In this document: positions 1 through 64,000 of the stretch, in pieces
Layout of the letters: the number at the start of each line of letters is the position of its first letter
Position numbering within the stretch: position 1 is the first letter of the stretch
Origin: Deltaproteobacteria bacterium
Lineage (GTDB): Bacteria; Desulfobacterota; WTBG01; CAIYCZ01; CAIRTM01
NCBI GenBank assembly: GCA_024276465.1
Contig: JAJRXD010000133.1
Span: forward strand, 1-64,000
DNA: 64,000 bases
Direction: 5' to 3'
The notes under the pieces: generated by a model
Databases searched by the model: none
Seen by the model: only the letters and a program-made list of their open reading frames with translations
What the model was told of the DNA's origin: nothing
Translations under genes and position numbers: made by a program

Positions 1-455
1 GGTGCTGTGTATGGCGGGAATACAATAAGCTTGTCTTTGTCCTTGAGGAAGTGAACAGGACATCTTTTTGTTACTCTTTCAACACCCTGCCCGACAGTGT
101 CAGGATTGAGCAAACAGGCCGGAAGATTGTTTTTCAGACTGAAAAAAATGCAGAAAAAAACAACGCCTGTATTAACAGAGGTGACAATGTTGAGTTTTTA
201 AACTATGACGAGGTTAAATTCCCGCTTGTAATCCGCAGCTGGCTGCCTGGCGACAGATTTTTTCCCCTGGGACTTGGGGGCTGTAAAAAACTTAAGGATT
301 TATTCATTGACTGCAAGATACCTGTTCGGGAACGGCACAAAATCCCTGTAATTCTCTCCCAGGACAGAATTGCCATGGTCTGCGGTTTAAGAATTGATGA
401 ACGATTTAAGCTGACACCTGATTCCAGCAAAGTTCTCAAGGTATGGATAGAATAG
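1..455 (+). CDS. tilS: tRNA(Ile)-lysidine synthase, C-terminal part (5' end outside window)
   Basis: The frame is open from the first bases of the window to a TAG at 453, so this is the 3' end of a longer gene; the GTG at 51 is only an internal valine. The last ~75 residues match the TilS C-terminal domain: the motif RSWLPGDRFFPLG followed by a KLKDLFID segment, an 'RHKIPVI' stretch and a hydrophobic 'IAMVCGLRIDERF' strand. TilS attaches lysine to the wobble C of tRNA-Ile(CAU), allowing AUA decoding, in the cytoplasm. The catalytic N-terminal PP-loop domain is not in the window. ftsH follows after 121 bp, the usual tilS-ftsH order in many Gram-negative bacteria. Confidence 0.85.
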   Translation, partial: CCVWREYNKLVFVLEEVNRTSFCYSFNTLPDSVRIEQTGRKIVFQTEKNAEKNNACINRGDNVEFLNYDEVKFPLVIRSWLPGDRFFPLGLGGCKKLKDLFIDCKIPVRERHKIPVILSQDRIAMVCGLRIDERFKLTPDSSKVLKVWIE

Positions 456-576
456 GATTTCAGGTTGAGAGATTTTTGTTGTTATTATATGCAGAAACCT
501 ATATGATATTTAATTTGAGCAGGTTTTCAGAGTAAGACAGTATAAAATATTTAAAACAAAGGTAAAAATAATATCT

Positions 577-2469
577 ATGAATCCATTTTATAAAAATATG
601 GCCATATGGCTTTCAGTCGTTTTAATAATGATCTTGATGTTCAATCTTTTCAACCAGCCAAAAACCCGAAGGCAGAAAATTATTTTCAGCGAACTTAAAC
701 TTGCTGTTGACAGTGGGGAGGTACAGGAAGTCACTATCCAGGGCAATAATATTTTCGGCAGATTCACCAATGGAGCTGAATTTAAAACATTTTCGATAAA
801 TGACCCCGAGTTTGTACGTGAAATGATAGACAAGGGTGTGACTGTTGATATCAGGCCCGATGAGCAGTCCTCCTGGTGGATGCAGATTTTTATCTCATGG
901 TTTCCAATGCTTCTGCTTATTGGTGTCTGGATTTTTTTCATGCGTCAGGTTCAGGGGGGCGGTGGCAAGGCCATGTCTTTCGGGAAAAGCAAGGCAAGAC
1001 TTTTAAATGAGAACCAGCAGAAAATTACTTTTGAAGATGTTGCGGGGATTGACGAAGCAAAACATGAAGTTGAGGAAATTATTGACTTCCTCAAAGACCC
1101 TAAAAAGTTCACCAGGCTTGGCGGGAAAATACCCAAGGGAGCCATACTCATTGGCGCACCGGGAACAGGCAAGACCCTTCTTGCACGTGCTATTGCAGGA
1201 GAAGCAGGGGTCCCTTTTTTCAGTATAAGCGGATCAGATTTTGTAGAAATGTTTGTCGGAGTGGGTGCTGCCAGGGTAAGAGACCTTTTCACACAGGGGA
1301 AGAAAAATGCCCCGTGTATAATTTTTATTGACGAGATAGATGCTGTTGGCAGACACAGGGGAGCAGGATTAGGGGGTGGCCATGATGAGCGTGAGCAGAC
1401 CCTGAATCAGCTTCTTGTCGAGATGGATGGCTTTGAGTCAAATGAGGGGGTTATCCTTGTTGCGGCAACAAACAGGCCTGATGTTTTAGACCCTGCTTTG
1501 CTCCGGCCGGGACGTTTTGACAGGCGCATAGTGGTGCCTCTGCCTGACATAAGGGGAAGAGAAGGTATTCTGAAAGTTCACACAAAAAAAACACCTGTCG
1601 CAGAAAACGTTGATCTGAAAGTTCTCTCGCGCGGGACCCCCGGCTTTTGCGGAGCAGACCTGGCCAACCTGGTAAATGAAGCAGCGCTTTTGGCTGCACG
1701 CGAAGAAAGAGACAATATAGAAATGGAAAATTTCGAGCAGGCAAAGGACAAGGTTTTAATGGGTGCAGAGCGAAAGAGCATGATTATTAGCCAGGAAGAA
1801 AAAAAGCTTACCGCATATCATGAGGCTGGTCATGCCCTTGTGGCAAAACTTTTACCGGACACTGATCCGATTCATAAGGTTACCATCATTCCGAGGGGAA
1901 TGGCTTTAGGGCTTACACAACAGCTTCCCATTGATGAAAAACATACCTATCCAAAAAAATATCTGACAAATAATATTGCAATTCTTTTAGGGGGAAGGGT
2001 TGCAGAAGAGATTATTTTCAATGATGTTACTACAGGAGCAGGCAATGACCTGGAGCGTGCAACCGACATGGCAAGAAAGATGGTATGTGAGTGGGGCATG
2101 AGTAAAAAATTAGGACTCCTGACATATGGAAAAAAAGAAGAGCAGATATTTTTAGGCAGGGAGATTGCACAGCATCGTGACTACAGCGAATCAACAGCAG
2201 TCGAAATTGACAGCGAAGTAAGAAAAATTGTCAGCGATAATCATGAGAGAGTCACGAAGCTTCTGACAGAAAACACTGACACACTTAAAAATCTTGCGGA
2301 AAATCTTCTGGAGCGGGAGTCCCTTGATACGGATGAGGTTGAAGCAATTGTTCAGGGAAAGACCCTTGAAACAAAACCGAACAATAAGGAACAACCTGTA
2401 AAGGAGAAGCCCACGGAAGGCAAAATGGATAATAAGGGTCAGCTGTCAAAACCGGTTACAGAAACATAA
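577..2469 (+). CDS. ftsH: ATP-dependent zinc metalloprotease FtsH
   Basis: 630 aa, normal length for FtsH. It is a membrane-anchored AAA+ protease that degrades misfolded membrane proteins and short-lived regulators. Visible in order: N-terminal membrane segment (about residues 8-25), periplasmic part, second membrane segment (about 105-122), Walker A GAPGTGKT near residue 193, Walker B 'IIFIDEIDA', the second region of homology with '[20 protein letters not shown]', and the zinc motif HEAGH at 415-419. The C-terminal ~25 residues are a charged, Lys/Glu-rich tail. ATG at 577 gives the typical 'MNPFYKN.AIW' start; no strong Shine-Dalgarno is visible. It sits between tilS and folP. Confidence 0.97.
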
Positions 2470-2635
2470 AAAATCAATTTCCGGATTTTTATTATACATT
2501 CCGAAACCAGGGGGGTGACAAAAACATTAATGACATAAAGTGACCTGAAACAAAAACTATGGCCCACTTTATACTTTAGTCTCTTCTTGCTTTTATTCCT
2601 GAATTAAAAAATCTTTAAATTCATGATCTATTGCT

Positions 2636-3523
2636 ATGGGCAAAAAAGAGCTTTCTTTTCCCCCTCCCCTGATTTGCGGAAATAAAATTTTAGATTTTGC
2701 AGAGCGCTCATATGTAATGGGCATCCTGAATGTCACCCCTGATTCTTTTTCTGACGGCAACAGGTATTTTGATAAAAACAAAGCTGTCGCGCATGGTATT
2801 GAGCTGGTCAAACAGGGTGCTGACATTATTGATGTGGGAGGAGAATCTACCAGACCCGGCTCTTTTTCCGTCTCTGCAAAGGAAGAGCTGGAAAGGGTTA
2901 TTCCTGTGATAAGGGATCTGGCTTGTAAAATTGACGTTACTGTTTCAATTGACACCACAAAGGCTGAAGTTGCACAAAAGGCTCTTGATGCAGGGGCTGA
3001 AATTGTAAATGATATCAGTGCATTGAGATTTGACCCTGATATGGGAAAAGTTGTCTCAGACTACAAGGTTCCTGTCATAATTATGCACATGCAGGGCACC
3101 CCCAGGACCATGCAGAAAAACATACACTATGATTCGTTGATAAATGATGTTTCAGCCTTTCTAAAGGAGAGAATAAAAGCAGCCACTGAAGCCGGAATTG
3201 ATCCTGAAAAAATTATTGTTGACCCTGGCATTGGGTTCGGAAAATCTTTGAAAGACAGGGATAACTTTAGCATATTGAAACATTTGGAAACCTTTAAATC
3301 TATTGGCAGACCTCTTCTTGTGGGCCCGTCACGCAAGGCCTTTATAGCCGGGATGGCAGGAGAGGATTTAAGCCAGGGGGATAATGGGACCTGCGCAGCA
3401 GTTGCAATTGCTGTTTGTAACGGCGCAGATATTGTTCGGGTGCATAATGTCAGGGCAATGAAAATTGCAGCCAGAATTGCTGATGCAGTGAAAAGGGCAG
3501 AGTATATTGACAGAAAAGTATAA
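2636..3523 (+). CDS. folP: Dihydropteroate synthase
   Basis: 295 aa. Condenses 6-hydroxymethyl-dihydropterin diphosphate with p-aminobenzoate in folate synthesis, cytoplasm. Signature NVTPDSFSDG is at about residues 32-41 and DVGGESTRPG at about 66-75; further family blocks are 'SIDTTKAEVA', 'NDISALRFD', 'VDPGIGFGKS' and the C-terminal 'RVHNV'. The ATG at 2636 leaves a 27-residue leader before the first conserved strand, normal for the family. It lies 166 bp after ftsH, matching the common ftsH-folP order; the cdaA and glmM genes that often follow folP in related bacteria are absent here and pdxJ comes directly next. Confidence 0.96.
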   Translation: MGKKELSFPPPLICGNKILDFAERSYVMGILNVTPDSFSDGNRYFDKNKAVAHGIELVKQGADIIDVGGESTRPGSFSVSAKEELERVIPVIRDLACKIDVTVSIDTTKAEVAQKALDAGAEIVNDISALRFDPDMGKVVSDYKVPVIIMHMQGTPRTMQKNIHYDSLINDVSAFLKERIKAATEAGIDPEKIIVDPGIGFGKSLKDRDNFSILKHLETFKSIGRPLLVGPSRKAFIAGMAGEDLSQGDNGTCAAVAIAVCNGADIVRVHNVRAMKIAARIADAVKRAEYIDRKV

Positions 3524-3565
3524 CTGTTTATAATTAACCATATAAAATTAAAATCAGGGGATGAT

Positions 3566-4279
3566 ATGGCTAAACTTATTGTTAACGTTGACCATATTGC
3601 AACAGTGCGACAGGCACGCATGATCACAGAGCCTGACCCTGTCACAGGAGCTGCTCTTGCAGAACTGGCAGGGTGCCATGGCATTATTGTACATCTGCGG
3701 GAAGATCGGCGTCATATACAGGACAGGGATGTTAAAATTCTGCGGCAGACAATTAAGACAAAATTGAACCTGGAGATGGCCGCGGTTGCCAATATAATTG
3801 AAATTGCAAAACATGTCAAACCTGACATGTCCTGCCTTGTTCCTGAGAAAAGAGAAGAGCTTACAACCGAAGGCGGTCTTGATGTTGCCGGCCAGAAAGA
3901 GCACATTAGCAATGCCGTAAGGGAACTTAAAAGTTCAGGAATTACAGTAAGCCTTTTTGTGGATGCTGATGACAACCAGATTCTGGCCTCAAAGGAGGTC
4001 GGGGCTGATTATGTTGAAATACATACAGGCCATTACAGTGATGCAAAGACCCGTAAAGAGCAGGATTCTGAGTTTAAAAAAATTGCAAAGGGAGTTGAGT
4101 ACGCCTCATCCATGGGCCTGCGCGTAAATGTTGGCCACGGACTGAATTACAGAAACACACAGAGACTTGTTCCTATTAAAGAGATAGAGGAGTTCAGCAT
4201 AGGCCACAGTATTATCGCCCGGGCAGTTCTGGTGGGAATTGACCAGGCAGTAAGGGAGATGCTGGAAATAGTTCAGTAA
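3566..4279 (+). CDS. pdxJ: Pyridoxine 5'-phosphate synthase
   Basis: 237 aa, full length. Condenses 1-deoxy-D-xylulose 5-phosphate with 3-amino-2-oxopropyl phosphate to give pyridoxine 5'-phosphate (vitamin B6, DXP-dependent route). Shows the N-terminal NVDHIATVRQAR motif, 'HLREDRRHI', 'CLVPEKREELTTEGGLD', 'EIHTGHY' and the C-terminal 'NVGHGLNYRN' and 'FSIGHSIIARAV' blocks. A 'caggggatgat' stretch ahead of ATG 3566 can act as ribosome site. It is 42 bp after folP and probably cotranscribed. acpS, often next to pdxJ, is not found downstream. Confidence 0.97.
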   Translation: MAKLIVNVDHIATVRQARMITEPDPVTGAALAELAGCHGIIVHLREDRRHIQDRDVKILRQTIKTKLNLEMAAVANIIEIAKHVKPDMSCLVPEKREELTTEGGLDVAGQKEHISNAVRELKSSGITVSLFVDADDNQILASKEVGADYVEIHTGHYSDAKTRKEQDSEFKKIAKGVEYASSMGLRVNVGHGLNYRNTQRLVPIKEIEEFSIGHSIIARAVLVGIDQAVREMLEIVQ

Positions 4280-4586
4280 TAAAAAAATATGTGTAGAAAG
4301 TGGCAAAAAAGTATTTGAGATTATCCGGTTTACAAGTGTTACGGATTGCGAAACTGTTAAGGCACAAATTTTTTCAACTCATTTAATCTGAGTAATTCTG
4401 TTGTTTTTTGTCCTTTGAGCTTTGACATTTTGCTTTCAATCTCGCACATCACAAATCATGGTTTGTACAATTTTTTCTTTGTGCCTTTGCAACTTTGTGC
4501 CTGTTAACTTTTTACACTGAATCGATTTAATTTTCAGATTTTCACCCTGGTTGTTTCCACAATAACAAGAGTTAGGATTAGCATTT
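4280..4586. other. Intergenic gap, no gene seen
   Basis: About 307 bp between pdxJ and nnr. AT-rich. I looked for acpS, which often lies here in related gene orders, and saw no AcpS-like translation in any frame. A near-palindrome 'acaaatcatggtttgt' is present around 4451, and two 'tttgtgcct' direct repeats around 4478-4502. No clear promoter, terminator or RNA was recognised. Confidence 0.5.
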
Positions 4587-6137
4587 ATGCAAATTGCAAC
4601 AGCCCTGCAGATGCAGGAGCTTGACAGAAAAACAATTAATGATCTGGGCATACCTGGCATTGTTCTCATGGAAAATGCCGGCAGAGGCACGTGTGAGCAG
4701 ATAAAACGGCATTTCCCGGATGTTAAGAAAAAGATTGTTGTCCTGTGCGGAAGTGGAAATAACGGGGGCGACGGTTTTGTTATAGCCCGCTACTTTTACA
4801 ATAAAGGCTTTAAAACCAGTGTATATCTGTTTTCAGCTGCTGATAAAGTCAGGGGTGATGCTAAAATAAATTTACAGGCCTTTCAGCAGATGGGTGGACA
4901 GGTCCTGGAGACAACAGATGATGAGCAATGGAAGCGGGCGGGAAACGATATAAAACATGCGGGTCTTATTGTTGATGCCATGCTCGGAACAGGACTTTCA
5001 TCAGAAGTGCGGGGCCTGTACAAACTCGTGATTGAGGATATAAATGCTTTGCCGTTGATACCAGTAGTAGCAGTTGACATTCCATCCGGCATTGATGCAA
5101 CAACCGGTAAAATTCTCGGGACAGCGGTAAAAGCAGATCTGACCTGTACTTTTGGCCTGCCTAAAAGGGGTCTTGTCCTGTTTCCGGGACTTTTCCATAC
5201 TGGAAACCTTGAAGTCATTGATATAGGAATTCCTGGACAGCTCATAGAAAGCCAGGGGTTGCAGGAATATCTTTTAGATGAAAGCCATTTTAAGGGAGTA
5301 ATTCCGCTGCGCAACCCCGAATCCCACAAAGGCACATTCGGCCATCTGTTCATCATAGCCGGTTCACCGGGAAAAACCGGTGCTGCTGCAATGGCTGCCA
5401 GGGCTGCAATGAGGACAGGCGCAGGGCTTGTAACCCTGGGGACACCTGAAACTCTTAATTCTGTTCTCGAAGCAAAGCTGACAGAGGTGATGACAGAGCC
5501 TCTGCCGGATAATGGAAAAGGATTTTTAGGAATCAGTGCATGGGACAGAATATGTAAACTGCTTGATGGAAAAGCAGCTGTTGCAGCAGGACCGGGCATG
5601 TCCGACAGGACTGGAACAGCAGGGCTTGTTTACAGACTGCTGGAAGAGTCACCTGTCCCGGTTATTGTTGATGCAGACGGGCTTAATGCAATAGCAAAAA
5701 ACCCTGATATATTAAAAAAAACAAAATCACCTGCGATTCTGACACCTCACCCTGGAGAGATGTCACGTTTAATGGGAACAACCACTGAGAATATACAGGC
5801 CAACAGGGTTGAAAGTGCCAGAAAATTTTCAAAAGAATATGGTGTTACTGTTGTGCTGAAAGGAGCAAGAACAGTTATTGCAGAACCCGCCGGGAATATA
5901 TTTATAAACCCCACAGGAAATCCTGGCATGGCAAGCGGCGGAATGGGGGACGTGCTGACAGGAATGGTTTCCGGGCTTGTGGCCCAGGGGCTGTCCACCC
6001 TTTAGGCAGCACAGTTATCTGTTTTTGTCCACGGCTTAATCGGTGATCTGATTGCCGGTGAGAGAGCAGAAATTGGGATTATGGCAACAGATATAATTGA
6101 AAGGATTCCTGAAGTACTTAAAAATTATATGGAATAA
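4587..6137 (+). CDS. nnr: Bifunctional NAD(P)HX epimerase/dehydratase, interrupted by in-frame TAG
   Basis: Repairs hydrated NAD(P)H: an N-terminal YjeF_N epimerase domain (about 1-215, with GSGNNGGDG at 55-63) and a C-terminal ribokinase-like dehydratase domain with 'LTPHPGEMSRL', 'VVLKGARTVI' and 'GNPGMASGGMGDVLTG'. Codon 473 is TAG (6003-6005). The same frame then continues without break through 'AAQLSVFVHGLIGDLIAG' and 'IGIMATDIIERIPEVL' to a TAA at 6135, which is exactly the expected Nnr C-terminus and gives the usual full length of about 516 aa. The family commonly has Glu or Asp at the stop position, so a GAG-to-TAG change is the simplest explanation. Translation ending at the TAG would lose about 43 residues. 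tsaE downstream is the common partner of nnr. Confidence 0.88.
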
Positions 6138-6185
6138 CAGCCATAGCCTGACCGTATTCCCTTTCGTGGAAATAAGACAGTATTG

Positions 6186-6394
6186 TAACTTAAACTGAGC
6201 GATTTTTCGGATAAAAACAGCTGGTGTAACAGCATTTCACTCATTCTCAGCAGACATCCATGTCTGCCTGCGAGGTAAGCATTACGCATCACCATCCTTG
6301 TGACGCTTCTGTAATGCTTAAATCCGTTCAATGCTGTTACACCAAGTCGGATGTTTATGGCATCATGTTTTTTTAGAATCACTTAATTTAAGTG
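6186..6394. mobile_element. MITE-like element, family 1, copy A
   Basis: About 209 bp filling most of the nnr-tsaE gap. The reverse complement of nearly the whole stretch recurs at 31029-31235. Terminal parts carry an inverted 'cttaa..gagcgatttt' motif; inside is a second inverted pair, 'ggtgtaacagcat' (6223) and 'atgctgttacacc' (ending 6343), and a perfect short palindrome gcagacatccatgtctgc. No coding potential. Size, nested inverted ends and presence in two orientations suggest a non-autonomous miniature transposable element; its transposase is not in the window. Confidence 0.65.
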
Positions 6395-6419
6395 TAATTA
6401 AAACGCGAAACCCGATATT

Positions 6420-6923
6420 ATGGATTTTATTTTCACATCCCACAGCCCTGATGATACAGTAAAGCTTGGTATAACATTAGGGAGAATATTAAACAGTGGA
6501 TGCGTGGTCGGGCTTATAGGTGAGCTTGGATCCGGCAAAACCTGTCTTGTTAAAGGCATTGCACATGGCATCAACAGAACTGCTGAAAATGAAGTGACGA
6601 GCCCTACTTTTACAATCCTCCAGGAATATGATGGCAGGGTGCCTTTCTACCATTTTGATGCATACAGGCTTTCAGGAGTTGAAGACCTTGAAACTGTCGG
6701 GTTTGAGGATTATATCAGCGGAGAAGGCATTGCTGTTATTGAATGGGCTGATAGAATCAAAGAAGCACTTCCCGCAGAATGCCTGTTCGTCTATCTTGAA
6801 GTGACAGATAAAAACAACAGGCTTCTCGCGTTTAAGGCACATGGGAAAATGTTTAAAGAAATTCTGGTAAAAATGAAAAATGACTTAAACCTGAAAACTG
6901 ACAGGGAGGCTGTCCGGGAATAG
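6420..6923 (+). CDS. tsaE: tRNA threonylcarbamoyladenosine biosynthesis ATPase TsaE
   Basis: 167 aa. ATPase partner of TsaB/TsaD in making t6A37 on ANN-decoding tRNAs, cytoplasm. Walker A GELGSGKT at residues 34-41, then 'VTSPTFTILQEY', 'FYHFDAYRL' and 'IEWADRI', all family hallmarks. The last dozen codons and the TAG stop lie in the left arm of a long inverted repeat (6905-6965), so the C-terminal 'KTDREAVRE' tail is probably repeat-derived and not conserved. nnr upstream and cimA downstream. Confidence 0.95.
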   Translation: MDFIFTSHSPDDTVKLGITLGRILNSGCVVGLIGELGSGKTCLVKGIAHGINRTAENEVTSPTFTILQEYDGRVPFYHFDAYRLSGVEDLETVGFEDYISGEGIAVIEWADRIKEALPAECLFVYLEVTDKNNRLLAFKAHGKMFKEILVKMKNDLNLKTDREAVRE

Positions 6924-6965
6924 CTTCGCTCAATCGTAGTCGAAGCTTATTCCCGGATAGCCTCC
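6905..6965. repeat. Long inverted repeat across the tsaE stop codon
   Basis: Left arm 6905-6928 pairs with right arm 6941-6965 (about 24 bp, one extra base and one G-U type mismatch), with a 12-nt loop. The arm core 'ggaggctgtccgg' recurs in a shorter hairpin at 41430-41453, so this belongs to a dispersed hairpin family. It could act as a factor-independent-like terminator or transcript-end stabiliser, but there is no T-run after it. Confidence 0.7.
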
Positions 6966-6986
6966 TATTGCTGAGGGTTTTGTAAT

Positions 6987-8567
6987 ATGAGTAAAAAAAT
7001 ACTTTTATATGACGCAACCCTGAGGGAGGGGAATCAGGCTGAAGATATTGCCTTCACCCTTGAGGACAAACTGCGCATTACTGAAAAGATAGACAACCTT
7101 GGAGTGCATTTCATAGAAGGAGGATGGCCGACTTCAAACAAAAAAGATTTTAATTATTTTAAAGAAGTTAAGTCATACAATTTAAAAAATTCCACGGTTG
7201 TAGCTTTTGGAAGCACTGCAAAACCTGGCAGCCCTGTCAACAAGGATAAAAACCTGAATGATTTAATTAATGCTCAGACAGAAGCAGTTACAATATTTGG
7301 AAAATCATGGGACCTCCAGGTGCATGATGTTTTAAAAATCAACCTTGAGCAAAACCTCAAACTTATAGAAGAATCTGTCCTTTACCTGAAAAAAAGGGTC
7401 CCCCTGGTTTTTTTTGATGCAGAGCATTTTTTTGACGGGTTCAAAGCAAATCCGGAATATGCAATCAGGGTCCTGACACATGCTGTTAACGGCGGGGCAG
7501 ACTGTGTTATTCTGTGTGACACCAACGGCGGAACCCTGCCTTTTGAGCTGCCGAAGATTATTAAATCTGTTAAAGAACATATAAAGGGACATCTTGGAAT
7601 TCATGCACACAATGACAGTGATGTGGCAACGGCAAATACTCTCATAGCTGCCCGGGCTGGATGCACACATATCCAGGGTACTGTTAATGGTTATGGAGAG
7701 CGCTGCGGAAATGCAAATTTGTGTTCTATTATTCCTAACCTGAAAATTAAAATGGGCATCCCCTGCGTGTCTGATGAGCAGCTGAAAAAAATTTCGGGGG
7801 TGTCGCGGTTTGTAAATGAACTTGCCAATCTTTTACAGAACAAGCACAGGCCATTTGTAGGCACCAGTGCCTTTGCCCACAAGGCAGGGGTACATGTAAG
7901 TGCCATTAAAAAAAATCCTGAAACTTATGAACATATCTCTCCTGAACTTGTTGGAAACACCCAGCGAATACTTTTGTCTGACCAGGCTGGCAAAGCAAAC
8001 ATATTACAAAAAGCCAGGGAGTTTAACCTGGATATTTCAAGCCATAAACCATTTGTTCAGGAAATATTATCCGACTTGAAAGATCTTGAGATGCAGGGCT
8101 TCCAGTTTGAGGGCGCTGAAGCATCTTTTGAACTTCGCATGCGGAAAGCACTGGGAACAGTAAAAAGGTATTTTGACCTGGTTGGTTTCAGGGTTATTGT
8201 GGAAAAAAAGGAGGAGGGCGAACCACTCTCGGAAGCAACTATCATGGTAAAGGTAGGGGGGAAAATTGAACACACTGCTGCAATGGGAGATGGCCCTGTG
8301 AATGCCCTGGACAATGCCCTTCGAAAAGCTCTTGAGAATTTTTATCCTGAACTGAGTAAAGTAGCTCTTATTGACTATAAGGTAAGGGTCATATCAAGCG
8401 GAAAAGGCACGGGCTCACTCGTTAGAGTACTGGTTGAATCCGGAGATACTGTAGACAATTGGGGAACAGTCGGTGTTTCTGAAAATATTATTGAAGCAAG
8501 CTGGCAGGCATTAACAGACAGCATTACCTATAAGCTTTTAAAAGATGAGTTGAACAACCGATCATGA
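6987..8567 (+). CDS. cimA: (R)-citramalate synthase
   Basis: 526 aa. Joins pyruvate and acetyl-CoA to (R)-citramalate, the first step of the threonine-independent isoleucine route. HMGL-like catalytic barrel at the N-terminus with 'YDATLREGNQAED' near residue 7, 'EGGWPTSNKKD', 'LCDTNGGTLP' and 'GIHAHNDSDVA'; C-terminal LeuA-type allosteric dimer domain from about residue 390 ('VKVGGKIEHTAAMGDGPV'). Length and motifs fit the long CimA type of Desulfobacterota, Aquificae and archaea and not 2-isopropylmalate synthase, although the two are close relatives and substrate choice cannot be proved from sequence. Overlaps the next gene by 4 bp (ATGA), indicating translational coupling. Confidence 0.9.
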   Translation: MSKKILLYDATLREGNQAEDIAFTLEDKLRITEKIDNLGVHFIEGGWPTSNKKDFNYFKEVKSYNLKNSTVVAFGSTAKPGSPVNKDKNLNDLINAQTEAVTIFGKSWDLQVHDVLKINLEQNLKLIEESVLYLKKRVPLVFFDAEHFFDGFKANPEYAIRVLTHAVNGGADCVILCDTNGGTLPFELPKIIKSVKEHIKGHLGIHAHNDSDVATANTLIAARAGCTHIQGTVNGYGERCGNANLCSIIPNLKIKMGIPCVSDEQLKKISGVSRFVNELANLLQNKHRPFVGTSAFAHKAGVHVSAIKKNPETYEHISPELVGNTQRILLSDQAGKANILQKAREFNLDISSHKPFVQEILSDLKDLEMQGFQFEGAEASFELRMRKALGTVKRYFDLVGFRVIVEKKEEGEPLSEATIMVKVGGKIEHTAAMGDGPVNALDNALRKALENFYPELSKVALIDYKVRVISSGKGTGSLVRVLVESGDTVDNWGTVGVSENIIEASWQALTDSITYKLLKDELNNRS

Positions 8568-9112
8568 CCCTGTACAACAGCAGGCAACTTGTGGTAATAT
8601 TGTCAATTGTGTTTGCACTTTTTTTGTTTTCCACTTTAAAGACTGTTGGGCGGGAGAGTAGCAGTGTTGTAGCAATTAATGACAGTCCGAAAGTTGTCTA
8701 TGAGTTAAGAGGAGATATCAGAAAGCAGGGTTTTTACTTTTTTAACAAGCAGCAGACTGTAGCTGAATTAAGCAGAGCTGGAGGAGGTATGGAGAAAAAA
8801 ACAGTTCTGTCACCCGTGGACAGCAGCAAAAAAGTCAAAAACTGGAGCAGAGTTGTTTTCAGGGAATACGTTCGGGTTGAAAAAATGGATGCCCCTGCCC
8901 GCCTGAATTTTTTTATGCCAATATCTGTTAATTCTGCATCTATTGAAGATCTGACTTTGGTCCCTGGGATCGGCTCAAAATCTGCAAAAGCAATAGTTGA
9001 TTACAGGCAGGATAATAAGGGGATCAGAGACCTGCACGACCTGATTTCTGTTAAAGGTCTTGGCAAAAAAAAGGTGGGATCTTTTATGCCTTATTTGACA
9101 ATAAAAGATTGA
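8564..9112 (+). CDS. ComEA-like helix-hairpin-helix protein
   Basis: 182 aa. One N-terminal membrane segment (about residues 8-24), an SLBB-like middle part ('YELRGDIRKQGFYFF...TVAELSRAGGG') and a C-terminal helix-hairpin-helix pair: 'SVNSASIEDLTLVPGIGSKS' followed by 'DLISVKGLGKKKV'. This is the ComEA arrangement, a membrane-anchored DNA-binding protein in the periplasm that helps pull in DNA in competent bacteria. No other competence operon genes adjoin it, so the role could also be general DNA binding. Start codon overlaps the end of cimA. Confidence 0.8.
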   Translation: MTLYNSRQLVVILSIVFALFLFSTLKTVGRESSSVVAINDSPKVVYELRGDIRKQGFYFFNKQQTVAELSRAGGGMEKKTVLSPVDSSKKVKNWSRVVFREYVRVEKMDAPARLNFFMPISVNSASIEDLTLVPGIGSKSAKAIVDYRQDNKGIRDLHDLISVKGLGKKKVGSFMPYLTIKD

Positions 9113-9115
9113 TGG

Positions 9116-9283
9116 CGTCGTAAAAAGTCCAATCTACTGCGTTGTAGCATTTTTTTCGCTGCTCGAAATACTATATGATGCCTTCGCACCAAAAAAAATA
9201 CTACGCCTTGTATATTGAACTTTTAACTTAGCCATCTGAAACAACATTGATGACTTTTTACGAGTTCATCAAAGATTGATGAT
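9116..9283. repeat. Dispersed intergenic repeat with inverted ends
   Basis: Begins 'gtcgtaaaaagtc' and ends 'gatgactttttacgagttcatc', the two ends being partial inverted copies. Relatives of the 'gactttttacg..ttatcaa' end occur at 37795-37813, 42733-42831 and 56378-56398. The start of another family's terminal motif ('cctaagttgagcgatttt') follows at 9307-9324. No ORF. Such elements are typical for Desulfobacterales intergenic regions. Confidence 0.6.
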
Positions 9284-9351
9284 CACGTAAAGTCAAGAAA
9301 CAGACACCTAAGTTGAGCGATTTTAAAAGAATTTAAAAAGGGGAGTATAGA

Positions 9352-10065
9352 ATGACAGCACAAAAAACAATGGGCAAAAAAGAATTAATTCATGCAGGTG
9401 ACTTTCTTTCATTATGCAAGGGAGTCCAGTTCTATGTTGTGGAAAACAGCAGACAGCTGGCAGTAACAGGGATAATAGTATTGATTATTGCATCAGGGAT
9501 CGGCTTCTGGGTTGCAAAACAGATAAGTGCTGAAAAAGACGCCATGTCGCTGCTTTACAATGCTCTGAACATTATGTCAAAAAAATCGGAAAACATTGTC
9601 GACAGGGAGATAAACTATAACAGGGCCCTTGAAAGCCTTAAAACAATCAGATCCAGGTATTCAGGCACAAAACCAGGGGTTTTATCACTGTTCTATGCAG
9701 GAGTATGCTGCTATAATCTCAAAAAATACGATGAGGCTATTTCCAATTATGAAAAATTTTTAAATATTGAGGAAAGCATGTTAAATTATCTCAGGCCTTC
9801 AGCTTTTGAAGGAATTGGTTATTGTTATAAAGAAAAGGGTGATTTCACAAAAGCGCTTGACTATTTTCAGAAACAAAAAAGCGAGGAAAAAGCCGGGGGA
9901 AATACCATGGCTCTGTTAAACCTTGCAAGGTGTTATGAGGCTATGGGAAACATTGAAAAGGCCTGTCAGTTTTATAAGGATTTCAATGAAACAGATTCTT
10001 CCCCTACTTTTAAAGAAGTTGCCCAGATTAAAATATCTGATTTATGCATTGAAAAAAAGAGCTGA
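9352..10065 (+). CDS. Membrane-anchored tetratricopeptide repeat protein
   Basis: 237 aa. Cytoplasmic N-terminus of about 37 residues, one membrane segment ('LAVTGIIVLIIASGIGFWVA', about 38-57), then TPR-type helices: 'LFYAGVCCYNLKKYDEAISNYEKFL', 'AFEGIGYCYKEKGDFTKALDYF', 'LLNLARCYEAMGNIEKACQFY'. The layout resembles YfgM-like proteins, inner-membrane TPR proteins linked to Sec-dependent export in E. coli, but the assignment to that family is tentative. 'aaaaaggggag' ahead of ATG 9352 is a good ribosome site. Stands alone between two repeat-rich gaps. Confidence 0.75.
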   Translation: MTAQKTMGKKELIHAGDFLSLCKGVQFYVVENSRQLAVTGIIVLIIASGIGFWVAKQISAEKDAMSLLYNALNIMSKKSENIVDREINYNRALESLKTIRSRYSGTKPGVLSLFYAGVCCYNLKKYDEAISNYEKFLNIEESMLNYLRPSAFEGIGYCYKEKGDFTKALDYFQKQKSEEKAGGNTMALLNLARCYEAMGNIEKACQFYKDFNETDSSPTFKEVAQIKISDLCIEKKS

Positions 10066-10178
10066 GCTGCCACACGAATGCATCAGGGCTACGGGGAAAA
10101 CAACAACGCTGATAAAGTCAAAAACAGGGGTCAATATAAAAAGCTTCGGATACTGGGCGACCTGAGCCGAAGCACTTC

Positions 10179-10248
10179 CGATCATTCGGGAAATGATTTC
10201 AGGCTGTCCCGATTCCCGGGACAGATGGTCTTCCAACGAACTCGTCAG
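10179..10248. repeat. Dispersed repeat copy (cgatcatt...aacgaa)
   Basis: About 70 bp, clearly related to 30430-30499: both run 'cgatcatt.gggaaatga.ttcagg', then a 'cccgatt' hairpin and end 'aacgaa.tc.tca'. Contains the small hairpin 'ctgtcccgattcccgggacag'. A shorter relative of the end lies at 14370-14385. No coding function. Confidence 0.6.
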
Positions 10249-10299
10249 TAGTTTATGCCAAGGTATTCTGCCTTCACTACCCTTAGCAAAATTCTTAAC

Positions 10300-10398
10300 T
10301 TACGAATTTGCCTCAGCCTTTTTTCTCTCTTTTTTTCTTTTAAGCTGTACTGCACGAATATTTCTCTTCCTTATGTGTTTTCTTTTTGATCTGGCCAT
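10300..10398 (-). CDS. Very small, strongly basic protein (32 aa)
   Basis: ATG at 10398, stop TAA at 10300. The product begins MARSKRKHIRKRNIRA and is about half Lys/Arg, ending 'ERKKAEANS'. A ribosome site 'caggag' stands 4 bases before the ATG and a good sigma-70 promoter (10455-10483) 57 bp further upstream, which together make this more than a chance frame in an AT-rich gap. Composition suggests binding to RNA or the ribosome, but I do not recognise the family. It runs opposite to its neighbours. Confidence 0.45.
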   Translation of the reverse strand: MARSKRKHIRKRNIRAVQLKRKKERKKAEANS

Positions 10399-10454
10399 AA
10401 TTCTCCTGAATATGTTAGCTTTAAATGAATACTTAACCTGTGCAAAACTTTGAA

Positions 10455-10483
10455 AGTATATCAAAGACAGGGGATTAAATCAA
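10455..10483 (-). promoter_or_regulatory. Sigma-70 type promoter for the small basic ORF
   Basis: On the minus strand: -35 TTGATT, 17-bp spacer, -10 TATACT, ending 57 bp before the ATG at 10398. Predicted from consensus only. The rest of the 10066-10656 gap holds a repeat copy and no further gene that I can support. Confidence 0.5.
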
Positions 10484-10656
10484 GCGGTCATGGTAAAAAA
10501 GTTGACAAAAGAGGTTAAGTGATTAATTTTAGTAATAATAAGTAAAACAGGGGGGAGTGTTGAAAAAATCATTGCAAAGAGGCTGTTCAAAAATGTCCGT
10601 CCGTATGCAGGGCGCATGAAAAACAGTTTCACATAAAACGGAGATACTAATAAAAA

Positions 10657-12387
10657 ATGAGTAAGGACAAAGTTCCAAAACCAAAAGAGCTTGAAAAAGA
10701 GCTTAATGAATATTTATCAAAAAAATACGGCGACAGGGTTCGCCTTTCAGTGCCGTTTCTTTTTCCTGAACAGTCCGGCCTTAAAACTGCGGGCAAAATG
10801 AAAAAAAAGGGCAAACCAGACCGTAAAATTAATTTTCGGATGAAGCCGCGGGAACTTGAGGAGTACCTCAACGGATACGTAATTAAACAGGAAAGTGCGA
10901 AGGAAATCCTTGCAACAAAGATCTGTACACACTTTAACAGAATCAGCAGCAGAGACAAGTCGCCCTCAATAGGAAACATAAAAAACAATATCATGATGAT
11001 TGGCCCAACAGGGGTAGGTAAAACTTTTTTAATTAAGCTTATAGCACAAAAAATAGGTGTGCCCTTTGTAAAGGGAGACGCTACTAAATTCAGTGAAACC
11101 GGCTATGTCGGGGGCGATGTCGAGGATCTTGTCAGGGACCTTGTCAGGGAAGCAGATGGCGATATTGAAATGGCTCAGTACGGCATTATCTATATAGACG
11201 AAATAGACAAAATTGCAGGGAGCAAAAATGCTTTTGGTCTTGATGTTTCCCGTACCGGGGTTCAGCGCGCACTGCTGAAACCCATGGAAGAAACTGAAGT
11301 TGACCTTAAGGTTCCCCATGACATTGTCTCACAGATGGAAGCTGTGGAACATTACAGGAAGACAGGAAAACGGGAAAAGCGTATTGTCAACACTAAAAAT
11401 ATTCTTTTTATTATGAGCGGCGCATTTAACGAAATTGAAGAAATTGTTGAGGAACGGCTTTGCAGGCAGGAGATTGGGTTTGGCGGAAAGATCCATACAA
11501 AGGCGGAAAAGGAAACTTTACTGCCTTTAATAAAGTCTGAGGACCTGGCAAAATTCGGTTTTGAAACTGAATTTATAGGAAGGCTTCCTGTAATTGCTAC
11601 TTTTGAACGCCTGAGTGTTGATGATCTCTTTGCTATCCTCAAAAACCCCAACGGCTCTGTGGTTCACAGTAAAAAGAAAGATTTTAAAGCCTATGGTATA
11701 GACATCAGTTTTGAGGATGACGCGCTTAGAAAAATCGCAGAAATGGCTGCTGAAGAAAAAACAGGGGCACGGGGTCTTATAAGTGCTGTTGAAAAAGTAC
11801 TGCTTAAATTTGAAAAAGAGCTTCCCTCCACAGACATCAGGAAACTGGTTGTAACAAAACAAATGGCCATTGACCCTGCAAAAGAACTCGACACTCTTAT
11901 AAAAGCTGACAACCTGAGCCAGATGTATGACAGGCATAGCGAGCTGATAGAACTGGAGCAGGAAAGGCTTAAAGAAAGGATGCTTCAATCAAAACAATCA
12001 ATGGATGAAGGCTGTAAATTTCTTCTGAGCAATGGTTATATTGACAATATTGTAAAAATTTCAATTGATAAATGCTATGATTACAGGATGGTACTTGAGG
12101 ATTCTGCTCTTCTTGTTGATGAGGCAGTGAGATTTGAGAAAAAATTTTCCAGTTATCACGGCATTGAAATACGCTTTGATAAGAGTGCTCTTAATGCCAT
12201 TATTGAAAAAGTTTTAATGGATGATGCAGATGTGGGCATGTTATTTAAAGATCTTTTTGAAAACTACCAGCATGGATTTAAGCTGATACAGGAACGAAAC
12301 GGAAAATCCTCTTTTATATTAAACAAAAATGCAATAGACGATCCAAAGGCTTTTCTGAACTGTTTGATAAGAGAGTCATATAAGTAA
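10657..12387 (+). CDS. ClpX-like AAA+ ATPase with C-terminal extension, no zinc domain
   Basis: 576 aa, about 150 more than ClpX. Lacks the Cys4 zinc-binding N-domain; starts with a Lys-rich 70-residue leader, then 'LEEYLNGYVIKQESAKEILA', Walker A GPTGVGKT at 116-123, pore loop GYVGGD at 149-154, Walker B 'IIYIDEIDKIA', an IGFG loop at about 273-276 like the ClpP-docking loop of ClpX, and the sensor-2 'GARGL' at 370-374. After about residue 410 follows a helical extension absent from normal ClpX. It is therefore an unfoldase of the ClpX/HslU group, perhaps working with ClpP, which is not encoded here. A DnaJ-type gene follows at 28 bp, suggesting a joint protein quality-control role. Confidence 0.8.
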   Translation: MSKDKVPKPKELEKELNEYLSKKYGDRVRLSVPFLFPEQSGLKTAGKMKKKGKPDRKINFRMKPRELEEYLNGYVIKQESAKEILATKICTHFNRISSRDKSPSIGNIKNNIMMIGPTGVGKTFLIKLIAQKIGVPFVKGDATKFSETGYVGGDVEDLVRDLVREADGDIEMAQYGIIYIDEIDKIAGSKNAFGLDVSRTGVQRALLKPMEETEVDLKVPHDIVSQMEAVEHYRKTGKREKRIVNTKNILFIMSGAFNEIEEIVEERLCRQEIGFGGKIHTKAEKETLLPLIKSEDLAKFGFETEFIGRLPVIATFERLSVDDLFAILKNPNGSVVHSKKKDFKAYGIDISFEDDALRKIAEMAAEEKTGARGLISAVEKVLLKFEKELPSTDIRKLVVTKQMAIDPAKELDTLIKADNLSQMYDRHSELIELEQERLKERMLQSKQSMDEGCKFLLSNGYIDNIVKISIDKCYDYRMVLEDSALLVDEAVRFEKKFSSYHGIEIRFDKSALNAIIEKVLMDDADVGMLFKDLFENYQHGFKLIQERNGKSSFILNKNAIDDPKAFLNCLIRESYK

Positions 12388-12415
12388 AAAGAAATTTCTT
12401 CTATAAGGAGTGATT

Positions 12416-13387
12416 ATGGCAGCAAAGGATTATTACAAGACCCTTGGGGTCAGCCGAAATGCAAATGAAGATGAAATAAAGAAAGCCTATAAAAAACTTG
12501 CTTTCAAGTTTCATCCGGATAAAAACGCAGGGGATAAAAAAGCAGAAGACCGCTTCAAGGAGATCAGCGAGGCGTATGCGGTTTTAAGTGACAGAAAAAA
12601 AAGGGCACAGTACGACCAGTTCGGTTCAACAGGGTTTCACCAGCGATATTCCCAGGAGGACATCTTCCGGGGCTCAAACCTTGGTGATATTTTCGGGGAG
12701 ATGGGCTTCGGAACAAATGACATCTTCAGCCAGATTTTTGGGGGTGGCAGAAGAACCGCCGGATTTGGACCCACTGTCGGGCATGGCGCCAGGAGCAGGA
12801 CATCTGGGCTGAACATAGAGGATCTGTTTACCAATGGAGGGTTAGGAGGGCATTATGTTCGCCCTACAAAAGGGCAGGATCTGAATATTGACATGTCAAT
12901 TGATTTCATGGAAGCTGTTTCGGGTTCTGAAAAGACGGTTGAATATATTTTTGATGGCAAAAAGAGGGGGGTTAAAGTTAAAATTCCTGCTGGAATAAAC
13001 TCTGGCCAGAAGCTCAGGCTGAAAGGGAAAGGTGGAAAAGGCTCCCATGGAATGGCTGCGGGGGACCTCTATTTTAAAATTAATGTTAAGACCCATCCAA
13101 TATTCAAACGTGAAGGCAGTGATATCATCGTTGATAAGAAAATAAAAATAAGCGAAGCGGTTCTGGGAACAACAGTTGAGGTGCCAACTTTAAAAAGCAC
13201 AAAAAAGATTAAAATCCCCCCGGGCATACAAAGCAATACCAAATTGAGAATCAAAGGATATGGCATCCCTCATTTCAGAAAGCAGGGCAAAGGTGATGAA
13301 TATGTAAGGATCATCGTTGAAACCCCGAAGCACTTGAAAGAGGATCAAAAAAAACTTTTTGAGGCCCTTGCAGGGGAAGGGTTTTAA
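12416..13387 (+). CDS. DnaJ-type co-chaperone (CbpA-like, no zinc finger)
   Basis: 323 aa. J domain at residues 4-70 with the HPD motif at 33-35 that stimulates the DnaK ATPase; Gly/Phe-rich linker ('DIFGEMGFG', 'IFGGGRRTAGFG'); then two C-terminal substrate-binding domains with 'RPTKGQDLNIDMSIDFMEA' and 'KIPAGINSGQKLRLKGKG'. The Cys-rich zinc finger of classical DnaJ is missing, which makes this a class II (CbpA-like) protein. Start chosen at ATG 12416 because AAGGAG lies just before it; the GTG at 12410 overlaps that site. Probably in one transcript with the ClpX-like gene. Confidence 0.92.
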   Translation: MAAKDYYKTLGVSRNANEDEIKKAYKKLAFKFHPDKNAGDKKAEDRFKEISEAYAVLSDRKKRAQYDQFGSTGFHQRYSQEDIFRGSNLGDIFGEMGFGTNDIFSQIFGGGRRTAGFGPTVGHGARSRTSGLNIEDLFTNGGLGGHYVRPTKGQDLNIDMSIDFMEAVSGSEKTVEYIFDGKKRGVKVKIPAGINSGQKLRLKGKGGKGSHGMAAGDLYFKINVKTHPIFKREGSDIIVDKKIKISEAVLGTTVEVPTLKSTKKIKIPPGIQSNTKLRIKGYGIPHFRKQGKGDEYVRIIVETPKHLKEDQKKLFEALAGEGF

Positions 13388-13487
13388 ACTCCTGATACCT
13401 GGCTTCATGCAGCGGGAATTTGTCAAACAATCCTGACAATTTTCAGGATGTAACACTCAAACTCAACAGATCAAAAGAACAAAGCAG

Positions 13488-14327
13488 ATGAAAAAGCATA
13501 TTACAAAGATGATTCCCGCTGCCCTGAAACCGGCTCTGAGAAAAATTTACTGCTTCCCAATCGATCTCATCGACCGGCTGAAAGGCAGAGACAGTTTAAT
13601 TCCACCCAGGTCACTGATCTTCATCGGTGATGGAGATTTTGTAAAAATCGGACAGGAATTCAAGCGTTATTTCATTGAATTGGCAGATCTGCAACCAGAT
13701 GAACGGGTGTTGGATGTTGGTTGCGGTATTGGCCGGATGGCTGTTCCGCTAACGAATTACCTGTCTCAGGAGGGTAAATATTGGGGATTTGACATAGTAA
13801 AAAATGGAATTGAGTGGTGCCAAACTCATATTTCCTCAAAATTCGACAATTTTCATTTTCAACACGCTGATATTTATAACAGGAATTATACTCCAAATGG
13901 AAAAATTCAAGCTGAAAATTTTCAGTTTCCTTATAAAAAGGATTACTTTGATTTCATTTTTCTGACATCAGTGTTCACGCATATGCTTCCATCAGATCTG
14001 GAGAACTACATGTCTGAGGTATCGCGCGTACTCAGGCAGGGTGGAAGATGTTTGATCACTTTTTTCCTTTTAAATGAAGAATCAGAGGACATTATTCGCG
14101 CAGGTCGCTGTGCTTTAGATTTTAAGTACAAAGTTGATGGATGTCTGACAATTGACAGGGACAATCCCGAATCCGCAATTGCCTATAAAGAAGATTTCGT
14201 TAAGGAGCTGTTTGGAAAATACAAATTGAGGATTACTCAACCAATCAGATACGGTTCATGGTGCAAAAGAGACACTTTCCTGAGTTACCAGGATATAATA
14301 ATCGCAACAAAAGAGCATTCAAATTAA
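13488..14327 (+). CDS. Class I SAM-dependent methyltransferase
   Basis: 279 aa. Rossmann methyltransferase core with motif I 'VLDVGCGIGRMAVPL' at about residues 75-89, 'YWGFDIVKNGIEWCQ', an acidic 'FDFIFLTSVFTHML' and 'EVSRVLRQGGRCLITFF'. An N-terminal ~70 residues before the core contain 'LKPALRKIYCFPIDLIDRLKGRD'. Substrate unknown; similar proteins occur in glycan and small-molecule gene clusters, but no such cluster is seen here. A-rich, lower in G+C than the dnaJ gene before it. Followed by repeats. Confidence 0.8.
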   Translation: MKKHITKMIPAALKPALRKIYCFPIDLIDRLKGRDSLIPPRSLIFIGDGDFVKIGQEFKRYFIELADLQPDERVLDVGCGIGRMAVPLTNYLSQEGKYWGFDIVKNGIEWCQTHISSKFDNFHFQHADIYNRNYTPNGKIQAENFQFPYKKDYFDFIFLTSVFTHMLPSDLENYMSEVSRVLRQGGRCLITFFLLNEESEDIIRAGRCALDFKYKVDGCLTIDRDNPESAIAYKEDFVKELFGKYKLRITQPIRYGSWCKRDTFLSYQDIIIATKEHSN

Positions 14328-14369
14328 ACCCTCTTGAGGGACAGTAAAATTTTATGGCCGGCAGACTCC

Positions 14370-14386
14370 CAACGAAGTCGTCAATA
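14370..14386. repeat. Short relative of the aacgaagtcgtcaat repeat
   Basis: The stretch 'caacgaagtcgtcaata' matches the end of the copies at 10179 and 30430. The 14328-14642 gap is filled by this remnant and the MITE-like element at 14483; no gene is seen. Confidence 0.4.
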
Positions 14387-14482
14387 ATATTTGGTAAATA
14401 CGCTCATATTTCGGGGTTTTGATCTTGTTTGCTTACTCCAGTGAAAATGTAACTTCGTTACTAATAGGATGCCCCGATTTTG

Positions 14483-14611
14483 AGACTGTGTCGCAATCAT
14501 GAATGAAGTGGGTAGCCGGCCCGCTTACGGGGCGTAACATATTGAAATTACATGGGCGCAAAAGCGCAAACTAAAGTTTGCGGCTGCCAAAAGCCTATTA
14601 TGACACAGTCT
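14483..14611. mobile_element. MITE-like element, family 2, copy A
   Basis: 129 bp with perfect 10-bp terminal inverted repeats AGACTGTGTC / GACACAGTCT. Internal palindromes include 'gcaaactaaagtttgc' and 'cccgcttacgggg'. The reverse complement recurs at 17641-17769 with the same length and roughly ten mismatches. Non-coding; a chance ORF covers part of it. Confidence 0.75.
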
Positions 14612-14642
14612 GTTCAGGGGTATATGTTAGCTTTTTGCGGGT

Positions 14643-16298
14643 TTATCTTCCCCAGGTTTTGCCCATCACAAGTTTATAAAAAGACTTTGCCTGAACAAGT
14701 ATATTTACAGTGTAGGATTCGATCTCTTTTACAATTTCCTGTTTTATAAAGGTCGATGAAACCTTCTCTAACTGCTCAAGCCTGACAGTTGTAAAAGAAA
14801 GATAGTCAAGCATTTTAGAAACAACAACCTCTTTGCTGTGCTCAACCTCGGCTGCCTGAATATTGTTAATTATTTCTTCAAGCGTATCTAATGATCCCTT
14901 CTGGGCGTCTTCACTCATGGAAGCTGAAAAATCAATATCTTTACCGTTTTCATCAAGTACAACTCTTTGAACACGTTTAAGCATTTTAAGATAGCTTGAC
15001 ATTTCTTCAACTCTTTGCCTGATATTGCGGAGGATATTCCGGTCGCTATATCCTTTCTGGCAATAATAAACCAGGGATCTTTTAATATCTGTCAGAGGTT
15101 TATACAAATTTTTGAGGGTGTTGCGGGAAAGAGCTCTTATTGCCTCTAATACTTTTTCCTGAATAACTCTTTCGGGGATACGATGTGACTTTTTCTCTCT
15201 CTTTTGCTCATGGGACTTTTCTATTGCAAAAAGCATGCTGTGGAGAATAGCCAGTTCCCCCAGGGTTTGTGGTTCTTCAACTGATATGAAGGGGTTCTCT
15301 TCATGCAAAATTTTGAAAATATTCACCCTTGGAAAAATAATCAGAAGCCTTAAGCCTGTATCAATCCTTTTACTGCTCACCAGAAAACAGGCAAGTTGTA
15401 CGTATTCATTAAAAAGAAGCTTCAGAAAAGAAAGTTCATCTCTGGTGAATTTTCTTTTCTGTACATTGCCAGGCGAACACAGCTTTGTCATCAGGCCCTT
15501 TTCTTCAATTGACAAATCAAAGCCCTTGTGGCGAATAAAATTCAGGGGGTCCGAAGGAGCATCAATTTTCAGAATACCTGATTTGATCGTATTATCAATA
15601 GCCGGCACAGCTAATATATTACATCTCAATGTATGTGTTCCTAAAAGTGAAACATAGCTGGCCTGTTCCATTCCAAGAGGGAGGCTTATAAAACTTGCCT
15701 CTTTTTCTCTTGCCATGAAAATGTGAAATGTTACGCCCTTCTCTTTCGGTGCAAGCGTTCCAGCTTCCCGTATGTCGCGGGCCAGGGTGTCGGCTGTTTC
15801 TTCGGCTGTGGATAAACTGGCCACTGTCAGGGCTTCCTCGAGAAGACGGCGCGTTTTCTTGATGGGATAAAACTTTTTGTCAAGACCAAAGGCAATGCTA
15901 AATCCCAGTTCAAGGGTTTGAAGCCTCTGAAAAATGAATTTTCTCTGAGCTATCTCTTTAAGACGATGTACAAAGACATCAAGAATATTGCCTATTACCG
16001 CCTCATGAATTTTCAACAGATTTCCTGTCGCCTGATCTGTTGCCATGGTAAGGATGAGCCCCTTTATCATTTCATTTACTGTTGCTTCCGGTGTGCCGTG
16101 CCGCATTCGGCCTTTATTAATAAAAATCACCTCTATTCTTTTGCCTTTGTACTTTATTTCAACATCTTCGGCAAAGTCTTCACTGTAAAACGATTTCTCC
16201 TTGCACCAAAGATCAGTTACCTCTCTGATAATAACCCTCTCTATTTGAAAGAGTCTTTTATATGATATGTTGGATGTTTTGATTTGTGCTAAATTCAT
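14643..16298 (-). CDS. Uncharacterised 551-aa cytoplasmic protein
   Basis: I do not recognise a family. No signal peptide or membrane segment. The N-terminal third ('IERVIIREVTDLWCKEKSF') is mixed alpha/beta; the middle holds a helix 'VIGNILDVFVHRLKEIAQRKFIFQRLQ' leading into a possible GAF-like sensor fold (weak, about 130-300); the C-terminal 170 residues are helical and may form coiled coils ('LRNIRQRVEEMSSYLKMLKRVQRV'). It could be a degenerate signalling protein, but no histidine kinase motifs are present. It lies between two inverted MITE-like elements, with a good minus-strand promoter upstream (16404-16431), and ends 32 bp from copy A. Confidence 0.7.
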   Translation of the reverse strand: MNLAQIKTSNISYKRLFQIERVIIREVTDLWCKEKSFYSEDFAEDVEIKYKGKRIEVIFINKGRMRHGTPEATVNEMIKGLILTMATDQATGNLLKIHEAVIGNILDVFVHRLKEIAQRKFIFQRLQTLELGFSIAFGLDKKFYPIKKTRRLLEEALTVASLSTAEETADTLARDIREAGTLAPKEKGVTFHIFMAREKEASFISLPLGMEQASYVSLLGTHTLRCNILAVPAIDNTIKSGILKIDAPSDPLNFIRHKGFDLSIEEKGLMTKLCSPGNVQKRKFTRDELSFLKLLFNEYVQLACFLVSSKRIDTGLRLLIIFPRVNIFKILHEENPFISVEEPQTLGELAILHSMLFAIEKSHEQKREKKSHRIPERVIQEKVLEAIRALSRNTLKNLYKPLTDIKRSLVYYCQKGYSDRNILRNIRQRVEEMSSYLKMLKRVQRVVLDENGKDIDFSASMSEDAQKGSLDTLEEIINNIQAAEVEHSKEVVVSKMLDYLSFTTVRLEQLEKVSSTFIKQEIVKEIESYTVNILVQAKSFYKLVMGKTWGR

Positions 16299-16403
16299 TT
16301 TTTACAAAGTCGTCACTTTTTACCGGTTCATATCCCTTCAAGGCCAATATGCTATTAAGGGAAAGTTCTAAAACGAAGCAGCATAGCTCCAGTTTTTCAC
16401 AGG

Positions 16404-16431
16404 AGTATATCTTATATAATTATTTTGACAA
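16404..16431 (-). promoter_or_regulatory. Promoter for the 551-aa protein gene
   Basis: Minus strand: -35 TTGTCA, 16-bp spacer, -10 TATACT, about 105 bp before the start at 16298. It belongs to a divergent control region (16299-16616, 318 bp) shared with the flavoprotein gene; no other gene is seen in that gap. Consensus match only. Confidence 0.45.
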
Positions 16432-16449
16432 ATCAATAATAAAAATTTA

Positions 16450-16479
16450 ATGACAATCAGTTCTTTATTTTTATATAAT
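16450..16479 (+). promoter_or_regulatory. Promoter for the flavoprotein gene
   Basis: Plus strand: -35 ATGACA, 18-bp spacer, perfect -10 TATAAT, about 140 bp before ATG 16617. Consensus match only. Confidence 0.4.
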
Positions 16480-16616
16480 AATCCAACCCCCCTGGCAAGC
16501 AACAGGCAACTGGAACAGTTAAACAGTATTAACAGGGGGCAAGCTGTTTTACATTAACGCTTTGATATTTCAAAGTGTCTGACAATGCTGCTGAAAAATT
16601 TTTACAGGAGGTTTTT

Positions 16617-17549
16617 ATGCAAAAGCTGAAATGGGAAAATAATTTAACAAAAAAAATAGACGGGCTGTGTGAAATATTCCCGGACGTGATTAAAAACAGA
16701 TGGAAAAACCGCCTGGTCTACAATTCCGAAAAAATTGCTGCTTATGAAAACTCAACCATTGTTACAGAGGATATATTCTGGAAATCTGTATATGAAGTCT
16801 TCCCGGGAGGATACGAACCTCTTATACTCAAGATAAAGGACCCGGCAAGACTGAAGGCTGATATGGAGTCTTCCCGAAACCAGGAAAATATGGAGCCTGG
16901 TACAGAACCGGTAAAAATCACACAGTGGTCTAAACAGCCTGATGTAGACTCAAGTGTGCCCAAGAACAAAAAAATACTTGCAGTAAACTCAAGTGCTCGA
17001 AAAGGGGGCAATACTGATATCATATTAGATGAGCTCCTGCGGGCCTGTGAGGACAACGGATCGACAATTGAAAAACTCCAGCTTTGTGATCTCAACATAA
17101 AACCATGTTCAGGCTGCAGGGCATGCCGCAAGGGGGATGTGAAAACAATATGTACTATCAGAGATGATATGTCCGCTGTTTATGAAAAGCTGTATGACAT
17201 GGACGGCTTTATAATGGGGTTTCCGATTTATACTGCAAGAGAAAACGGCATCATGGCAAATTTTATGGACCGCTGGGACTGTTTTGCGAACCCTCAGCTT
17301 ACGCGCAAATGGCCTGGCATGAAAAAAGGGATGGTTGTCTGCTCATGGATGTGGCCAAACACCACTGCATATGACAATATTGTGGAGAACATGGTCATTT
17401 TACTTAGGCTTCACAAGGTGCTCACAACAGATGTTCTTGTTATCACCGGGACACGAGGGAAAAAGCATGGCAGAGGTGTAGTAAAAAACCACCCGGAGAT
17501 TTTGAATACCGCATACCAGGCAGGAATTCAGTTTTTAAAAACCCTGTAA
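16617..17549 (+). CDS. Flavodoxin-family NAD(P)H-dependent FMN oxidoreductase with PCP_red-like N-domain
   Basis: 310 aa. Residues about 5-75 resemble the short PCP_red-type helical module ('WENNLTKKIDGLCEIFPDVI'...'VTEDIFWKSVYEVFP'). From about residue 122 follows an NADPH-dependent FMN reductase fold: 'ILAVNSSARKGGNTDIILDE' (phosphate loop for FMN), 'KPCSGCRACRKG' with Cys residues as in iron-sulfur flavoproteins, 'TIRDDMSAVYEKLYDMDGFI' and 'GFPIYTARENGIMANFMDRW'. Likely a cytoplasmic electron-transfer or quinone/iron reductase. Start set at ATG 16617 behind AGGAGG; the upstream GTG at 16575 in the same frame has no such site. Stands between the two family 2 MITE-like copies. Confidence 0.82.
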   Translation: MQKLKWENNLTKKIDGLCEIFPDVIKNRWKNRLVYNSEKIAAYENSTIVTEDIFWKSVYEVFPGGYEPLILKIKDPARLKADMESSRNQENMEPGTEPVKITQWSKQPDVDSSVPKNKKILAVNSSARKGGNTDIILDELLRACEDNGSTIEKLQLCDLNIKPCSGCRACRKGDVKTICTIRDDMSAVYEKLYDMDGFIMGFPIYTARENGIMANFMDRWDCFANPQLTRKWPGMKKGMVVCSWMWPNTTAYDNIVENMVILLRLHKVLTTDVLVITGTRGKKHGRGVVKNHPEILNTAYQAGIQFLKTL

Positions 17550-17640
17550 GAACAGATGAGCTGAGGCCAGAGGCCGAAAATCAAAGCTCCACAGTCCCGC
17601 ACGCCATAAACAGGATTCCCTTTTGCCTCCTTGCGCAAAG

Positions 17641-17769
17641 AGACTGTGTCATAATAGGCTTTTGGCAGCCGAAAACTTTAGTTTGCGCCTTTAGGCCTAT
17701 GCAATTTCAATATGTTACGCCCCGTAAGCGGGCCGGCTACCCACTTCATTCATAATTGCGACACAGTCT
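17641..17769. mobile_element. MITE-like element, family 2, copy B (inverted)
   Basis: 129 bp, inverted relative to the copy at 14483-14611, with the same perfect 10-bp terminal repeats and internal palindromes 'gcaaac..gtttgc' type and 'ccccgtaagcggg'. Occupies most of the gap between the flavoprotein and the histidine kinase gene. Confidence 0.75.
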
Positions 17770-17842
17770 CAAGGGCCGGGGTTTTCGACAACAATGCAAT
17801 AGATTGACATGATTTGACCGAATCATTGCTGGAGATAAAAAG

Positions 17843-19903
17843 ATGCAGGACAAAGAAAAAACCAGGGAACAGCTTATAAGTGAGCTGACAGAACTGCGTC
17901 AGCGCTGTGAGGGAAGTGGCTCATCACAGCCAGACCTTGCACATGCTGAGCAGGAATTAAAAAAAACAAAGGATTTTTTAGACAATATAATTGAAAGCTC
18001 TCTGGACTGCATTATTATAACGGACAGATCAGGATATATTACCAGGGCTAACGAAGCACTTTTAAAGCTGATGGATTGTAAAAAGGAGGATCTGACAGGC
18101 CTTCACATGGCTGAAATATCAATAACCGAGGCAGGCACTTATGAATCTGCTTCCGGAGAAGAGGTGCAAATTAAAAAAAATCCCGGCGATGCCATTTCCG
18201 AAATCATGTTCAGGCTGCACACAGAGGGGAAGATAAAAAACCTTGAGAATTTTCTTGTTCGAATGGATAAAAAAGTGGTTCCGGTTGAGGAAAACATTGT
18301 TTCTTTGCGTGATGAACAGGGAAATACAATCGGTGCTGTTGGTATATTGAGGGATATTACTGAAAGGAAAAGAGTTGAAAAAGAGCTCAGAGAAACCAAA
18401 AATTTTCTTGAGAACGTAATTGAAAGCAGCAGGGACGGGATAATCATTGTCAATGAGCAGGGCTACATCACCTCTGTAAATCCTGCTATGGAAAACATGT
18501 GCTCGTTCAATAAAGAAGCTTTGACCGGACAACACGCCTCTACTCTTACCATTGACGATGAAAACATAAAAAAAAATGTCCTTGAGAGCATGGATGAACT
18601 GTTTACCAGAGGTTATTGTTCGTACGAAACAAAACATATAACCAGGGCGGGTCAGTTCATTGATGTGGAGTGTAACACTTCAATCATTAAGGATGAAAGA
18701 GGAAATATTGCAGCTGGCGTATCAATTATCAGGGATGTTACCGACAGGAAAAGAATGGAACGTCAGCTTCAGCAGGCACAGAAAATGGAAGCTGTCGGAA
18801 CGCTTGCAGGTGGTATCGCACATGACTTTAATAACATCCTTGCGGCTATTATCGGCTATACAGAGATAAATATTTTACAGGGGTTTGCTGATAAAATCAA
18901 AGCCAGACGAAATTCAGAACAGGTGCTTAAATCTGCTGAAAGAGCTAAAGAACTGATAAATCAAATTCTTACTTTCAGCCGGCAGAACGAAAATGAAAAA
19001 AAATATGTTCAGGTCAGCTCCGCTATTAATGAAACCTTAAAACTCTTAAGGGCAACACTTCCCACAACCATTGAGATTCAGACTGTAATTGAAACAGATG
19101 CAAAAGTTATGGCTGATCAGATACAGATGCAGCAGCTTTTGATGAACCTCTGCACCAATGCTGCACATGCAATGCGTGAAAAGGGAGGGATTCTGGGAAT
19201 AGAACTTTCAGAAGTTAATCTTGATGCTGAAACAGCTTCCAAATATCATGATTTGTCTCCAGGGCCATTCCTGATGCTGACGTTCAGAGACACAGGTACA
19301 GGTATCGACCCTGCAGTCATTGATCGCGTTTTCGAGCCTTTTTTCACCACAAAAGGAGTTGGGGAGGGAACAGGAATGGGGATTGCTCTTGCATACGGAA
19401 TTGTCAAAAATCATGGCGGTGATATAACCGTGGACAGCAGACCCGGCAGAGGAACCACATTCCAGATACTGCTGCCAAGAGCAGTGGAAAAAACTAAAGA
19501 AAAAGCTGAAATTTCTGATTCCATACATTCAGGTACTGAACGTATCCTTTTTGTTGATGATGAGGAGCTTTTGGTGGATGTAGGACAAAAGCTGCTTGAA
19601 TCACTTGGGTATAATGTTGTTGCCACATCATCCAGTAATGATGCCCTTGACATTTTCAGAAAAGAACCTGAAAGTTTTGATCTGGTAATAACCGATCAGA
19701 CAATGCCCGTCATTTCCGGATATGCCCTGGCAACAAAACTCATGGAAATTCGTCCTGACGTTCCTGTTATTCTCTGCACGGGATTCAGCGAAACGGTTTC
19801 CCCGGAGCAGGCAAAGGCTGCAGGCATCAGGGAATTTGTCATAAAGCCGGTAAACAGGGCAACAATTGCAGAGATAATTCGGAGGGTTCTGGATAAAAAA
19901 TAA
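17843..19903 (+). CDS. Hybrid sensor histidine kinase: PAS-PAS-HisKA-HATPase-receiver
   Basis: 686 aa, soluble (no membrane segment). A short coiled coil opens the protein ('TREQLISELTELRQRC'). Two PAS domains follow, about 45-175 and 182-300, each beginning with the same 'LRETKNFLENVIESS'-like linker, so they arose by duplication. Phospho-acceptor His is residue 327 in 'GGIAHDFNNI'. The ATPase domain shows 'LLMNLCTNAAHAM' (N box), 'DTGTGIDPAV', 'FEPFFTTKGVGEGTGMGIA'. A C-terminal receiver holds Asp618 in 'DLVITDQTMP' and Lys in 'FVIKPV'. No response regulator gene is adjacent; output probably goes by phosphorelay. Start ATG 17843 follows 'ctggag'. The stimulus is unknown. Confidence 0.93.
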   Translation: MQDKEKTREQLISELTELRQRCEGSGSSQPDLAHAEQELKKTKDFLDNIIESSLDCIIITDRSGYITRANEALLKLMDCKKEDLTGLHMAEISITEAGTYESASGEEVQIKKNPGDAISEIMFRLHTEGKIKNLENFLVRMDKKVVPVEENIVSLRDEQGNTIGAVGILRDITERKRVEKELRETKNFLENVIESSRDGIIIVNEQGYITSVNPAMENMCSFNKEALTGQHASTLTIDDENIKKNVLESMDELFTRGYCSYETKHITRAGQFIDVECNTSIIKDERGNIAAGVSIIRDVTDRKRMERQLQQAQKMEAVGTLAGGIAHDFNNILAAIIGYTEINILQGFADKIKARRNSEQVLKSAERAKELINQILTFSRQNENEKKYVQVSSAINETLKLLRATLPTTIEIQTVIETDAKVMADQIQMQQLLMNLCTNAAHAMREKGGILGIELSEVNLDAETASKYHDLSPGPFLMLTFRDTGTGIDPAVIDRVFEPFFTTKGVGEGTGMGIALAYGIVKNHGGDITVDSRPGRGTTFQILLPRAVEKTKEKAEISDSIHSGTERILFVDDEELLVDVGQKLLESLGYNVVATSSSNDALDIFRKEPESFDLVITDQTMPVISGYALATKLMEIRPDVPVILCTGFSETVSPEQAKAAGIREFVIKPVNRATIAEIIRRVLDKK

Positions 19904-19904
19904 T

Positions 19905-21875
19905 ATGCAGAAAAAATTGCATTCGATAATTATCCTTTCTCTTATCTTTACAGCTGTACCTGCTCTGGTTTATGCAGGGGGATGGCTGTCTCCGGTAAAA
20001 ATTACAGACAATATATATTCTGATGAAGTAGCCTCGATCAATTATGATGGAACAATAATATCATTTTACAGTGATGAGGACGGAGACTATGATATTTACT
20101 TTATGGAATTTTCAGAAAGCATCTGGCAGTCGCCTGTAAAGCTGACAAACAATAATACGCCTGACACAATGCCTGAAATAAACGAAGATGGAACGAAAAT
20201 AACTTACATTGGCGGAACTGATGAAAACAGGGACATATATTTTATTGAGTATTCCGGTGGAGCCTGGCAGGAGCCTGTTCAGCTTGCAGACAGCACTGAT
20301 GGGGAATTCTTCCCAGCTTTAAGCAATGATGGTGAAAAAATCGCATACCAGGTTAAACAGGTGACGGAAAGCTCGGAAAACCGGTACATCTGGTTTGTGG
20401 AACGTAAGGAAGGTATATGGCAGGATCCTGTTGAACTGCCGACTGCTACTGATAACAATATGTTTCCTGTCATCAGTGGAGATGGAACCAAAATTGTATT
20501 TTTTGGAAAAAACAACGGATACAGAGACATATATTTTTTAGAGTATGAAGGCAGCTCATGGCAGGGACCGCTTGACCTTACTGATGATTCCGAACATGAC
20601 TCCCAGCCATCAATTAATGAAGACGGCACAAAAATAGCTTATTACTGGACAGGAGAAACATATGTGCCTCATGTTGTTGCAGGTGCTGCTTCCGATATCC
20701 GCCTGATTGAATATAAAAACGGTCAATGGCACTCACCAGTAACCATTGCAGACAGCGATTATTATGAGTTTGATCCAACAATTGATTCGAACGGAAATCG
20801 TATAACTTATGCTGAAACAGTGCCGGGAAAGGCTGAACACATTTATGTTGCAGAACTTTCCGGCACCAGCTGGCAGTTTCCGGAAAATCTTACAAATGGA
20901 GTTACATCAGGATTTCGTCCAAACATCTCCGGCGATGGAAACACTATTGTTTACTATGGCCTTGGAACTGCAGAGGGAGTCATGGATACAGATTATGAAA
21001 TATACCTTCTTAAACATGCTGAATCCATGGGGTCGATTTCCGGGCAGGTGACCGGTCAGACAGAAGGTGTTTATATCCGCACAACTCCCGGGGGTTTTAT
21101 TGCAGCAACTGATTCAGAAGGTTATTACACTATGAACGTTTCGCCCGGGATTTACACCGTGACAGCTGTAAAAAACTGCTATGCCTCTGAATCAGTGACA
21201 AAGGTTATGGTCTCTGACAACACCAGCTCTGTTGCAGATTTTAAACTTGGGCATGCAGGAAATTGCATGCCTGCTGTTCCAAGTGATCCCTCACCAGAGC
21301 AAAGGAGCATTGGCCGGCTTCCGGATCTAACAATAATGTGGCAGTGCAGTGATCCTGACACAGGGGACAGCTTGACTTACGACGTCTATTTAGGGGTTCC
21401 CACACTTCATCATATTGAACTGCATGTCATTTCCGGCAACCAGCCGGAAAAATTTCTCAGGATAACAGGGTTAGAACCTGAAACAAATTATTTCTGGAAA
21501 GTAGTGGCCAGGGATGCCCTTGGATATGAAGCTGAAGGCCCCCTCTGGAGTTTTACCACAGGCTCACTTACATCCTTTACTGCTTCTGCAAAATCAAGAA
21601 AAGTTGTTATTGAATGGGAAACAGAAGGAGAAAACAAAAACACGGGTTTTAATATTTATCGTTCGGAATCGGAAAATGAAAACTATGAAAAAATTAATAC
21701 ATCCATAATACTTCCTGAAAGTTCTTTAACTGCTGAAGCAGCATACAAGTATACAGATAAAAAGGATGTTAAAAACAGAAAAACATATTTCTACAAGCTC
21801 GAAGAAGTTTCTACATCAACTTTCTATGGCCCCAAAAAAGCTGTCCCCAAACTGCTGTACTGGATTGACAGATAA
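19905..21875 (+). CDS. Secreted TolB-like beta-propeller protein with CarboxypepD_reg and FN3 domains
   Basis: 656 aa. Signal peptide at 1-25 ('IIILSLIFTAVPALVYAGG'). Residues about 30-370 hold six or seven propeller repeats with the cores 'INEDGTKITY', 'LSNDGEKIAY', 'ISGDGTKIVF', 'INEDGTKIAY', 'IDSNGNRITY', 'ISGDGNTIVY'. Then a carboxypeptidase-regulatory-like domain at about 372-440 ('GSISGQVTGQTEGVYIRT'), a fibronectin III domain at about 460-550 ('LEPETNYFWKVVARDALG') and a C-terminal beta domain with 'NTGFNIYRSESENENYEKI'. Probably a periplasmic or surface protein that binds protein or glycan. Its ATG lies 1 base after the kinase stop, so the two are cotranscribed. Confidence 0.8.
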   Translation: MQKKLHSIIILSLIFTAVPALVYAGGWLSPVKITDNIYSDEVASINYDGTIISFYSDEDGDYDIYFMEFSESIWQSPVKLTNNNTPDTMPEINEDGTKITYIGGTDENRDIYFIEYSGGAWQEPVQLADSTDGEFFPALSNDGEKIAYQVKQVTESSENRYIWFVERKEGIWQDPVELPTATDNNMFPVISGDGTKIVFFGKNNGYRDIYFLEYEGSSWQGPLDLTDDSEHDSQPSINEDGTKIAYYWTGETYVPHVVAGAASDIRLIEYKNGQWHSPVTIADSDYYEFDPTIDSNGNRITYAETVPGKAEHIYVAELSGTSWQFPENLTNGVTSGFRPNISGDGNTIVYYGLGTAEGVMDTDYEIYLLKHAESMGSISGQVTGQTEGVYIRTTPGGFIAATDSEGYYTMNVSPGIYTVTAVKNCYASESVTKVMVSDNTSSVADFKLGHAGNCMPAVPSDPSPEQRSIGRLPDLTIMWQCSDPDTGDSLTYDVYLGVPTLHHIELHVISGNQPEKFLRITGLEPETNYFWKVVARDALGYEAEGPLWSFTTGSLTSFTASAKSRKVVIEWETEGENKNTGFNIYRSESENENYEKINTSIILPESSLTAEAAYKYTDKKDVKNRKTYFYKLEEVSTSTFYGPKKAVPKLLYWIDR

Positions 21876-21883
21876 AGCTGATA

Positions 21884-22591
21884 ATGAAAAACAACAAATC
21901 AGAAACCGTTCTCCGGTATTTCAACAGCATAGCCGGCAAATATGATTTCCTGAATTCTTTTTTAAGCTTTGGGCTTCATCATCTGTGGAAAAGGAGTTCC
22001 ATAAAAACAGCAGCATTAAAACAGGGAGATAGAGTGCTTGACCTGTGCGGTGGCACTGCTGACCTTGCAATTCTTGCAGCCGGAGCAGTAGGCACTTCAG
22101 GACGTGTAACCCTGTACGATTTCAGTCCGGAAATGATTTATGCCGGAATGTTCAAAATCAGCAAAACTCCTTTTGTTCAGACCGTAAATTTCGTTTGTGG
22201 AGATGCAGAGGAAATTGCAGCTTCTGATGACAGCTTTGACACAGCACTGATAGGCTTTGGTTTGCGCAATCTTTCAAACATGGAAAAAGGCCTTAGGGAA
22301 GTACACAGGGTTATAAAGCCGGGAGGCAAACTCGTATGCCTTGAATTTTCACAACCTGTTTTTCCATTGCTGCGCAGGCTCTATGACATTTATTCCTTTT
22401 ATGTTATACCATTTGCAGGTAAAGTTTTTTCCGGGTCTTCAGATGCATACAATTATCTTCCTCTGTCAATCAGAAAATTTCCCCTCCCTGAAAAGCTTTC
22501 ATCAATCATGCAGGACGCAGGGTTTTCAAATATAATCTACAAGAGACTTACAAATGGAATAGCGGTCATTCATGCTGCAACAAAATTATAA
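21884..22591 (+). CDS. ubiE: Demethylmenaquinone/ubiquinone biosynthesis C-methyltransferase
   Basis: 235 aa, family-typical length. SAM-dependent methylation of the quinone ring; in an anaerobe the substrate is expected to be demethylmenaquinone (menG role). Shows 'FNSIAGKYDFLNSFLSFGLHHLWK', motif I 'VLDLCGGTADLAILA', 'LYDFSPEMIYAG', 'FDTALIGFGLRNLSNMEKGL' and 'VIKPGGKLVCLEFSQP'. It is 8 bp after the propeller gene and overlaps the next gene by 20 bp. Confidence 0.93.
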   Translation: MKNNKSETVLRYFNSIAGKYDFLNSFLSFGLHHLWKRSSIKTAALKQGDRVLDLCGGTADLAILAAGAVGTSGRVTLYDFSPEMIYAGMFKISKTPFVQTVNFVCGDAEEIAASDDSFDTALIGFGLRNLSNMEKGLREVHRVIKPGGKLVCLEFSQPVFPLLRRLYDIYSFYVIPFAGKVFSGSSDAYNYLPLSIRKFPLPEKLSSIMQDAGFSNIIYKRLTNGIAVIHAATKL

Positions 22592-23390
22592 ATCCAGACT
22601 TTCAAAACAATTTTTAGAAAATTTATATAAAAAATACAACCACCGCGTGTTTGTTTCTCCAGACCCTTTGCAGTTTCTCTATGATTATAGTGATATACAT
22701 GATCGTGAAATAGTTGGCCTGATTGCTTCGGCACTGGCTTACGGAAGGGTCAGGCAGATCCTTAAAAGCATTTCAGCAGTTCTTGATAAATTAGGGCCGT
22801 CTCCACTGATGTTTCTCAAAAAAAACTCTCTCATGGACCTGCAAAAAGTATTTAAGGGTTTTAAGCACAGGTTCACTACAGGAGATGATATCAGCCTTCT
22901 TCTGTCTGCCATAAAGCATACTGTCAACAGGCATGGTTCCCTCTGTAACTGTTTTAAATCAGGTATGACAGCAAGTAATGATACGTCAGTTTCTGCACTT
23001 ACAGCATTTGTTGATAACCTTGGAAGCTCAGTCCCTGGCATCCAGGGACACACAGTGCCTTCTCCAAAAAATGGAAGTGCCTGTAAAAGATTGAACCTTT
23101 TTCTTCGCTGGATGATACGTAATGACAATGTGGACCCCGGCGGATGGGAAAACATCCCTCTGTCAATACTCATTATTCCTCTTGACACTCACATGTACAG
23201 AATTGGACATGCTTTTGGATTCACCACAAGAAAGCAGGCTGACCTTAAAGCTGCCCTTGAAATAACAGAGGGATTCAGACAGTTTTCACCCCGGGACCCG
23301 GTACGATATGATTTTGCATTGACACGCTTTGGCATCAGGGATGACCTTGATCTGCAAAAAATACTCAACAGCACAGAAAAACGTGTGTGA
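22572..23390 (+). CDS. TIGR02757/DUF2400 family protein
   Basis: 272 aa. Shows the family's pattern: 'DPLQFLYDYSDIHDREIVGLIASALAYGRV', 'CKRLNLFLRWMIR' with 'DPGGW', 'LIIPLDTHMYRIGHAFGFT' and 'FRQFSPRDPVRYDFALTRFGI'. The fold is related to helix-hairpin-helix DNA glycosylases, but the biochemical role is not established. Starts inside the last codons of ubiE (20-bp overlap), so it is translated from the same message. Confidence 0.88.
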   Translation: MLQQNYKSRLSKQFLENLYKKYNHRVFVSPDPLQFLYDYSDIHDREIVGLIASALAYGRVRQILKSISAVLDKLGPSPLMFLKKNSLMDLQKVFKGFKHRFTTGDDISLLLSAIKHTVNRHGSLCNCFKSGMTASNDTSVSALTAFVDNLGSSVPGIQGHTVPSPKNGSACKRLNLFLRWMIRNDNVDPGGWENIPLSILIIPLDTHMYRIGHAFGFTTRKQADLKAALEITEGFRQFSPRDPVRYDFALTRFGIRDDLDLQKILNSTEKRV

Positions 23391-23536
23391 GGATCTGCAA
23401 CAAAACAGACAAACACTGGGGGATAAAAAGAGAAGGTAAGGAAAGAAAAAAGCAGGGAAATTATGCTGCTGTGTTGTAATTTAAACCCGCAACCCGAAAC
23501 TTGTAACACGCAGATCGCAACTCGAAAACATTATTT

Positions 23537-23863
23537 TCACTGTGACACATCATATTTATATATAATGGAATCTTCTTCCGCATTATAAGCAACCCATAAA
23601 TATTGCCCGTCCCACGCAAGATCTCTTGGAAGATTTCCTGGAGTATCAAAGGAATCAATAACATTGCCGGAAATGTCTAATTTATATATTTTATCCTCAG
23701 ACAAATCAGCAACCCATAAATATTTTCCATCAAATGCAAGACCAGCTGGTTCATACCCCGGTGCATCAAAGGACTCAATAACCTCTGCCGGAATATTAAT
23801 ATTGATTGAAACTGACAGAAAACTGAATAATAGAAATATGTAAATAAATATTTTTTTTATCAT
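23537..23863 (-). CDS. Small secreted protein with two YncE/NHL-like propeller repeats
   Basis: 108 aa. Signal peptide 'KIFIYIFLLFSFLSVS' at the N-terminus, then two repeats: 'PAGLAFDGKYLWVADLSEDK' and 'PRDLAWDGQYLWVAYNAEED'. A complete propeller needs five or more such blades, so this is either the remnant of a larger gene or a protein that oligomerises. After its TGA the frame soon meets another stop. The downstream 150 bp hold simple repeats of the 'acccgcaacccgaaact' type. Confidence 0.6.
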   Translation of the reverse strand: MIKKIFIYIFLLFSFLSVSININIPAEVIESFDAPGYEPAGLAFDGKYLWVADLSEDKIYKLDISGNVIDSFDTPGNLPRDLAWDGQYLWVAYNAEEDSIIYKYDVSQ

Positions 23864-24093
23864 GGTTTAAATCCGGGGATTGGGGTTTGTATCTTGTGAT
23901 TCATACAGCATATCGGGAAATTTGTTTGAAATCTTTAAAATAGATTCCTGAGTGTTGCAGCTGGCAGGTGTCTAAAAATTTAATTCGGGACATGGCTAAT
24001 ACTACAGTAATGAAGAAGGGAAAAATGTCTCTGTGGTTTTAAAAGCTCTGCAATATGAAATATTGACGGGTTCAGGTGGGATCTGTTTTAGGG

Positions 24094-24972
24094 TCAGCTT
24101 AACTGGCGCATAAATTCTTCCACATCTGTCTTGAATTCGTAAATATCACCCATTAAGACCATAAAATCAGCATCACTGCAGTCCAGTGATGTTTTTATTG
24201 CTCCGGCAATTTCCTGCTTTTTTGCCTCTGCAAGTTCTTCAGTGGCCAGAATGGATGTCAGGTTTCCAAGACAGATCATGCGTTTAAACCTCTCTGTTGA
24301 ACTGTTGCCTTTCAGGTTAGCCAAATCCATCAGGTCATGGGACTCACAGGCATCACTTATCTTTCCCGGCAGTCCCCAGTGATCACACAGCAGTGTACCA
24401 AGAAAGGAACTTGAAGGAAGTGAAAAATGCCTTTCTGCTTCGTTAAACAGGCAGCCGTTCTCTTTGCTGAAATTTATTAATGCCTTGAAATGATCAGGAA
24501 AAAACTTAAGGTACACTAACTTGCCGATATCGTGCAGTATGGAAGCCGACCACAGGTCATCCGGAGACATTTGAGGTTCATATTTTTTGGCAAGGAATTT
24601 GACAGAAAGGGCAGTATAAAAAGAATGGAACCAGAATTTGTTCAGCAAATCCTTTTCCTTAACAGACAGAGCATTGACAACAGTCAGGGACAGAACCATC
24701 CGGTAAATTTCATTAATTCCAAGAAAAGTTATTGCAAACCTGATGTTTGAGACTTCACTTGGCAGACTGTAATAGGATGAATTAGCTACTTTGAGGATCT
24801 GTGCAACAAGAGCAGGGTCACTGCTGATACTGTCTACAACTTCCCCCATGTTAACATTATCCCCGGAAACTACTTTCTGAATTTTACTGACAACATCAGG
24901 CAACGCGGGCAGCGCGCAATGCTGGCGGAGAAATGTTTTAGGATCAATTTCTATGGGGGCAAGCTGTTCCAT
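24094..24972 (-). CDS. HDOD domain protein
   Basis: 292 aa. The HDOD domain spans about residues 15-210: 'LPALPDVVSKIQKVVS', 'DPALVAQILKVANSSYYSLP', 'AITFLGINEIYRMVLSLTVV' and 'LWSASILHDIGKLVYL'. HDOD proteins relate to HD phosphohydrolases but usually lack activity, and serve in signalling, motility or chemotaxis control. No catalytic partner domain is present. A consensus promoter lies at 25027-25056 on the same strand. Confidence 0.9.
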   Translation of the reverse strand: MEQLAPIEIDPKTFLRQHCALPALPDVVSKIQKVVSGDNVNMGEVVDSISSDPALVAQILKVANSSYYSLPSEVSNIRFAITFLGINEIYRMVLSLTVVNALSVKEKDLLNKFWFHSFYTALSVKFLAKKYEPQMSPDDLWSASILHDIGKLVYLKFFPDHFKALINFSKENGCLFNEAERHFSLPSSSFLGTLLCDHWGLPGKISDACESHDLMDLANLKGNSSTERFKRMICLGNLTSILATEELAEAKKQEIAGAIKTSLDCSDADFMVLMGDIYEFKTDVEEFMRQLS

Positions 24973-25026
24973 ATGTCAATTTTTAACAAGATTTAAAAAC
25001 AAGACAATTTTTTCACAATATGAAAA

Positions 25027-25056
25027 ATTATAGAATAATGGGCATATTCATGTCAA
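25027..25056 (-). promoter_or_regulatory. Strong sigma-70 promoter for the HDOD gene
   Basis: Minus strand: perfect -35 TTGACA, 18-bp spacer, perfect -10 TATAAT, ending about 55 bp before the ATG at 24972. One of the best promoter matches in the window. Confidence 0.6.
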
Positions 25057-25120
25057 TTACAAAGGAACCAAAAAAGCATGCTGTATAAGTATTTAAGTGC
25101 CTGGCCCAGCACCCTTGGGC

Positions 25121-25430
25121 TCTGATTCGTCATGCAAGGACAGAGAAACAAACAACGAAACAACCCCTCTGTTTCAGGAGATTGCTTTCCCGCCATGCTG
25201 GAATACCACCCTTCCAATGACAGAAAACAGTGATTACATGACTTTACGGTCAGATAATATAAAACTTAAAAATTATTTCAAAACATTGTTGTCCAAGAAC
25301 GAGATTGCCATCCCGATATTCATCGGGACAGGCGCCTCATGGCCTCGCAATGACAATGCAAAGCAAAATCAAACAGTTAATGTCATTACGAGGGAGGTAT
25401 CCCGCTACTGCGGGAAAGCAATCTCAACCT
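25121..25430. repeat. Repeat-filled gap with 'cgtcatt.cgagg' type elements
   Basis: Contains 'cgtcatgcaagg', 'gagattgcttt', 'cctcgcaatgacaatg' and 'gtcattacgagg', that is, several arms of the widespread 'tcattgcgagg / cgcaatga' intergenic repeat, also present at 49398-49520. Small hairpins such as 'atcccgatattcatcgggat' lie inside. A 135-codon frame across it (25097-25504) has no protein-like pattern and is not called as a gene. Confidence 0.55.
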
Positions 25431-25535
25431 TGAAACACATGCAAAAACAATATGTTAATACCTTGTTTTGGACATTAATGATTTTAAAACACCTGGCAGC
25501 TTGAGCAGCTATTAAAGGGTTTGCACTGGGAAAAA

Positions 25536-25564
25536 TTGACATTTTGAATTGAATTTGTTATTGT
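25536..25564 (+). promoter_or_regulatory. Promoter for the S41 protease gene
   Basis: -35 TTGACA, 17-bp spacer, -10 TATTGT, about 43 bp before ATG 25608. An alternative TTGAAT-17-TATAAA pair overlaps it a few bases downstream. Confidence 0.45.
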
Positions 25565-25607
25565 CTTATAAATAACTATAATATTTTTTAATACAGGGAG
25601 AAATATT

Positions 25608-27092
25608 ATGAAACTGATTAAAAATATTCCATTGCTTGTTCTTTTGGCTGTTGTACCATTTTTTTACGGTTCCCCTGGCTGCAGTGTTGTTCCCTCAACT
25701 CCCGAACTTTTTGAACAGGCATGGAACGACTTTGATCAGAACTATTCATATTTTATTTATAAAAACATCGACTGGAACGCGGTTAAGGAACAGTATGCCC
25801 CGAACTTCTCTCAGGAACTTGATGCAAACGAATTTGCAAAACAGCTGAATGAAATGCTTCAGGTTCTGCATGACTGGCATATATGGGTGCAGGCGCCAAA
25901 TGGTGATGTTTTCGGATATAATGGTTCCTACAGTGTTAACCGCCCTGACACATCAGTAACAGACCAGTACATTCAGGGACTGGAGGAACTTGCAAAAGGT
26001 GTGATCTATCATGGAATGGTCAGCAATAATATTGCCTATATTGAGATTGATACACTTGGCACAGAGGAATTCAAGGCTGTTTCAGACCAGGCAATAGAAG
26101 AGATGTTCGCAAAATACGAAGATGCAGACGGGATGATCATTGACATTCGTTTTAACAGCGGAGGCAATGAAGAAAATGCTGCAAAAATTGCATCCCGTTT
26201 CATTGATGAATCATTCATGTATGGATATACTGTAAACCGCAACGGCCCCAACCATGATGATTTTGATGACCCCTATGAGCATACACTTGAACCGAGCACT
26301 GGTACGCACTTTACTGGTCCTGCGGTATGTCTGATTGGGAAAAAGTGCATGAGTTCTGCTGAGTGGTTCACACTTATGATGAAACATGCCCCCAATGTTA
26401 CCCTGATCGGAGACACAACCCGCGGAGCTTCAGGATTTCCAAGGGATTTCAAACTGCCCAACGGGGTCAGTTATGGTGTTCCCCGCTGGATTGCATATAC
26501 CTATGAAGATGAAGTAATCGAGGACAATGGTGTTGCCCCTGACATTGAGATCCCTGTAGAGCAGAGCTTTGATGATACCCACGACTATGTACTGGAAAGG
26601 GCTATTGCTTTTCTTGAAGGAGGAGAAACAGTTACAACAACAGTGCCAGAGAGTGGGACTACTACCTCAATGCCCGGCGGGGCAACCACGAGCTCCATGC
26701 CCGGTGGAGCAATAACAACAACTGTTCCGGGACAAGGGACAACAACAACTGCGGACATGTTGTCATCAACCACAACCACTGCATCAGGTTCAGGAGGACC
26801 TTCATTAACCGTCAGTCCAGCTTCGGGACAGGCCTTGGTGACTGAGTTTACCTTTACTGCCCAGGCAGGTGATCTGGCTGGTTCTGTTGTAGAATACTGG
26901 TGGGACTTTGACGGGGATGGCTACAGCCTTGGATGGGCATATGGCGTTGGATTAGATTTACCACCAGCAGAGACAAATACGGCTACGGGTATTAAATATT
27001 GGTTTCCCGGCACATACACTGCTTATGTTATCATGTGGGATGATTATGATAATTTTGAAATAGCATCAACTACAGTACAAGTAACAGAGTAA
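25608..27092 (+). CDS. S41 family peptidase lipoprotein with Thr-rich linker and PKD-like domain
   Basis: 494 aa. N-terminal hydrophobic signal ending in a lipobox-like 'GSPGC' (Cys25), so probably a lipoprotein. Residues about 30-330 are a tail-specific (S41) protease: 'DGMIIDIRFNSGGNEENA' and 'MSSAEWFTLMMKHAPNVTLI' with catalytic Ser at 249 or 250, then 'GDTTRGASG'. A linker of repeated Thr-Thr-Val-Pro units follows (about 345-395), then a PKD-like domain with 'VEYWWDFDGDGYSLGW'. No PDZ domain is seen. The converging neighbour is a TolB-like propeller gene with the same kind of linker. Confidence 0.85.
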   Translation: MKLIKNIPLLVLLAVVPFFYGSPGCSVVPSTPELFEQAWNDFDQNYSYFIYKNIDWNAVKEQYAPNFSQELDANEFAKQLNEMLQVLHDWHIWVQAPNGDVFGYNGSYSVNRPDTSVTDQYIQGLEELAKGVIYHGMVSNNIAYIEIDTLGTEEFKAVSDQAIEEMFAKYEDADGMIIDIRFNSGGNEENAAKIASRFIDESFMYGYTVNRNGPNHDDFDDPYEHTLEPSTGTHFTGPAVCLIGKKCMSSAEWFTLMMKHAPNVTLIGDTTRGASGFPRDFKLPNGVSYGVPRWIAYTYEDEVIEDNGVAPDIEIPVEQSFDDTHDYVLERAIAFLEGGETVTTTVPESGTTTSMPGGATTSSMPGGAITTTVPGQGTTTTADMLSSTTTTASGSGGPSLTVSPASGQALVTEFTFTAQAGDLAGSVVEYWWDFDGDGYSLGWAYGVGLDLPPAETNTATGIKYWFPGTYTAYVIMWDDYDNFEIASTTVQVTE

Positions 27093-27256
27093 AAAATTAT
27101 TTGTTTGAAAAATTTCGAATTATAAAGTTTTGGTTTGTTTTCTATAGCTGTATCTATCCTTCGACATTCATCATTCCCTGTTCTGCATTCGATATTCTGA
27201 TCTCCCAAAATCCTTTCTGCTTTCTGACAGCTTAAATCACCACTGGAAGGCAGGGT

Positions 27257-29106
27257 TTATCCGCCAAAACTATTCACCGACCGTTCCACCGCAATTCCCA
27301 GTTTCTGTAAAAAATTCCCTTCCCCAATGTCCATCAGTACTGTATCAATCGCATCCTCAAGTCCAGGGCCTGCATCAGTCCTGACAGCCTTTAAAAAGTC
27401 TGTTACCCTCTTTACTGAATCCTCAGATATAGCTGCTTGCCCGGTTTTAACAAGATCCCTTAAGGGTTTTATGTTTTCCATGACCAGTGCCCGCAGGTCG
27501 CTTTTGAGTTCCGGGTTTGAAGCAAGGATCAATGCAGCCTCAGCAGAGTGCTCATAGAAAAGATCAACAAGAAACTGGTCCTTTTCCTTTAAAATTTTCC
27601 GGAACTGCCTGAGCATTAAAATGTCTGACTGCCTGTCCAGGCTCACAACAAAGGGACACTGGTTTCCATCCGGATCCCCTCCCCTTACTGTCGTAGTATT
27701 TGAATCCCCGGGTATTGTTGTAGTATAGTCAGGGATGACCGGTTGTACCACAGCAAAGGCCCATGCGGGCTCTGCCGAGGCACCATCATCTGTTATTTTA
27801 ATCTGTTCCCCTGTTGCCAGGTTCTGTATATAAATATCTGCGGTAAAGTTATACAGCGAAAAATCAAGAACATTAAAAAGACCGCTTTTTGATGTCATAA
27901 CAGTGTAGGCCACCCACTGTCCGTCAGGGCTGAAGTCAACCCCGCCTGCTGCAGCATTCTGCGGCACATTGGTAATCTGGATGATCTGGCCTGACCCGCT
28001 GCTGTCAATTAGCACAACATTGGCTGTCAGGTTAAGGCTTGTATCATAGACCGCGTAAATGCAGGCAATCTGTGTTCCGTCAGGGGACCAGTCAGGGTCA
28101 AGGTACCCATAGGTTTTCAGAGTCGTAAAATCTGTTCCGCCCTGCGCAATCATTGTTTCCGTGCCATTAAGATTATCAGCTGGAACCACAACAATTGACT
28201 GGTTGGGAAACGGTCCCTTGCAGTAGGCAAGCCTTGTGCCGTCCGGTGAAAACCTCGGCTGAATGTTTGTTCCAAGTGTTTCAGGGCTGGCATCAAGACG
28301 ATCAAGTGGCACACCGTCAATGTCCCATATCCCTATTGTATCAATCCCGGCATATGGTGTTGTCTGCTGGTTCTGGGAAGCATCTGCCTGGGCAGCCTCT
28401 GTGTCATAGTAGGCAAGGCCAGACACCCCGACAATCTTTGTGCTGTCATAAGACCATGATGGCTGAGTTGCCAGGAAATTACCAGAGCTAAGAGCGATAT
28501 TGTCTGTTGAGGCACTCCTGCCTGCTGGAACCTGAACCTCATAATCTATGCCCCCTATCTATTTGTTTTTTACAATCTTGACCCACACTGTAGCGGCTGG
28601 AACGTTTTTCAGGCCACCTGCTTTTTGATAATCAGTAAAGCTTACCACGTCATCACAGCCCTGGAAAGATACCCACAACTCCTCACCAGAAATATCAAGC
28701 CCTGTATCATTTGAATAATTCAGAGTTACTTTCCCGGTCTTTTCTGAAGATAAGTATTCATTACCTGTTACCCTTGTCAGCACAGGAGCTGTCAGGTCAA
28801 GCCTGAAAATATCTTCATAATTTGCACTCTTGAAAGATGCCAGGTTTGATGTAAAAGCCAGATGTTTACCGTCCCGGGAAAACTCAGGCTCCCTTGCAGA
28901 GTAGGGATAGAAATCTGTTATCCGTGTTTTCGATGAACCGTCAGGCTGCATGCTGTAAAGGTCAGAATACATTGTGTTATCTTTTGAATAAAAATTGGTA
29001 AAAACAATAATATTCAGATCCTGGGACAGGGCTGTTTCTTCACTAATCAGAATGAAGAAGCCCTGAATAAGAAGGGAAAAACAATAATCATTTTATGTTT
29101 TGTCAT
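27257..29106 (-). pseudogene. TolB-like propeller protein gene, broken by an in-frame TAG and a 5' frameshift
   Basis: ATG at 29106 behind AAGGAG opens a signal peptide 'MTKHKMIIVF', but the frame ends early; adding one T in the run of five T's near 29077 restores it into 'SLLIQGFFILISEETALSQ' and then 'YSDLYSMQPDGSSKTRITDF'. At 28559-28561 a TAG follows 'VKIVKNK', and the same frame goes on with 'IGGIDYEVQVPAGRSASTDN'. Downstream are propeller blades 'FSPDGTRLAYCKG', 'WSPDGTQIACIYA', 'FSPDGQWVAYTVM', a Thr-rich 'TTTIPGDSNTTTV' linker and a helical C-terminal domain of about 110 residues. Without the two lesions it would be a secreted protein of about 610 aa. The stop fits a GAG-to-TAG change. 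Confidence 0.7.
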
Positions 29107-29128
29107 GGTTTTCTCCTTTTTTTTGATT

Positions 29129-29533
29129 TCAATCCTTGAATTTTGCTTTCCACTCATTATAGCCCCGGGTAAGATGGTAGATATTTGTAAAACCAGACTT
29201 AATCATTTTATCAAGTGATTTTCTGCTGCGGTTTCCACTTCTGCAATAAAGAAGATACGGTTTGCTTTTATCTAACTGTTTTAGTTTGTTTTCAAAATCC
29301 GGTGAATAATAGTCTATATTGAGCGCATTCTTAATGTGCCCGGAGTTAAATTCAGATTTCGTGCGTATGTCCAAAACTATAACCCCCTTTTTCTGTTTGA
29401 GTAATCTACCGGCTTCTCCCGCATTTATCTCTTTTACGTATTTATCCATATCCTGGATTTTTGTATTATCAGTGCATGCAAAAAAAACAAATGAGATCAA
29501 TAAACAAAAAAAGGGTATATAAAAAAATTTCAT
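29129..29533 (-). CDS. Rhodanese-domain lipoprotein
   Basis: 134 aa. Signal peptide with lipobox ending 'FVFFAC' at about residue 15, so probably a membrane-attached periplasmic lipoprotein. Rhodanese fold: 'GVIVLDIRTKSEFNSGHIKNA', active-site loop 'LLYCRSGNRSRKS' with the catalytic Cys, and 'GYNEWKAKF' at the end. Likely role in sulfur transfer or thiol chemistry. Start set at 29533, which has 'ggcaggg' in front; a start 5 codons earlier is possible. It lies 22 bp ahead of the TolB-like gene in the same direction. Confidence 0.85.
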   Translation of the reverse strand: MKFFYIPFFCLLISFVFFACTDNTKIQDMDKYVKEINAGEAGRLLKQKKGVIVLDIRTKSEFNSGHIKNALNIDYYSPDFENKLKQLDKSKPYLLYCRSGNRSRKSLDKMIKSGFTNIYHLTRGYNEWKAKFKD

Positions 29534-29649
29534 ATTCCCTGCCCCCACTTTAAGTTGCAGTTGTATGTTTAAAAATAATTTAGTATTATATTAACTTACA
29601 ATAACAAAAAAAACCATTAATTACAATTGCAGATAGAAAAGAACTGTCT

Positions 29650-29889
29650 ATGGACCGCACTGTACAAAAAAAACCGCAAGGATTTGACCTGTTAAGGGAA
29701 GATATTGACAGACTTTCAGAAATGGAGGGGGAAGAATTCAAAAAAACCCTCAAAACTGTTTTAAAAAGTCTTGTAGCAGTCGTAGAAGCAACAACAAGAG
29801 AACTTAAATCAGGCCAGGAAACATCAGCAAAGGCTTTTCAGGCTGTTACAGAAGCACTGAAAGCACTGACCCAAAAGTTTGGAAATTAA
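29650..29889 (+). CDS. Small helical hypothetical protein (79 aa)
   Basis: Highly charged and predicted all-helical: 'DLLREDIDRLSEMEGEEFKKTL' and 'LVAVVEATTRELKSGQETSA'. No membrane segment or known motif. Codon use looks protein-like. Weak ribosome site 'aaaaga'. Divergent from the rhodanese gene. Family not recognised. Confidence 0.5.
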   Translation: MDRTVQKKPQGFDLLREDIDRLSEMEGEEFKKTLKTVLKSLVAVVEATTRELKSGQETSAKAFQAVTEALKALTQKFGN

Positions 29890-30429
29890 AATTCCTTTTA
29901 GGCCTTGAAAAATTCCTGATACTGATTATATTAAAGATAGAAGAAGAAAGTCTGGGATGCTCGACACTCCGTCACAGTGGGCAAAATCTATCATACATAG
30001 AAGAAGCCCTTTGGTCAACGTGACCCGGAGTAGGGCTATACCCTTTGGTATAATACATATCGACGGGCAGTTATAAGACAAAGAGTTTTTTGCCAGCAGA
30101 CGGAACGGCATTTCCGGACTTTTTTTCCATATCCTTTCGCCTTACAGCGTTATTCCAGAACAAATCACAGAGAATTCAGAGTTTTTCTCTGTGAACTTTG
30201 TGGTTCCATTTTTATCATAAAACTTTTGACAGTACCCCCTTACATGCTTTTTTCGTCCAACCCTTCCAAAAAGTATCTGTTTTATCAGCCTCCTTATGCT
30301 AAGCTTAGCCAGCTGTTGCAAAGATTCGGAAAATTGTCAGGCGCCAAGAGTCCTGGGGCCGGGTGAGAGGGTGACAATTCTTGCTTTATTTAATCCTCAA
30401 AATATGTTAACTTGTTTTTCCTTTAGCCC
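29890..30429. other. Long gap with several hairpins, no gene seen
   Basis: Contains a compact hairpin set at 30007-30052: GCCCT/AGGGC closing over GGTCA-acg-TGACC, directly followed by ATACC-cttt-GGTAT. A 9-bp stem CACAGAGAA/TTCTCTGTG lies at 30166-30193. No T-run follows either, and no known riboswitch or RNA was recognised. Confidence 0.4.
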
Positions 30430-30500
30430 CGATCATTAGGGAAATGACTTCAGGATATCCCGATTTCAGGGATAAAAGGGCTTTTAACGAAGTCATCAAT
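30430..30500. repeat. Dispersed repeat copy (cgatcatt...aacgaagtcatcaat)
   Basis: Matches 10179-10248 over its length. It covers the ATG at 30444 that would extend the tadA frame, which argues against using that start. Confidence 0.6.
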
Positions 30501-30572
30501 TTTGAATCAGTGAATCAGGACATTTATAAAAATAAAAAAAAAATATTTAATTCCTGTAAAGAAAAACTGTTT

Positions 30573-31001
30573 ATGAAGGCTGCCATTGAGGAGGCAGAGA
30601 AAGCTTTCGCTGAAAACGAAGTGCCTGTTGGAGCAGTTCTTGTCAGCCAGGATGAGATAATAGCAAGGGGGCATAACAGTTCCATTATGCTCAATGACCC
30701 CACAGCGCATGCCGAAATCATTGCCTTACGCCTGGGAGGTAAAGCACTTGATAATTACCGCCTGACAGGAGCAGAAATCTATGTGACAATTGAGCCATGT
30801 ATTATGTGCATGGGAGCGCTTTTACATGCACGGCTTAAAAAACTTGTATTTGGCGCATATGACCACAAAGCAGGGGCCGCAGGCTCTGTTTACGATCTTT
30901 CCTGTGATGAAAGGTTGAATCACAGAATAGAGATAACCCCTCTGGTTTTGGAAGTTGAGTGTAAACAACTCATACAGGATTTTTTTAAAAGCAAACGATA
31001 A
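30573..31001 (+). CDS. tadA: tRNA-specific adenosine deaminase
   Basis: 142 aa from the ATG at 30573. Deaminates A34 to inosine in tRNA-Arg(ACG). Zinc site visible: 'AHAEI' (His and catalytic Glu) and 'TIEPCIMCMGALLHARLKKLVFGA' with the PCxxC pair. N-terminal 'MKAAIEEAEKAFAENEVPVGAV' fits the family. The frame is open up to ATG 30444, but that stretch is a dispersed repeat; a start between, at a non-ATG codon in 'IFNSCKEKLF', cannot be excluded. Stands alone before the tRNA-Ser/SRP RNA genes. Confidence 0.92.
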   Translation: MKAAIEEAEKAFAENEVPVGAVLVSQDEIIARGHNSSIMLNDPTAHAEIIALRLGGKALDNYRLTGAEIYVTIEPCIMCMGALLHARLKKLVFGAYDHKAGAAGSVYDLSCDERLNHRIEITPLVLEVECKQLIQDFFKSKR

Positions 31002-31028
31002 AACCTTCAGGTAATACAGGTAATCAAT

Positions 31029-31235
31029 ACCTGAATTTAAGCGATTTTAAAAAAACATGATTCCAGAAGCAGCAGCTTAGTGTAACAGCATTGAACGGAT
31101 TTAAGCATTACATAAGATTCACCTGGAGGGTGAAGCGTACTACGTACCTCACAAGCAGACATGGATGTCTGCTGAGAATGAGTGAAATGCTGTTACACTA
31201 TGCTGTCTTTATCTGAAAAATCGCTCAGCTTAGGT
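31029..31235. mobile_element. MITE-like element, family 1, copy B (inverted)
   Basis: 207 bp, inverted relative to 6186-6394. Ends 'acctgaatttaagcgatttt' and 'aaaatcgctcagcttaggt' form imperfect terminal inverted repeats. Inner pair 'gtgtaacagcatt' (31080) and 'aatgctgttacac' (ending 31198), plus palindrome gcagacatggatgtctgc. The middle ~30 bp differs from copy A. Ends 18 bp before tRNA-Ser. Confidence 0.65.
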
Positions 31236-31253
31236 AATATATGTGTAAAATAC

Positions 31254-31345
31254 GGAGAGATGGCCGAGTTGGCTGAAGGTGCACGACTGGAAATCGTGTG
31301 TACGTCAAAAGCGTACCGAGGGTTCGAATCCCTCTCTCTCCGCCA
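31254..31345 (+). tRNA. tRNA-Ser(GGA)
   Basis: 92 nt including an encoded CCA end. Acceptor arms GGAGAGA/TCTCTCC, long variable arm typical for class II tRNAs ('tgtacgtcaaaagcgtacc' region), T loop 'ggttcgaatcc', anticodon GGA at 31289-31291 in the loop CTGGAAA. Reads UCC/UCU codons. The tRNA-Ser/SRP RNA/dnaX neighbourhood is common. Confidence 0.96.
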
Positions 31346-31380
31346 TATGCTGTTAATTGTGTTGAAAGGGTTATTAGTAT

Positions 31381-31474
31381 AGCCGGATCCCAGACAATGA
31401 AAAGGTTGCGAACCCCGCCAGGTCCGGAAGGAAGCAACGGTAGCAATGATTTCGTGTGTCTGGTGTATCCGGCT
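31381..31474 (+). ncRNA. ffs: 4.5S signal recognition particle RNA (small bacterial type)
   Basis: About 94 nt. Conserved apical part 'gccaggtccggaaggaagca' with the GGAA tetraloop that binds Ffh, and closing stem AGCCGGAT.../...ATCCGGCT. A T-run follows from 31474, giving a terminator-like end. Directly upstream of dnaX, the usual place. Confidence 0.95.
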
Positions 31475-31500
31475 TTTTTAGCTGTTATAATTCAATATTG

Positions 31501-33150
31501 ATGCAAAAAACAATGAGTTACCAGGTAATAGCCAGGAAATTCCGGCCCCAGACTTTTGAAGAAGTGATTGGTCAGAAACACGTCTCCCAGACACTTAAAA
31601 ATGCTATCAGAGATGAACGGATAGCTCACGCTTTCCTTTTCACAGGGGAACGGGGTGTGGGAAAAACCTCTGTTGCGAGAATACTGGCAAAGGCACTGAA
31701 CTGCATTGATGGCCCTGCTGTAAGTTCCTGCGGAACCTGCGCATCATGCAGGGAAATAACAGCAGGGAACTGTCTTGATGTGAGTGAGATAGACGGTGCT
31801 TCAAACACCGGAGTGGATGATATAAGGGCACTTCGTGAACACATAAGGTTCCTGCCCTCCAGGGACAGGTATAAAATATACATTATCGATGAAGTACACA
31901 TGCTTTCTACTTCTGCATTCAATGCTTTACTGAAGACACTTGAAGAGCCGCCCGCACATGTCATATTCATGTTTGCAACCACAGAGCCCCGGAAAATACC
32001 TGACACCATCATTTCCAGGTGCCTGAGGTTTGACTTTAAAAAAATTCCTGCAAAAGATATCGTGGAGCACCTTGAACATATAGCCCGGGGTGAAAATGTC
32101 ACTATCAGCAGACGCGGGCTTTTCCTCATCGCCAGGGAAGCAGAAGGAAGCATGAGAGATGCCCAGACAATTCTTGAACGGGCTATTTCATATTGCAGGG
32201 GGAATGTGACAGACTCAGACCTGGAGGAACTTCTCGGGCATATCGACAGACAGAATATTTACCGTATAATGGAAGCAGTTCTCACAGGAGACCCTCAGGG
32301 GTGCATTGACGGGCTTAATGAATTATATGAGTTTGGGGTTGACATTGCTCAGTTTTACTACAGCTTTCTGGAACATTTGCGTGATCTGATAATGGTAAAG
32401 ACCTTGAAAAATCCTTCAAAGCTTGTGGATTTGTCAGATGAGGATTTTAAAAAACTTGAAAACTTCTCATCGCGTATTTCTCCTGATGAGCTGCACAGAT
32501 GTTTCAGGCTGTGGTTTTCATCAGAAGCAGAGATCACAAGGTCTGCTTTTCCCAAAATTGCCCTGGAAGTGTCTCTTCTTGAAATAATACATTTAAAAAA
32601 AGCTGCTTCTGTTGATGAAATTCTTTCAAAAATTGACAGTCTTAAAAAGCAGATTGAAAATTCAGGGGTTGCATCTTCCCTGACTCCCCTGCCCTTTCAG
32701 TCAGAAAAAACACAGGGGAAAAATTTTGAAAAAGAAAAAGCCCCGGGAGGGGGGGCAAAAGAAAGCCCGCGTTTTCAAAAGGATGTAGAGGCTTTCTTAT
32801 CTTTTGTCCGAAAAAAACATGCTCCTACTGCTTCTATCCTTGCTCATGGAAACATCGGGATAAATAGTGACAGTACTCTTAAAATAGAGTTTCCTGCCGG
32901 TTCTTTCTTTATTGATAAAATGAAGGAGGTTGAAACACGCAGAAAATTTGCTGAAATATGTAAAGAATTTTTTCAAAAGGAGATAAAATTGTCAATAATA
33001 GCGACAAATGCAGAGGGGGGACTGCATGACAGGGCTAAAAAAACCCCGGCAAAAAACTTAACGCAAGAGCACCCTCTTGATAACCCTGTAATACAGAGGA
33101 TAATTAAAACATTTAATGGTAAGATAGTTACTACAGGAACAAATTCGTGA
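31501..33150 (+). CDS. dnaX: DNA polymerase III subunits gamma and tau
   Basis: 549 aa. Clamp-loader ATPase: 'ARKFRPQTFEEVIGQKHVSQ', Walker A GERGVGKT, zinc Cys set in 'CIDGPAVSSCGTCASCREI', 'EIDGASNTGVDDIR', Walker B 'IYIIDEVHMLS', 'ALLKTLEEPPAHV' and sensor 'TTEPRKIPDTIISRC'. The C-terminal tau-type region is shorter than in E. coli. ATG 31501 or ATG 31513 (MSYQVIARKFRP) both fit; the upstream GTG at 31456 lies inside the SRP RNA and is rejected. Followed by ybaB and recR as in many bacteria. Confidence 0.95.
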   Translation: MQKTMSYQVIARKFRPQTFEEVIGQKHVSQTLKNAIRDERIAHAFLFTGERGVGKTSVARILAKALNCIDGPAVSSCGTCASCREITAGNCLDVSEIDGASNTGVDDIRALREHIRFLPSRDRYKIYIIDEVHMLSTSAFNALLKTLEEPPAHVIFMFATTEPRKIPDTIISRCLRFDFKKIPAKDIVEHLEHIARGENVTISRRGLFLIAREAEGSMRDAQTILERAISYCRGNVTDSDLEELLGHIDRQNIYRIMEAVLTGDPQGCIDGLNELYEFGVDIAQFYYSFLEHLRDLIMVKTLKNPSKLVDLSDEDFKKLENFSSRISPDELHRCFRLWFSSEAEITRSAFPKIALEVSLLEIIHLKKAASVDEILSKIDSLKKQIENSGVASSLTPLPFQSEKTQGKNFEKEKAPGGGAKESPRFQKDVEAFLSFVRKKHAPTASILAHGNIGINSDSTLKIEFPAGSFFIDKMKEVETRRKFAEICKEFFQKEIKLSIIATNAEGGLHDRAKKTPAKNLTQEHPLDNPVIQRIIKTFNGKIVTTGTNS

Positions 33151-33160
33151 AGGAGGCACA

Positions 33161-33472
33161 ATGAATATAGGTAATATGGTAAAACAGGTTCAGAAGGTTC
33201 AGGAACAGATGGCGAAGGTTCAGGAAGAACTGGCAGGAAAAACCATTGAGGCCACCTCAGGGGGTGGTATGGTAACTGTTGTGGCAAATGGCAAACAGGA
33301 AGTCGTTTCTATTAAAATTTCACCTGATGCTGTTGATCCCGAAGATTTCTCAATGCTCGAAGACCTGATTGCAGCTGCTGTAAACCAGGCTTTACGGTCT
33401 TCCAAAGCATTGATGCAGGATGAAATTTCTAAAATTACAGGCGGCCTTCGCATTCCGGGCATTAATTTGTAA
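33161..33472 (+). CDS. ybaB: YbaB/EbfC family nucleoid-associated protein
   Basis: 103 aa. Small dimeric DNA-binding protein: N-terminal helix 'MNIGNMVKQVQKVQEQMAKV', then 'EATSGGGMVTVVANGKQEVV', 'ISPDAVDPEDFSMLEDLIAA' and 'AVNQALRSSKALMQDEI'. Ribosome site 'gaaggaggc' ahead of the ATG. It lies between dnaX (10 bp) and recR (6 bp), the conserved replication/repair operon. Confidence 0.95.
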   Translation: MNIGNMVKQVQKVQEQMAKVQEELAGKTIEATSGGGMVTVVANGKQEVVSIKISPDAVDPEDFSMLEDLIAAAVNQALRSSKALMQDEISKITGGLRIPGINL

Positions 33473-33478
33473 TATAAA

Positions 33479-34081
33479 ATGAACAGACAAAATCCTATTC
33501 AAATACTTATAAAATGTCTCTCAAGACTGCCAGGTATTGGAGAAAAAACTGCTACACGCCTTGCGCTTTATATTATGAACTGCCCGAAAGAAGATGCAAT
33601 GGAACTTGCCCAGAGCATAATGGATGCCAGGCAAAAGGTTCATTTTTGCAGACAATGCTTCAATTATACAGAAAACGACCTGTGTTTTATATGTGCAAAT
33701 CCAAACAGAGATTCCAGTGCTTTATGCATAGTAGAAACACCGGCTGATCTCATGTCAATAGAAAGAACAGGCATGTTCAGGGGAGGCTATCATATTCTCC
33801 ATGGCGTCATTTCACCCCTTGATGGAATAGGCCCTGACCAGTTGAGGATAAAGGGGTTGTTGCAGAGGATTAAAGAATGTAACATAAAGGAAATTATACT
33901 TGCCACAAACCCGACAATTAACGGCAATGCTACAGCAGTCTATATTTCGGATCAGTTAACCACCTCATGTATTAAAATTACCCGTATTGCCCAGGGCATT
34001 CCTCCTGGGGGAGATATTGGATACGCTGATCAGCTGACATTAAAAAATGCTCTGGAAGGGCTAAGAGAGATGAAGAGATAA
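33479..34081 (+). CDS. recR: Recombination protein RecR
   Basis: 200 aa, full length. Part of RecFOR, which loads RecA at gaps. N-terminal helix-hairpin-helix 'LIKCLSRLPGIGEKTATRLA', Cys4 zinc motif 'CRQCFNYTENDLCFICANPN', Toprim domain with 'ALCIVETPADLMSIERTG' and C-terminal 'RIAQGIPPGGDIGYADQLTL'. Third gene of dnaX-ybaB-recR. Confidence 0.96.
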   Translation: MNRQNPIQILIKCLSRLPGIGEKTATRLALYIMNCPKEDAMELAQSIMDARQKVHFCRQCFNYTENDLCFICANPNRDSSALCIVETPADLMSIERTGMFRGGYHILHGVISPLDGIGPDQLRIKGLLQRIKECNIKEIILATNPTINGNATAVYISDQLTTSCIKITRIAQGIPPGGDIGYADQLTLKNALEGLREMKR

Positions 34082-34190
34082 CCTCATATAAGGATATAAT
34101 AATAATCATTAATTAAACCCGTAAAAAATCAAAATACGATGGCAAAGTAAAAAGCTTCAAATTCAAGGGCACGCAACGCTGCCCGCCTGA

Positions 34191-37772
<3,582 letters not shown>

Positions 37773-37794
37773 CCTGTTTGTCTGATTCCAGACT

Positions 37795-37813
37795 TTTTAC
37801 GGGATTATCAAGA
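37795..37813. repeat. Half-site of the 'gactttttacgggattatcaaga' repeat
   Basis: Same string as at 42808-42831; relatives at 9250 and 56378. Lies just after nifJ. Confidence 0.5.
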
Positions 37814-37902
37814 ATAAGCCGGAAAACAAATTTACTGGATTTTGTGCTGAGCTATTTTTATATTCAGACAGGGAATAAATTTTATTATTTAATATATATG
37901 CC

Positions 37903-37930
37903 TTGACTTTTAATTTGATTTAAATATAAT
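37903..37930 (+). promoter_or_regulatory. Promoter for the hflK operon
   Basis: -35 TTGACT, 16-bp spacer, perfect -10 TATAAT, about 66 bp before ATG 37997. Fits transcription of hflK-hflC-rpmA and probably proB-proA. Confidence 0.55.
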
Positions 37931-37996
37931 ATAAATCGTTATCTTTTAAAAAAACAGTGTGGCTACTTTGTTTTAACTAAAACAATGAGGTAAGTT

Positions 37997-39034
37997 ATGG
38001 CATGGGGTGATAATAGTTTTCGGGGAGGCTCGGGTAAAAAGCAGGATATTCCTGATATGGACGACCTGATCCGAAAGGCAAAAGAGTTCTTTGGAGGCAG
38101 CGGTATGTCCGGCGCATTGATAATAGCACTTGTGGTGCTTGGATTTGTTGCTTTTTCCTGTTTTTACAGCATTCAGCCTGGTGAGGTTGGAATTGTCCAG
38201 AGGTTTGGCCGCTACAACAGAATGGCTACCCCCGGGCTTAATTTCAAGCTGCCCACCGGAATAGAGAAAGTTACAAAGGTCAAAGATCAGTATGTGTATA
38301 CCGAAGAGTTCGGCATCAGGACTATCAGTCCCGGTGTAAGGACCCAGTATGCACCCAGCAGACGTTTTGTTAACGAGTCACTGATGCTGACAGGGGATCT
38401 GAACTGTGCGCTTGTTCCATGGATTGTGCAGTACCGGATAGGTGACCCCTATAAATTTCTTTTTAAGGTGCGTAGTGTTCAGGAAACACTGCGCGATATA
38501 TCTGAAGCAATTATGAGACAGGTTGTCGGCGACAGGAGCATAAATGAGATAATAACCGTGCGGCTGGAGATAGCCACAGAGGCAAAAATAGAACTTCAGA
38601 AGGCTCTGAATGAAGCTGAAACAGGGATAACGATTGTTAACCTGGAACTGAAAAAAACAACAGTGCCTGAACCGGTACAGCCCTCATTTAATGAAGTTAA
38701 CCAGGCATTGCAGGAAAAAGAAAAGATGATCTATCAGGCACGTGAGGCCTATAACAAAGTAATTCCGGAAGCAAAGGGTGAGGCTGACCGACTTATAAAA
38801 GATGCAGAGGGGTATGCCCTCGAGAGGATTAACCGCTCACAGGGTGATGCCAACAGATTTTTGCAGCGCTGGGAAGCATACCGAAAGGCCAAGGACGTAA
38901 CCCGCAGACGCCTTTATCTGGAAACAATGGCAGAAGTAATTCCTAATTTGGGAACAAAGTACATTCTGGACCCTGATCAGAAGTCCCTGCTCCCTTTTCT
39001 GAACCTGTCTGAAAAAGAAGGAGGAAAAAAATGA
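37997..39034 (+). CDS. hflK: FtsH protease regulator HflK
   Basis: 345 aa. Membrane protein of the SPFH/band 7 group that forms a large cage with HflC around FtsH. Gly-rich cytoplasmic N-terminus ('MAWGDNSFRGGSGKK'), one membrane segment ('ALIIALVVLGFVAFSCFYSI'), SPFH domain from 'IQPGEVGIVQRFGRYNRMATPG', then a long helix 'AREAYNKVIPEAKGEADRLI'. Overlaps hflC by 4 bp (ATGA). ftsH itself is at 0.6 kb in the same window. Confidence 0.95.
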   Translation: MAWGDNSFRGGSGKKQDIPDMDDLIRKAKEFFGGSGMSGALIIALVVLGFVAFSCFYSIQPGEVGIVQRFGRYNRMATPGLNFKLPTGIEKVTKVKDQYVYTEEFGIRTISPGVRTQYAPSRRFVNESLMLTGDLNCALVPWIVQYRIGDPYKFLFKVRSVQETLRDISEAIMRQVVGDRSINEIITVRLEIATEAKIELQKALNEAETGITIVNLELKKTTVPEPVQPSFNEVNQALQEKEKMIYQAREAYNKVIPEAKGEADRLIKDAEGYALERINRSQGDANRFLQRWEAYRKAKDVTRRRLYLETMAEVIPNLGTKYILDPDQKSLLPFLNLSEKEGGKK

Positions 39035-39966
39035 GCAGAATAGCCGTTATAGCGACAATACTGGTTGCACTGTTTTTGTTTGCAAAGCCATTTTATACTG
39101 TTGATGAAACCAAGCAGGTTATCATAACACAGTTTGGGAAGCCCATTGGGGAGGCAATTACTGATCCCGGACTGCACTTCAAGCTGCCATTTATTCAAAA
39201 TGCTAACTATTTCCCCAAAAACCTGCTGGACTGGGACGGAGACCCAGGGCAGATTCCAACCAGGGATAAGACATTTATATGGGTTGACTCTTTTGCGCGC
39301 TGGCGCATAAAGGACCCGTTACAGTTCTACAAGGCAGCAAACAATGAACGGGTTGCTCAGAAGAAAATAGATGACATTCTGGACGCTGCCACATATAATT
39401 TTATTACGTCAAATGACCTTATTGAAGTTGTAAGAAGTTCCAACAGGTTATTTAAGGGTGGTCAGGAAGCTCAAACTGTGGGCATGTCCAAGAACAAGCC
39501 TGACAAGGTACAGATAAAGCTGGGACGGGAAAAAATGACCCGCAAAATCATGGAGCAGGCTGCCCCAAAGCTTGAAGACTTTGGTATCGAAATTGTGGAC
39601 TTTCGCATTAAGAGAGTAAACTATGTCGAGCAGGTCAGGAAAAAAGTCTATGAGCGGATGATTGCTGAAAGAAACCAGATTTCAGAAAAATTCCGATCAG
39701 AAGGCAAAGGAGAAAGCAAAAAAATACAGGGTGAACGGCAGAAAGAACTGCGCAGAATTCAATCCGAGGCATACAAAAAAGCTGAGGAGATAAAGGGCAA
39801 GGCAGACGCAACAGCAACAAAAATTTATGCTGACGCATTTAACAAAGACCCTGAATTTTATTCTTTCATAAACACACTGAATATTTATAAAAAAGCTCTG
39901 GATAAAGATACAAGGATAATATTAACCACAAAAAGCGATTTTTTCAAATATCTCAACAAGTATTAA
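39031..39966 (+). CDS. hflC: FtsH protease regulator HflC
   Basis: 311 aa. N-terminal membrane anchor ('IAVIATILVALFLFAKPF'), SPFH domain with 'QVIITQFGKPIGEAITDPGL', 'WDGDPGQIPTRDKTFIWVD' and 'IVDFRIKRVNYVEQVRKKVY', and a charged helix with 'KADATATKIYADAFNKDPEF'. Partner of HflK; translationally coupled to it. Confidence 0.95.
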   Translation: MSRIAVIATILVALFLFAKPFYTVDETKQVIITQFGKPIGEAITDPGLHFKLPFIQNANYFPKNLLDWDGDPGQIPTRDKTFIWVDSFARWRIKDPLQFYKAANNERVAQKKIDDILDAATYNFITSNDLIEVVRSSNRLFKGGQEAQTVGMSKNKPDKVQIKLGREKMTRKIMEQAAPKLEDFGIEIVDFRIKRVNYVEQVRKKVYERMIAERNQISEKFRSEGKGESKKIQGERQKELRRIQSEAYKKAEEIKGKADATATKIYADAFNKDPEFYSFINTLNIYKKALDKDTRIILTTKSDFFKYLNKY

Positions 39967-39997
39967 AAATAAATCAAGGTAAGGAGGCTTATATAAA

Positions 39998-40258
39998 ATG
40001 GCTCATAAAAAAGCCGGCGGTAGTTCAAGAAACGGAAGAGACAGCGCTGGTCAGCGCAATGGGGTCAAGCTCTTTGGCGGCCAGAAAGTAAAAGCAGGCA
40101 ACATACTTGTAAGGCAGGTTGGGTCAAAAATCCATCCGGGCAGTAATGTTGGAATGGGAAGAGATTTTACCTTGTTTTCCAAGGTCGAGGGTCTTGTTAA
40201 ATATGAAAGGTTTGGGAAAAACAGAAAAAAAGTCAGCGTTGAACCCCTTACTGCATAA
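39998..40258 (+). CDS. rpmA: 50S ribosomal protein L27
   Basis: 86 aa. '[20 protein letters not shown]' is the classic L27 start, reaching the peptidyl-transfer centre; followed by '[19 protein letters not shown]' and '[19 protein letters not shown]'. Strong site 'aaggaggc' before the ATG. Unusual neighbours: rplU, which nearly always precedes it, and obg, which usually follows, are both missing; hflC precedes and proB follows. Confidence 0.97.
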
Positions 40259-40261
40259 AAT

Positions 40262-41422
40262 TTGAAAAGTTTGGCTGTGGCGACCAGGGAAATCAGAAAA
40301 GATATTTTTAAGAAAATAAACAGAGTTGTACTTAAACTTGGGAGCTATGTATTAACAACACCTTCATGGAAACTTGACAGGAAAGTCTTTTCAGATGTAG
40401 TTTCCTCCATTGCTGAAACAAGAAAAAAGGGGATCGAGTTTGTCCTTGTTTCATCAGGTGCTATTGCATCGGGAATGGGCAAACTTGGCCTCAAGGACAG
40501 GCCGAGGGTTATTTCACAGGAGCAGGCTGTTGCTGCAATAGGGCAGATAAATCTCATGGGGCTCTATGAAAAACTGTTCGGCAGGCATGGTATTAACACA
40601 GCCCAGATTCTCCTGACTCACAGTGACCTGAAAAACAGGAAAAGTTTTTTAAATGCCCGCCAAACCCTTAATAGTGTCCTGGATTACAGGGCTGTGCCAG
40701 TCATAAACGAGAACGATACTACTGTAGTTGAAGAGATAAAATTCGGAGACAATGATTACCTGTCATCTCTTGTTACCAACCTTGTCCAGGCAGACCTCCT
40801 GATAATACTGACTGATATTGACGGCTGTTATGACAAGGATCCCCGCAGTTTCTGCGATGCAAAATTAATAGCTCTTATTGAAAATATTGATAACAGCATT
40901 GAGCAACATGCCCTTGGAACAAAAAGTAAAATTGCAAGGGGAGGAATGGCCACAAAAATCAAGGCTGCAAAGACTGCAGCCCGTTTTGGCGTTCCGACAA
41001 TTATTGCCAATGGCAAGCTGCCTGGAAATCTTTCAAGAATTTTTGCCGGCGAGGAGGTTGGGACACTCATTTTGCCGGAACAAAACAAACTGACAAGCAG
41101 AAAACACTGGATTGCTTTCACCCTGAAACCCAGGGGGCTTATATATGTCGATGATGGGGCCAGGACAGCAATGGTTAAAAAGGGAAGAAGCCTTCTTCCA
41201 ACCGGAATTATAGGTGTAAAGGGGAATTTTGATGCTGGTGAGCCTGTAAGTTGTTGCAACAGGGAGGGGATGGAGTTTGCCAGGGGGCTTTCCGCATACG
41301 GTTCCCTTGCAATTGATAAAATTAAGGGACTTAAAACATCACAGGTTAAAGAAACTCTTGGATACTGCCATAAAACCGAAGTTATCAACAGGGATGACAT
41401 GGTTATATTAGGCAGCCGGTAA
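40262..41422 (+). CDS. proB: Glutamate 5-kinase
   Basis: 386 aa with C-terminal PUA domain. First step of proline synthesis. 'RVVLKLGSYVLTTPSWKLDR', 'FVLVSSGAIASGMGKLGLK', 'QEQAVAAIGQINLMGLYEK', 'VINENDTTVVEEIKFGDNDY', 'LLIILTDIDGCYDKDPR' and 'GGMATKIKAAKTAARFGVPT'. Start is uncertain: TTG 40262 directly after rpmA, or GTG 40277; neither has a clear ribosome site, so translation may be coupled to rpmA. Forms a pair with proA. Confidence 0.94.
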   Translation: MKSLAVATREIRKDIFKKINRVVLKLGSYVLTTPSWKLDRKVFSDVVSSIAETRKKGIEFVLVSSGAIASGMGKLGLKDRPRVISQEQAVAAIGQINLMGLYEKLFGRHGINTAQILLTHSDLKNRKSFLNARQTLNSVLDYRAVPVINENDTTVVEEIKFGDNDYLSSLVTNLVQADLLIILTDIDGCYDKDPRSFCDAKLIALIENIDNSIEQHALGTKSKIARGGMATKIKAAKTAARFGVPTIIANGKLPGNLSRIFAGEEVGTLILPEQNKLTSRKHWIAFTLKPRGLIYVDDGARTAMVKKGRSLLPTGIIGVKGNFDAGEPVSCCNREGMEFARGLSAYGSLAIDKIKGLKTSQVKETLGYCHKTEVINRDDMVILGSR

Positions 41423-41429
41423 TGGCACA

Positions 41430-41453
41430 GGAGGCTGTCCGGAAACAGCCTCC
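41430..41453. repeat. Hairpin between proB and proA
   Basis: Perfect 9-bp stem GGAGGCTGT/ACAGCCTCC with loop CCGGAA. Same core as the larger inverted repeat at 6905-6965. No T-run, so it more likely modulates the message than ends it. Confidence 0.6.
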
Positions 41454-41472
41454 CTAAGCCAGGATAGCGAAA

Positions 41473-42729
41473 ATGGACATTTTACAGGAAGTAACCGCAA
41501 TTGCAAAAAAAGCAAAAGACGCTGCACGGCATGTGGCTTCTATCAGCACTGAGCAGAAAAACAGCGTATTGCATTCTGTAAACCGCCTGCTTCAAAACAA
41601 AAAATCCTTTCTGCAGAAGGAAAACGAAAAGGACCTCCAGGAGGCAAAAAAGCAGAATTTATCAAACGCTCTGATTGACCGGCTTACCCTGAGTGACAAT
41701 GTCCTTGAGGCAATGGCTTCAGGGCTTGATGATGTGGCAGGATTGCCTGACCCTGTGGGAGAGGTTAACAGAATGTGGAGACGTCCTAACGGAATTCTTG
41801 TCGGAAAGTTGCGCATTCCCCTTGGTGTGATCGGCATGATTTATGAGTCCAGACCAAATGTAACTATTGATGCTGCAGCTCTTTGCCTGAAATCCGGCAA
41901 TGCAGTTATTCTGAGGGGTGGCAGAGAAGCAATCAACTCAAATCTTGCACTTGCCGCTGTAATGCAGGAGGCCCTGGCAGATAATAAAATTCCCGGTGCA
42001 GCTGTACAGGTTGTTCCGACAGTTGACCGAAACGCTGTAAGGGAGATGCTGAAACTGAAGGATTATATCGATGTTATTATTACAAGGGGCGGAGAGTCTC
42101 TTATAAAGATGGTTTATGAAAATTCCAGGATCCCTGTTATAGCCCACTACAAGGGTGTCTGCCATGTTTACATTGATGAAACAGCAGAACCAGGGATGGC
42201 TGAAAACATAGCCCTTAATTCAAAAATTCAGCGCCCGGGTGTATGCAATGCAATGGAAACTCTGCTTGTTCATAAAAAATTTGCAGAAAGGCATCTTGCA
42301 TCCCTGATTAACCGTTTCCGAAACGCAGGTGTTTCCATAAAGGGCTGTGAAAAAACCTGTGCTATGGCGGATGGGATTGAGAAGGCAACAGAAGAAGACT
42401 GGCATAAAGAGTATCTTGACATGATTCTTTCGGTCAGGATTGTTGAAAGCATGGAAGAAGCAATCAGGCACATTGCCTGTTATGGTTCCAGGCACACAGA
42501 ATCCATTGTGACCTCCAGCTATGATAAATCAGGACAGTTTCTCAATGAAGTAGATTCTTCAGTTGTCCTCGTGAATGCTTCCACGCGTTTCAATGACGGG
42601 AACCAGCTGGGTTTAGGTGCTGAAATAGGAATCAGCACATCAAAACTTCATTCATTCGGGCCTATGGGACTTAAAGAACTCACCACCTGTAAATTTATTG
42701 TTTATGGTAGTGGACAGGTAAGAGAGTAA
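41473..42729 (+). CDS. proA: Gamma-glutamyl phosphate reductase
   Basis: 418 aa, full length. NADPH-dependent reduction of glutamyl 5-phosphate, second step of proline synthesis. 'KAKDAARHVASISTEQKN', 'PLGVIGMIYESRPNVTIDAA', 'LKSGNAVILRGGREAINSN', catalytic Cys in 'NSKIQRPGVCNAMETLLVH' and 'FNDGNQLGLGAEIGISTSK'. Follows proB at 50 bp. Confidence 0.97.
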   Translation: MDILQEVTAIAKKAKDAARHVASISTEQKNSVLHSVNRLLQNKKSFLQKENEKDLQEAKKQNLSNALIDRLTLSDNVLEAMASGLDDVAGLPDPVGEVNRMWRRPNGILVGKLRIPLGVIGMIYESRPNVTIDAAALCLKSGNAVILRGGREAINSNLALAAVMQEALADNKIPGAAVQVVPTVDRNAVREMLKLKDYIDVIITRGGESLIKMVYENSRIPVIAHYKGVCHVYIDETAEPGMAENIALNSKIQRPGVCNAMETLLVHKKFAERHLASLINRFRNAGVSIKGCEKTCAMADGIEKATEEDWHKEYLDMILSVRIVESMEEAIRHIACYGSRHTESIVTSSYDKSGQFLNEVDSSVVLVNASTRFNDGNQLGLGAEIGISTSKLHSFGPMGLKELTTCKFIVYGSGQVRE

Positions 42730-42732
42730 AGA

Positions 42733-42831
42733 TTGACGACTTCATAAAAAGTCCGCCTGATGTGTTGCGCGGCATCCGATGCTTTTTGCTTTGTCGTCTG
42801 ATTCCCGACTTTTTACGGGATTATCAAGATT
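42733..42831. repeat. Dispersed repeat, inverted ends
   Basis: Opens 'gacgacttcataaaaagtccg' and closes 'cgactttttacgggattatca', partial inverted copies of each other. Same family as 9116-9283. It includes the ATG at 42779 that would extend nadD, so that start is doubtful. Confidence 0.6.
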
Positions 42832-42853
42832 GGAAAAGGATACTGACACCAAC

Positions 42854-43492
42854 GTGAAAATTGGTCTTTTTGGGGGAACATTTAATCCAGTACATTTAGG
42901 GCATTTAAGAGCTGCCGAAGAGATTCGTGAAAAATTTAATTTATCTAAAGTTATTTTCATACCTGTTCGCATTCCGCCTCATAAAAAGCACCTTATCACC
43001 CCTTCTGACATTCGATTTAAAATGATCAATATGGCAATTGCCGGCAATTCCTTTTTTGAAATTTCAAAGATAGAACTGCAGCGGCAGGGCAGTTCCTACT
43101 CTTTTGAGACTATTGAGTTTTTCAATAATTTTTTCCAGAACAAAACAGATCTGTATTTTATAATGGGCCAGGATGCTTTCATGGAAATTCATCTCTGGAA
43201 AAAATACCCTCATTTTTTTTCCGCCTGCCATTTTATTGTTATGAGCCGCCCGGGATTGACTGTCATCGAACATAAGAACTTAATTCCTCCCGATATAGCC
43301 ATGGACTTTACTTATGACAGTATTGAAAAATGTTTTGTGCACAAGTCCGGCCGCTGTGTGTATTTTTGCAGAATCACTTTTCTTGAAATATCATCAACTG
43401 AAATCCGGAAAAATCTGAAGGAGGGAAAATCAGCAAAATATCTGCTGCCGGAACCTGTTGAACAGTACATTAAAGAACATAACCTGTATTGA
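42854..43492 (+). CDS. nadD: Nicotinate-nucleotide adenylyltransferase
   Basis: 212 aa from GTG 42854. Makes deamido-NAD from nicotinate mononucleotide. 'KIGLFGGTFNPVHLGHLRAA' holds the nucleotidyltransferase GGTFNPVHxGH motif right at the start, and 'ISSTEIRKNLKEGKS' the C-terminal ISSTxxR motif. GTG chosen because the motif begins two residues later as in the family and 'aaaagga' precedes it; TTG 42830 is an alternative, while ATG 42779 is inside a repeat. proA-nadD-rsfS is a common order. Confidence 0.94.
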   Translation: MKIGLFGGTFNPVHLGHLRAAEEIREKFNLSKVIFIPVRIPPHKKHLITPSDIRFKMINMAIAGNSFFEISKIELQRQGSSYSFETIEFFNNFFQNKTDLYFIMGQDAFMEIHLWKKYPHFFSACHFIVMSRPGLTVIEHKNLIPPDIAMDFTYDSIEKCFVHKSGRCVYFCRITFLEISSTEIRKNLKEGKSAKYLLPEPVEQYIKEHNLY

Positions 43493-43535
43493 AAAACAGC
43501 TCAATTCAGTATTTATAAAAAAAGGAGGTTGTCTT

Positions 43536-43892
43536 TTGGATTCACTTGAAAAATCACTCGTTTGTGCCAGGCTGGCTCATGATAAAAAGGTAAAAAACCT
43601 TGTAATCCTGAAACTCAAAGAAATATCATCTTTGGCAGACTATTTTATTATTTGCAGCGGAACCTCTGACAGGCATGTTCAGGCAGTGGCAAACCATATT
43701 GAAATCAGCCTGAAAAAAAAAGGCTCTCTTGCTCTGGGCATAGAGGGGGTACGCGAGGGCAAATGGGCTCTCCTGGATTATGATGATGTTATAATCCATG
43801 TTTTTCAGGAGAAGGAAAGAGAGTTTTATGACCTCGAAAATCTGTGGCTTGACTGCCCCCGTGTCCCGTTCCCGGAAGCAGAAGAGCTGTAA
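43536..43892 (+). CDS. rsfS: Ribosome silencing factor RsfS
   Basis: 118 aa from TTG 43536, which has a perfect AAAGGAGGT eight bases ahead; the longer frame from 43458 overlaps nadD and lacks a site. Binds L14 and blocks subunit joining in poor conditions. 'NLVILKLKEISSLADYFIIC', 'GTSDRHVQAVANHIE' and 'WALLDYDDVIIHVFQEKERE' are typical for the family (Iojap). Normal length. Confidence 0.93.
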   Translation: MDSLEKSLVCARLAHDKKVKNLVILKLKEISSLADYFIICSGTSDRHVQAVANHIEISLKKKGSLALGIEGVREGKWALLDYDDVIIHVFQEKEREFYDLENLWLDCPRVPFPEAEEL

Positions 43893-44637
43893 CCTGCAGA
43901 GTCTTTTAAAGTGGACAAAAAAGTTTTTGCTTTCTGTTGCTGATTTTTTATTCCCTCCAAAGTGTCTGCTATGCAAAAACTTCATTATACCTTATAATAA
44001 CGGGGATTTTTGCGAAGATTGCCTTGACAACTTTAATTTTTTTAATAATAGCCCTATTTGTCCAAAATGTGGTATATTGTTTAAGTCAAACAAGGGCAAA
44101 GATCATCTGTGCAGCAAGTGTGCGGGGAAAAGCCATTCTTTTGATAAAGCAAGGTCAGTGGGCCCTTTTGAAGGAACATTGAGGAAGGCAATACATGATT
44201 TAAAGTATTCCAACAAGTCCATGCTTGCTGACCCCTTAGGGAAAATTCTGGCGGCATATGCTGGACTCATGTTAAATATTAAAGATTATGAGATTATTCT
44301 TCCTGTGCCTCTGCACTTTCTGAGACTCAGAGAAAGGAGTTTTAATCAGTCCCTCATGCTATCAAGGAGGGTTGGTAAAATCTGGAATATTCCCGTAAAC
44401 GCTGAATCCCTGAAAAGGCTCAGGCAGACAAAACCCCAAACAAGTCTTTCCCATGAGGAAAGGCACAAAAACGTTCGGGGAGCTTTTTCTTTCGAGGGAA
44501 ATGATGTACGGGGGAAAAAAGTTTTACTTGTTGATGATGTCTATACAAGCGGGTCCACAGTGGATGAATGTGCCAGAGTATTAAAGAAACACGGGGCTTT
44601 AAAGGTTGATGTTTTAACTCTGGCCAGAACAAGATAG
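43828..44637 (+). CDS. comF: ComF family phosphoribosyltransferase-like protein
   Basis: 269 aa from ATG 43828, which overlaps the end of rsfS by 65 bp; 'gaaggaaagaga' precedes it. N-terminal zinc-finger part 'LFPPKCLLCKNFI' and 'ICPKCGILF...LCSKCAG', then a PRTase fold with 'IILPVPLHFLRLRERSFNQS' and the PRPP loop 'KVLLVDDVYTSGSTVDECA'. ComF helps DNA uptake in competent bacteria, but the family (also GntX) is widespread. With the ComEA-like gene at 8.6 kb it hints at DNA-uptake ability; not proof. Confidence 0.88.
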   Translation: MTSKICGLTAPVSRSRKQKSCNLQSLLKWTKKFLLSVADFLFPPKCLLCKNFIIPYNNGDFCEDCLDNFNFFNNSPICPKCGILFKSNKGKDHLCSKCAGKSHSFDKARSVGPFEGTLRKAIHDLKYSNKSMLADPLGKILAAYAGLMLNIKDYEIILPVPLHFLRLRERSFNQSLMLSRRVGKIWNIPVNAESLKRLRQTKPQTSLSHEERHKNVRGAFSFEGNDVRGKKVLLVDDVYTSGSTVDECARVLKKHGALKVDVLTLARTR

Positions 44638-44648
44638 GAGTGCACATT

Positions 44649-45626
44649 TTGACGGAAATTGACAGTTTGATTGAACTTGTCAGTGAAGATATGGATAAAG
44701 TGGAAAAAATGCTGTTATTATCCATTTCGAGCGAGATAGAGATTCTTGAGGACATCTGCAGGCACATTCTGAGCAGTGGAGGAAAGAGGCTCCGTCCTCT
44801 TATTTTACTGTTAGCAGCACAGGTTTCAGGCTATAAGGGTGACAGTCATATTCCTCTTGCATGTGTAGTGGAGTACCTGCACACTGCCACACTGCTTCAC
44901 GATGATGTTATCGATCATGCTGAAATTCGCAGGGGAAATTCTTCAGCCAACAAACTCTGGGGCAATCAGGCCACTATTCTTTCAGGAGACTTTTTCTTCT
45001 CAAAAGCCTTTTCAATGGCCGTAGAAACAAACGACTTGAAAGCACTGAACGTCATTGCCAGAACGTCCAAGTGTATGGCAGAGGCAGAAACTTTTCAGGT
45101 TGCAAAAGCAGGGGATCCTTTGATTACAGAGGATGAATATTTTTTTATTATTAAAAATAAAACAGCAAGCCTCATTTCAGCTTCATCAAAGATAGGCGGA
45201 ATTTTAGGCGAACTGACTGACAGGCAGGTGGAAGCTTTGGATGATTACGGGCTCCATCTGGGAATATCTTTTCAAATTATGGATGATATTCTGGACTACT
45301 GCTCAAATGAAAAAGTTTTTGGCAAAACAATCGGAAAAGATTTTCAGGAAGGCAGTATTACTCTGCCTTTCATTGCTGCACTGAACAGGAGTTCTCCTGA
45401 GGACAGAAAACGAATGCTTTTAATAGCTCAGAATAAAAGGCGGGGGAAAGAAGAACTGTCCAGGATCGTTGATCTTATTGAAAAGTATCAGGGCAGAGAA
45501 TATGCGATAAAAAAGGCAGAAACACATTCTGAAAAGGCTGTAGCAGCTTTGGATGTGTTTAAAGACAGCAACAAAAAGGGCTCCCTTGTCGGGCTTGCAC
45601 AGTATGTTGTAGCAAGAAAGTCCTAA
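44649..45626 (+). CDS. ispB: Polyprenyl diphosphate synthase (octaprenyl type)
   Basis: 325 aa from TTG 44649, with 'taggag' 8 bases before; GTG 44640 overlaps that site. Elongates isoprenoid chains, probably for the menaquinone side chain. First Asp-rich motif DDVID in 'TATLLHDDVIDHAEIRRGNS', 'ILSGDFFFSKAFSM', second Asp-rich motif DDILD in 'GISFQIMDDILDYCSNEKVF', 'GKTIGKDFQEGSITLPFI'. Residues before the first motif are those of long-chain synthases. The quinone link fits ubiE at 21.9 kb. Confidence 0.88.
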   Translation: MTEIDSLIELVSEDMDKVEKMLLLSISSEIEILEDICRHILSSGGKRLRPLILLLAAQVSGYKGDSHIPLACVVEYLHTATLLHDDVIDHAEIRRGNSSANKLWGNQATILSGDFFFSKAFSMAVETNDLKALNVIARTSKCMAEAETFQVAKAGDPLITEDEYFFIIKNKTASLISASSKIGGILGELTDRQVEALDDYGLHLGISFQIMDDILDYCSNEKVFGKTIGKDFQEGSITLPFIAALNRSSPEDRKRMLLIAQNKRRGKEELSRIVDLIEKYQGREYAIKKAETHSEKAVAALDVFKDSNKKGSLVGLAQYVVARKS

Positions 45627-45644
45627 TCCATCTGCTGTGAAATT

Positions 45645-46013
45645 TTAATATCTCTTCCGTTGCTTTTTGTTTACTGAATATTGAAGATAATATGTATAGC
45701 CCGGCAGTTCAACAGGTGTTTCCCAGTAGACATCTATTGTTACATATAATTCGCTAACTGTTATTTCTATATCTTCCTCATAGAGATCGATCCCCGTTTC
45801 TTCAGCACGTTTAATAATTGATTCTTTAACTTTAATCAAATTCAAATTTTTTTGTGACGCAACAAATTTGGAAGATTCTGTAATTTGCTCTTTCATGGTC
45901 TCATAGTTCCACTGGGCCTCCCCCCATTTAATCCCAACATATATCATTGCAACAGCTACCACTAAAAAAACGAGGCAGCCAAATTTTGATTCCCCGGTTT
46001 CATTCTGACTCAT
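45645..46013 (-). CDS. Membrane-anchored hypothetical protein (DUF4845-like)
   Basis: 122 aa. One membrane segment at about residues 10-27 ('FGCLVFLVVAVAMIYVGIKW'), then a soluble domain with 'SIIKRAEETGIDLYEEDIEI' and 'YVTIDVYWETPVELPGYTYY'. The anchor plus short alpha/beta domain resembles DUF4845-type pilus-like proteins of proteobacteria, a tentative match. Ends 18 bp from the end of ispB (convergent). Confidence 0.65.
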   Translation of the reverse strand: MSQNETGESKFGCLVFLVVAVAMIYVGIKWGEAQWNYETMKEQITESSKFVASQKNLNLIKVKESIIKRAEETGIDLYEEDIEITVSELYVTIDVYWETPVELPGYTYYLQYSVNKKQRKRY

Positions 46014-46156
46014 CTAATGAGATCCTCACAAAAATGATACCCCCCTGCAGCAAGCTGCGTGGTATTCAGGTAATTAATTTTGATTGTTTTTGATAGACTC
46101 CGATAGACCCAGCACTAAAGTGCAGGGCATAACGCAGCACGATTCCGGCCAGGCCC

Positions 46157-46606
46157 TTAAAACTGTTTTGTGCTGTCAAGAAGAAATGTGACAGGCCCGT
46201 CATTTAACAGGGACACGTCCATCATTTCCTGAAAAGCACCTGTTGACACCTTAACTCCCTGCTTTCTTAACTCTTCGATAAAATCGTTGTACAAGGTTTG
46301 AGCCTTTTCAGGTGACGCTGCTTCAGTAAAAGAAGGGCGCCTTCCTCTCCGGCAATCTCCAAAAAGAGTAAACTGAGAAACCACCAGAACTTCTGCCTGG
46401 ACATCACGCAGACTTAAATTCATCTTACCGCTGTCATCCTGAAATGCTCTTAAATTAACTGTTTTTGCAACCATATAGTTTAAATCATCCATGGAGTCAT
46501 TTTTGCCTATCCCTAAAAAGACAAGAAAACCGCTTTTTATTCTTCCGGTTTCGTTGCCTGAAACAGTAACAGAAGCTTTTTTTACTCTTTGTACAACTGC
46601 GCGCAT
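46157..46606 (-). CDS. dtd: D-aminoacyl-tRNA deacylase
   Basis: 149 aa, full length. Frees D-amino acids (and Gly from tRNA-Ala) from mischarged tRNAs. 'MRAVVQRVKKASVTV', 'GFLVFLGIGKNDSMDDL', the SQFTLFGD motif, and 'LLNDGPVTFLLDS' with the cross-subunit Gly-Pro motif. Divergent from dapB. Confidence 0.97.
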   Translation of the reverse strand: MRAVVQRVKKASVTVSGNETGRIKSGFLVFLGIGKNDSMDDLNYMVAKTVNLRAFQDDSGKMNLSLRDVQAEVLVVSQFTLFGDCRRGRRPSFTEAASPEKAQTLYNDFIEELRKQGVKVSTGAFQEMMDVSLLNDGPVTFLLDSTKQF

Positions 46607-46733
46607 TGTCTGTTTTCTGCAAGCATATTGACATAAGGTGGAAATAAAGATATAAAATTTAATTAATGCAGATTTTTTTTTAGAAGTAAAGTGAAATATT
46701 CAGATATCAATTTTTCAAACAAAGTGACAGAAA

Positions 46734-47552
46734 ATGGATAAAAAACTAATATCATGTGCAGTTGTTGGAGCTGCAGGAAGAATGGGGCAGCGAATATGCA
46801 AAGTTATTTTAGAATCAGAAAAATTAGCCCTTGCAGGAGTCACAGAAAATTCCCGGAAAAACTGCCTTGGAAAAACTCTTAAAGACGGACTGGGGCTACC
46901 TGATGATAAATCTCTGATTGTGGAAAAACTGGAAGAAATAAGAAAACCCTTTGACGTTATCATAGATTTTACATTTCCGGAAGTCTCCATGGAAACCATG
47001 CTTTTTGCCAGCCATGCAAAAAAACATGCTGTTATAGGCACAACCGGTTTTTCAGACGAACAACTGGAAGAGATCAAAAGGCTGAGTGGCAAATTTCCCT
47101 GTGTATTGGCTCCGAATATGAGCATGGGCGTTAATACCCTTTTTAAACTGGTGAGGGATGTTGCGCTGATTTTAAAAGAGGGTTTTGATGTTGAAATAAT
47201 GGAAATCCATCACCGTTACAAAAAAGATGCGCCAAGCGGTACTGCATTGAAGATTGCACAAATTCTGGCAGAGTCCTATGGCAGAGATTTGGATCAGGTG
47301 GGTGTGTACCAGCGAAAGGGTTTTATTGGAGAACGCAAAAAGGATGAAATAGGCATTCAAAGCCTGCGGGCAGGTGATGTGATCGGTGAACATACTGTTT
47401 TGTTTGGAGGTCTTGGAGAACGTCTTGAGATTGTCCACAAAGCTCAAAGTCGCGACTGCTTCATTCAGGGTGCACTTTATGCTGCCAGATGGATAAAGGG
47501 CAAGCCGAACGGATTGTATGACATGCAGGATGTGCTTGGCCTTAATGGATAG
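46734..47552 (+). CDS. dapB: 4-hydroxy-tetrahydrodipicolinate reductase
   Basis: 272 aa, family length. NAD(P)H-dependent step of lysine/diaminopimelate synthesis. 'CAVVGAAGRMGQRICKVI' nucleotide-binding loop, 'VIGTTGFSDEQLEEIKRLS', 'EIMEIHHRYKKDAPSGTALK' with the catalytic His and Lys, and 'GGLGERLEIVHKAQSRDCF'. No dap partner gene is adjacent. Confidence 0.97.
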   Translation: MDKKLISCAVVGAAGRMGQRICKVILESEKLALAGVTENSRKNCLGKTLKDGLGLPDDKSLIVEKLEEIRKPFDVIIDFTFPEVSMETMLFASHAKKHAVIGTTGFSDEQLEEIKRLSGKFPCVLAPNMSMGVNTLFKLVRDVALILKEGFDVEIMEIHHRYKKDAPSGTALKIAQILAESYGRDLDQVGVYQRKGFIGERKKDEIGIQSLRAGDVIGEHTVLFGGLGERLEIVHKAQSRDCFIQGALYAARWIKGKPNGLYDMQDVLGLNG

Positions 47553-47668
47553 TTCCGGACTTTGCACAACTGCCTGAACAGTCTAAAACTTGCAGATTGT
47601 GTGTAATCCTCAACTGTCATTGTAAAAAAAGAAAAACATTTGTAGCGACAAAAACATAAAACTGTGGG

Positions 47669-47950
47669 ATGCTTACATTGATAAGATTTATCATTTTTTT
47701 TATTCTTTTTTATCTTTTTTTCAAACTTATCAGGGACAAGTTCCTGAAGCCTAAAACAGACCGCTGGCAAATCAATAAAAATTTTTCAGCTGGAAACATT
47801 GTTGGCCCTTCAAGTGAGATGGTTCAGGACCCTGTCTGCAAAGTTTACATACCAAAAAAAGATGCTCTGACTTCTGTTTTCTCGGGGACTACTTATTTTT
47901 TCTGCAGCAGGGAATGTCTGGAAAAGTTTGATCCTGCTGACCATAGCTAA
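47669..47950 (+). CDS. Small membrane protein with YHS/TRASH-like metal-binding motif
   Basis: 93 aa. One N-terminal membrane helix ('LIRFIIFFILFYLFFKLI'), then the motif 'QDPVCKVYIPKKDALTSVF' and 'TTYFFCSRECLEKFD': the Cys-x(n)-CSxEC pattern of YHS/TRASH domains, which bind metals. Similar short proteins are common in Desulfobacterota. Function unknown; a role in metal sensing or supply is an inference. Confidence 0.72.
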   Translation: MLTLIRFIIFFILFYLFFKLIRDKFLKPKTDRWQINKNFSAGNIVGPSSEMVQDPVCKVYIPKKDALTSVFSGTTYFFCSRECLEKFDPADHS

Positions 47951-48001
47951 CACATCTGTTTATTACAGATGATAACAGAACTTAGTACGAAACTTTGAAT
48001 C

Positions 48002-49363
48002 ATGGAAAAAAAAAGAAGAGCGAAGCTGACCGAAAATAAATCTGTCAAAGTTAATACCTCAACAGAAACAGGTATTAACAATGCTGATGCAGCTGAAGAA
48101 AAACCAGAACATAAGCCGAAACCATCTAAAAATTCTCCGAAACAAAATCCTTTAAATATCTACCTCAAGGAAATCAGGGGAAACCCCCTGCTTACTTTTG
48201 ACGAAGAGATCCGCTGGGCGCGTATTTTCTGCAAGGGCAAAAATGCAAAAATAAAACTTTTAAAAAATGCTTTTAAGCTTTTAGCCTCAATTAAACAGCA
48301 TAAACATGCAAAGCAGCTTCTGTTTCTTACCAGTGAATCTTTGTTTGAAAACATTCATTTAAAAGAGCCACTCTATCTATATAAAAAAATCAGTAAAATT
48401 GAAAATCAGCTTTTAAAACCTTCTTCTTTAAAAGAAAAAAAAAAGCTCACCAAAGAAAAATTGAAACTGAAATCAGATCTCTCGGAATGCCTTTCAAAAA
48501 TAAACATAGATGAGCTTAGAGACTTACAGGTTTTTCGCGAACAGGAAAACTCCATCGAAAAAACACCTGTGCAACTTCAGGAGTACCTTGATGAGTTGTT
48601 AATTATCTGGGAAAAGCTGTCAAAGCTTGAACCGCAAATCAAAGAAGCGCGGCAAAAGCTTATTCAGGGCAATCTCCGACTTGTTGTAAGCATTTGCAGC
48701 CATTACAAAAACAGGACAGTACCGTTCAGAGATCTCATACAGGAGGGTAATCTCGGACTCATAAAGGCAGTTGAAAAATTTGACTATAAAAAAGGTTTCC
48801 GGCTTAACACATATGCATCATGGTGGATAAGGGAAAGCATAAACCGCGCTATTGAAGAAAAAAGCCGTGTTATCAGAATTCCGGTATATGTAAATGAAAA
48901 ATTTTATAAAATTAAAAAGGCAGCTAAAGAGCTGCACAATGATGATGGTGAGGAATCAACTATTTCCGAGATTGCCAGTAAACTCGAGATGTCTTACCAG
49001 GAAATAGCAAACATAATTACGACATTTAAGGAGCCTGTATCTTTAGACACATCGACCGCTGGAGAGGTTGATCCTCTGGAAAATTTTTTATCTGATGACA
49101 AGCCGTCCCCAATTGAGAAAATATGCGAAGAAATAATTAAAGATAAAGCATCCAAAATAATTGACTCCCTTCCTGAAAGAGAGGCTTCCATATTAACTCT
49201 TCGTTTTGGCCTGGGGGATGAGGGGGAGAAAACACTGGAAGAAGTTGGGGCAATATTTAACGTTTCAAGAGAAAGGGTGCGGCAGCTGGAAAACAAAGCT
49301 TTGAGAAAACTAAGGCGCAACAAAGAACTCAAAATTCTGTTATCACTGATTGAAACAAACTAG
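48002..49363 (+). CDS. Sigma-70 family RNA polymerase sigma factor
   Basis: 453 aa. Region 1.2 '[20 protein letters not shown]', then about 130 residues of Lys-rich, helical non-conserved insert, region 2 with '[20 protein letters not shown]', '[20 protein letters not shown]' and '[17 protein letters not shown]', region 3 and region 4 with the recognition helix '[18 protein letters not shown]'. Region 1.1 is missing, and the length is between RpoS and RpoD, so this could be an RpoS-like or alternative group 2 factor, not clearly the main one. AT-rich and unusually Lys-rich. Stand-alone. Confidence 0.88.
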
Positions 49364-49397
49364 CGTTGTGTCAAACTTGCAAAGACGCAACAAAGCT

Positions 49398-49520
49398 CGT
49401 CATTGCGAGGATCCACGATAAATCGGGACAGGCTCCAGCCACGGCAATCTTTTTGACAAAAAGCATAGAGATTGCTTCTCGGAGTTTATCCCGTTTTAAG
49501 TAACGGGGCTCGCAATGACA
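49398..49520. repeat. Dispersed 'cgtcattgcgagg ... cgcaatgaca' repeat
   Basis: Opens 'cgtcattgcgagg' and closes 'ctcgcaatgac', an inverted pair, with 'gagattgcttct' between. The same family is present in several pieces at 25121-25430. It fills the gap between the converging sigma factor and lgt genes. Confidence 0.6.
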
Positions 49521-49546
49521 TGCGACTTTCTATTGATGACAGTCTC

Positions 49547-50317
49547 CTATGCCCGATGTTTTGACCGTGCCTTAAGGACCGGGATCAGTATGGCAGAACA
49601 TATAACAAGGAGGAGCGCTAAAACCTGTGAAACCGGATACCTCCCAAACAAAAGGTCTCCCCGGGGGTCTCCCCTGAACAACTCTATAATCGACCTGAAG
49701 CCTGAATAAAGCAGTATCCACGTGAGCGTCAGCTGCCCGTCAAAAGATTTTCTCTTTCTTAATGCTATTAGAACCAGGAAGCTGATAAGGGCTCCAGCTG
49801 AAGAGTAAAGCTGCGTTGGATGAAGAGGCACACCTGTTGGTGCAAGGCTCTGGGGATTGGTAAAAGTTACTGCCCATGGAAGGTCACAGGGGATCCCGTG
49901 GCAGCAGCCTGCAAAAAAACACCCTAATCTTCCGAAGAAGACGCCAATAGCAAGAGAAGGTGCAAACAGGTCAAATGTTTTCCACAAACCTAAATCATGC
50001 TTTTTTACCATCCATATGCATACGATAACAGACAGGATAAACCCTCCAAAAAAGGTCAGCCCTCCCTGCCACACTTTAAATACATCAATCGGATTTTGCA
50101 GATAATAGCTTATATGGGTTATGACATAAAAAAGCCGTGAGCCAACTATTGCCCCAAGTATAATGTAAAATGAAAGATCAAGCACTAACTGGGGGTCATA
50201 GCCTGTACGTTTTGCTTCTCTTAAAGCAAAAATTATCCCCATAAAAAAACCTGTGGCAACAAGAAAGCCATAGGTTCTTATGGAAAAGCTGCCGAACTGA
50301 ACAAGTATTGGGTGCAT
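49547..50317 (-). CDS. lgt: Prolipoprotein diacylglyceryl transferase
   Basis: 256 aa inner-membrane enzyme that adds diacylglycerol to the lipobox Cys of prelipoproteins. Several membrane helices; 'FSIRTYGFLVATGFFMGIIF', 'AIVGSRLFYVITH', 'VWQGGLTFFGGFI', the Lgt signature 'GRLGCFFAGCCHG' and 'LHPTQLYSSAGALI'. Last gene of the ileS-lspA-lgt series; lnt at the right end completes the pathway. Confidence 0.95.
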   Translation of the reverse strand: MHPILVQFGSFSIRTYGFLVATGFFMGIIFALREAKRTGYDPQLVLDLSFYIILGAIVGSRLFYVITHISYYLQNPIDVFKVWQGGLTFFGGFILSVIVCIWMVKKHDLGLWKTFDLFAPSLAIGVFFGRLGCFFAGCCHGIPCDLPWAVTFTNPQSLAPTGVPLHPTQLYSSAGALISFLVLIALRKRKSFDGQLTLTWILLYSGFRSIIELFRGDPRGDLLFGRYPVSQVLALLLVICSAILIPVLKARSKHRA

Positions 50318-50482
50318 GTGAATGCTTTTTATATAGTGTTAAGATTATGCAGGTTTTTGTCAGACATAAATTTTTTACAGATATCAGAGTTAGATAAGCT
50401 GAAACACCCGATTTTTTTGCTTTAGCTCATGTTAACCAGTTAACATTTGATAACTTCATCAAATGTTAGTTCGCTTTTCGGG

Positions 50483-50983
50483 TTAATGCTTCCTCCCCTT
50501 CCATATTTTCAACTCATAAAGAACAATAATTGTAATGCCTACTGTAATTGCTGAATCCGCCACATTAAAAGCAGGCCAGTGATACCTGGAATACCAGTGA
50601 ACATCAATAAAATCAATTACCTCTCCAAGAAAAAAACGGTCAATAAGGTTTCCAATTGCCCCCCCTAATATGAGAGAAAAACTGAATGTCTGCAGCTTAT
50701 CATTCTTTTCAATCTGGGCAATAAGGAAGATAAGAAGAAACAGGGCAACTCCGGATACAAGCACAAGACTGATAATCCTGTATTGGTTCCCGAACCATTT
50801 TAACAGTCCAAAGGCAATTCCAGGGTTTCTGACATGGACAATGTTCAGAAAACCACTTAAAACCTCTATCCTGGAATGAATGGGGAGAAGTTCACAAATA
50901 ATATATTTTGTAATCTGGTCAAACAGTACAACAAAAGATGAAACAAGTATTACACTTAAGTATTTCTTTTTATTAGTCTGCAT
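50483..50983 (-). CDS. lspA: Lipoprotein signal peptidase (signal peptidase II)
   Basis: 166 aa, four membrane helices. Aspartyl protease that cuts the signal peptide of lipoproteins. 'FVVLFDQITKYIICELLPIH' with the conserved Asp, 'GFLNIVHVRNPGIAFGLL', 'GGAIGNLIDRFFLGEVIDFI' and 'WPAFNVADSAITVGI' holding the two catalytic Asp residues. Its ATG overlaps the ileS stop by one base (TAATG). Confidence 0.95.
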   Translation of the reverse strand: MQTNKKKYLSVILVSSFVVLFDQITKYIICELLPIHSRIEVLSGFLNIVHVRNPGIAFGLLKWFGNQYRIISLVLVSGVALFLLIFLIAQIEKNDKLQTFSFSLILGGAIGNLIDRFFLGEVIDFIDVHWYSRYHWPAFNVADSAITVGITIIVLYELKIWKGRKH

Positions 50984-53772
50984 TATACATTATAATATTG
51001 CAGGGCCTTCCCGCACCGCTCACAAATGTCCTGATCCGGAGAGCTTTCCCCGCCAGCAAAGTATTTCCAGCAGCGCTGGCATTTTCTTCCTTCTGCCCTT
51101 GAAACTGCCACATCAACATCTTCTGCCAGATTTTCAAGAGAAAAATCTCCGGGCTTCTCTTTCACCTCAAGTTTGACACTTGAAACAATATATATATCAG
51201 CAAGATCAGGAAGAAAAGCCTGCAAAAAATCATACAGCTTTTGTGGCACCTTAAGCTTTACGTCAGCTTCAAGAGAATTGCCGATCTCCTTATCAGCCCT
51301 GGCATTCTCAAGGTGTTTCAGAACCCTGTCCCTTGTTTTCAGGATAATGTCCCATTTTTCAGCAAGATGTTTATTGTCATATTCTTCTTCAAAAACAGGA
51401 AACAGGCACAGGTGTACACTATCCTCTTTTTGTCCCGGAATGCACTGCCAGGCTTCCTCAGATGTAAATGTAAGTACAGGGGCAAGGAGCCTTACAAGGG
51501 TGTTGAGAACATGGTATATTGTAGTCTGAGCTGTTCTTCTTAAGGGCTCGGCCGGTGCAGAACAATAGAGCCTGTCTTTCAGAACATCCAGGTATATGGC
51601 ACTCATGTCAATGATACAGAAATTGGTGATACTGTGATAGATCGCATGAAATTCATAACTCTCATATGCCTTCAGAACCTTTTTTACAAGCTGGTTCAGC
51701 CTGTAAAGTGCCCACTTGTCGATTTCCTGCAGCTCCGGATAAGGAACAACATCATTTTCAGGATCAAAATCATATAAGTTTCCTAACAGAAAACGGCTGG
51801 TGTTTCTGATTTTTCTGTATGCCTCTGAAAGTCTTTTCAGTATATCCTGTGAAATGCGCATATCATCCTGATAGTTTTCAGAAGCAACCCAGAGCCTGAT
51901 TAGTTCTGCTCCGTACTGTTTGATAATCTCTTCAGGCCTGACAACATTGCCCTTGGATTTCGCCATTTTTTCACCCCTGCCGTCTACAACAAAGCCATGT
52001 GTGAGCACAGAGCGGTATGGCGCACGTTCCCTTGTAGCGACTGAAGTCAGAAGTGAGCTCTGGAACCATCCCCTGTGCTGGTCACTTCCTTCAAGGTACA
52101 TGTCGCAGGGGCTTTCAAGGCCCTGACGTTTTTCAAGCACTGCTGCATGGCTTACTCCGGAGTCAAACCATACATCAAGGATATCTGTCTCCTTGGCAAA
52201 ATCCCTGGCACTGCATTCAGGGCATATTGTTTAAGGGGGAAGGAGTTTTTCTGCATCAAGAGAAAACCATATATCACTTCCATTTTTTTCAAAAAGATCA
52301 GCAACATGGTTAACAACTGTGCTGTCAAGAAGAAGTCTGTTACACTTATTGCAGTAAAAAGCAACTATGGGAACACCCCATGCACGCTGTCTTGACAAAC
52401 ACCAGTCAGGCCTGTTTTCAACCATCCCGGAAATGCGGTCTTTGCCCCAGCCTGGTATCCACTCTGTTTTTTGCACGTTTTCAAGAGCCCTCCGGCGCAG
52501 CCCGTTTTTGTCCATTGATACAAACCACTGTTCAGTTGCCCTGAAAATAACAGGTTTTTTACATCTCCAGCAGTGAGGATATGAATGGGTGATTTTCTCA
52601 ACCTTTAGGAGGGCACCTTTTTCTGACAGCATTTCATTTATTGCCCTGTTTGCATCAAACACAAACTGCCCTGAAAACAGGTCAACATCCCGGGTAAACC
52701 TTCCTGAGTCATCAACAGGGGCATAAATATCAAGTCCGTACTTCAAACCTGCTTCATAGTCTTCCTGGCCGTGACCCGGTGCTGTATGCACACAGCCTGT
52801 TCCAGCCTCAAGCGTAACATGATTGCCAAGTATTATCAGCGACTGCCTGTCATATAAAGGGTGACAACATTTTATATTCTCAAGGGTGCTCCCCGGAAAT
52901 CTCTCTTTAATTTCAAAATCCTGAATGCCACACGTAAGCATTGTCTGGTTTAAAAGCCCTTCGGCAAGGATAAGAATTTCATCATTGTGCTTTACTGCCA
53001 CATAGTCAAAGTCAGGATGGACGCTTATTGCAAGATTTGCAGGAATTGTCCATGGCGTTGTTGTCCATATGAGAACTGAGACATTCTCTTCTCCAAGCCC
53101 CGGAAATTTTTCACTGATATCTGAAATCAGAGGAAACTTAACAAAAATTGATGGGGATTCATGGTCAAGATATTCAACCTCAGCTTCGGCAAGTGCTGTC
53201 CGGCAGGATGTACACCATTGTATGGGTTTTTTTCGTTTATACAGGTCCCCTGAATCTGCAAATTTTGCAAATTCACGGACAATCGTTGCTGTGTATTCAT
53301 TATTCAAAGTAAGATACGGGCTGTCCCATTCTCCGAACACACCAAGCCTTTTAAATTCCTCCCGCTGTATATTGACAAAATTGCCGGCATACTCCCTGCA
53401 TTTTTGTCTTATCTCAACCTTGGTAGTTGAATGTTTCTTTTTCCCTAACTGTTTTTCAACATTGTGCTCAATCGGCAGGCCATGACAGTCCCATCCCGGA
53501 ACATAAAGGGTTGAACAGCCAGCCATGGTTTTTGACTTTATGATAAAGTCCTTCAATATTTTGTTCAGCGCTGTTCCTATGTGTATGTGTCCGTTTGCAT
53601 AAGGAGGCCCGTCATGCAGAATAAATTTTTTCCTGTTCCTGGATGATTTTTTTATTTTTTCATAAAGCTCTGTTTCAGCCCATTTTTTTAACATTTCAGG
53701 CTCTTTACGCTGGAGGCCTGCCTTCATTGGAAAGTCTGTTTTGGGCAGATTAATAGTCTTTTTATATTCCAT
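50983..53772 (-). CDS. ileS: Isoleucyl-tRNA synthetase, interrupted by in-frame TAA
   Basis: 929 sense codons in one frame, normal length, but codon 514 is TAA (52231-52233). Before it: HIGH motif in '[20 protein letters not shown]', the editing domain and '[20 protein letters not shown]'. After it, with no frame change: '[18 protein letters not shown]', '[14 protein letters not shown]', KMSKS-type loop as KMAKS in '[16 protein letters not shown]', and the C-terminal zinc motif '[12 protein letters not shown]...CERCG'. Many homologues have Glu or Gly after 'LLP' at this point; GAA to TAA is the simplest change. The next ATG is at 52140, after the essential '[10 protein letters not shown]' block, so re-initiation would not give a working second half. 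ileS is normally essential. Confidence 0.9.
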
Positions 53773-53894
53773 CCATTTCTCCGAAATAAAACAGCACTAC
53801 AAATCAATGACACCTGTTCAATAATCGGGAAAAAGTACCATATAGCAGTGCAAAGTCAAGAAAAATACTTTGTTTTTTAAAAAGTCATCAAAAT

Positions 53895-54296
53895 TTAATT
53901 TTTATAAGGCGGCAGCTGAAGTTTTCTGTCCGGCAGGTCTGCGGACCCGTATGAAAGTGAATTGCCCACATCCCCTTTTACTATCCATGATCCATAGCTG
54001 AAAAGAAGAATTGACCAGTTGTTTGTATAAAAAACACTGCTTGTCATAAAATCTCCTCCGCCGTTTTCCAGACACCTGTCCACTGCATCTTCAAGGGTTG
54101 GTGGACCGCCAAAAGGTATAAAAAGGAACCATAAGCGGCTGCTTTTGCCTTGCCGGTTTTTTACAAGATCAACTTTTTTCAGATCAATACGGCTTATTTC
54201 AACAGTTTTTGTTGAAAGAACTGTAAAATTTGCCTGGCGCAGGGTACAGCCTGCTGCTAAAAAAAAGGCAAGAAATATGAAACATAACTTTTTCAT
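53895..54296 (-). CDS. Small lipoprotein of unknown function
   Basis: 133 aa. Start set at ATG 54296 behind 'gggagg'; the longer frame to 54491 has no signal peptide and no ribosome site. Signal 'MKKLCFIFLAFFLAAGC' with lipobox LAAGC, so outer- or inner-membrane lipoprotein. The mature part has 'RLWFLFIPFGGPPTLEDAVD' and ends with 'GSWIVKGDVGNSLSY'; the pattern of an 'a..Al' helix and a final 'V.GD' strand resembles TRL-like/DUF6567 lipoproteins, tentatively. Confidence 0.7.
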   Translation of the reverse strand: MKKLCFIFLAFFLAAGCTLRQANFTVLSTKTVEISRIDLKKVDLVKNRQGKSSRLWFLFIPFGGPPTLEDAVDRCLENGGGDFMTSSVFYTNNWSILLFSYGSWIVKGDVGNSLSYGSADLPDRKLQLPPYKN

Positions 54297-54669
54297 TGCA
54301 ATTCCTCCCTGATAAAAAATTAGTAATGTCAAAAGTTTTTCAGCATCATTTATGAAATACTTAGCGCTTGTACGAAAACCCGTTTTTTTGATTTGCTGGG
54401 TTTCGACAAACCATATCACAATTTGACTATCCAGGGCAAAAAGATTATTATTAGTATAAGCAGGTATTTGAATACCGACTCTACCCCTCATGATCGGAGA
54501 GTAAGTAAATCGATTCAGTGCAAAAATAAAATATTGCGGGTTACGAGTTGCGTGTTAAGAATTGTCTTTAAATCCGTAACTCGCAACGCGTAACATTTTC
54601 TAAACCAGCCTGGTCTCAAATACTTTTTTACCATTAAATACAAGGAAACAACTTTCAAGGATCTCCCCA
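54297..54669. other. Divergent intergenic region with simple repeats
   Basis: 373 bp. Holds an inverted 'gttacgagttgcgtgttaag' / 'gtaactcgcaacgcgtaac' pair at about 54538-54595, a repeat type also seen in part at 23497-23526. No gene recognised. Confidence 0.45.
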
Positions 54670-55668
54670 ATGTTATACAGGCACATCATTATATACATCA
54701 TAACCACAGCTGTCTTTACAGCTAATCTCTCCTTTGCAGCTGATTCAACCTTTATTGTGATCGGAGATTCCAGGTCTGGTGATTTTAACAGAAATTATTT
54801 CCTGACCAGGGAAATTATAGAAGATGCTGTAAGCTATACTTCATCAAAATACGGCAACCTTGCCGGCATTATAATGACAGGTGATTTTGTCAACTCAGGC
54901 GAGGATGAAGATGAATGGAATAACTGGATAACTGCAAATGAAAAGGCTTTGAATTATCCGGTTTACCCCTGTATCGGCAATCACGATGACGAGCACCTTA
55001 ACTGCAGCAATCTTTATTACCCTGATAATACGGGGGAGCTTCCATGCTACTTAATGCAGTACTATACCACCAGCTACTACAAAAGTTTTCAGGTGTTAGA
55101 ATGGTACTCGGCTGATATAAACAACCTGCATATAATCAGTATATCATCCAACTTTGAAGTCTATAACCCTGGGGCACAGGAAGGTTACATTCAGGAGTCA
55201 ATCCAGTGGTCATGGCTCAGAGAAGACCTGATGATAAATGACAATGAATGGACAATAGCCATCTGGCACAAGCCTGCCTTTGGTTCACATACTTTCTTTG
55301 GCAAGGGGCACGGCTCAGACATGTTTATGCGTGATCGCTATGTCTCTGTCCTGGAGCAGTATGGATGCGACCTGGTATTTTCCGGACATAACCACTGGTA
55401 TGAAAGAACATCCCCGATATTGAACAACGAGGAAAACGATAATGGAATTATTCATGTAACAACTGGTGGTGGCGGTGCCCCGCTTCTGCCTGTTTCCTTT
55501 TTTCCTTTTGATAAAGTCCACTCAGGCAGCGGCAAAATACTGTCTGATGTAAACACTGCCCGCTATCATTTCTGCATTCTTACTGTGAAGGACGACCTGC
55601 TGAAAGTCCAGGCTGTCCAGTATCATACGCATGAAATATTAGATGAGTTTGAAGTTACTAACCGATAA
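54670..55668 (+). CDS. Secreted metallophosphoesterase
   Basis: 332 aa. Signal peptide 'IIYIITTAVFTANLSFA' at 1-23. Calcineurin-like phosphoesterase motifs in order: 'VIGDSRSGD', 'GIIMTGDFVNSGEDEDEW', 'CIGNHDDE', 'AIWHKPAFGSH' and 'LVFSGHNHWYERTSPI'. The spacing and 'GHNHWYER' resemble purple acid phosphatase-like enzymes. Probably periplasmic or exported phosphatase/phosphodiesterase; substrate unknown. Confidence 0.88.
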   Translation: MLYRHIIIYIITTAVFTANLSFAADSTFIVIGDSRSGDFNRNYFLTREIIEDAVSYTSSKYGNLAGIIMTGDFVNSGEDEDEWNNWITANEKALNYPVYPCIGNHDDEHLNCSNLYYPDNTGELPCYLMQYYTTSYYKSFQVLEWYSADINNLHIISISSNFEVYNPGAQEGYIQESIQWSWLREDLMINDNEWTIAIWHKPAFGSHTFFGKGHGSDMFMRDRYVSVLEQYGCDLVFSGHNHWYERTSPILNNEENDNGIIHVTTGGGGAPLLPVSFFPFDKVHSGSGKILSDVNTARYHFCILTVKDDLLKVQAVQYHTHEILDEFEVTNR

Positions 55669-55907
55669 AGTATAGGCCTGCTTTAACCAGTTCTTCCACT
55701 TAATGATTTACCTTCTTGTAAAATAACAAATTGAATATGGATGCTAAATAGTGTATAAATTTGCGAAACATGCGAAACATGTCAGGAGGTTAACAGAACG
55801 GCGGTCGCCATGCTGTTGCCTGCGTGAATCTGCGGTTCCAAATAAGTTCTTTTTGGTTTCTAACTTAAACACGAAAGAGGGAAAATAATTAATGAAAGGA
55901 CAATCTA

Positions 55908-56366
55908 ATGAGGAAACTATCTTTTTCAGGAGTTATTACCTTTGTCTTATTATTAATGAGCTTCAGCTCAATCTCCCATGCTCTGGAAATTTCGTCACTT
56001 GATGACAAATTTGACGTTTTTCTGTTCTGCACGGAAGATGCGGGAGACTATTGTGATGGCAATGAAATCACAAAAGATCAGTTTTATTTTAATGACGGTG
56101 AGTTTACAACCGACTGGTTTGAGGAACAGCTGTGGGGATTTAATGACCCTGGAAGCTACGATGAGGATGGATCTTTTTTCAGCGGAGATTATGAAGTTTA
56201 CAATGAATCCGCAGAAAAATATGAGATCGATTTTCAGGGCATAAGTCTTCTTGATGAAATAATCATAGGAATAATGGATATTAAATATTATGAGTGGGAT
56301 TTTTTAAAATTCAAATTTGAAAAAGAAGATGACACATCAGCCTATTTTTTAGGCATTAGAAAGTAA
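55908..56366 (+). CDS. Secreted acidic hypothetical protein
   Basis: 152 aa. Signal peptide 'VITFVLLLMSFSSISHA' (cleavage near residue 25). The mature part is very acidic and aromatic-rich ('DWFEEQLWGFNDPGSYDEDG'), with two cysteines near 'LFCTEDAGDYC' that may form a disulfide. 'aaagga' precedes the ATG. No family recognised. The 239-bp gap before it contains a tandem 'tgcgaaaca' duplication around 55763. Confidence 0.65.
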   Translation: MRKLSFSGVITFVLLLMSFSSISHALEISSLDDKFDVFLFCTEDAGDYCDGNEITKDQFYFNDGEFTTDWFEEQLWGFNDPGSYDEDGSFFSGDYEVYNESAEKYEIDFQGISLLDEIIIGIMDIKYYEWDFLKFKFEKEDDTSAYFLGIRK

Positions 56367-56375
56367 TGCTCCACT

Positions 56376-56398
56376 GCTTTTTACGGGATCATCAATAT
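56376..56398. repeat. Half-site of the 'ctttttacgggatcatcaa' repeat
   Basis: Relative of the repeat ends at 9250, 37795 and 42808, located between the secreted protein gene and sucC. Confidence 0.4.
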
Positions 56399-56411
56399 TT
56401 ATTGGGGAGTC

Positions 56412-57581
56412 ATGAAAATTCACGAATTTCAGGCAAAAAACATTCTTTCAGACTACAACATTCCTGTTCCGGAGGGTGAAGTTGTAAAAACACCGGAACA
56501 GGTAAAGGCTGCTGCTGAAAAAATTGGCGGACCTGTAGTTGTTAAAGCACAGATCCATGCAGGGGGACGGGGAAAAGGAGGCGGTGTAAAGCTTGCAAAA
56601 ACACCTGAATAAGCATTTGAGGCCGCAAAATCCATCATTGGAATGAACCTGGTTACCCCTCAGACAGGGCAGGAGGGACAAAAGGTAAAACAGGTTCTTG
56701 TGGAACAGGGCATTGAAGCAGACAGGCAGCTTTACATCGGTATAGTAATCGACAGGGCACTGAGTACTCCTGTTATTATGGCATCTGAGGCAGGTGGAAT
56801 GGATATTGAAAAAACAGCTGAAAAGACACCTGAAAAAATTATAAAAACAGCTGTTGACCCTGCTGCCGGATTCTCAGGGTTTCATGCCAGAAAGATTGCA
56901 TTCGGCCTGAATTTAAGCAGAGACCTGATTAAGCAGATTTCTGGAATCACAGCAGGTTTGTACAAAATTTTTGTTGAAAAAAACTGCTCTCTTATTGAGA
57001 TAAACCCTCTTGTTATTACAAAAACCCGGATCCTTTTAGCACTTGATGCAAAAATTAATTTTGATGATGATGCACTGTTCAGACATCCTGATATTAAAGA
57101 GCTTTTTGATGCTGATGAGCAGGAACCCATGGAACTTGAAGCCGCAAAACAGAACCTTAATTATATCAAACTTGACGGAGATGTGGGCTGTATGGTAAAC
57201 GGGGCCGGGCTTGCAATGGCAACCATGGATATTATAAAAATTGCCGGGGCTGAGCCTGCAAATTTCCTTGATGTCGGCGGTGGGGCATCTGCAGACCAGG
57301 TAGAAAATGCATTCAGGATTCTTCTTTCAGACAGGAACGTCAAAGTTGTTCTTGTAAACATATTTGGGGGAATTCTTCGATGTGACAGGGTGGCAAACGG
57401 AATTGTACAGGCAGCAGAAAAAACTGGTCTTAAACTTCCCATGATTGTACGTCTTGAGGGTACAAACGTTGAGCAGGCCAGAAAAATTCTTCATCAATCA
57501 GGACTTAGTTTTGAAGTTGCAGCAACATTTGATGATGCTGCTCAAAAGGTTGCAAAATGTGCATCAGCATATAAAATTTAG
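56412..57581 (+). CDS. sucC: Succinate-CoA ligase (ADP-forming) beta subunit, interrupted by in-frame TAA
   Basis: 389 aa without the stop, normal length. Codon 67 is TAA (56610-56612). The 5' part has '[20 protein letters not shown]' and the ATP-grasp '[20 protein letters not shown]'; the same frame continues '[19 protein letters not shown]', '[20 protein letters not shown]', '[13 protein letters not shown]', '[19 protein letters not shown]' and '[19 protein letters not shown]'. At the stop many homologues carry Glu ('PEEAFEAA'-like), so GAA to TAA fits. A chain starting at ATG 56643 would lack the ATP-grasp N-terminus. Partner of sucD, 181 bp on. Works in the citric acid cycle or its reverse. 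Confidence 0.9.
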
Positions 57582-57632
57582 TATCTGAACGAAAAGTCCT
57601 GATTCAGGTTAAAATCTGAACAATAATTTTCA

Positions 57633-57702
57633 GTAGGAGCGCCTTCAGGCGCGATATTACGCAGCAACAGGTCTGTTTTTCGCGGCTAAAGCCGACTCCT
57701 AC
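57633..57702. repeat. REP-like palindromic element between sucC and sucD
   Basis: Reads 'gtaggagcgccttcaggcgc' at the left end and '(c)gcggctaaagccgactcctac' at the right: inverted ends GTAGGAG/CTCCTAC with inner hairpins GCGCCttcaGGCGC and CGGCtaaaGCCG. This is a widespread class of bacterial palindromic repeats. Confidence 0.75.
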
Positions 57703-57762
57703 ATATGCCGTGCTAACAAAAAACAGGGTTTTCGGTCAGCCTTTATTTAGAAGGAATTATTC

Positions 57763-58653
57763 ATGAGTATTCTCGCGGACAGGGACACGAGGGTTGTTTT
57801 TCAGGGGATAACCGGCAGCGAGGGCAGCTTTCATGCCAGACAGTGCATGGAATACGGCACTAATGTAGTTGCAGGTGTAACACCGGGCAAAGGCGAATTG
57901 AAATTTGACAATAAAGTTCCGGTATTCAACAGGGTAATTGATGCTAAAGAGCAAGAGGGGGCCAACGCCTCCTGTATTTTTGTGCCGCCTGTTTTTGCTG
58001 CTGATGCAATACTGGAAGCAGTCGAAGCAGAACTTGATCTTGTTGTCTGTATAACCGAGGGTATCCCTGTTTTTGATATGGTTAAGGTGAAGAAAGTTCT
58101 GTCCGGAAAAAAAACAATTCTTATCGGGCCCAATTGCCCGGGCCTGATTTCACCTGGAAAATGTAAAATAGGAATAATGCCGGGTCGCATACATAAGGAG
58201 GGCTCTGTTGGGCTCATATCAAGGAGCGGTACACTGACATATGAAGCAGTTCATCAGATGTCAGGTCTTGACATAGGCCAGTCAACCTGTATTGGAATCG
58301 GGGGCGACCAGATTGTGGGATCTTATTTTGCTGATATCCTGAAACTGTTTGAAAAAGATGCCCGGACAGAGGCTGTTGTAATTATCGGTGAAATCGGCGG
58401 CACTGCTGAGGAGGATGCAGCAGCTTATATCAAAGAAAATTTCAATAAGCCTGTTATTGGTTTTATTGCAGGTCAGACAGCGCCTCCGGGAAGACGCATG
58501 GGTCATGCAGGGGCCATAATTTCAGGAAACAGAGGCACAGCAGCTGAAAAAATTGCAGCATGGGAAGCAGCAGGGATCCATGTTCAGAGGAATCCTGCAA
58601 AAATTGGTGAAACAGTTGCTTCTGTCTTAAAAAAAACAGGTCTGAAGACATAA
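57763..58653 (+). CDS. sucD: Succinate-CoA ligase alpha subunit
   Basis: 296 aa. CoA-binding N-domain '[20 protein letters not shown]', '[20 protein letters not shown]', '[15 protein letters not shown]', '[20 protein letters not shown]' and '[18 protein letters not shown]'; phospho-histidine H248 in '[11 protein letters not shown]'. Intact, in contrast to sucC. 'gaaggaatt' before the ATG. purC follows after 15 bp. Confidence 0.96.
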
Positions 58654-58668
58654 GTAAAGGAGACAGGA

Positions 58669-59568
58669 ATGAAAGAAAAAGTTGTGGTAAAAACGGAATT
58701 CAGTGATTTAAAGCTTCTAAACCGGGGCAAGGTGCGTGACATTTATGACCTTGGCGACATGCTTCTAATGATTTCCACTGACAGGATCTCTGCATTTGAT
58801 GTTATTCTGCCTGACGGGATACCCTGTAAAGGCAGGGTGCTTACAAGTCTTTCGAAATTCTGGTTTTCCTGTTTTACGGATATTACTCAGCACCACCTTA
58901 TATCAACTGAGGTTAAAGATTTTCCTTCTGAGTGCCGGAAATATGCAGACATCCTAACTGGCCGAAGCATGCTTGTAAAAAAAACAAAACCTCTGCCCGT
59001 TGAGTGTATTGTGCGTGGTTACATTTCCGGCTCAGGCTGGAAAGACTACCAGAAAAGCGGGGCTGTCTGCGGGATTTCCCTGCCCCGTGACATGAAGGAA
59101 TCTGACTGCTTTGCTGAGCCTCTTTTCACCCCATCAACCAAGGCTGAAGTTGGAGCACATGATGAAAATGTCAGCTTTGAATATATCTGCGATACAGTGG
59201 GTAAAGAAACATCGGAAAAGCTGAAGGAGCTTTCAATAATGATATATGAAAAGGCCAGACACATTGCTGAAACCAGAGGAATTATTATTGCAGATACCAA
59301 AATGGAATTCGGCATTGCAGATGGAGAGATTATTCTGATAGATGAGCTTCTGACACCTGATTCCTCAAGGTTCTGGCCAAAGGAATCCTATGAACCGGGC
59401 CGCCCCCAGATGAGTTTTGACAAACAGTTTGTAAGAGATTACCTTAACTCGCTGGACTGGGACCATTCACCTCCGGCTCCATCCCTTCCTGAGGAAATCA
59501 TTGCTAAAACAACCGAAAGATACATTGAAGCATACAGAAGGATTACAGGAAAAGATTCTTTTTCGTGA
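58669..59568 (+). CDS. purC: Phosphoribosylaminoimidazole-succinocarboxamide synthase
   Basis: 299 aa, the longer (yeast ADE1-like) PurC type. Purine synthesis: joins Asp to CAIR. '[20 protein letters not shown]', '[20 protein letters not shown]', '[20 protein letters not shown]', '[19 protein letters not shown]' and '[20 protein letters not shown]', '[14 protein letters not shown]'. Good site 'aaaggagac' before the ATG. A strong terminator lies 36 bp after the stop. Confidence 0.97.
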
Positions 59569-59603
59569 CTTTGCCCTACAGGCAGTCAGCAGGTGGAGCA
59601 CGC

Positions 59604-59642
59604 AACAAAAAGGCAGAGCGCAAATTGCTCTGCCTTTTTGTT
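59604..59642. terminator. Bidirectional intrinsic terminator
   Basis: Perfect 16-bp stem: AACAAAAAGGCAGAGC pairs with GCTCTGCCTTTTTGTT around a 7-nt loop. With A's on one side and T's on the other it works in both directions and serves purC (plus) and the secreted protein gene at 59708 (minus). Confidence 0.9.
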
Positions 59643-59707
59643 ACATTATCTCTTTCTGTTTTTTTATCCTGCTGCTGCCTGTTTTTGAAATTTGTTTGGA
59701 GATCACA

Positions 59708-60706
59708 TCAAGGATTTAATGGCACATCATCCTCATCCTCATATATCTCTTCAAAATCATTATCATCCGGGTCAGCTTTGAAGTTAAAAGCATCATTCTC
59801 AACTGAATAAACTCCTATTGAAAACAGAACGTTTTTTATATGCCCTGGCTGTGGAATTGCACCATTTCTATAATTTGCTGCAACTTTCATGATGATATGA
59901 TCGTGGTCAATGCAAGGCGTACCATCAAGGTGATAGTCAGGGTCTGAGGGATCACGTTCATGAGGATTGCCTGCTTCATGGGCTTCAGTATAAGTTGCAA
60001 ATTCATGGCGCCAGTAAAGAACCATGTCAGACCCCGTATCATTATCAGATGTTTTTGTTATCTTATTAAGGCCAGGGATGTGATGTGGCAGGGAAAAACT
60101 TCCCATATCTGTCATGAGATATCCCTGTATATTGTAGAAGACAACATCCTCAGACCCACTAATTCTTAACTCTTTATTCAAAAATTTTCCAATAAAGTTT
60201 AGTGGTTCAGTAATGCCCGAGAGGTCAAAGGAAAGAATAAGTGTACCGGTCAAATCAACCGCACATTTATAATTGGTATATTTATAAATTCCATCAACTT
60301 CATAAAGCTTTACAGGTTTGGAAATTATTGTGAAGCCTGCAGGTCCTATAACAGTGACAACCATTCCGTTATTAGCAATTACTTTTATTATGGCAGGCCC
60401 AATATCGTCTGTCTCCGGCACTAAAACTTTAATTCTTTTTCTTCCCTCTCTGTCAATATCCGCAACTCCTGTTGTTGATGTCTGATTAAAAAGAACAGTG
60501 TAGACTCTGCCCGGGATTAAAAAATCATCGTAGATTCTCACATAACTTCCTGGATATGTGGCATCTGGTATTATTGCAGCCGGGGGTGGTGCCGGCTTTT
60601 CACAGCCACAGCCAGCATTAGCATTATAGACCTTAAGGAATAACAGAACTAAACAACAAAACATACAAATTACTGAAACAATGATAAATTTTGTTTTTTC
60701 CTGCAT
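59708..60706 (-). CDS. Secreted hypothetical protein with IPT/TIG-like domain
   Basis: 332 aa. Signal peptide 'FIIVSVICMFCCLVLLFLKV' then 'NANAGCGCEKPAPPP', so exported, possibly a lipoprotein though the lipobox is not canonical. About residues 45-135 look like an IPT/TIG beta-sandwich ('GSYVRIYDDFLIPGRVYTVLF'...'GPAIIKVIANNGMVVTVIG'). The C-terminal part has 'WRHEFATYTEAHEAGNPHER' and 'DGTPCIDHDHIIMKVAANYR', rich in His, and ends in an acidic tail 'DNDFEEIYEDEDDVPLNP'. 'aaggaggc' precedes the ATG. Function unknown. Confidence 0.72.
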   Translation of the reverse strand: MQEKTKFIIVSVICMFCCLVLLFLKVYNANAGCGCEKPAPPPAAIIPDATYPGSYVRIYDDFLIPGRVYTVLFNQTSTTGVADIDREGRKRIKVLVPETDDIGPAIIKVIANNGMVVTVIGPAGFTIISKPVKLYEVDGIYKYTNYKCAVDLTGTLILSFDLSGITEPLNFIGKFLNKELRISGSEDVVFYNIQGYLMTDMGSFSLPHHIPGLNKITKTSDNDTGSDMVLYWRHEFATYTEAHEAGNPHERDPSDPDYHLDGTPCIDHDHIIMKVAANYRNGAIPQPGHIKNVLFSIGVYSVENDAFNFKADPDDNDFEEIYEDEDDVPLNP

Positions 60707-60735
60707 GGTTGCCTCCTTCTGATTTGAGTTTTTGG

Positions 60736-60921
60736 TTACTTTATTCTTAAAACTTTTTCAATATCGGATATGGTTATATAAGAAATCATCTGCTCAATGA
60801 TATTGTTCAGGGGAAATTCTTTTTGAGAAGAAAAGAGATCGGTTTGTGAACTATCTGAATTCATCCTGCTGTTTTTTTTTATACAACTTTTGATATTACC
60901 AAAATTGACTTCGTATCTCAT
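60736..60921 (-). CDS. Small hypothetical protein (61 aa)
   Basis: Begins 'MRYEVNFGNIKSCIKKNSRM'; no membrane segment, no known motif. 'aaaggg' stands about 6 bases before the ATG and the gene ends 29 bp before the secreted IPT-domain protein on the same strand, so the two may form an operon. Could also be a chance frame. Confidence 0.4.
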   Translation of the reverse strand: MRYEVNFGNIKSCIKKNSRMNSDSSQTDLFSSQKEFPLNNIIEQMISYITISDIEKVLRIK

Positions 60922-61469
60922 TGCCCATCCCTTTCTAAATCGTTGAACATTTTAATTTCTGTTTTTTACGGTATCATTAAACAACTTGTATGCCAAAGAC
61001 ACTAAACTATGTAATAAAGAAACCAAACTCTTTTCTATCTTTCATAATTAGCTGAATTTGCACATGTTTTTTAATTCGATCTTTTCAAAAAACTTCTTGA
61101 GGCCGAAAACTGCTATTAAAATATAACTAAACAGCCACCTTATCTGATAACTTTGTAATCAATACAGTAAAAGATAAAAATGAAAATTTCATGGGTAAGC
61201 AAAAAAAATACAAATAACAACATGTTACCAGTTGTTTTATTTGACAACTTTGTTTCCATGTGATGCTGGTTACTGAGTTATCAGTTAAATACCAATTTCC
61301 TGCAAACAATTTCTGGTCATGCTCTCGTTACGCTCAGGTTTAAAAATCGCTCAATTCAGGACAAAACAATTAAATTAAATAAATAAAAAAACGTTTTCAG
61401 TGTGCATTAAAGTCCCAAATGGTTTCTACCGAAATAATTTTCAATTAAATTACCCGGGAGAAATAAAAA
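60922..61469. other. AT-rich divergent gap, no gene seen
   Basis: 548 bp. Contains 'aaaaatcgctcaattcagg' at 61342-61360, a lone copy of the terminal motif of MITE-like family 1, and a 'ttttttacggtatcatt' remnant near 60962. A 60-codon minus frame (61127-61309) has no ribosome site or protein-like pattern. No convincing promoter for the FadL gene found. Confidence 0.45.
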
Positions 61470-62720
61470 ATGATGAATAAATTTATAAAATGTATTTTTT
61501 TTATAGTATTAATGGTCAGCATATTTTGCCCGCCTGGTTATCCGGCAGGATTTCAAATTTACAACCAGGATGCAGCAGCAGCAGGCATGGGTAATAGTTT
61601 TACAGCCATTGCTGATAATCCGTCTGCTGTATTTTATAATCCAGCTGGTATCAACCAGCTTGAAGGAACACAGATAAGGTCAGGGGTTCACCTGGTTTTT
61701 CCAAACACATCTTTCAGAGAGGCGGAAAGCGGGAAAAGAACCGATATGAATAATGATATTGCCGCTCCGATGATGGGATATATTACCCACAAAATAAATG
61801 ACAGAATCAGCATAGGTGGGGGTATTTTTAACCCCTATGGCCTTGTTACAAAATGGCCTGACAAGTGGAAAGGAAAAACCGTTGCAACATACTCTCAACT
61901 GAGGACATTCTGCGTTAATCCTGTGGTCTCTGTACAAATTCACCCGCGTCTTTCAATAGCTGCCGGAATTGACTATGTCTATTCTGATTTTAAACTCAGG
62001 CGTGTTATTGACCCCAATCAACTCATTGGGGTGCCGCTGGGAATACCTCAGGGAAAAATAACATTAGGAGGCAGTGATGATACCTGGGGATTCAACCTGG
62101 GGCTGTTGTACCACATAAATGACAAATGGAATTTAGGAATTGCCTACAGAAGCAAACTAAAGCTTGAATTTGACGGTCATGCTGAATATTATTTTCCGCG
62201 GAGGCTGCAAAAAATTTTTCCCCCTACAGATATTTCTCCACGGATTGAGCTTCCCCCAACTCTTTCAGTGGAAGTTTCAGCCATGTTGTGGGAAAAATGG
62301 ACTTTTGCAACCGGAATTCTCTGGACCGGCTGGTCTGTTTATGACAAGCTTGCTCCCAAATTCAGGGATGACAGGCTAATCCCTGATTCCATGAAATCCT
62401 CCCTTCAGGATTGGAAGGATGTATTGGCCTTTCATTTTGGAGCCCAGTATCAGTTGAATGAAAAATGGATTTTCCGTGCTGGATATATCTTTGACCAATC
62501 CCCTGTCCCTGAAAGAACGCTGGGACCCCTGGTGCCTGATTCTGACGGTCACCTTCTCAGTTTGGGGTTTGGGTATTATAGAGGAAAACTGTTAATTGAT
62601 GTGGCCTGTATGGTGTCATTTCTCCAGGACAGACATACCAGAAGAAATATTGACAACCTCAACGGGAAATATGAATCTACGGCAGTCTCTGTTGTCTTGA
62701 GCTCTACCTATTCTTTTTAA
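61470..62720 (+). CDS. OmpP1/FadL family outer membrane transporter
   Basis: 416 aa. Signal peptide 'CIFFIVLMVSIFCPPGYPA', then the FadL-type N-terminal hatch region 'GFQIYNQDAAAAGMGNSFTAI' with 'ADNPSAVFYNPAGINQLEG', followed by many amphipathic beta strands and a C-terminal aromatic 'SSTYSF' as needed for barrel assembly. The family carries fatty acids or other hydrophobic compounds (e.g. aromatics) across the outer membrane. 'cgggaga' precedes ATG 61470. Its end overlaps the end of lnt by 17 bp (convergent). Confidence 0.92.
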   Translation: MMNKFIKCIFFIVLMVSIFCPPGYPAGFQIYNQDAAAAGMGNSFTAIADNPSAVFYNPAGINQLEGTQIRSGVHLVFPNTSFREAESGKRTDMNNDIAAPMMGYITHKINDRISIGGGIFNPYGLVTKWPDKWKGKTVATYSQLRTFCVNPVVSVQIHPRLSIAAGIDYVYSDFKLRRVIDPNQLIGVPLGIPQGKITLGGSDDTWGFNLGLLYHINDKWNLGIAYRSKLKLEFDGHAEYYFPRRLQKIFPPTDISPRIELPPTLSVEVSAMLWEKWTFATGILWTGWSVYDKLAPKFRDDRLIPDSMKSSLQDWKDVLAFHFGAQYQLNEKWIFRAGYIFDQSPVPERTLGPLVPDSDGHLLSLGFGYYRGKLLIDVACMVSFLQDRHTRRNIDNLNGKYESTAVSVVLSSTYSF

Positions 62721-64000
62721 GAATAGTTCTTTTCAGCAATATTGCGGTTATTGCACATATGGTTAGAAGTATGCAGGCTCCTGCAAAAAGGTCTCCATAT
62801 TCAGTATAAAATGTAGTTTCCATGCGAGGTAATATCCTGTCAGTGAGTATTGCCTCTTGAAAAAGCCTGGAAGCCTTTCGTATCTTTCCGGTTGGCGCAA
62901 TAATGGCTGAAATGCCCGTTGTTGAAGCCCTCATCAGAAAAACTTTGTTCTCAACAGCCCTGAATATTGACAGGGAAAGATGCTGAAACGGGCCCGCACC
63001 TTTACCAAACCAGGAGTCATTAGAGATATTGATTAAAAAAGATGCTCCTTTTTTTACAAAGTGTCTTACCAGATGCGGATAGATAATTTCATAACAGATA
63101 AGCACACTGAATTGTGTATTTAAAAATGAAAACACTGAATATTGTCTGCCAGATATATACTTCTGGGAATCAACCTTTCGTTCTTCTCCATAGAGGTTAA
63201 TACTTTTTACAAAGTCATATTCACTAAAAGGCAGAAGGTGGATCTTATCATACAACCCGGCAATACCCTGTTCAGGAGTAATAAAATAGGCTGAATTAAA
63301 GAAAATATGCTGGTTTGCACCTGCCTTTTCATAACGAGGTCCTCCCACAATAAGGCATGCATTGGCTTTTTTTAACATTTGTCGTATTCGGGTCAGGTGA
63401 AAATGCTCTTTTTCAAGATAAAAGTTTATTGCATTCTCGGGCCAGATAATTATCTGTGCACCATGTCTTAGGGCTTTTTTACTCAGGTTAAGATATTTTC
63501 TCAGGTTCCGGCCATAATATGCGCTGCGCCACCGGTAATTACTTTTAATATTTCCCTGAATAACAGAAATTCGGATATATGCTTTTTCATCAGTATCTGT
63601 TTTAGTGCTATTATCTGATGTGATGGTGTATTCTGCAACACGCATTTTCCCATAAAATATTACAAGTAACAGGAGCAAAGCAGGCAGTAAAACAAATTTA
63701 TATTTTTTTATTTGAATACGTGCGGGAATGTTTTTTTGCAGACAACTTTTTACGATTAAGTAGATTGCAAAGTTAATACTGACAATGACAAATGACAGGC
63801 CATACACACCGGTAATATCAGAAATTTGGATAAGGAAAAGATTTCTGTACTGAGAATGGGCTACAAGCTCCCATGGCAAACCAGTCAACAGGGTGGAGCG
63901 GAAGTATTCACAGACTACCCAGCTTGATGAAACCAGTAGTATCCTTAAAGACAGGTTGGTTGTAGAGGATAATATGCTGTAAATAAGACCAAACAGCGCG
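62704..64000 (-). CDS. lnt: Apolipoprotein N-acyltransferase, C-terminal part (5' end outside window)
   Basis: The frame stays open to the window edge, so about 432 C-terminal residues are present. Lnt adds the third acyl chain to lipoproteins at the inner membrane. Upstream of the TTG at 63888 the frame reads 'SWVVCEYFRSTLLTGLPW', the usual Lnt stretch. Nitrilase-like domain: catalytic Glu in 'IIWPENAINFYL', Lys in 'YDKIHLLPFSEYDF', Cys in 'FSVLICYEIIYPHLV', then 'NISNDSWFGKGAGPFQHL'. Two or more membrane helices before it and one at the end ('GDLFAGACILLTICAITAIL'). Works with lgt and lspA, 12 kb to the left. Confidence 0.95.
   Translation of the reverse strand, partial: ALFGLIYSILSSTTNLSLRILLVSSSWVVCEYFRSTLLTGLPWELVAHSQYRNLFLIQISDITGVYGLSFVIVSINFAIYLIVKSCLQKNIPARIQIKKYKFVLLPALLLLLVIFYGKMRVAEYTITSDNSTKTDTDEKAYIRISVIQGNIKSNYRWRSAYYGRNLRKYLNLSKKALRHGAQIIIWPENAINFYLEKEHFHLTRIRQMLKKANACLIVGGPRYEKAGANQHIFFNSAYFITPEQGIAGLYDKIHLLPFSEYDFVKSINLYGEERKVDSQKYISGRQYSVFSFLNTQFSVLICYEIIYPHLVRHFVKKGASFLINISNDSWFGKGAGPFQHLSLSIFRAVENKVFLMRASTTGISAIIAPTGKIRKASRLFQEAILTDRILPRMETTFYTEYGDLFAGACILLTICAITAILLKRTILKKNR

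Follow-up and report, generated by a model that had tools for sequence, protein, structure and literature searches.

Inverted repeats around two divergent genes

Two copies of a short repeat face each other across two genes in the window (the whole 64,000-nucleotide stretch of contig JAJRXD010000133.1 that was analyzed), and the question is whether repeats and genes moved together as one composite unit or whether the repeats inserted separately. The copies at 14483–14611 and 17641–17769 have, as initially claimed, equal length (129 bp), opposite orientation and perfect 10-bp ends; they are 94.6% identical, and the inverted arms of the pair measure 135 nt, with 94% complementarity and a spacing of 3023 nt. 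Both copies carry the end sequences AGACTGTGTC...GACACAGTCT; in copy 1, the left terminal repeat AGACTGTGTC occupies 14483–14492 on the plus strand and the right one 14602–14611 on the minus strand. The 129-bp core stands, but its boundaries were probably drawn one base short on each side, given that the flank statistics place one further terminal base, in most cases G or C, within the element. With this base included, copy 1 spans 14482–14612 on the plus strand and copy 2, inverted, 17640–17770 on the minus strand.

Inside the terminal repeats, each copy contains two inverted GTAG-type hairpins, that is, a REP pair. Hairpin A (a GTAG tag and a GC-rich stem-loop) lies at 14512–14534 (plus strand) in copy 1 and 17718–17740 (minus strand) in copy 2; hairpin B (a tag and a CGCAAAC stem-loop) lies at 14564–14587 (minus strand) and, with one stem mismatch, at 17665–17688 (plus strand). 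In the window, both hairpin B tags read GCAG; most of the 15 copies that were aligned have GTAG there. Within this alignment the two window copies are most closely related to each other, so local transposition probably produced one from the other, or else gene conversion keeps the two similar. The closeness of the pair is unremarkable: when 20 copies were placed randomly in 4.1 Mb, two fell within 3158 bp of each other in 25% of the simulations.

A multicopy family of miniature elements

The window repeats are not a chance resemblance, because a search of the genome with the 129-mer returned 25 BLAST matches (E-values from 4e-62 to 5e-4), 18 of which span at least 90 bp at 81–100% identity. 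The 15-bp end motif (up to one mismatch) occurs 32 times in this genome, compared with 6 hits for the reversed motif. The elements are shorter than 500 bp, multicopy and bounded by terminal inverted repeats, as expected of miniature inverted-repeat transposable elements (MITEs). At most 43 amino acids could be encoded in 129 bp, and no open reading frame (ORF) of at least 80 amino acids overlaps either window copy; two other copies are overlapped by ORFs of 99 and 85 amino acids, in a check that covered the copies of the window's genome. The original designation as MITE-like is thus borne out by copy number, terminal repeats, lack of room for a gene, a 3-bp target duplication and presence in several genomes.

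Target duplications next to the elements

Flank, duplication and folding tests were run on 55 of 56 elements (one, in L132, with a flank shorter than 20 bases, was omitted) from three groups: the window's own genome, the Clostridia-labelled metagenome-assembled genome G396 and other genomes of the phylum. A 3-bp duplication outside the extra terminal base is exact in 25 of the 55 elements and matches in at least two of three positions in 43; these elements were selected for recognizable ends, such that the shares apply to well-kept copies, and decayed copies with poor ends in the window's genome (L004, L015–L025) failed the end filter and lie outside the 55. Matching duplication bases amount to 30/45 in the own genome, 68/87 in G396 and 21/33 in the phylum (p ≤ 0.00015 for each against swapped flanks). 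In a grid of flank position pairs 1–8, a diagonal of three stands out, with values of 0.67, 0.73 and 0.76, the next highest being 0.49. A target without duplication was our first reading, when a test of the adjacent bases was negative; it was dropped once a one-base offset was allowed. The 55 elements are incompletely independent: one repeat family accounts for many of the sites in G396, and a single insertion may have given rise to a few of the elements, as L170 and L208 have their left flanks in common. In the window's genome, no more than 3 of the 15 elements have an exact duplication, and the two window copies are not among them, each matching in two of three bases: TTT at 14479–14481 and TTC at 14613–14615 around copy 1, and AAA at 17637–17639 and AAG at 17771–17773 around copy 2.

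Insertion sites in predicted hairpin loops

We rebuilt each insertion site by removing the element together with one duplicate. In 37 of the 55 rebuilt sites, all three target bases fall within a predicted hairpin loop, compared with 184 of 571 control windows; by group, the counts are 10/15, 20/29 and 7/11 for the own genome, G396 and the phylum, against 55/167, 92/286 and 37/118 in the controls. In the same order, the rebuilt sites have mean folding energies of -7.9, -7.6 and -16.8 kcal/mol, versus -4.9, -3.2 and -5.7 kcal/mol in neighboring windows, and mean z-scores against shuffled sequences of -1.0, -1.7 and -1.8. In the window's genome, the z-score falls below -1 at only 6 of the 15 rebuilt sites; the rebuilt site of copy 1 folds well (z = -2.25), whereas that of copy 2 does not (z = +0.68). 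Native left and right flanks pair little or no better than swapped ones (p = 0.04, 0.03 and 0.22, the first from a stem test without gaps at the offset that fits best), partly because flanks within one genome share similar arms.

Individual sites in G396 include unoccupied counterparts: a hairpin in L168 near position 1658 and the site rebuilt for the L167 element have an identical 25-base core, and a hairpin in L181 near 1659 differs by a single base. In L204, one element lies inside the loop of another element's GTAG hairpin, with TAAA repeated.

The same ends around different hairpins

The shell SAGACTGTGTCRYAAT, with different hairpins inside, recurs in the Clostridia-labelled G396 and, within the window's phylum, in eight further genomes. 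G396 contains 79 end motifs (15 bp, up to one mismatch) versus 0 in the control, and its 119-bp elements hold a REP pair between the same ends as those of the window, with different stems. Phylum-wide, a 20-mer end motif (up to one mismatch) was found in 12 of 395 genomes, the window's own included, and its reversed control scored 0 in every row. The shell is constant, and the enclosed hairpins vary among genomes. Eight genomes of the same family were searched, and the repeat was found in none of them (in two of them, scoring covered 15 of 16 and 15 of 32 candidates), nor did the phylum-wide 20-mer screen detect it in any of the eight. Searches of plasmids and phages with the 129-mer gave no match, as did a phage search with a 400-base stretch of L132, and viral contigs yielded no paired-end match.

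Separate insertions or a composite unit

Between the repeats lie, as reported in the preliminary description, two divergent genes, for a protein of unknown function and for a flavoprotein. The former (551 amino acids; 14643–16298, minus strand) has no Pfam or NCBIfam match and is conserved in the order; the latter, an FMN_red flavoprotein, occupies 16575–17549 on the plus strand, with an ATG at 16618 behind AGGAGG as the likelier start. The strong promoters attributed to these genes are only partly apparent: the intervening sequence has sigma-70-like matches of 11/12 and 10/12, but its three sites compare with 1.7 ± 1.3 in shuffled sequences.

The proposal that a single 3.3-kb block, comprising the two genes and the inverted MITEs, was transposed draws on the equal, inverted, closely similar copies enclosing exactly two genes, and on the location of both genes elsewhere in relatives where they could be placed. 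The 551-aa gene is present in all eight same-family and both same-order relatives searched (in two, as fragments at contig ends), adjoins a uvrC-like gene in five, and is surrounded in none of the ten by the window's neighbor genes; in the window, the order runs from a methyltransferase gene through the 551-aa and FMN_red genes to a histidine kinase gene. Close FMN_red orthologs occur in three of the eight same-family genomes, with weaker matches in others; in these three relatives, they reside on contigs other than that of the 551-aa gene, both genes lying deep inside long contigs in two cases, and on short contigs, where adjacency is possible, in the third. However, the position of the 551-aa gene varies also among relatives showing no such repeat, and the initial 7 kb of contig C8, on the downstream side of the uvrC-like gene, showed none. 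A composite transposition is expected to leave a single duplication around its outer ends, but the outer flanks match in none of three bases, compared with two of three across each copy, and the spacing of the pair is expected by chance (p = 0.25). With each copy bearing its own near-duplication, the idea of a passenger module is abandoned, and we regard joint transposition as extremely improbable; the two repeats look like separate insertions, and the enclosed genes like ordinary chromosomal ones with no sign of co-movement.

Mobilizing enzymes and alternative origins

A transposase with AGACTGTGTC ends, which the preliminary description had suggested seeking, was not found among the five families searched in this draft genome of 181 contigs. 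An IS110/IS1111 mobilizer was suggested by the palindromic targets and rejected, with PF02371 (IS110-type) missing from both the window's genome (G000) and G396; of the 11 genomes searched, 4 have it. No PF00872 gene occurs in G000, and no PF00665 gene in G000 or G396. Four PF01609 genes of the window's genome have no paired ends of the element type. At one PF01609 gene, L134, a lone GACACAGCCT precedes the ORF. Among long ORFs flanked by terminal inverted repeats, many loose pairs were seen, none transposase-like judging by ORF starts.

The outer repeats could instead be passengers of REPINs: the GTAG hairpins would be what moves, carried in single-stranded form by Y1 (RAYT) transposases. The element does have two inverted GTAG-tagged palindromes, the REPIN hallmark, the genome has 14 Y1_Tnp matches, and the truncated copies L019, L022 and L023 break at the edge of hairpin B. 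Yet none of the 14 loci has paired AGACTGTGTC ends (L117 and L118 each show a single end-like match, two bases of which differ), and the REPs of the element, which would be expected beside their own RAYT, were not found at these loci within up to 1.5 kb on each side; at about ten, the best flanking inverted repeat is of the GGG(G)TC/GGG(G)AC type. The constancy of the shell around hairpins that differ between genomes and the 3-bp duplication also argue against this origin, and to our knowledge such a duplication is not expected from HUH transposition. We consider REPIN-type movement unlikely. Less probable still is that the repeats are immobile DNA selected as structural RNA or as transcription terminators, for which the strong folding of the plus strand of the repeat (z = -3.5), the intergenic positions of the copies and four pairs with changes on both sides could speak. 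The target duplications and hairpin empty sites weigh against it, as do the lack of an Rfam match at gathering scores and the gene context of 18 copies, taken from longest-ORF calls (7 divergent, 3 convergent, 6 tandem and 2 at contig ends), which shows no preference for terminators and on which terminator-specific insertion was rejected.

The window repeats are, we conclude, likely to be separate insertions of a non-autonomous, REP-carrying, hairpin-seeking DNA transposon of the MITE kind. Sequence statistics give its ends as inverted S-AGACTGTGTCRYAAT, with S mostly C or G, around interior palindromes, here usually the inverted GTAG hairpin pair. A DDE-type transposase acting in trans would cut just outside the S base and, through a staggered cut of 3 bp, place the element in the loop of a palindromic repeat that is extruded or single-stranded. 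The outcome would be a palindrome inside a palindrome, itself a possible target; the 551-aa and FMN_red genes would merely lie between two such insertions.

Relation to known repeats

The element is a widespread MITE and a variant of a known bacterial kind. In the parts of the cited source that concern it, QMITE2 of Coxiella burnetii has 17–29-bp ends and duplications mostly of 7–9 bp (PMC5896051); the present element resembles it in being short and non-coding, in carrying a GTAG REP inside its terminal inverted repeats, in having direct repeats, and in truncated copies that look like bare REPs. Unlike QMITE2 as described there, it has 11–15-bp ends and a 3-bp duplication, its sites are hairpin loops, and its ends recur in several genomes around hairpins that change (PMC5896051). 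With REPINs, as portrayed in sections of PMC3733652, it shares a core of two inverted GTAG-tagged hairpins, but its REP pair is enclosed by ends of transposon type, a target duplication is present, and these REPs were found at none of the RAYT-like genes; the inverted repeats at the RAYT-like genes of the window's genome resemble the GGGGWSAS type of TIR-flanked RAYTs (PMC3733652). Insertion into palindromic repeats is also known, from the relevant portion of PMC1525189, for IS1397, ISKpn1, IS621, ISRm22 and others, which are coding IS elements targeting REPs, whereas the present element is non-coding and its targets include several types of hairpin repeat. The nesting of small repeats in one another recalls pneumococcal BOX, RUP and SPRITE clusters; the loop-centered, duplication-marked nesting seen here is not described for them in the pertinent passages of PMC10969869. 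Among the papers listed by a literature search for the end sequence, no title dealt with bacterial repeats, and further listings named these ends in no title or abstract opening.

These results bear on the spread of REP-type palindromes: the same ends surround different REP pairs in separate genomes, with a measurable 3-bp duplication in hairpin loops. We tentatively suggest that a single transposase across distant bacteria might read hairpins, inserting into loops while its ends capture palindromic repeats that lie between them. If so, MITE shells would ferry REP-type repeats, for which no mobilizer was found in these genomes, and would build nested palindromes, such that REP families would spread partly as MITE-shell cargo. 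This is a testable route, with the REP as cargo and the hairpin as landing site, and the end motif SAGACTGTGTCRYAAT can be used for finding the enzyme.

A REP pair inside transposon ends

The two 129-bp copies claimed in the preliminary description (copy 1, 14483-14611; copy 2, 17641-17769) are real, lie in opposite orientations and carry perfect AGACTGTGTC ends. Further copies are present in the genome (4.1 Mb, 181 contigs), with 25 matches to the 129-mer, 18 of which span at least 90 bp, and the mean column identity across an alignment of 15 copies is 87%. Among the pairs of aligned copies, the window pair is the closest, with 94.6% identity vs 86.8% for the next best pair and a median of 80.9%; with 20 copies placed at random, one simulation in four yields a pair spaced this closely.

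From left to right, the element consists of AGACTGTGTCRCAAT, a spacer, GTAG with a hairpin of the GTCCCGCTTACGGGGCG type (hairpin A), a spacer, a CGCAAACTRAAGTTTGCG hairpin (hairpin B), CTAC, a spacer and ATTNYGACACAGTCT. The CTAC after the second hairpin is GTAG on the opposite strand (this second tag is GCAG in copies 1 and 2), and the element is a REP pair inside transposon ends. Some loci of the same genome depart from this plan: L038 and L043 retain the ends, more or less decayed, around other palindromes; L021 differs on the right side; and L019, L022 and L023 are reduced to hairpin B plus the right end, with the break at the edge of hairpin B. In one family copy, a different small repeat, which has TGTYGTGTCAA ends, probably interrupts the GTAG, and CTAC is repeated there; the halves of this copy, L017 and L025, are on two contigs that both end within the insert and were joined by eye. 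A MITE-like repeat of the kind that probably interrupts this copy is found at window 49364-49545, with a TGTYGTGTCAA-type left end, TGTCATTGCGAG palindromes inside and a decayed right end. Separately, window 25300-25425 contains a BIME-like inverted pair of TGTCATTGCGAG-type repeats with no visible transposon ends.

Distribution of the ends

Neither the 129-mer nor the 20-base end was found in any of the 8 same-family genomes (for the 129-mer, 15 candidates were scored in each of two of them, out of 16 and 32, respectively). One scan of the GTDB contigs for the exact 20-base end pattern produced a single record, a Clostridia-labelled MAG (G396; 2.6 Mb) that contains 79 matches to the 15-base end, with 0 for the control. 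Inverted pairs are common among these matches and often measure 119 bp; of the pairs read, many enclose a GTAG REP pair, with stems (CGCAGGC, CGCAACC) unlike those in the window. Such GTAG hairpins in the examined stretches of G396 also occur without an end motif in the 60 bases upstream (10 of 20 among the matches listed). When up to one mismatch is allowed, the 20-mer is present in 12 of the 395 genomes of the window's phylum, the window's own included; 11 paired elements of 127-242 bp, with different inner palindromes, were recovered from 8 of the others, and no pair passed in the remaining 3.

Target duplication and hairpin landing sites

A first test detected no duplication in the bases directly adjoining the ends. 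The base before the end is G or C in 31 of 32 flanks, with pyrimidines farther out. An extra terminal base followed by a triplet duplication was first suggested by eye, from the G396 flanks and then from those of the window's genome, and was then tested on 55 elements with recognisable ends (15 from the window's genome, 29 from G396 and 11 from the phylum). At offset 1 and length 3, the flanks are 72% identical, vs 34% when flanks are exchanged between elements of one genome group, and this combination stands out among the 15 offsets and lengths compared; the next, at 52% vs 29%, is a 5-base window containing the triplet. The position grid has a diagonal three cells long (0.67, 0.73, 0.76), with the next highest cell at 0.49, and the matched bases give p <= 0.00015 in each of the three groups alone. 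Triplets are exact in 3/15, 18/29 and 4/11 elements (own genome, G396 and phylum, respectively) and match in at least two of three bases in 13/15, 23/29 and 7/11.

When the landing site is rebuilt by collapsing the element and one triplet, the rebuilt sites fold better than their own shuffles (z < -1) in 6/15, 21/29 and 7/11 cases in the same three groups. The triplet lies wholly within a hairpin loop of the rebuilt site in 10/15, 20/29 and 7/11 cases vs 55/167, 92/286 and 37/118 control windows. Copies of a GTCATTCCTGC...GCAGGAATCT hairpin repeat account for many of the landing sites in G396, and an unoccupied copy (L168) shares an identical 25-base core with the site rebuilt for the L167 element; at L204, one element lies within the GTAG hairpin loop of another. 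The hairpin at the site of copy 1 is fair (z -2.25), and that at the site of copy 2 is poor (z +0.68).

The 3-kb block

Movement of the two enclosed genes as one unit, as previously proposed, is unsupported by the flanks of copies 1 and 2. The gene pair reached its present location through rearrangement of an ordinary kind or in some way that left no trace. The gene for the 551-aa protein (14643-16298, minus strand) occurs once each in 8/8 same-family and 2/2 same-order relatives (fragments in G005 and G010) and is absent from the remaining 47 of the 57 relatives searched. Around it, the stretches analysed in the ten relatives, several of which are short, contain none of the window's neighbour genes; L071 has one weak kinase-domain match at a distance of 8 kb. 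Five relatives carry it in convergent orientation to a uvrC-like gene, which judging by its sequence is probably uvrC. In the window's genome, the uvrC-like gene is in pieces on three contigs; on contig C8, its downstream neighbour is different, and no repeat was found in the first 7 kb of that contig. Just upstream of one uvrC-like piece, there is an IS-like element (C178, 1666-2169) that encodes a DDE_Tnp_1 transposase and has inverted repeats of sequence GAGTCTGTCGGACT.

Close orthologues (59-69%) of the FMN_red flavoprotein gene (16575-17549, plus strand) are present in three relatives, on contigs other than the one with the 551-aa gene. One or the other gene lies far from contig ends in G004 and G003; in G001, the separate contigs are short, and adjacency is possible. 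The 551-aa protein itself is the product of an uncharacterised lineage gene. Within the limits applied, it matches nothing in Pfam or NCBIfam (sub-threshold hits only, E up to 0.1), and its PDB matches are all weak, a histidine kinase being the best at E 0.0014.

Candidate mover and relation to known elements

Fixed ends together with a 3-bp duplication suggest that a DDE transposase moves the element. Among the five transposase families searched for, the window's genome contains 4 genes of PF01609, none with paired ends of this element's type, and no gene of PF00872, PF02371 or PF00665. IS copies are often lost from draft assemblies. PF01797 has 14 genes; these Y1/RAYT-like genes (L107-L118) are flanked in about 10 of 14 cases by GGG(G)TC or GGG(G)AC-type inverted repeats, resembling the TIRtrons of PMC3733652.

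The nearest published relatives found are, in build, QMITE2 of Coxiella, a MITE with a GTAG REP (PMC5896051); in core, REPINs (PMC3733652); and in target choice, REP-targeting IS elements (PMC1525189). In the passages of these papers that were consulted, no element was found that combines one set of ends common to separate genomes with palindromic cargo that varies and a triplet duplicated in hairpin loops. We class the element as a variant of MITE rather than as a REPIN because none of the 14 RAYT-like genes was found to be flanked by these REPs.
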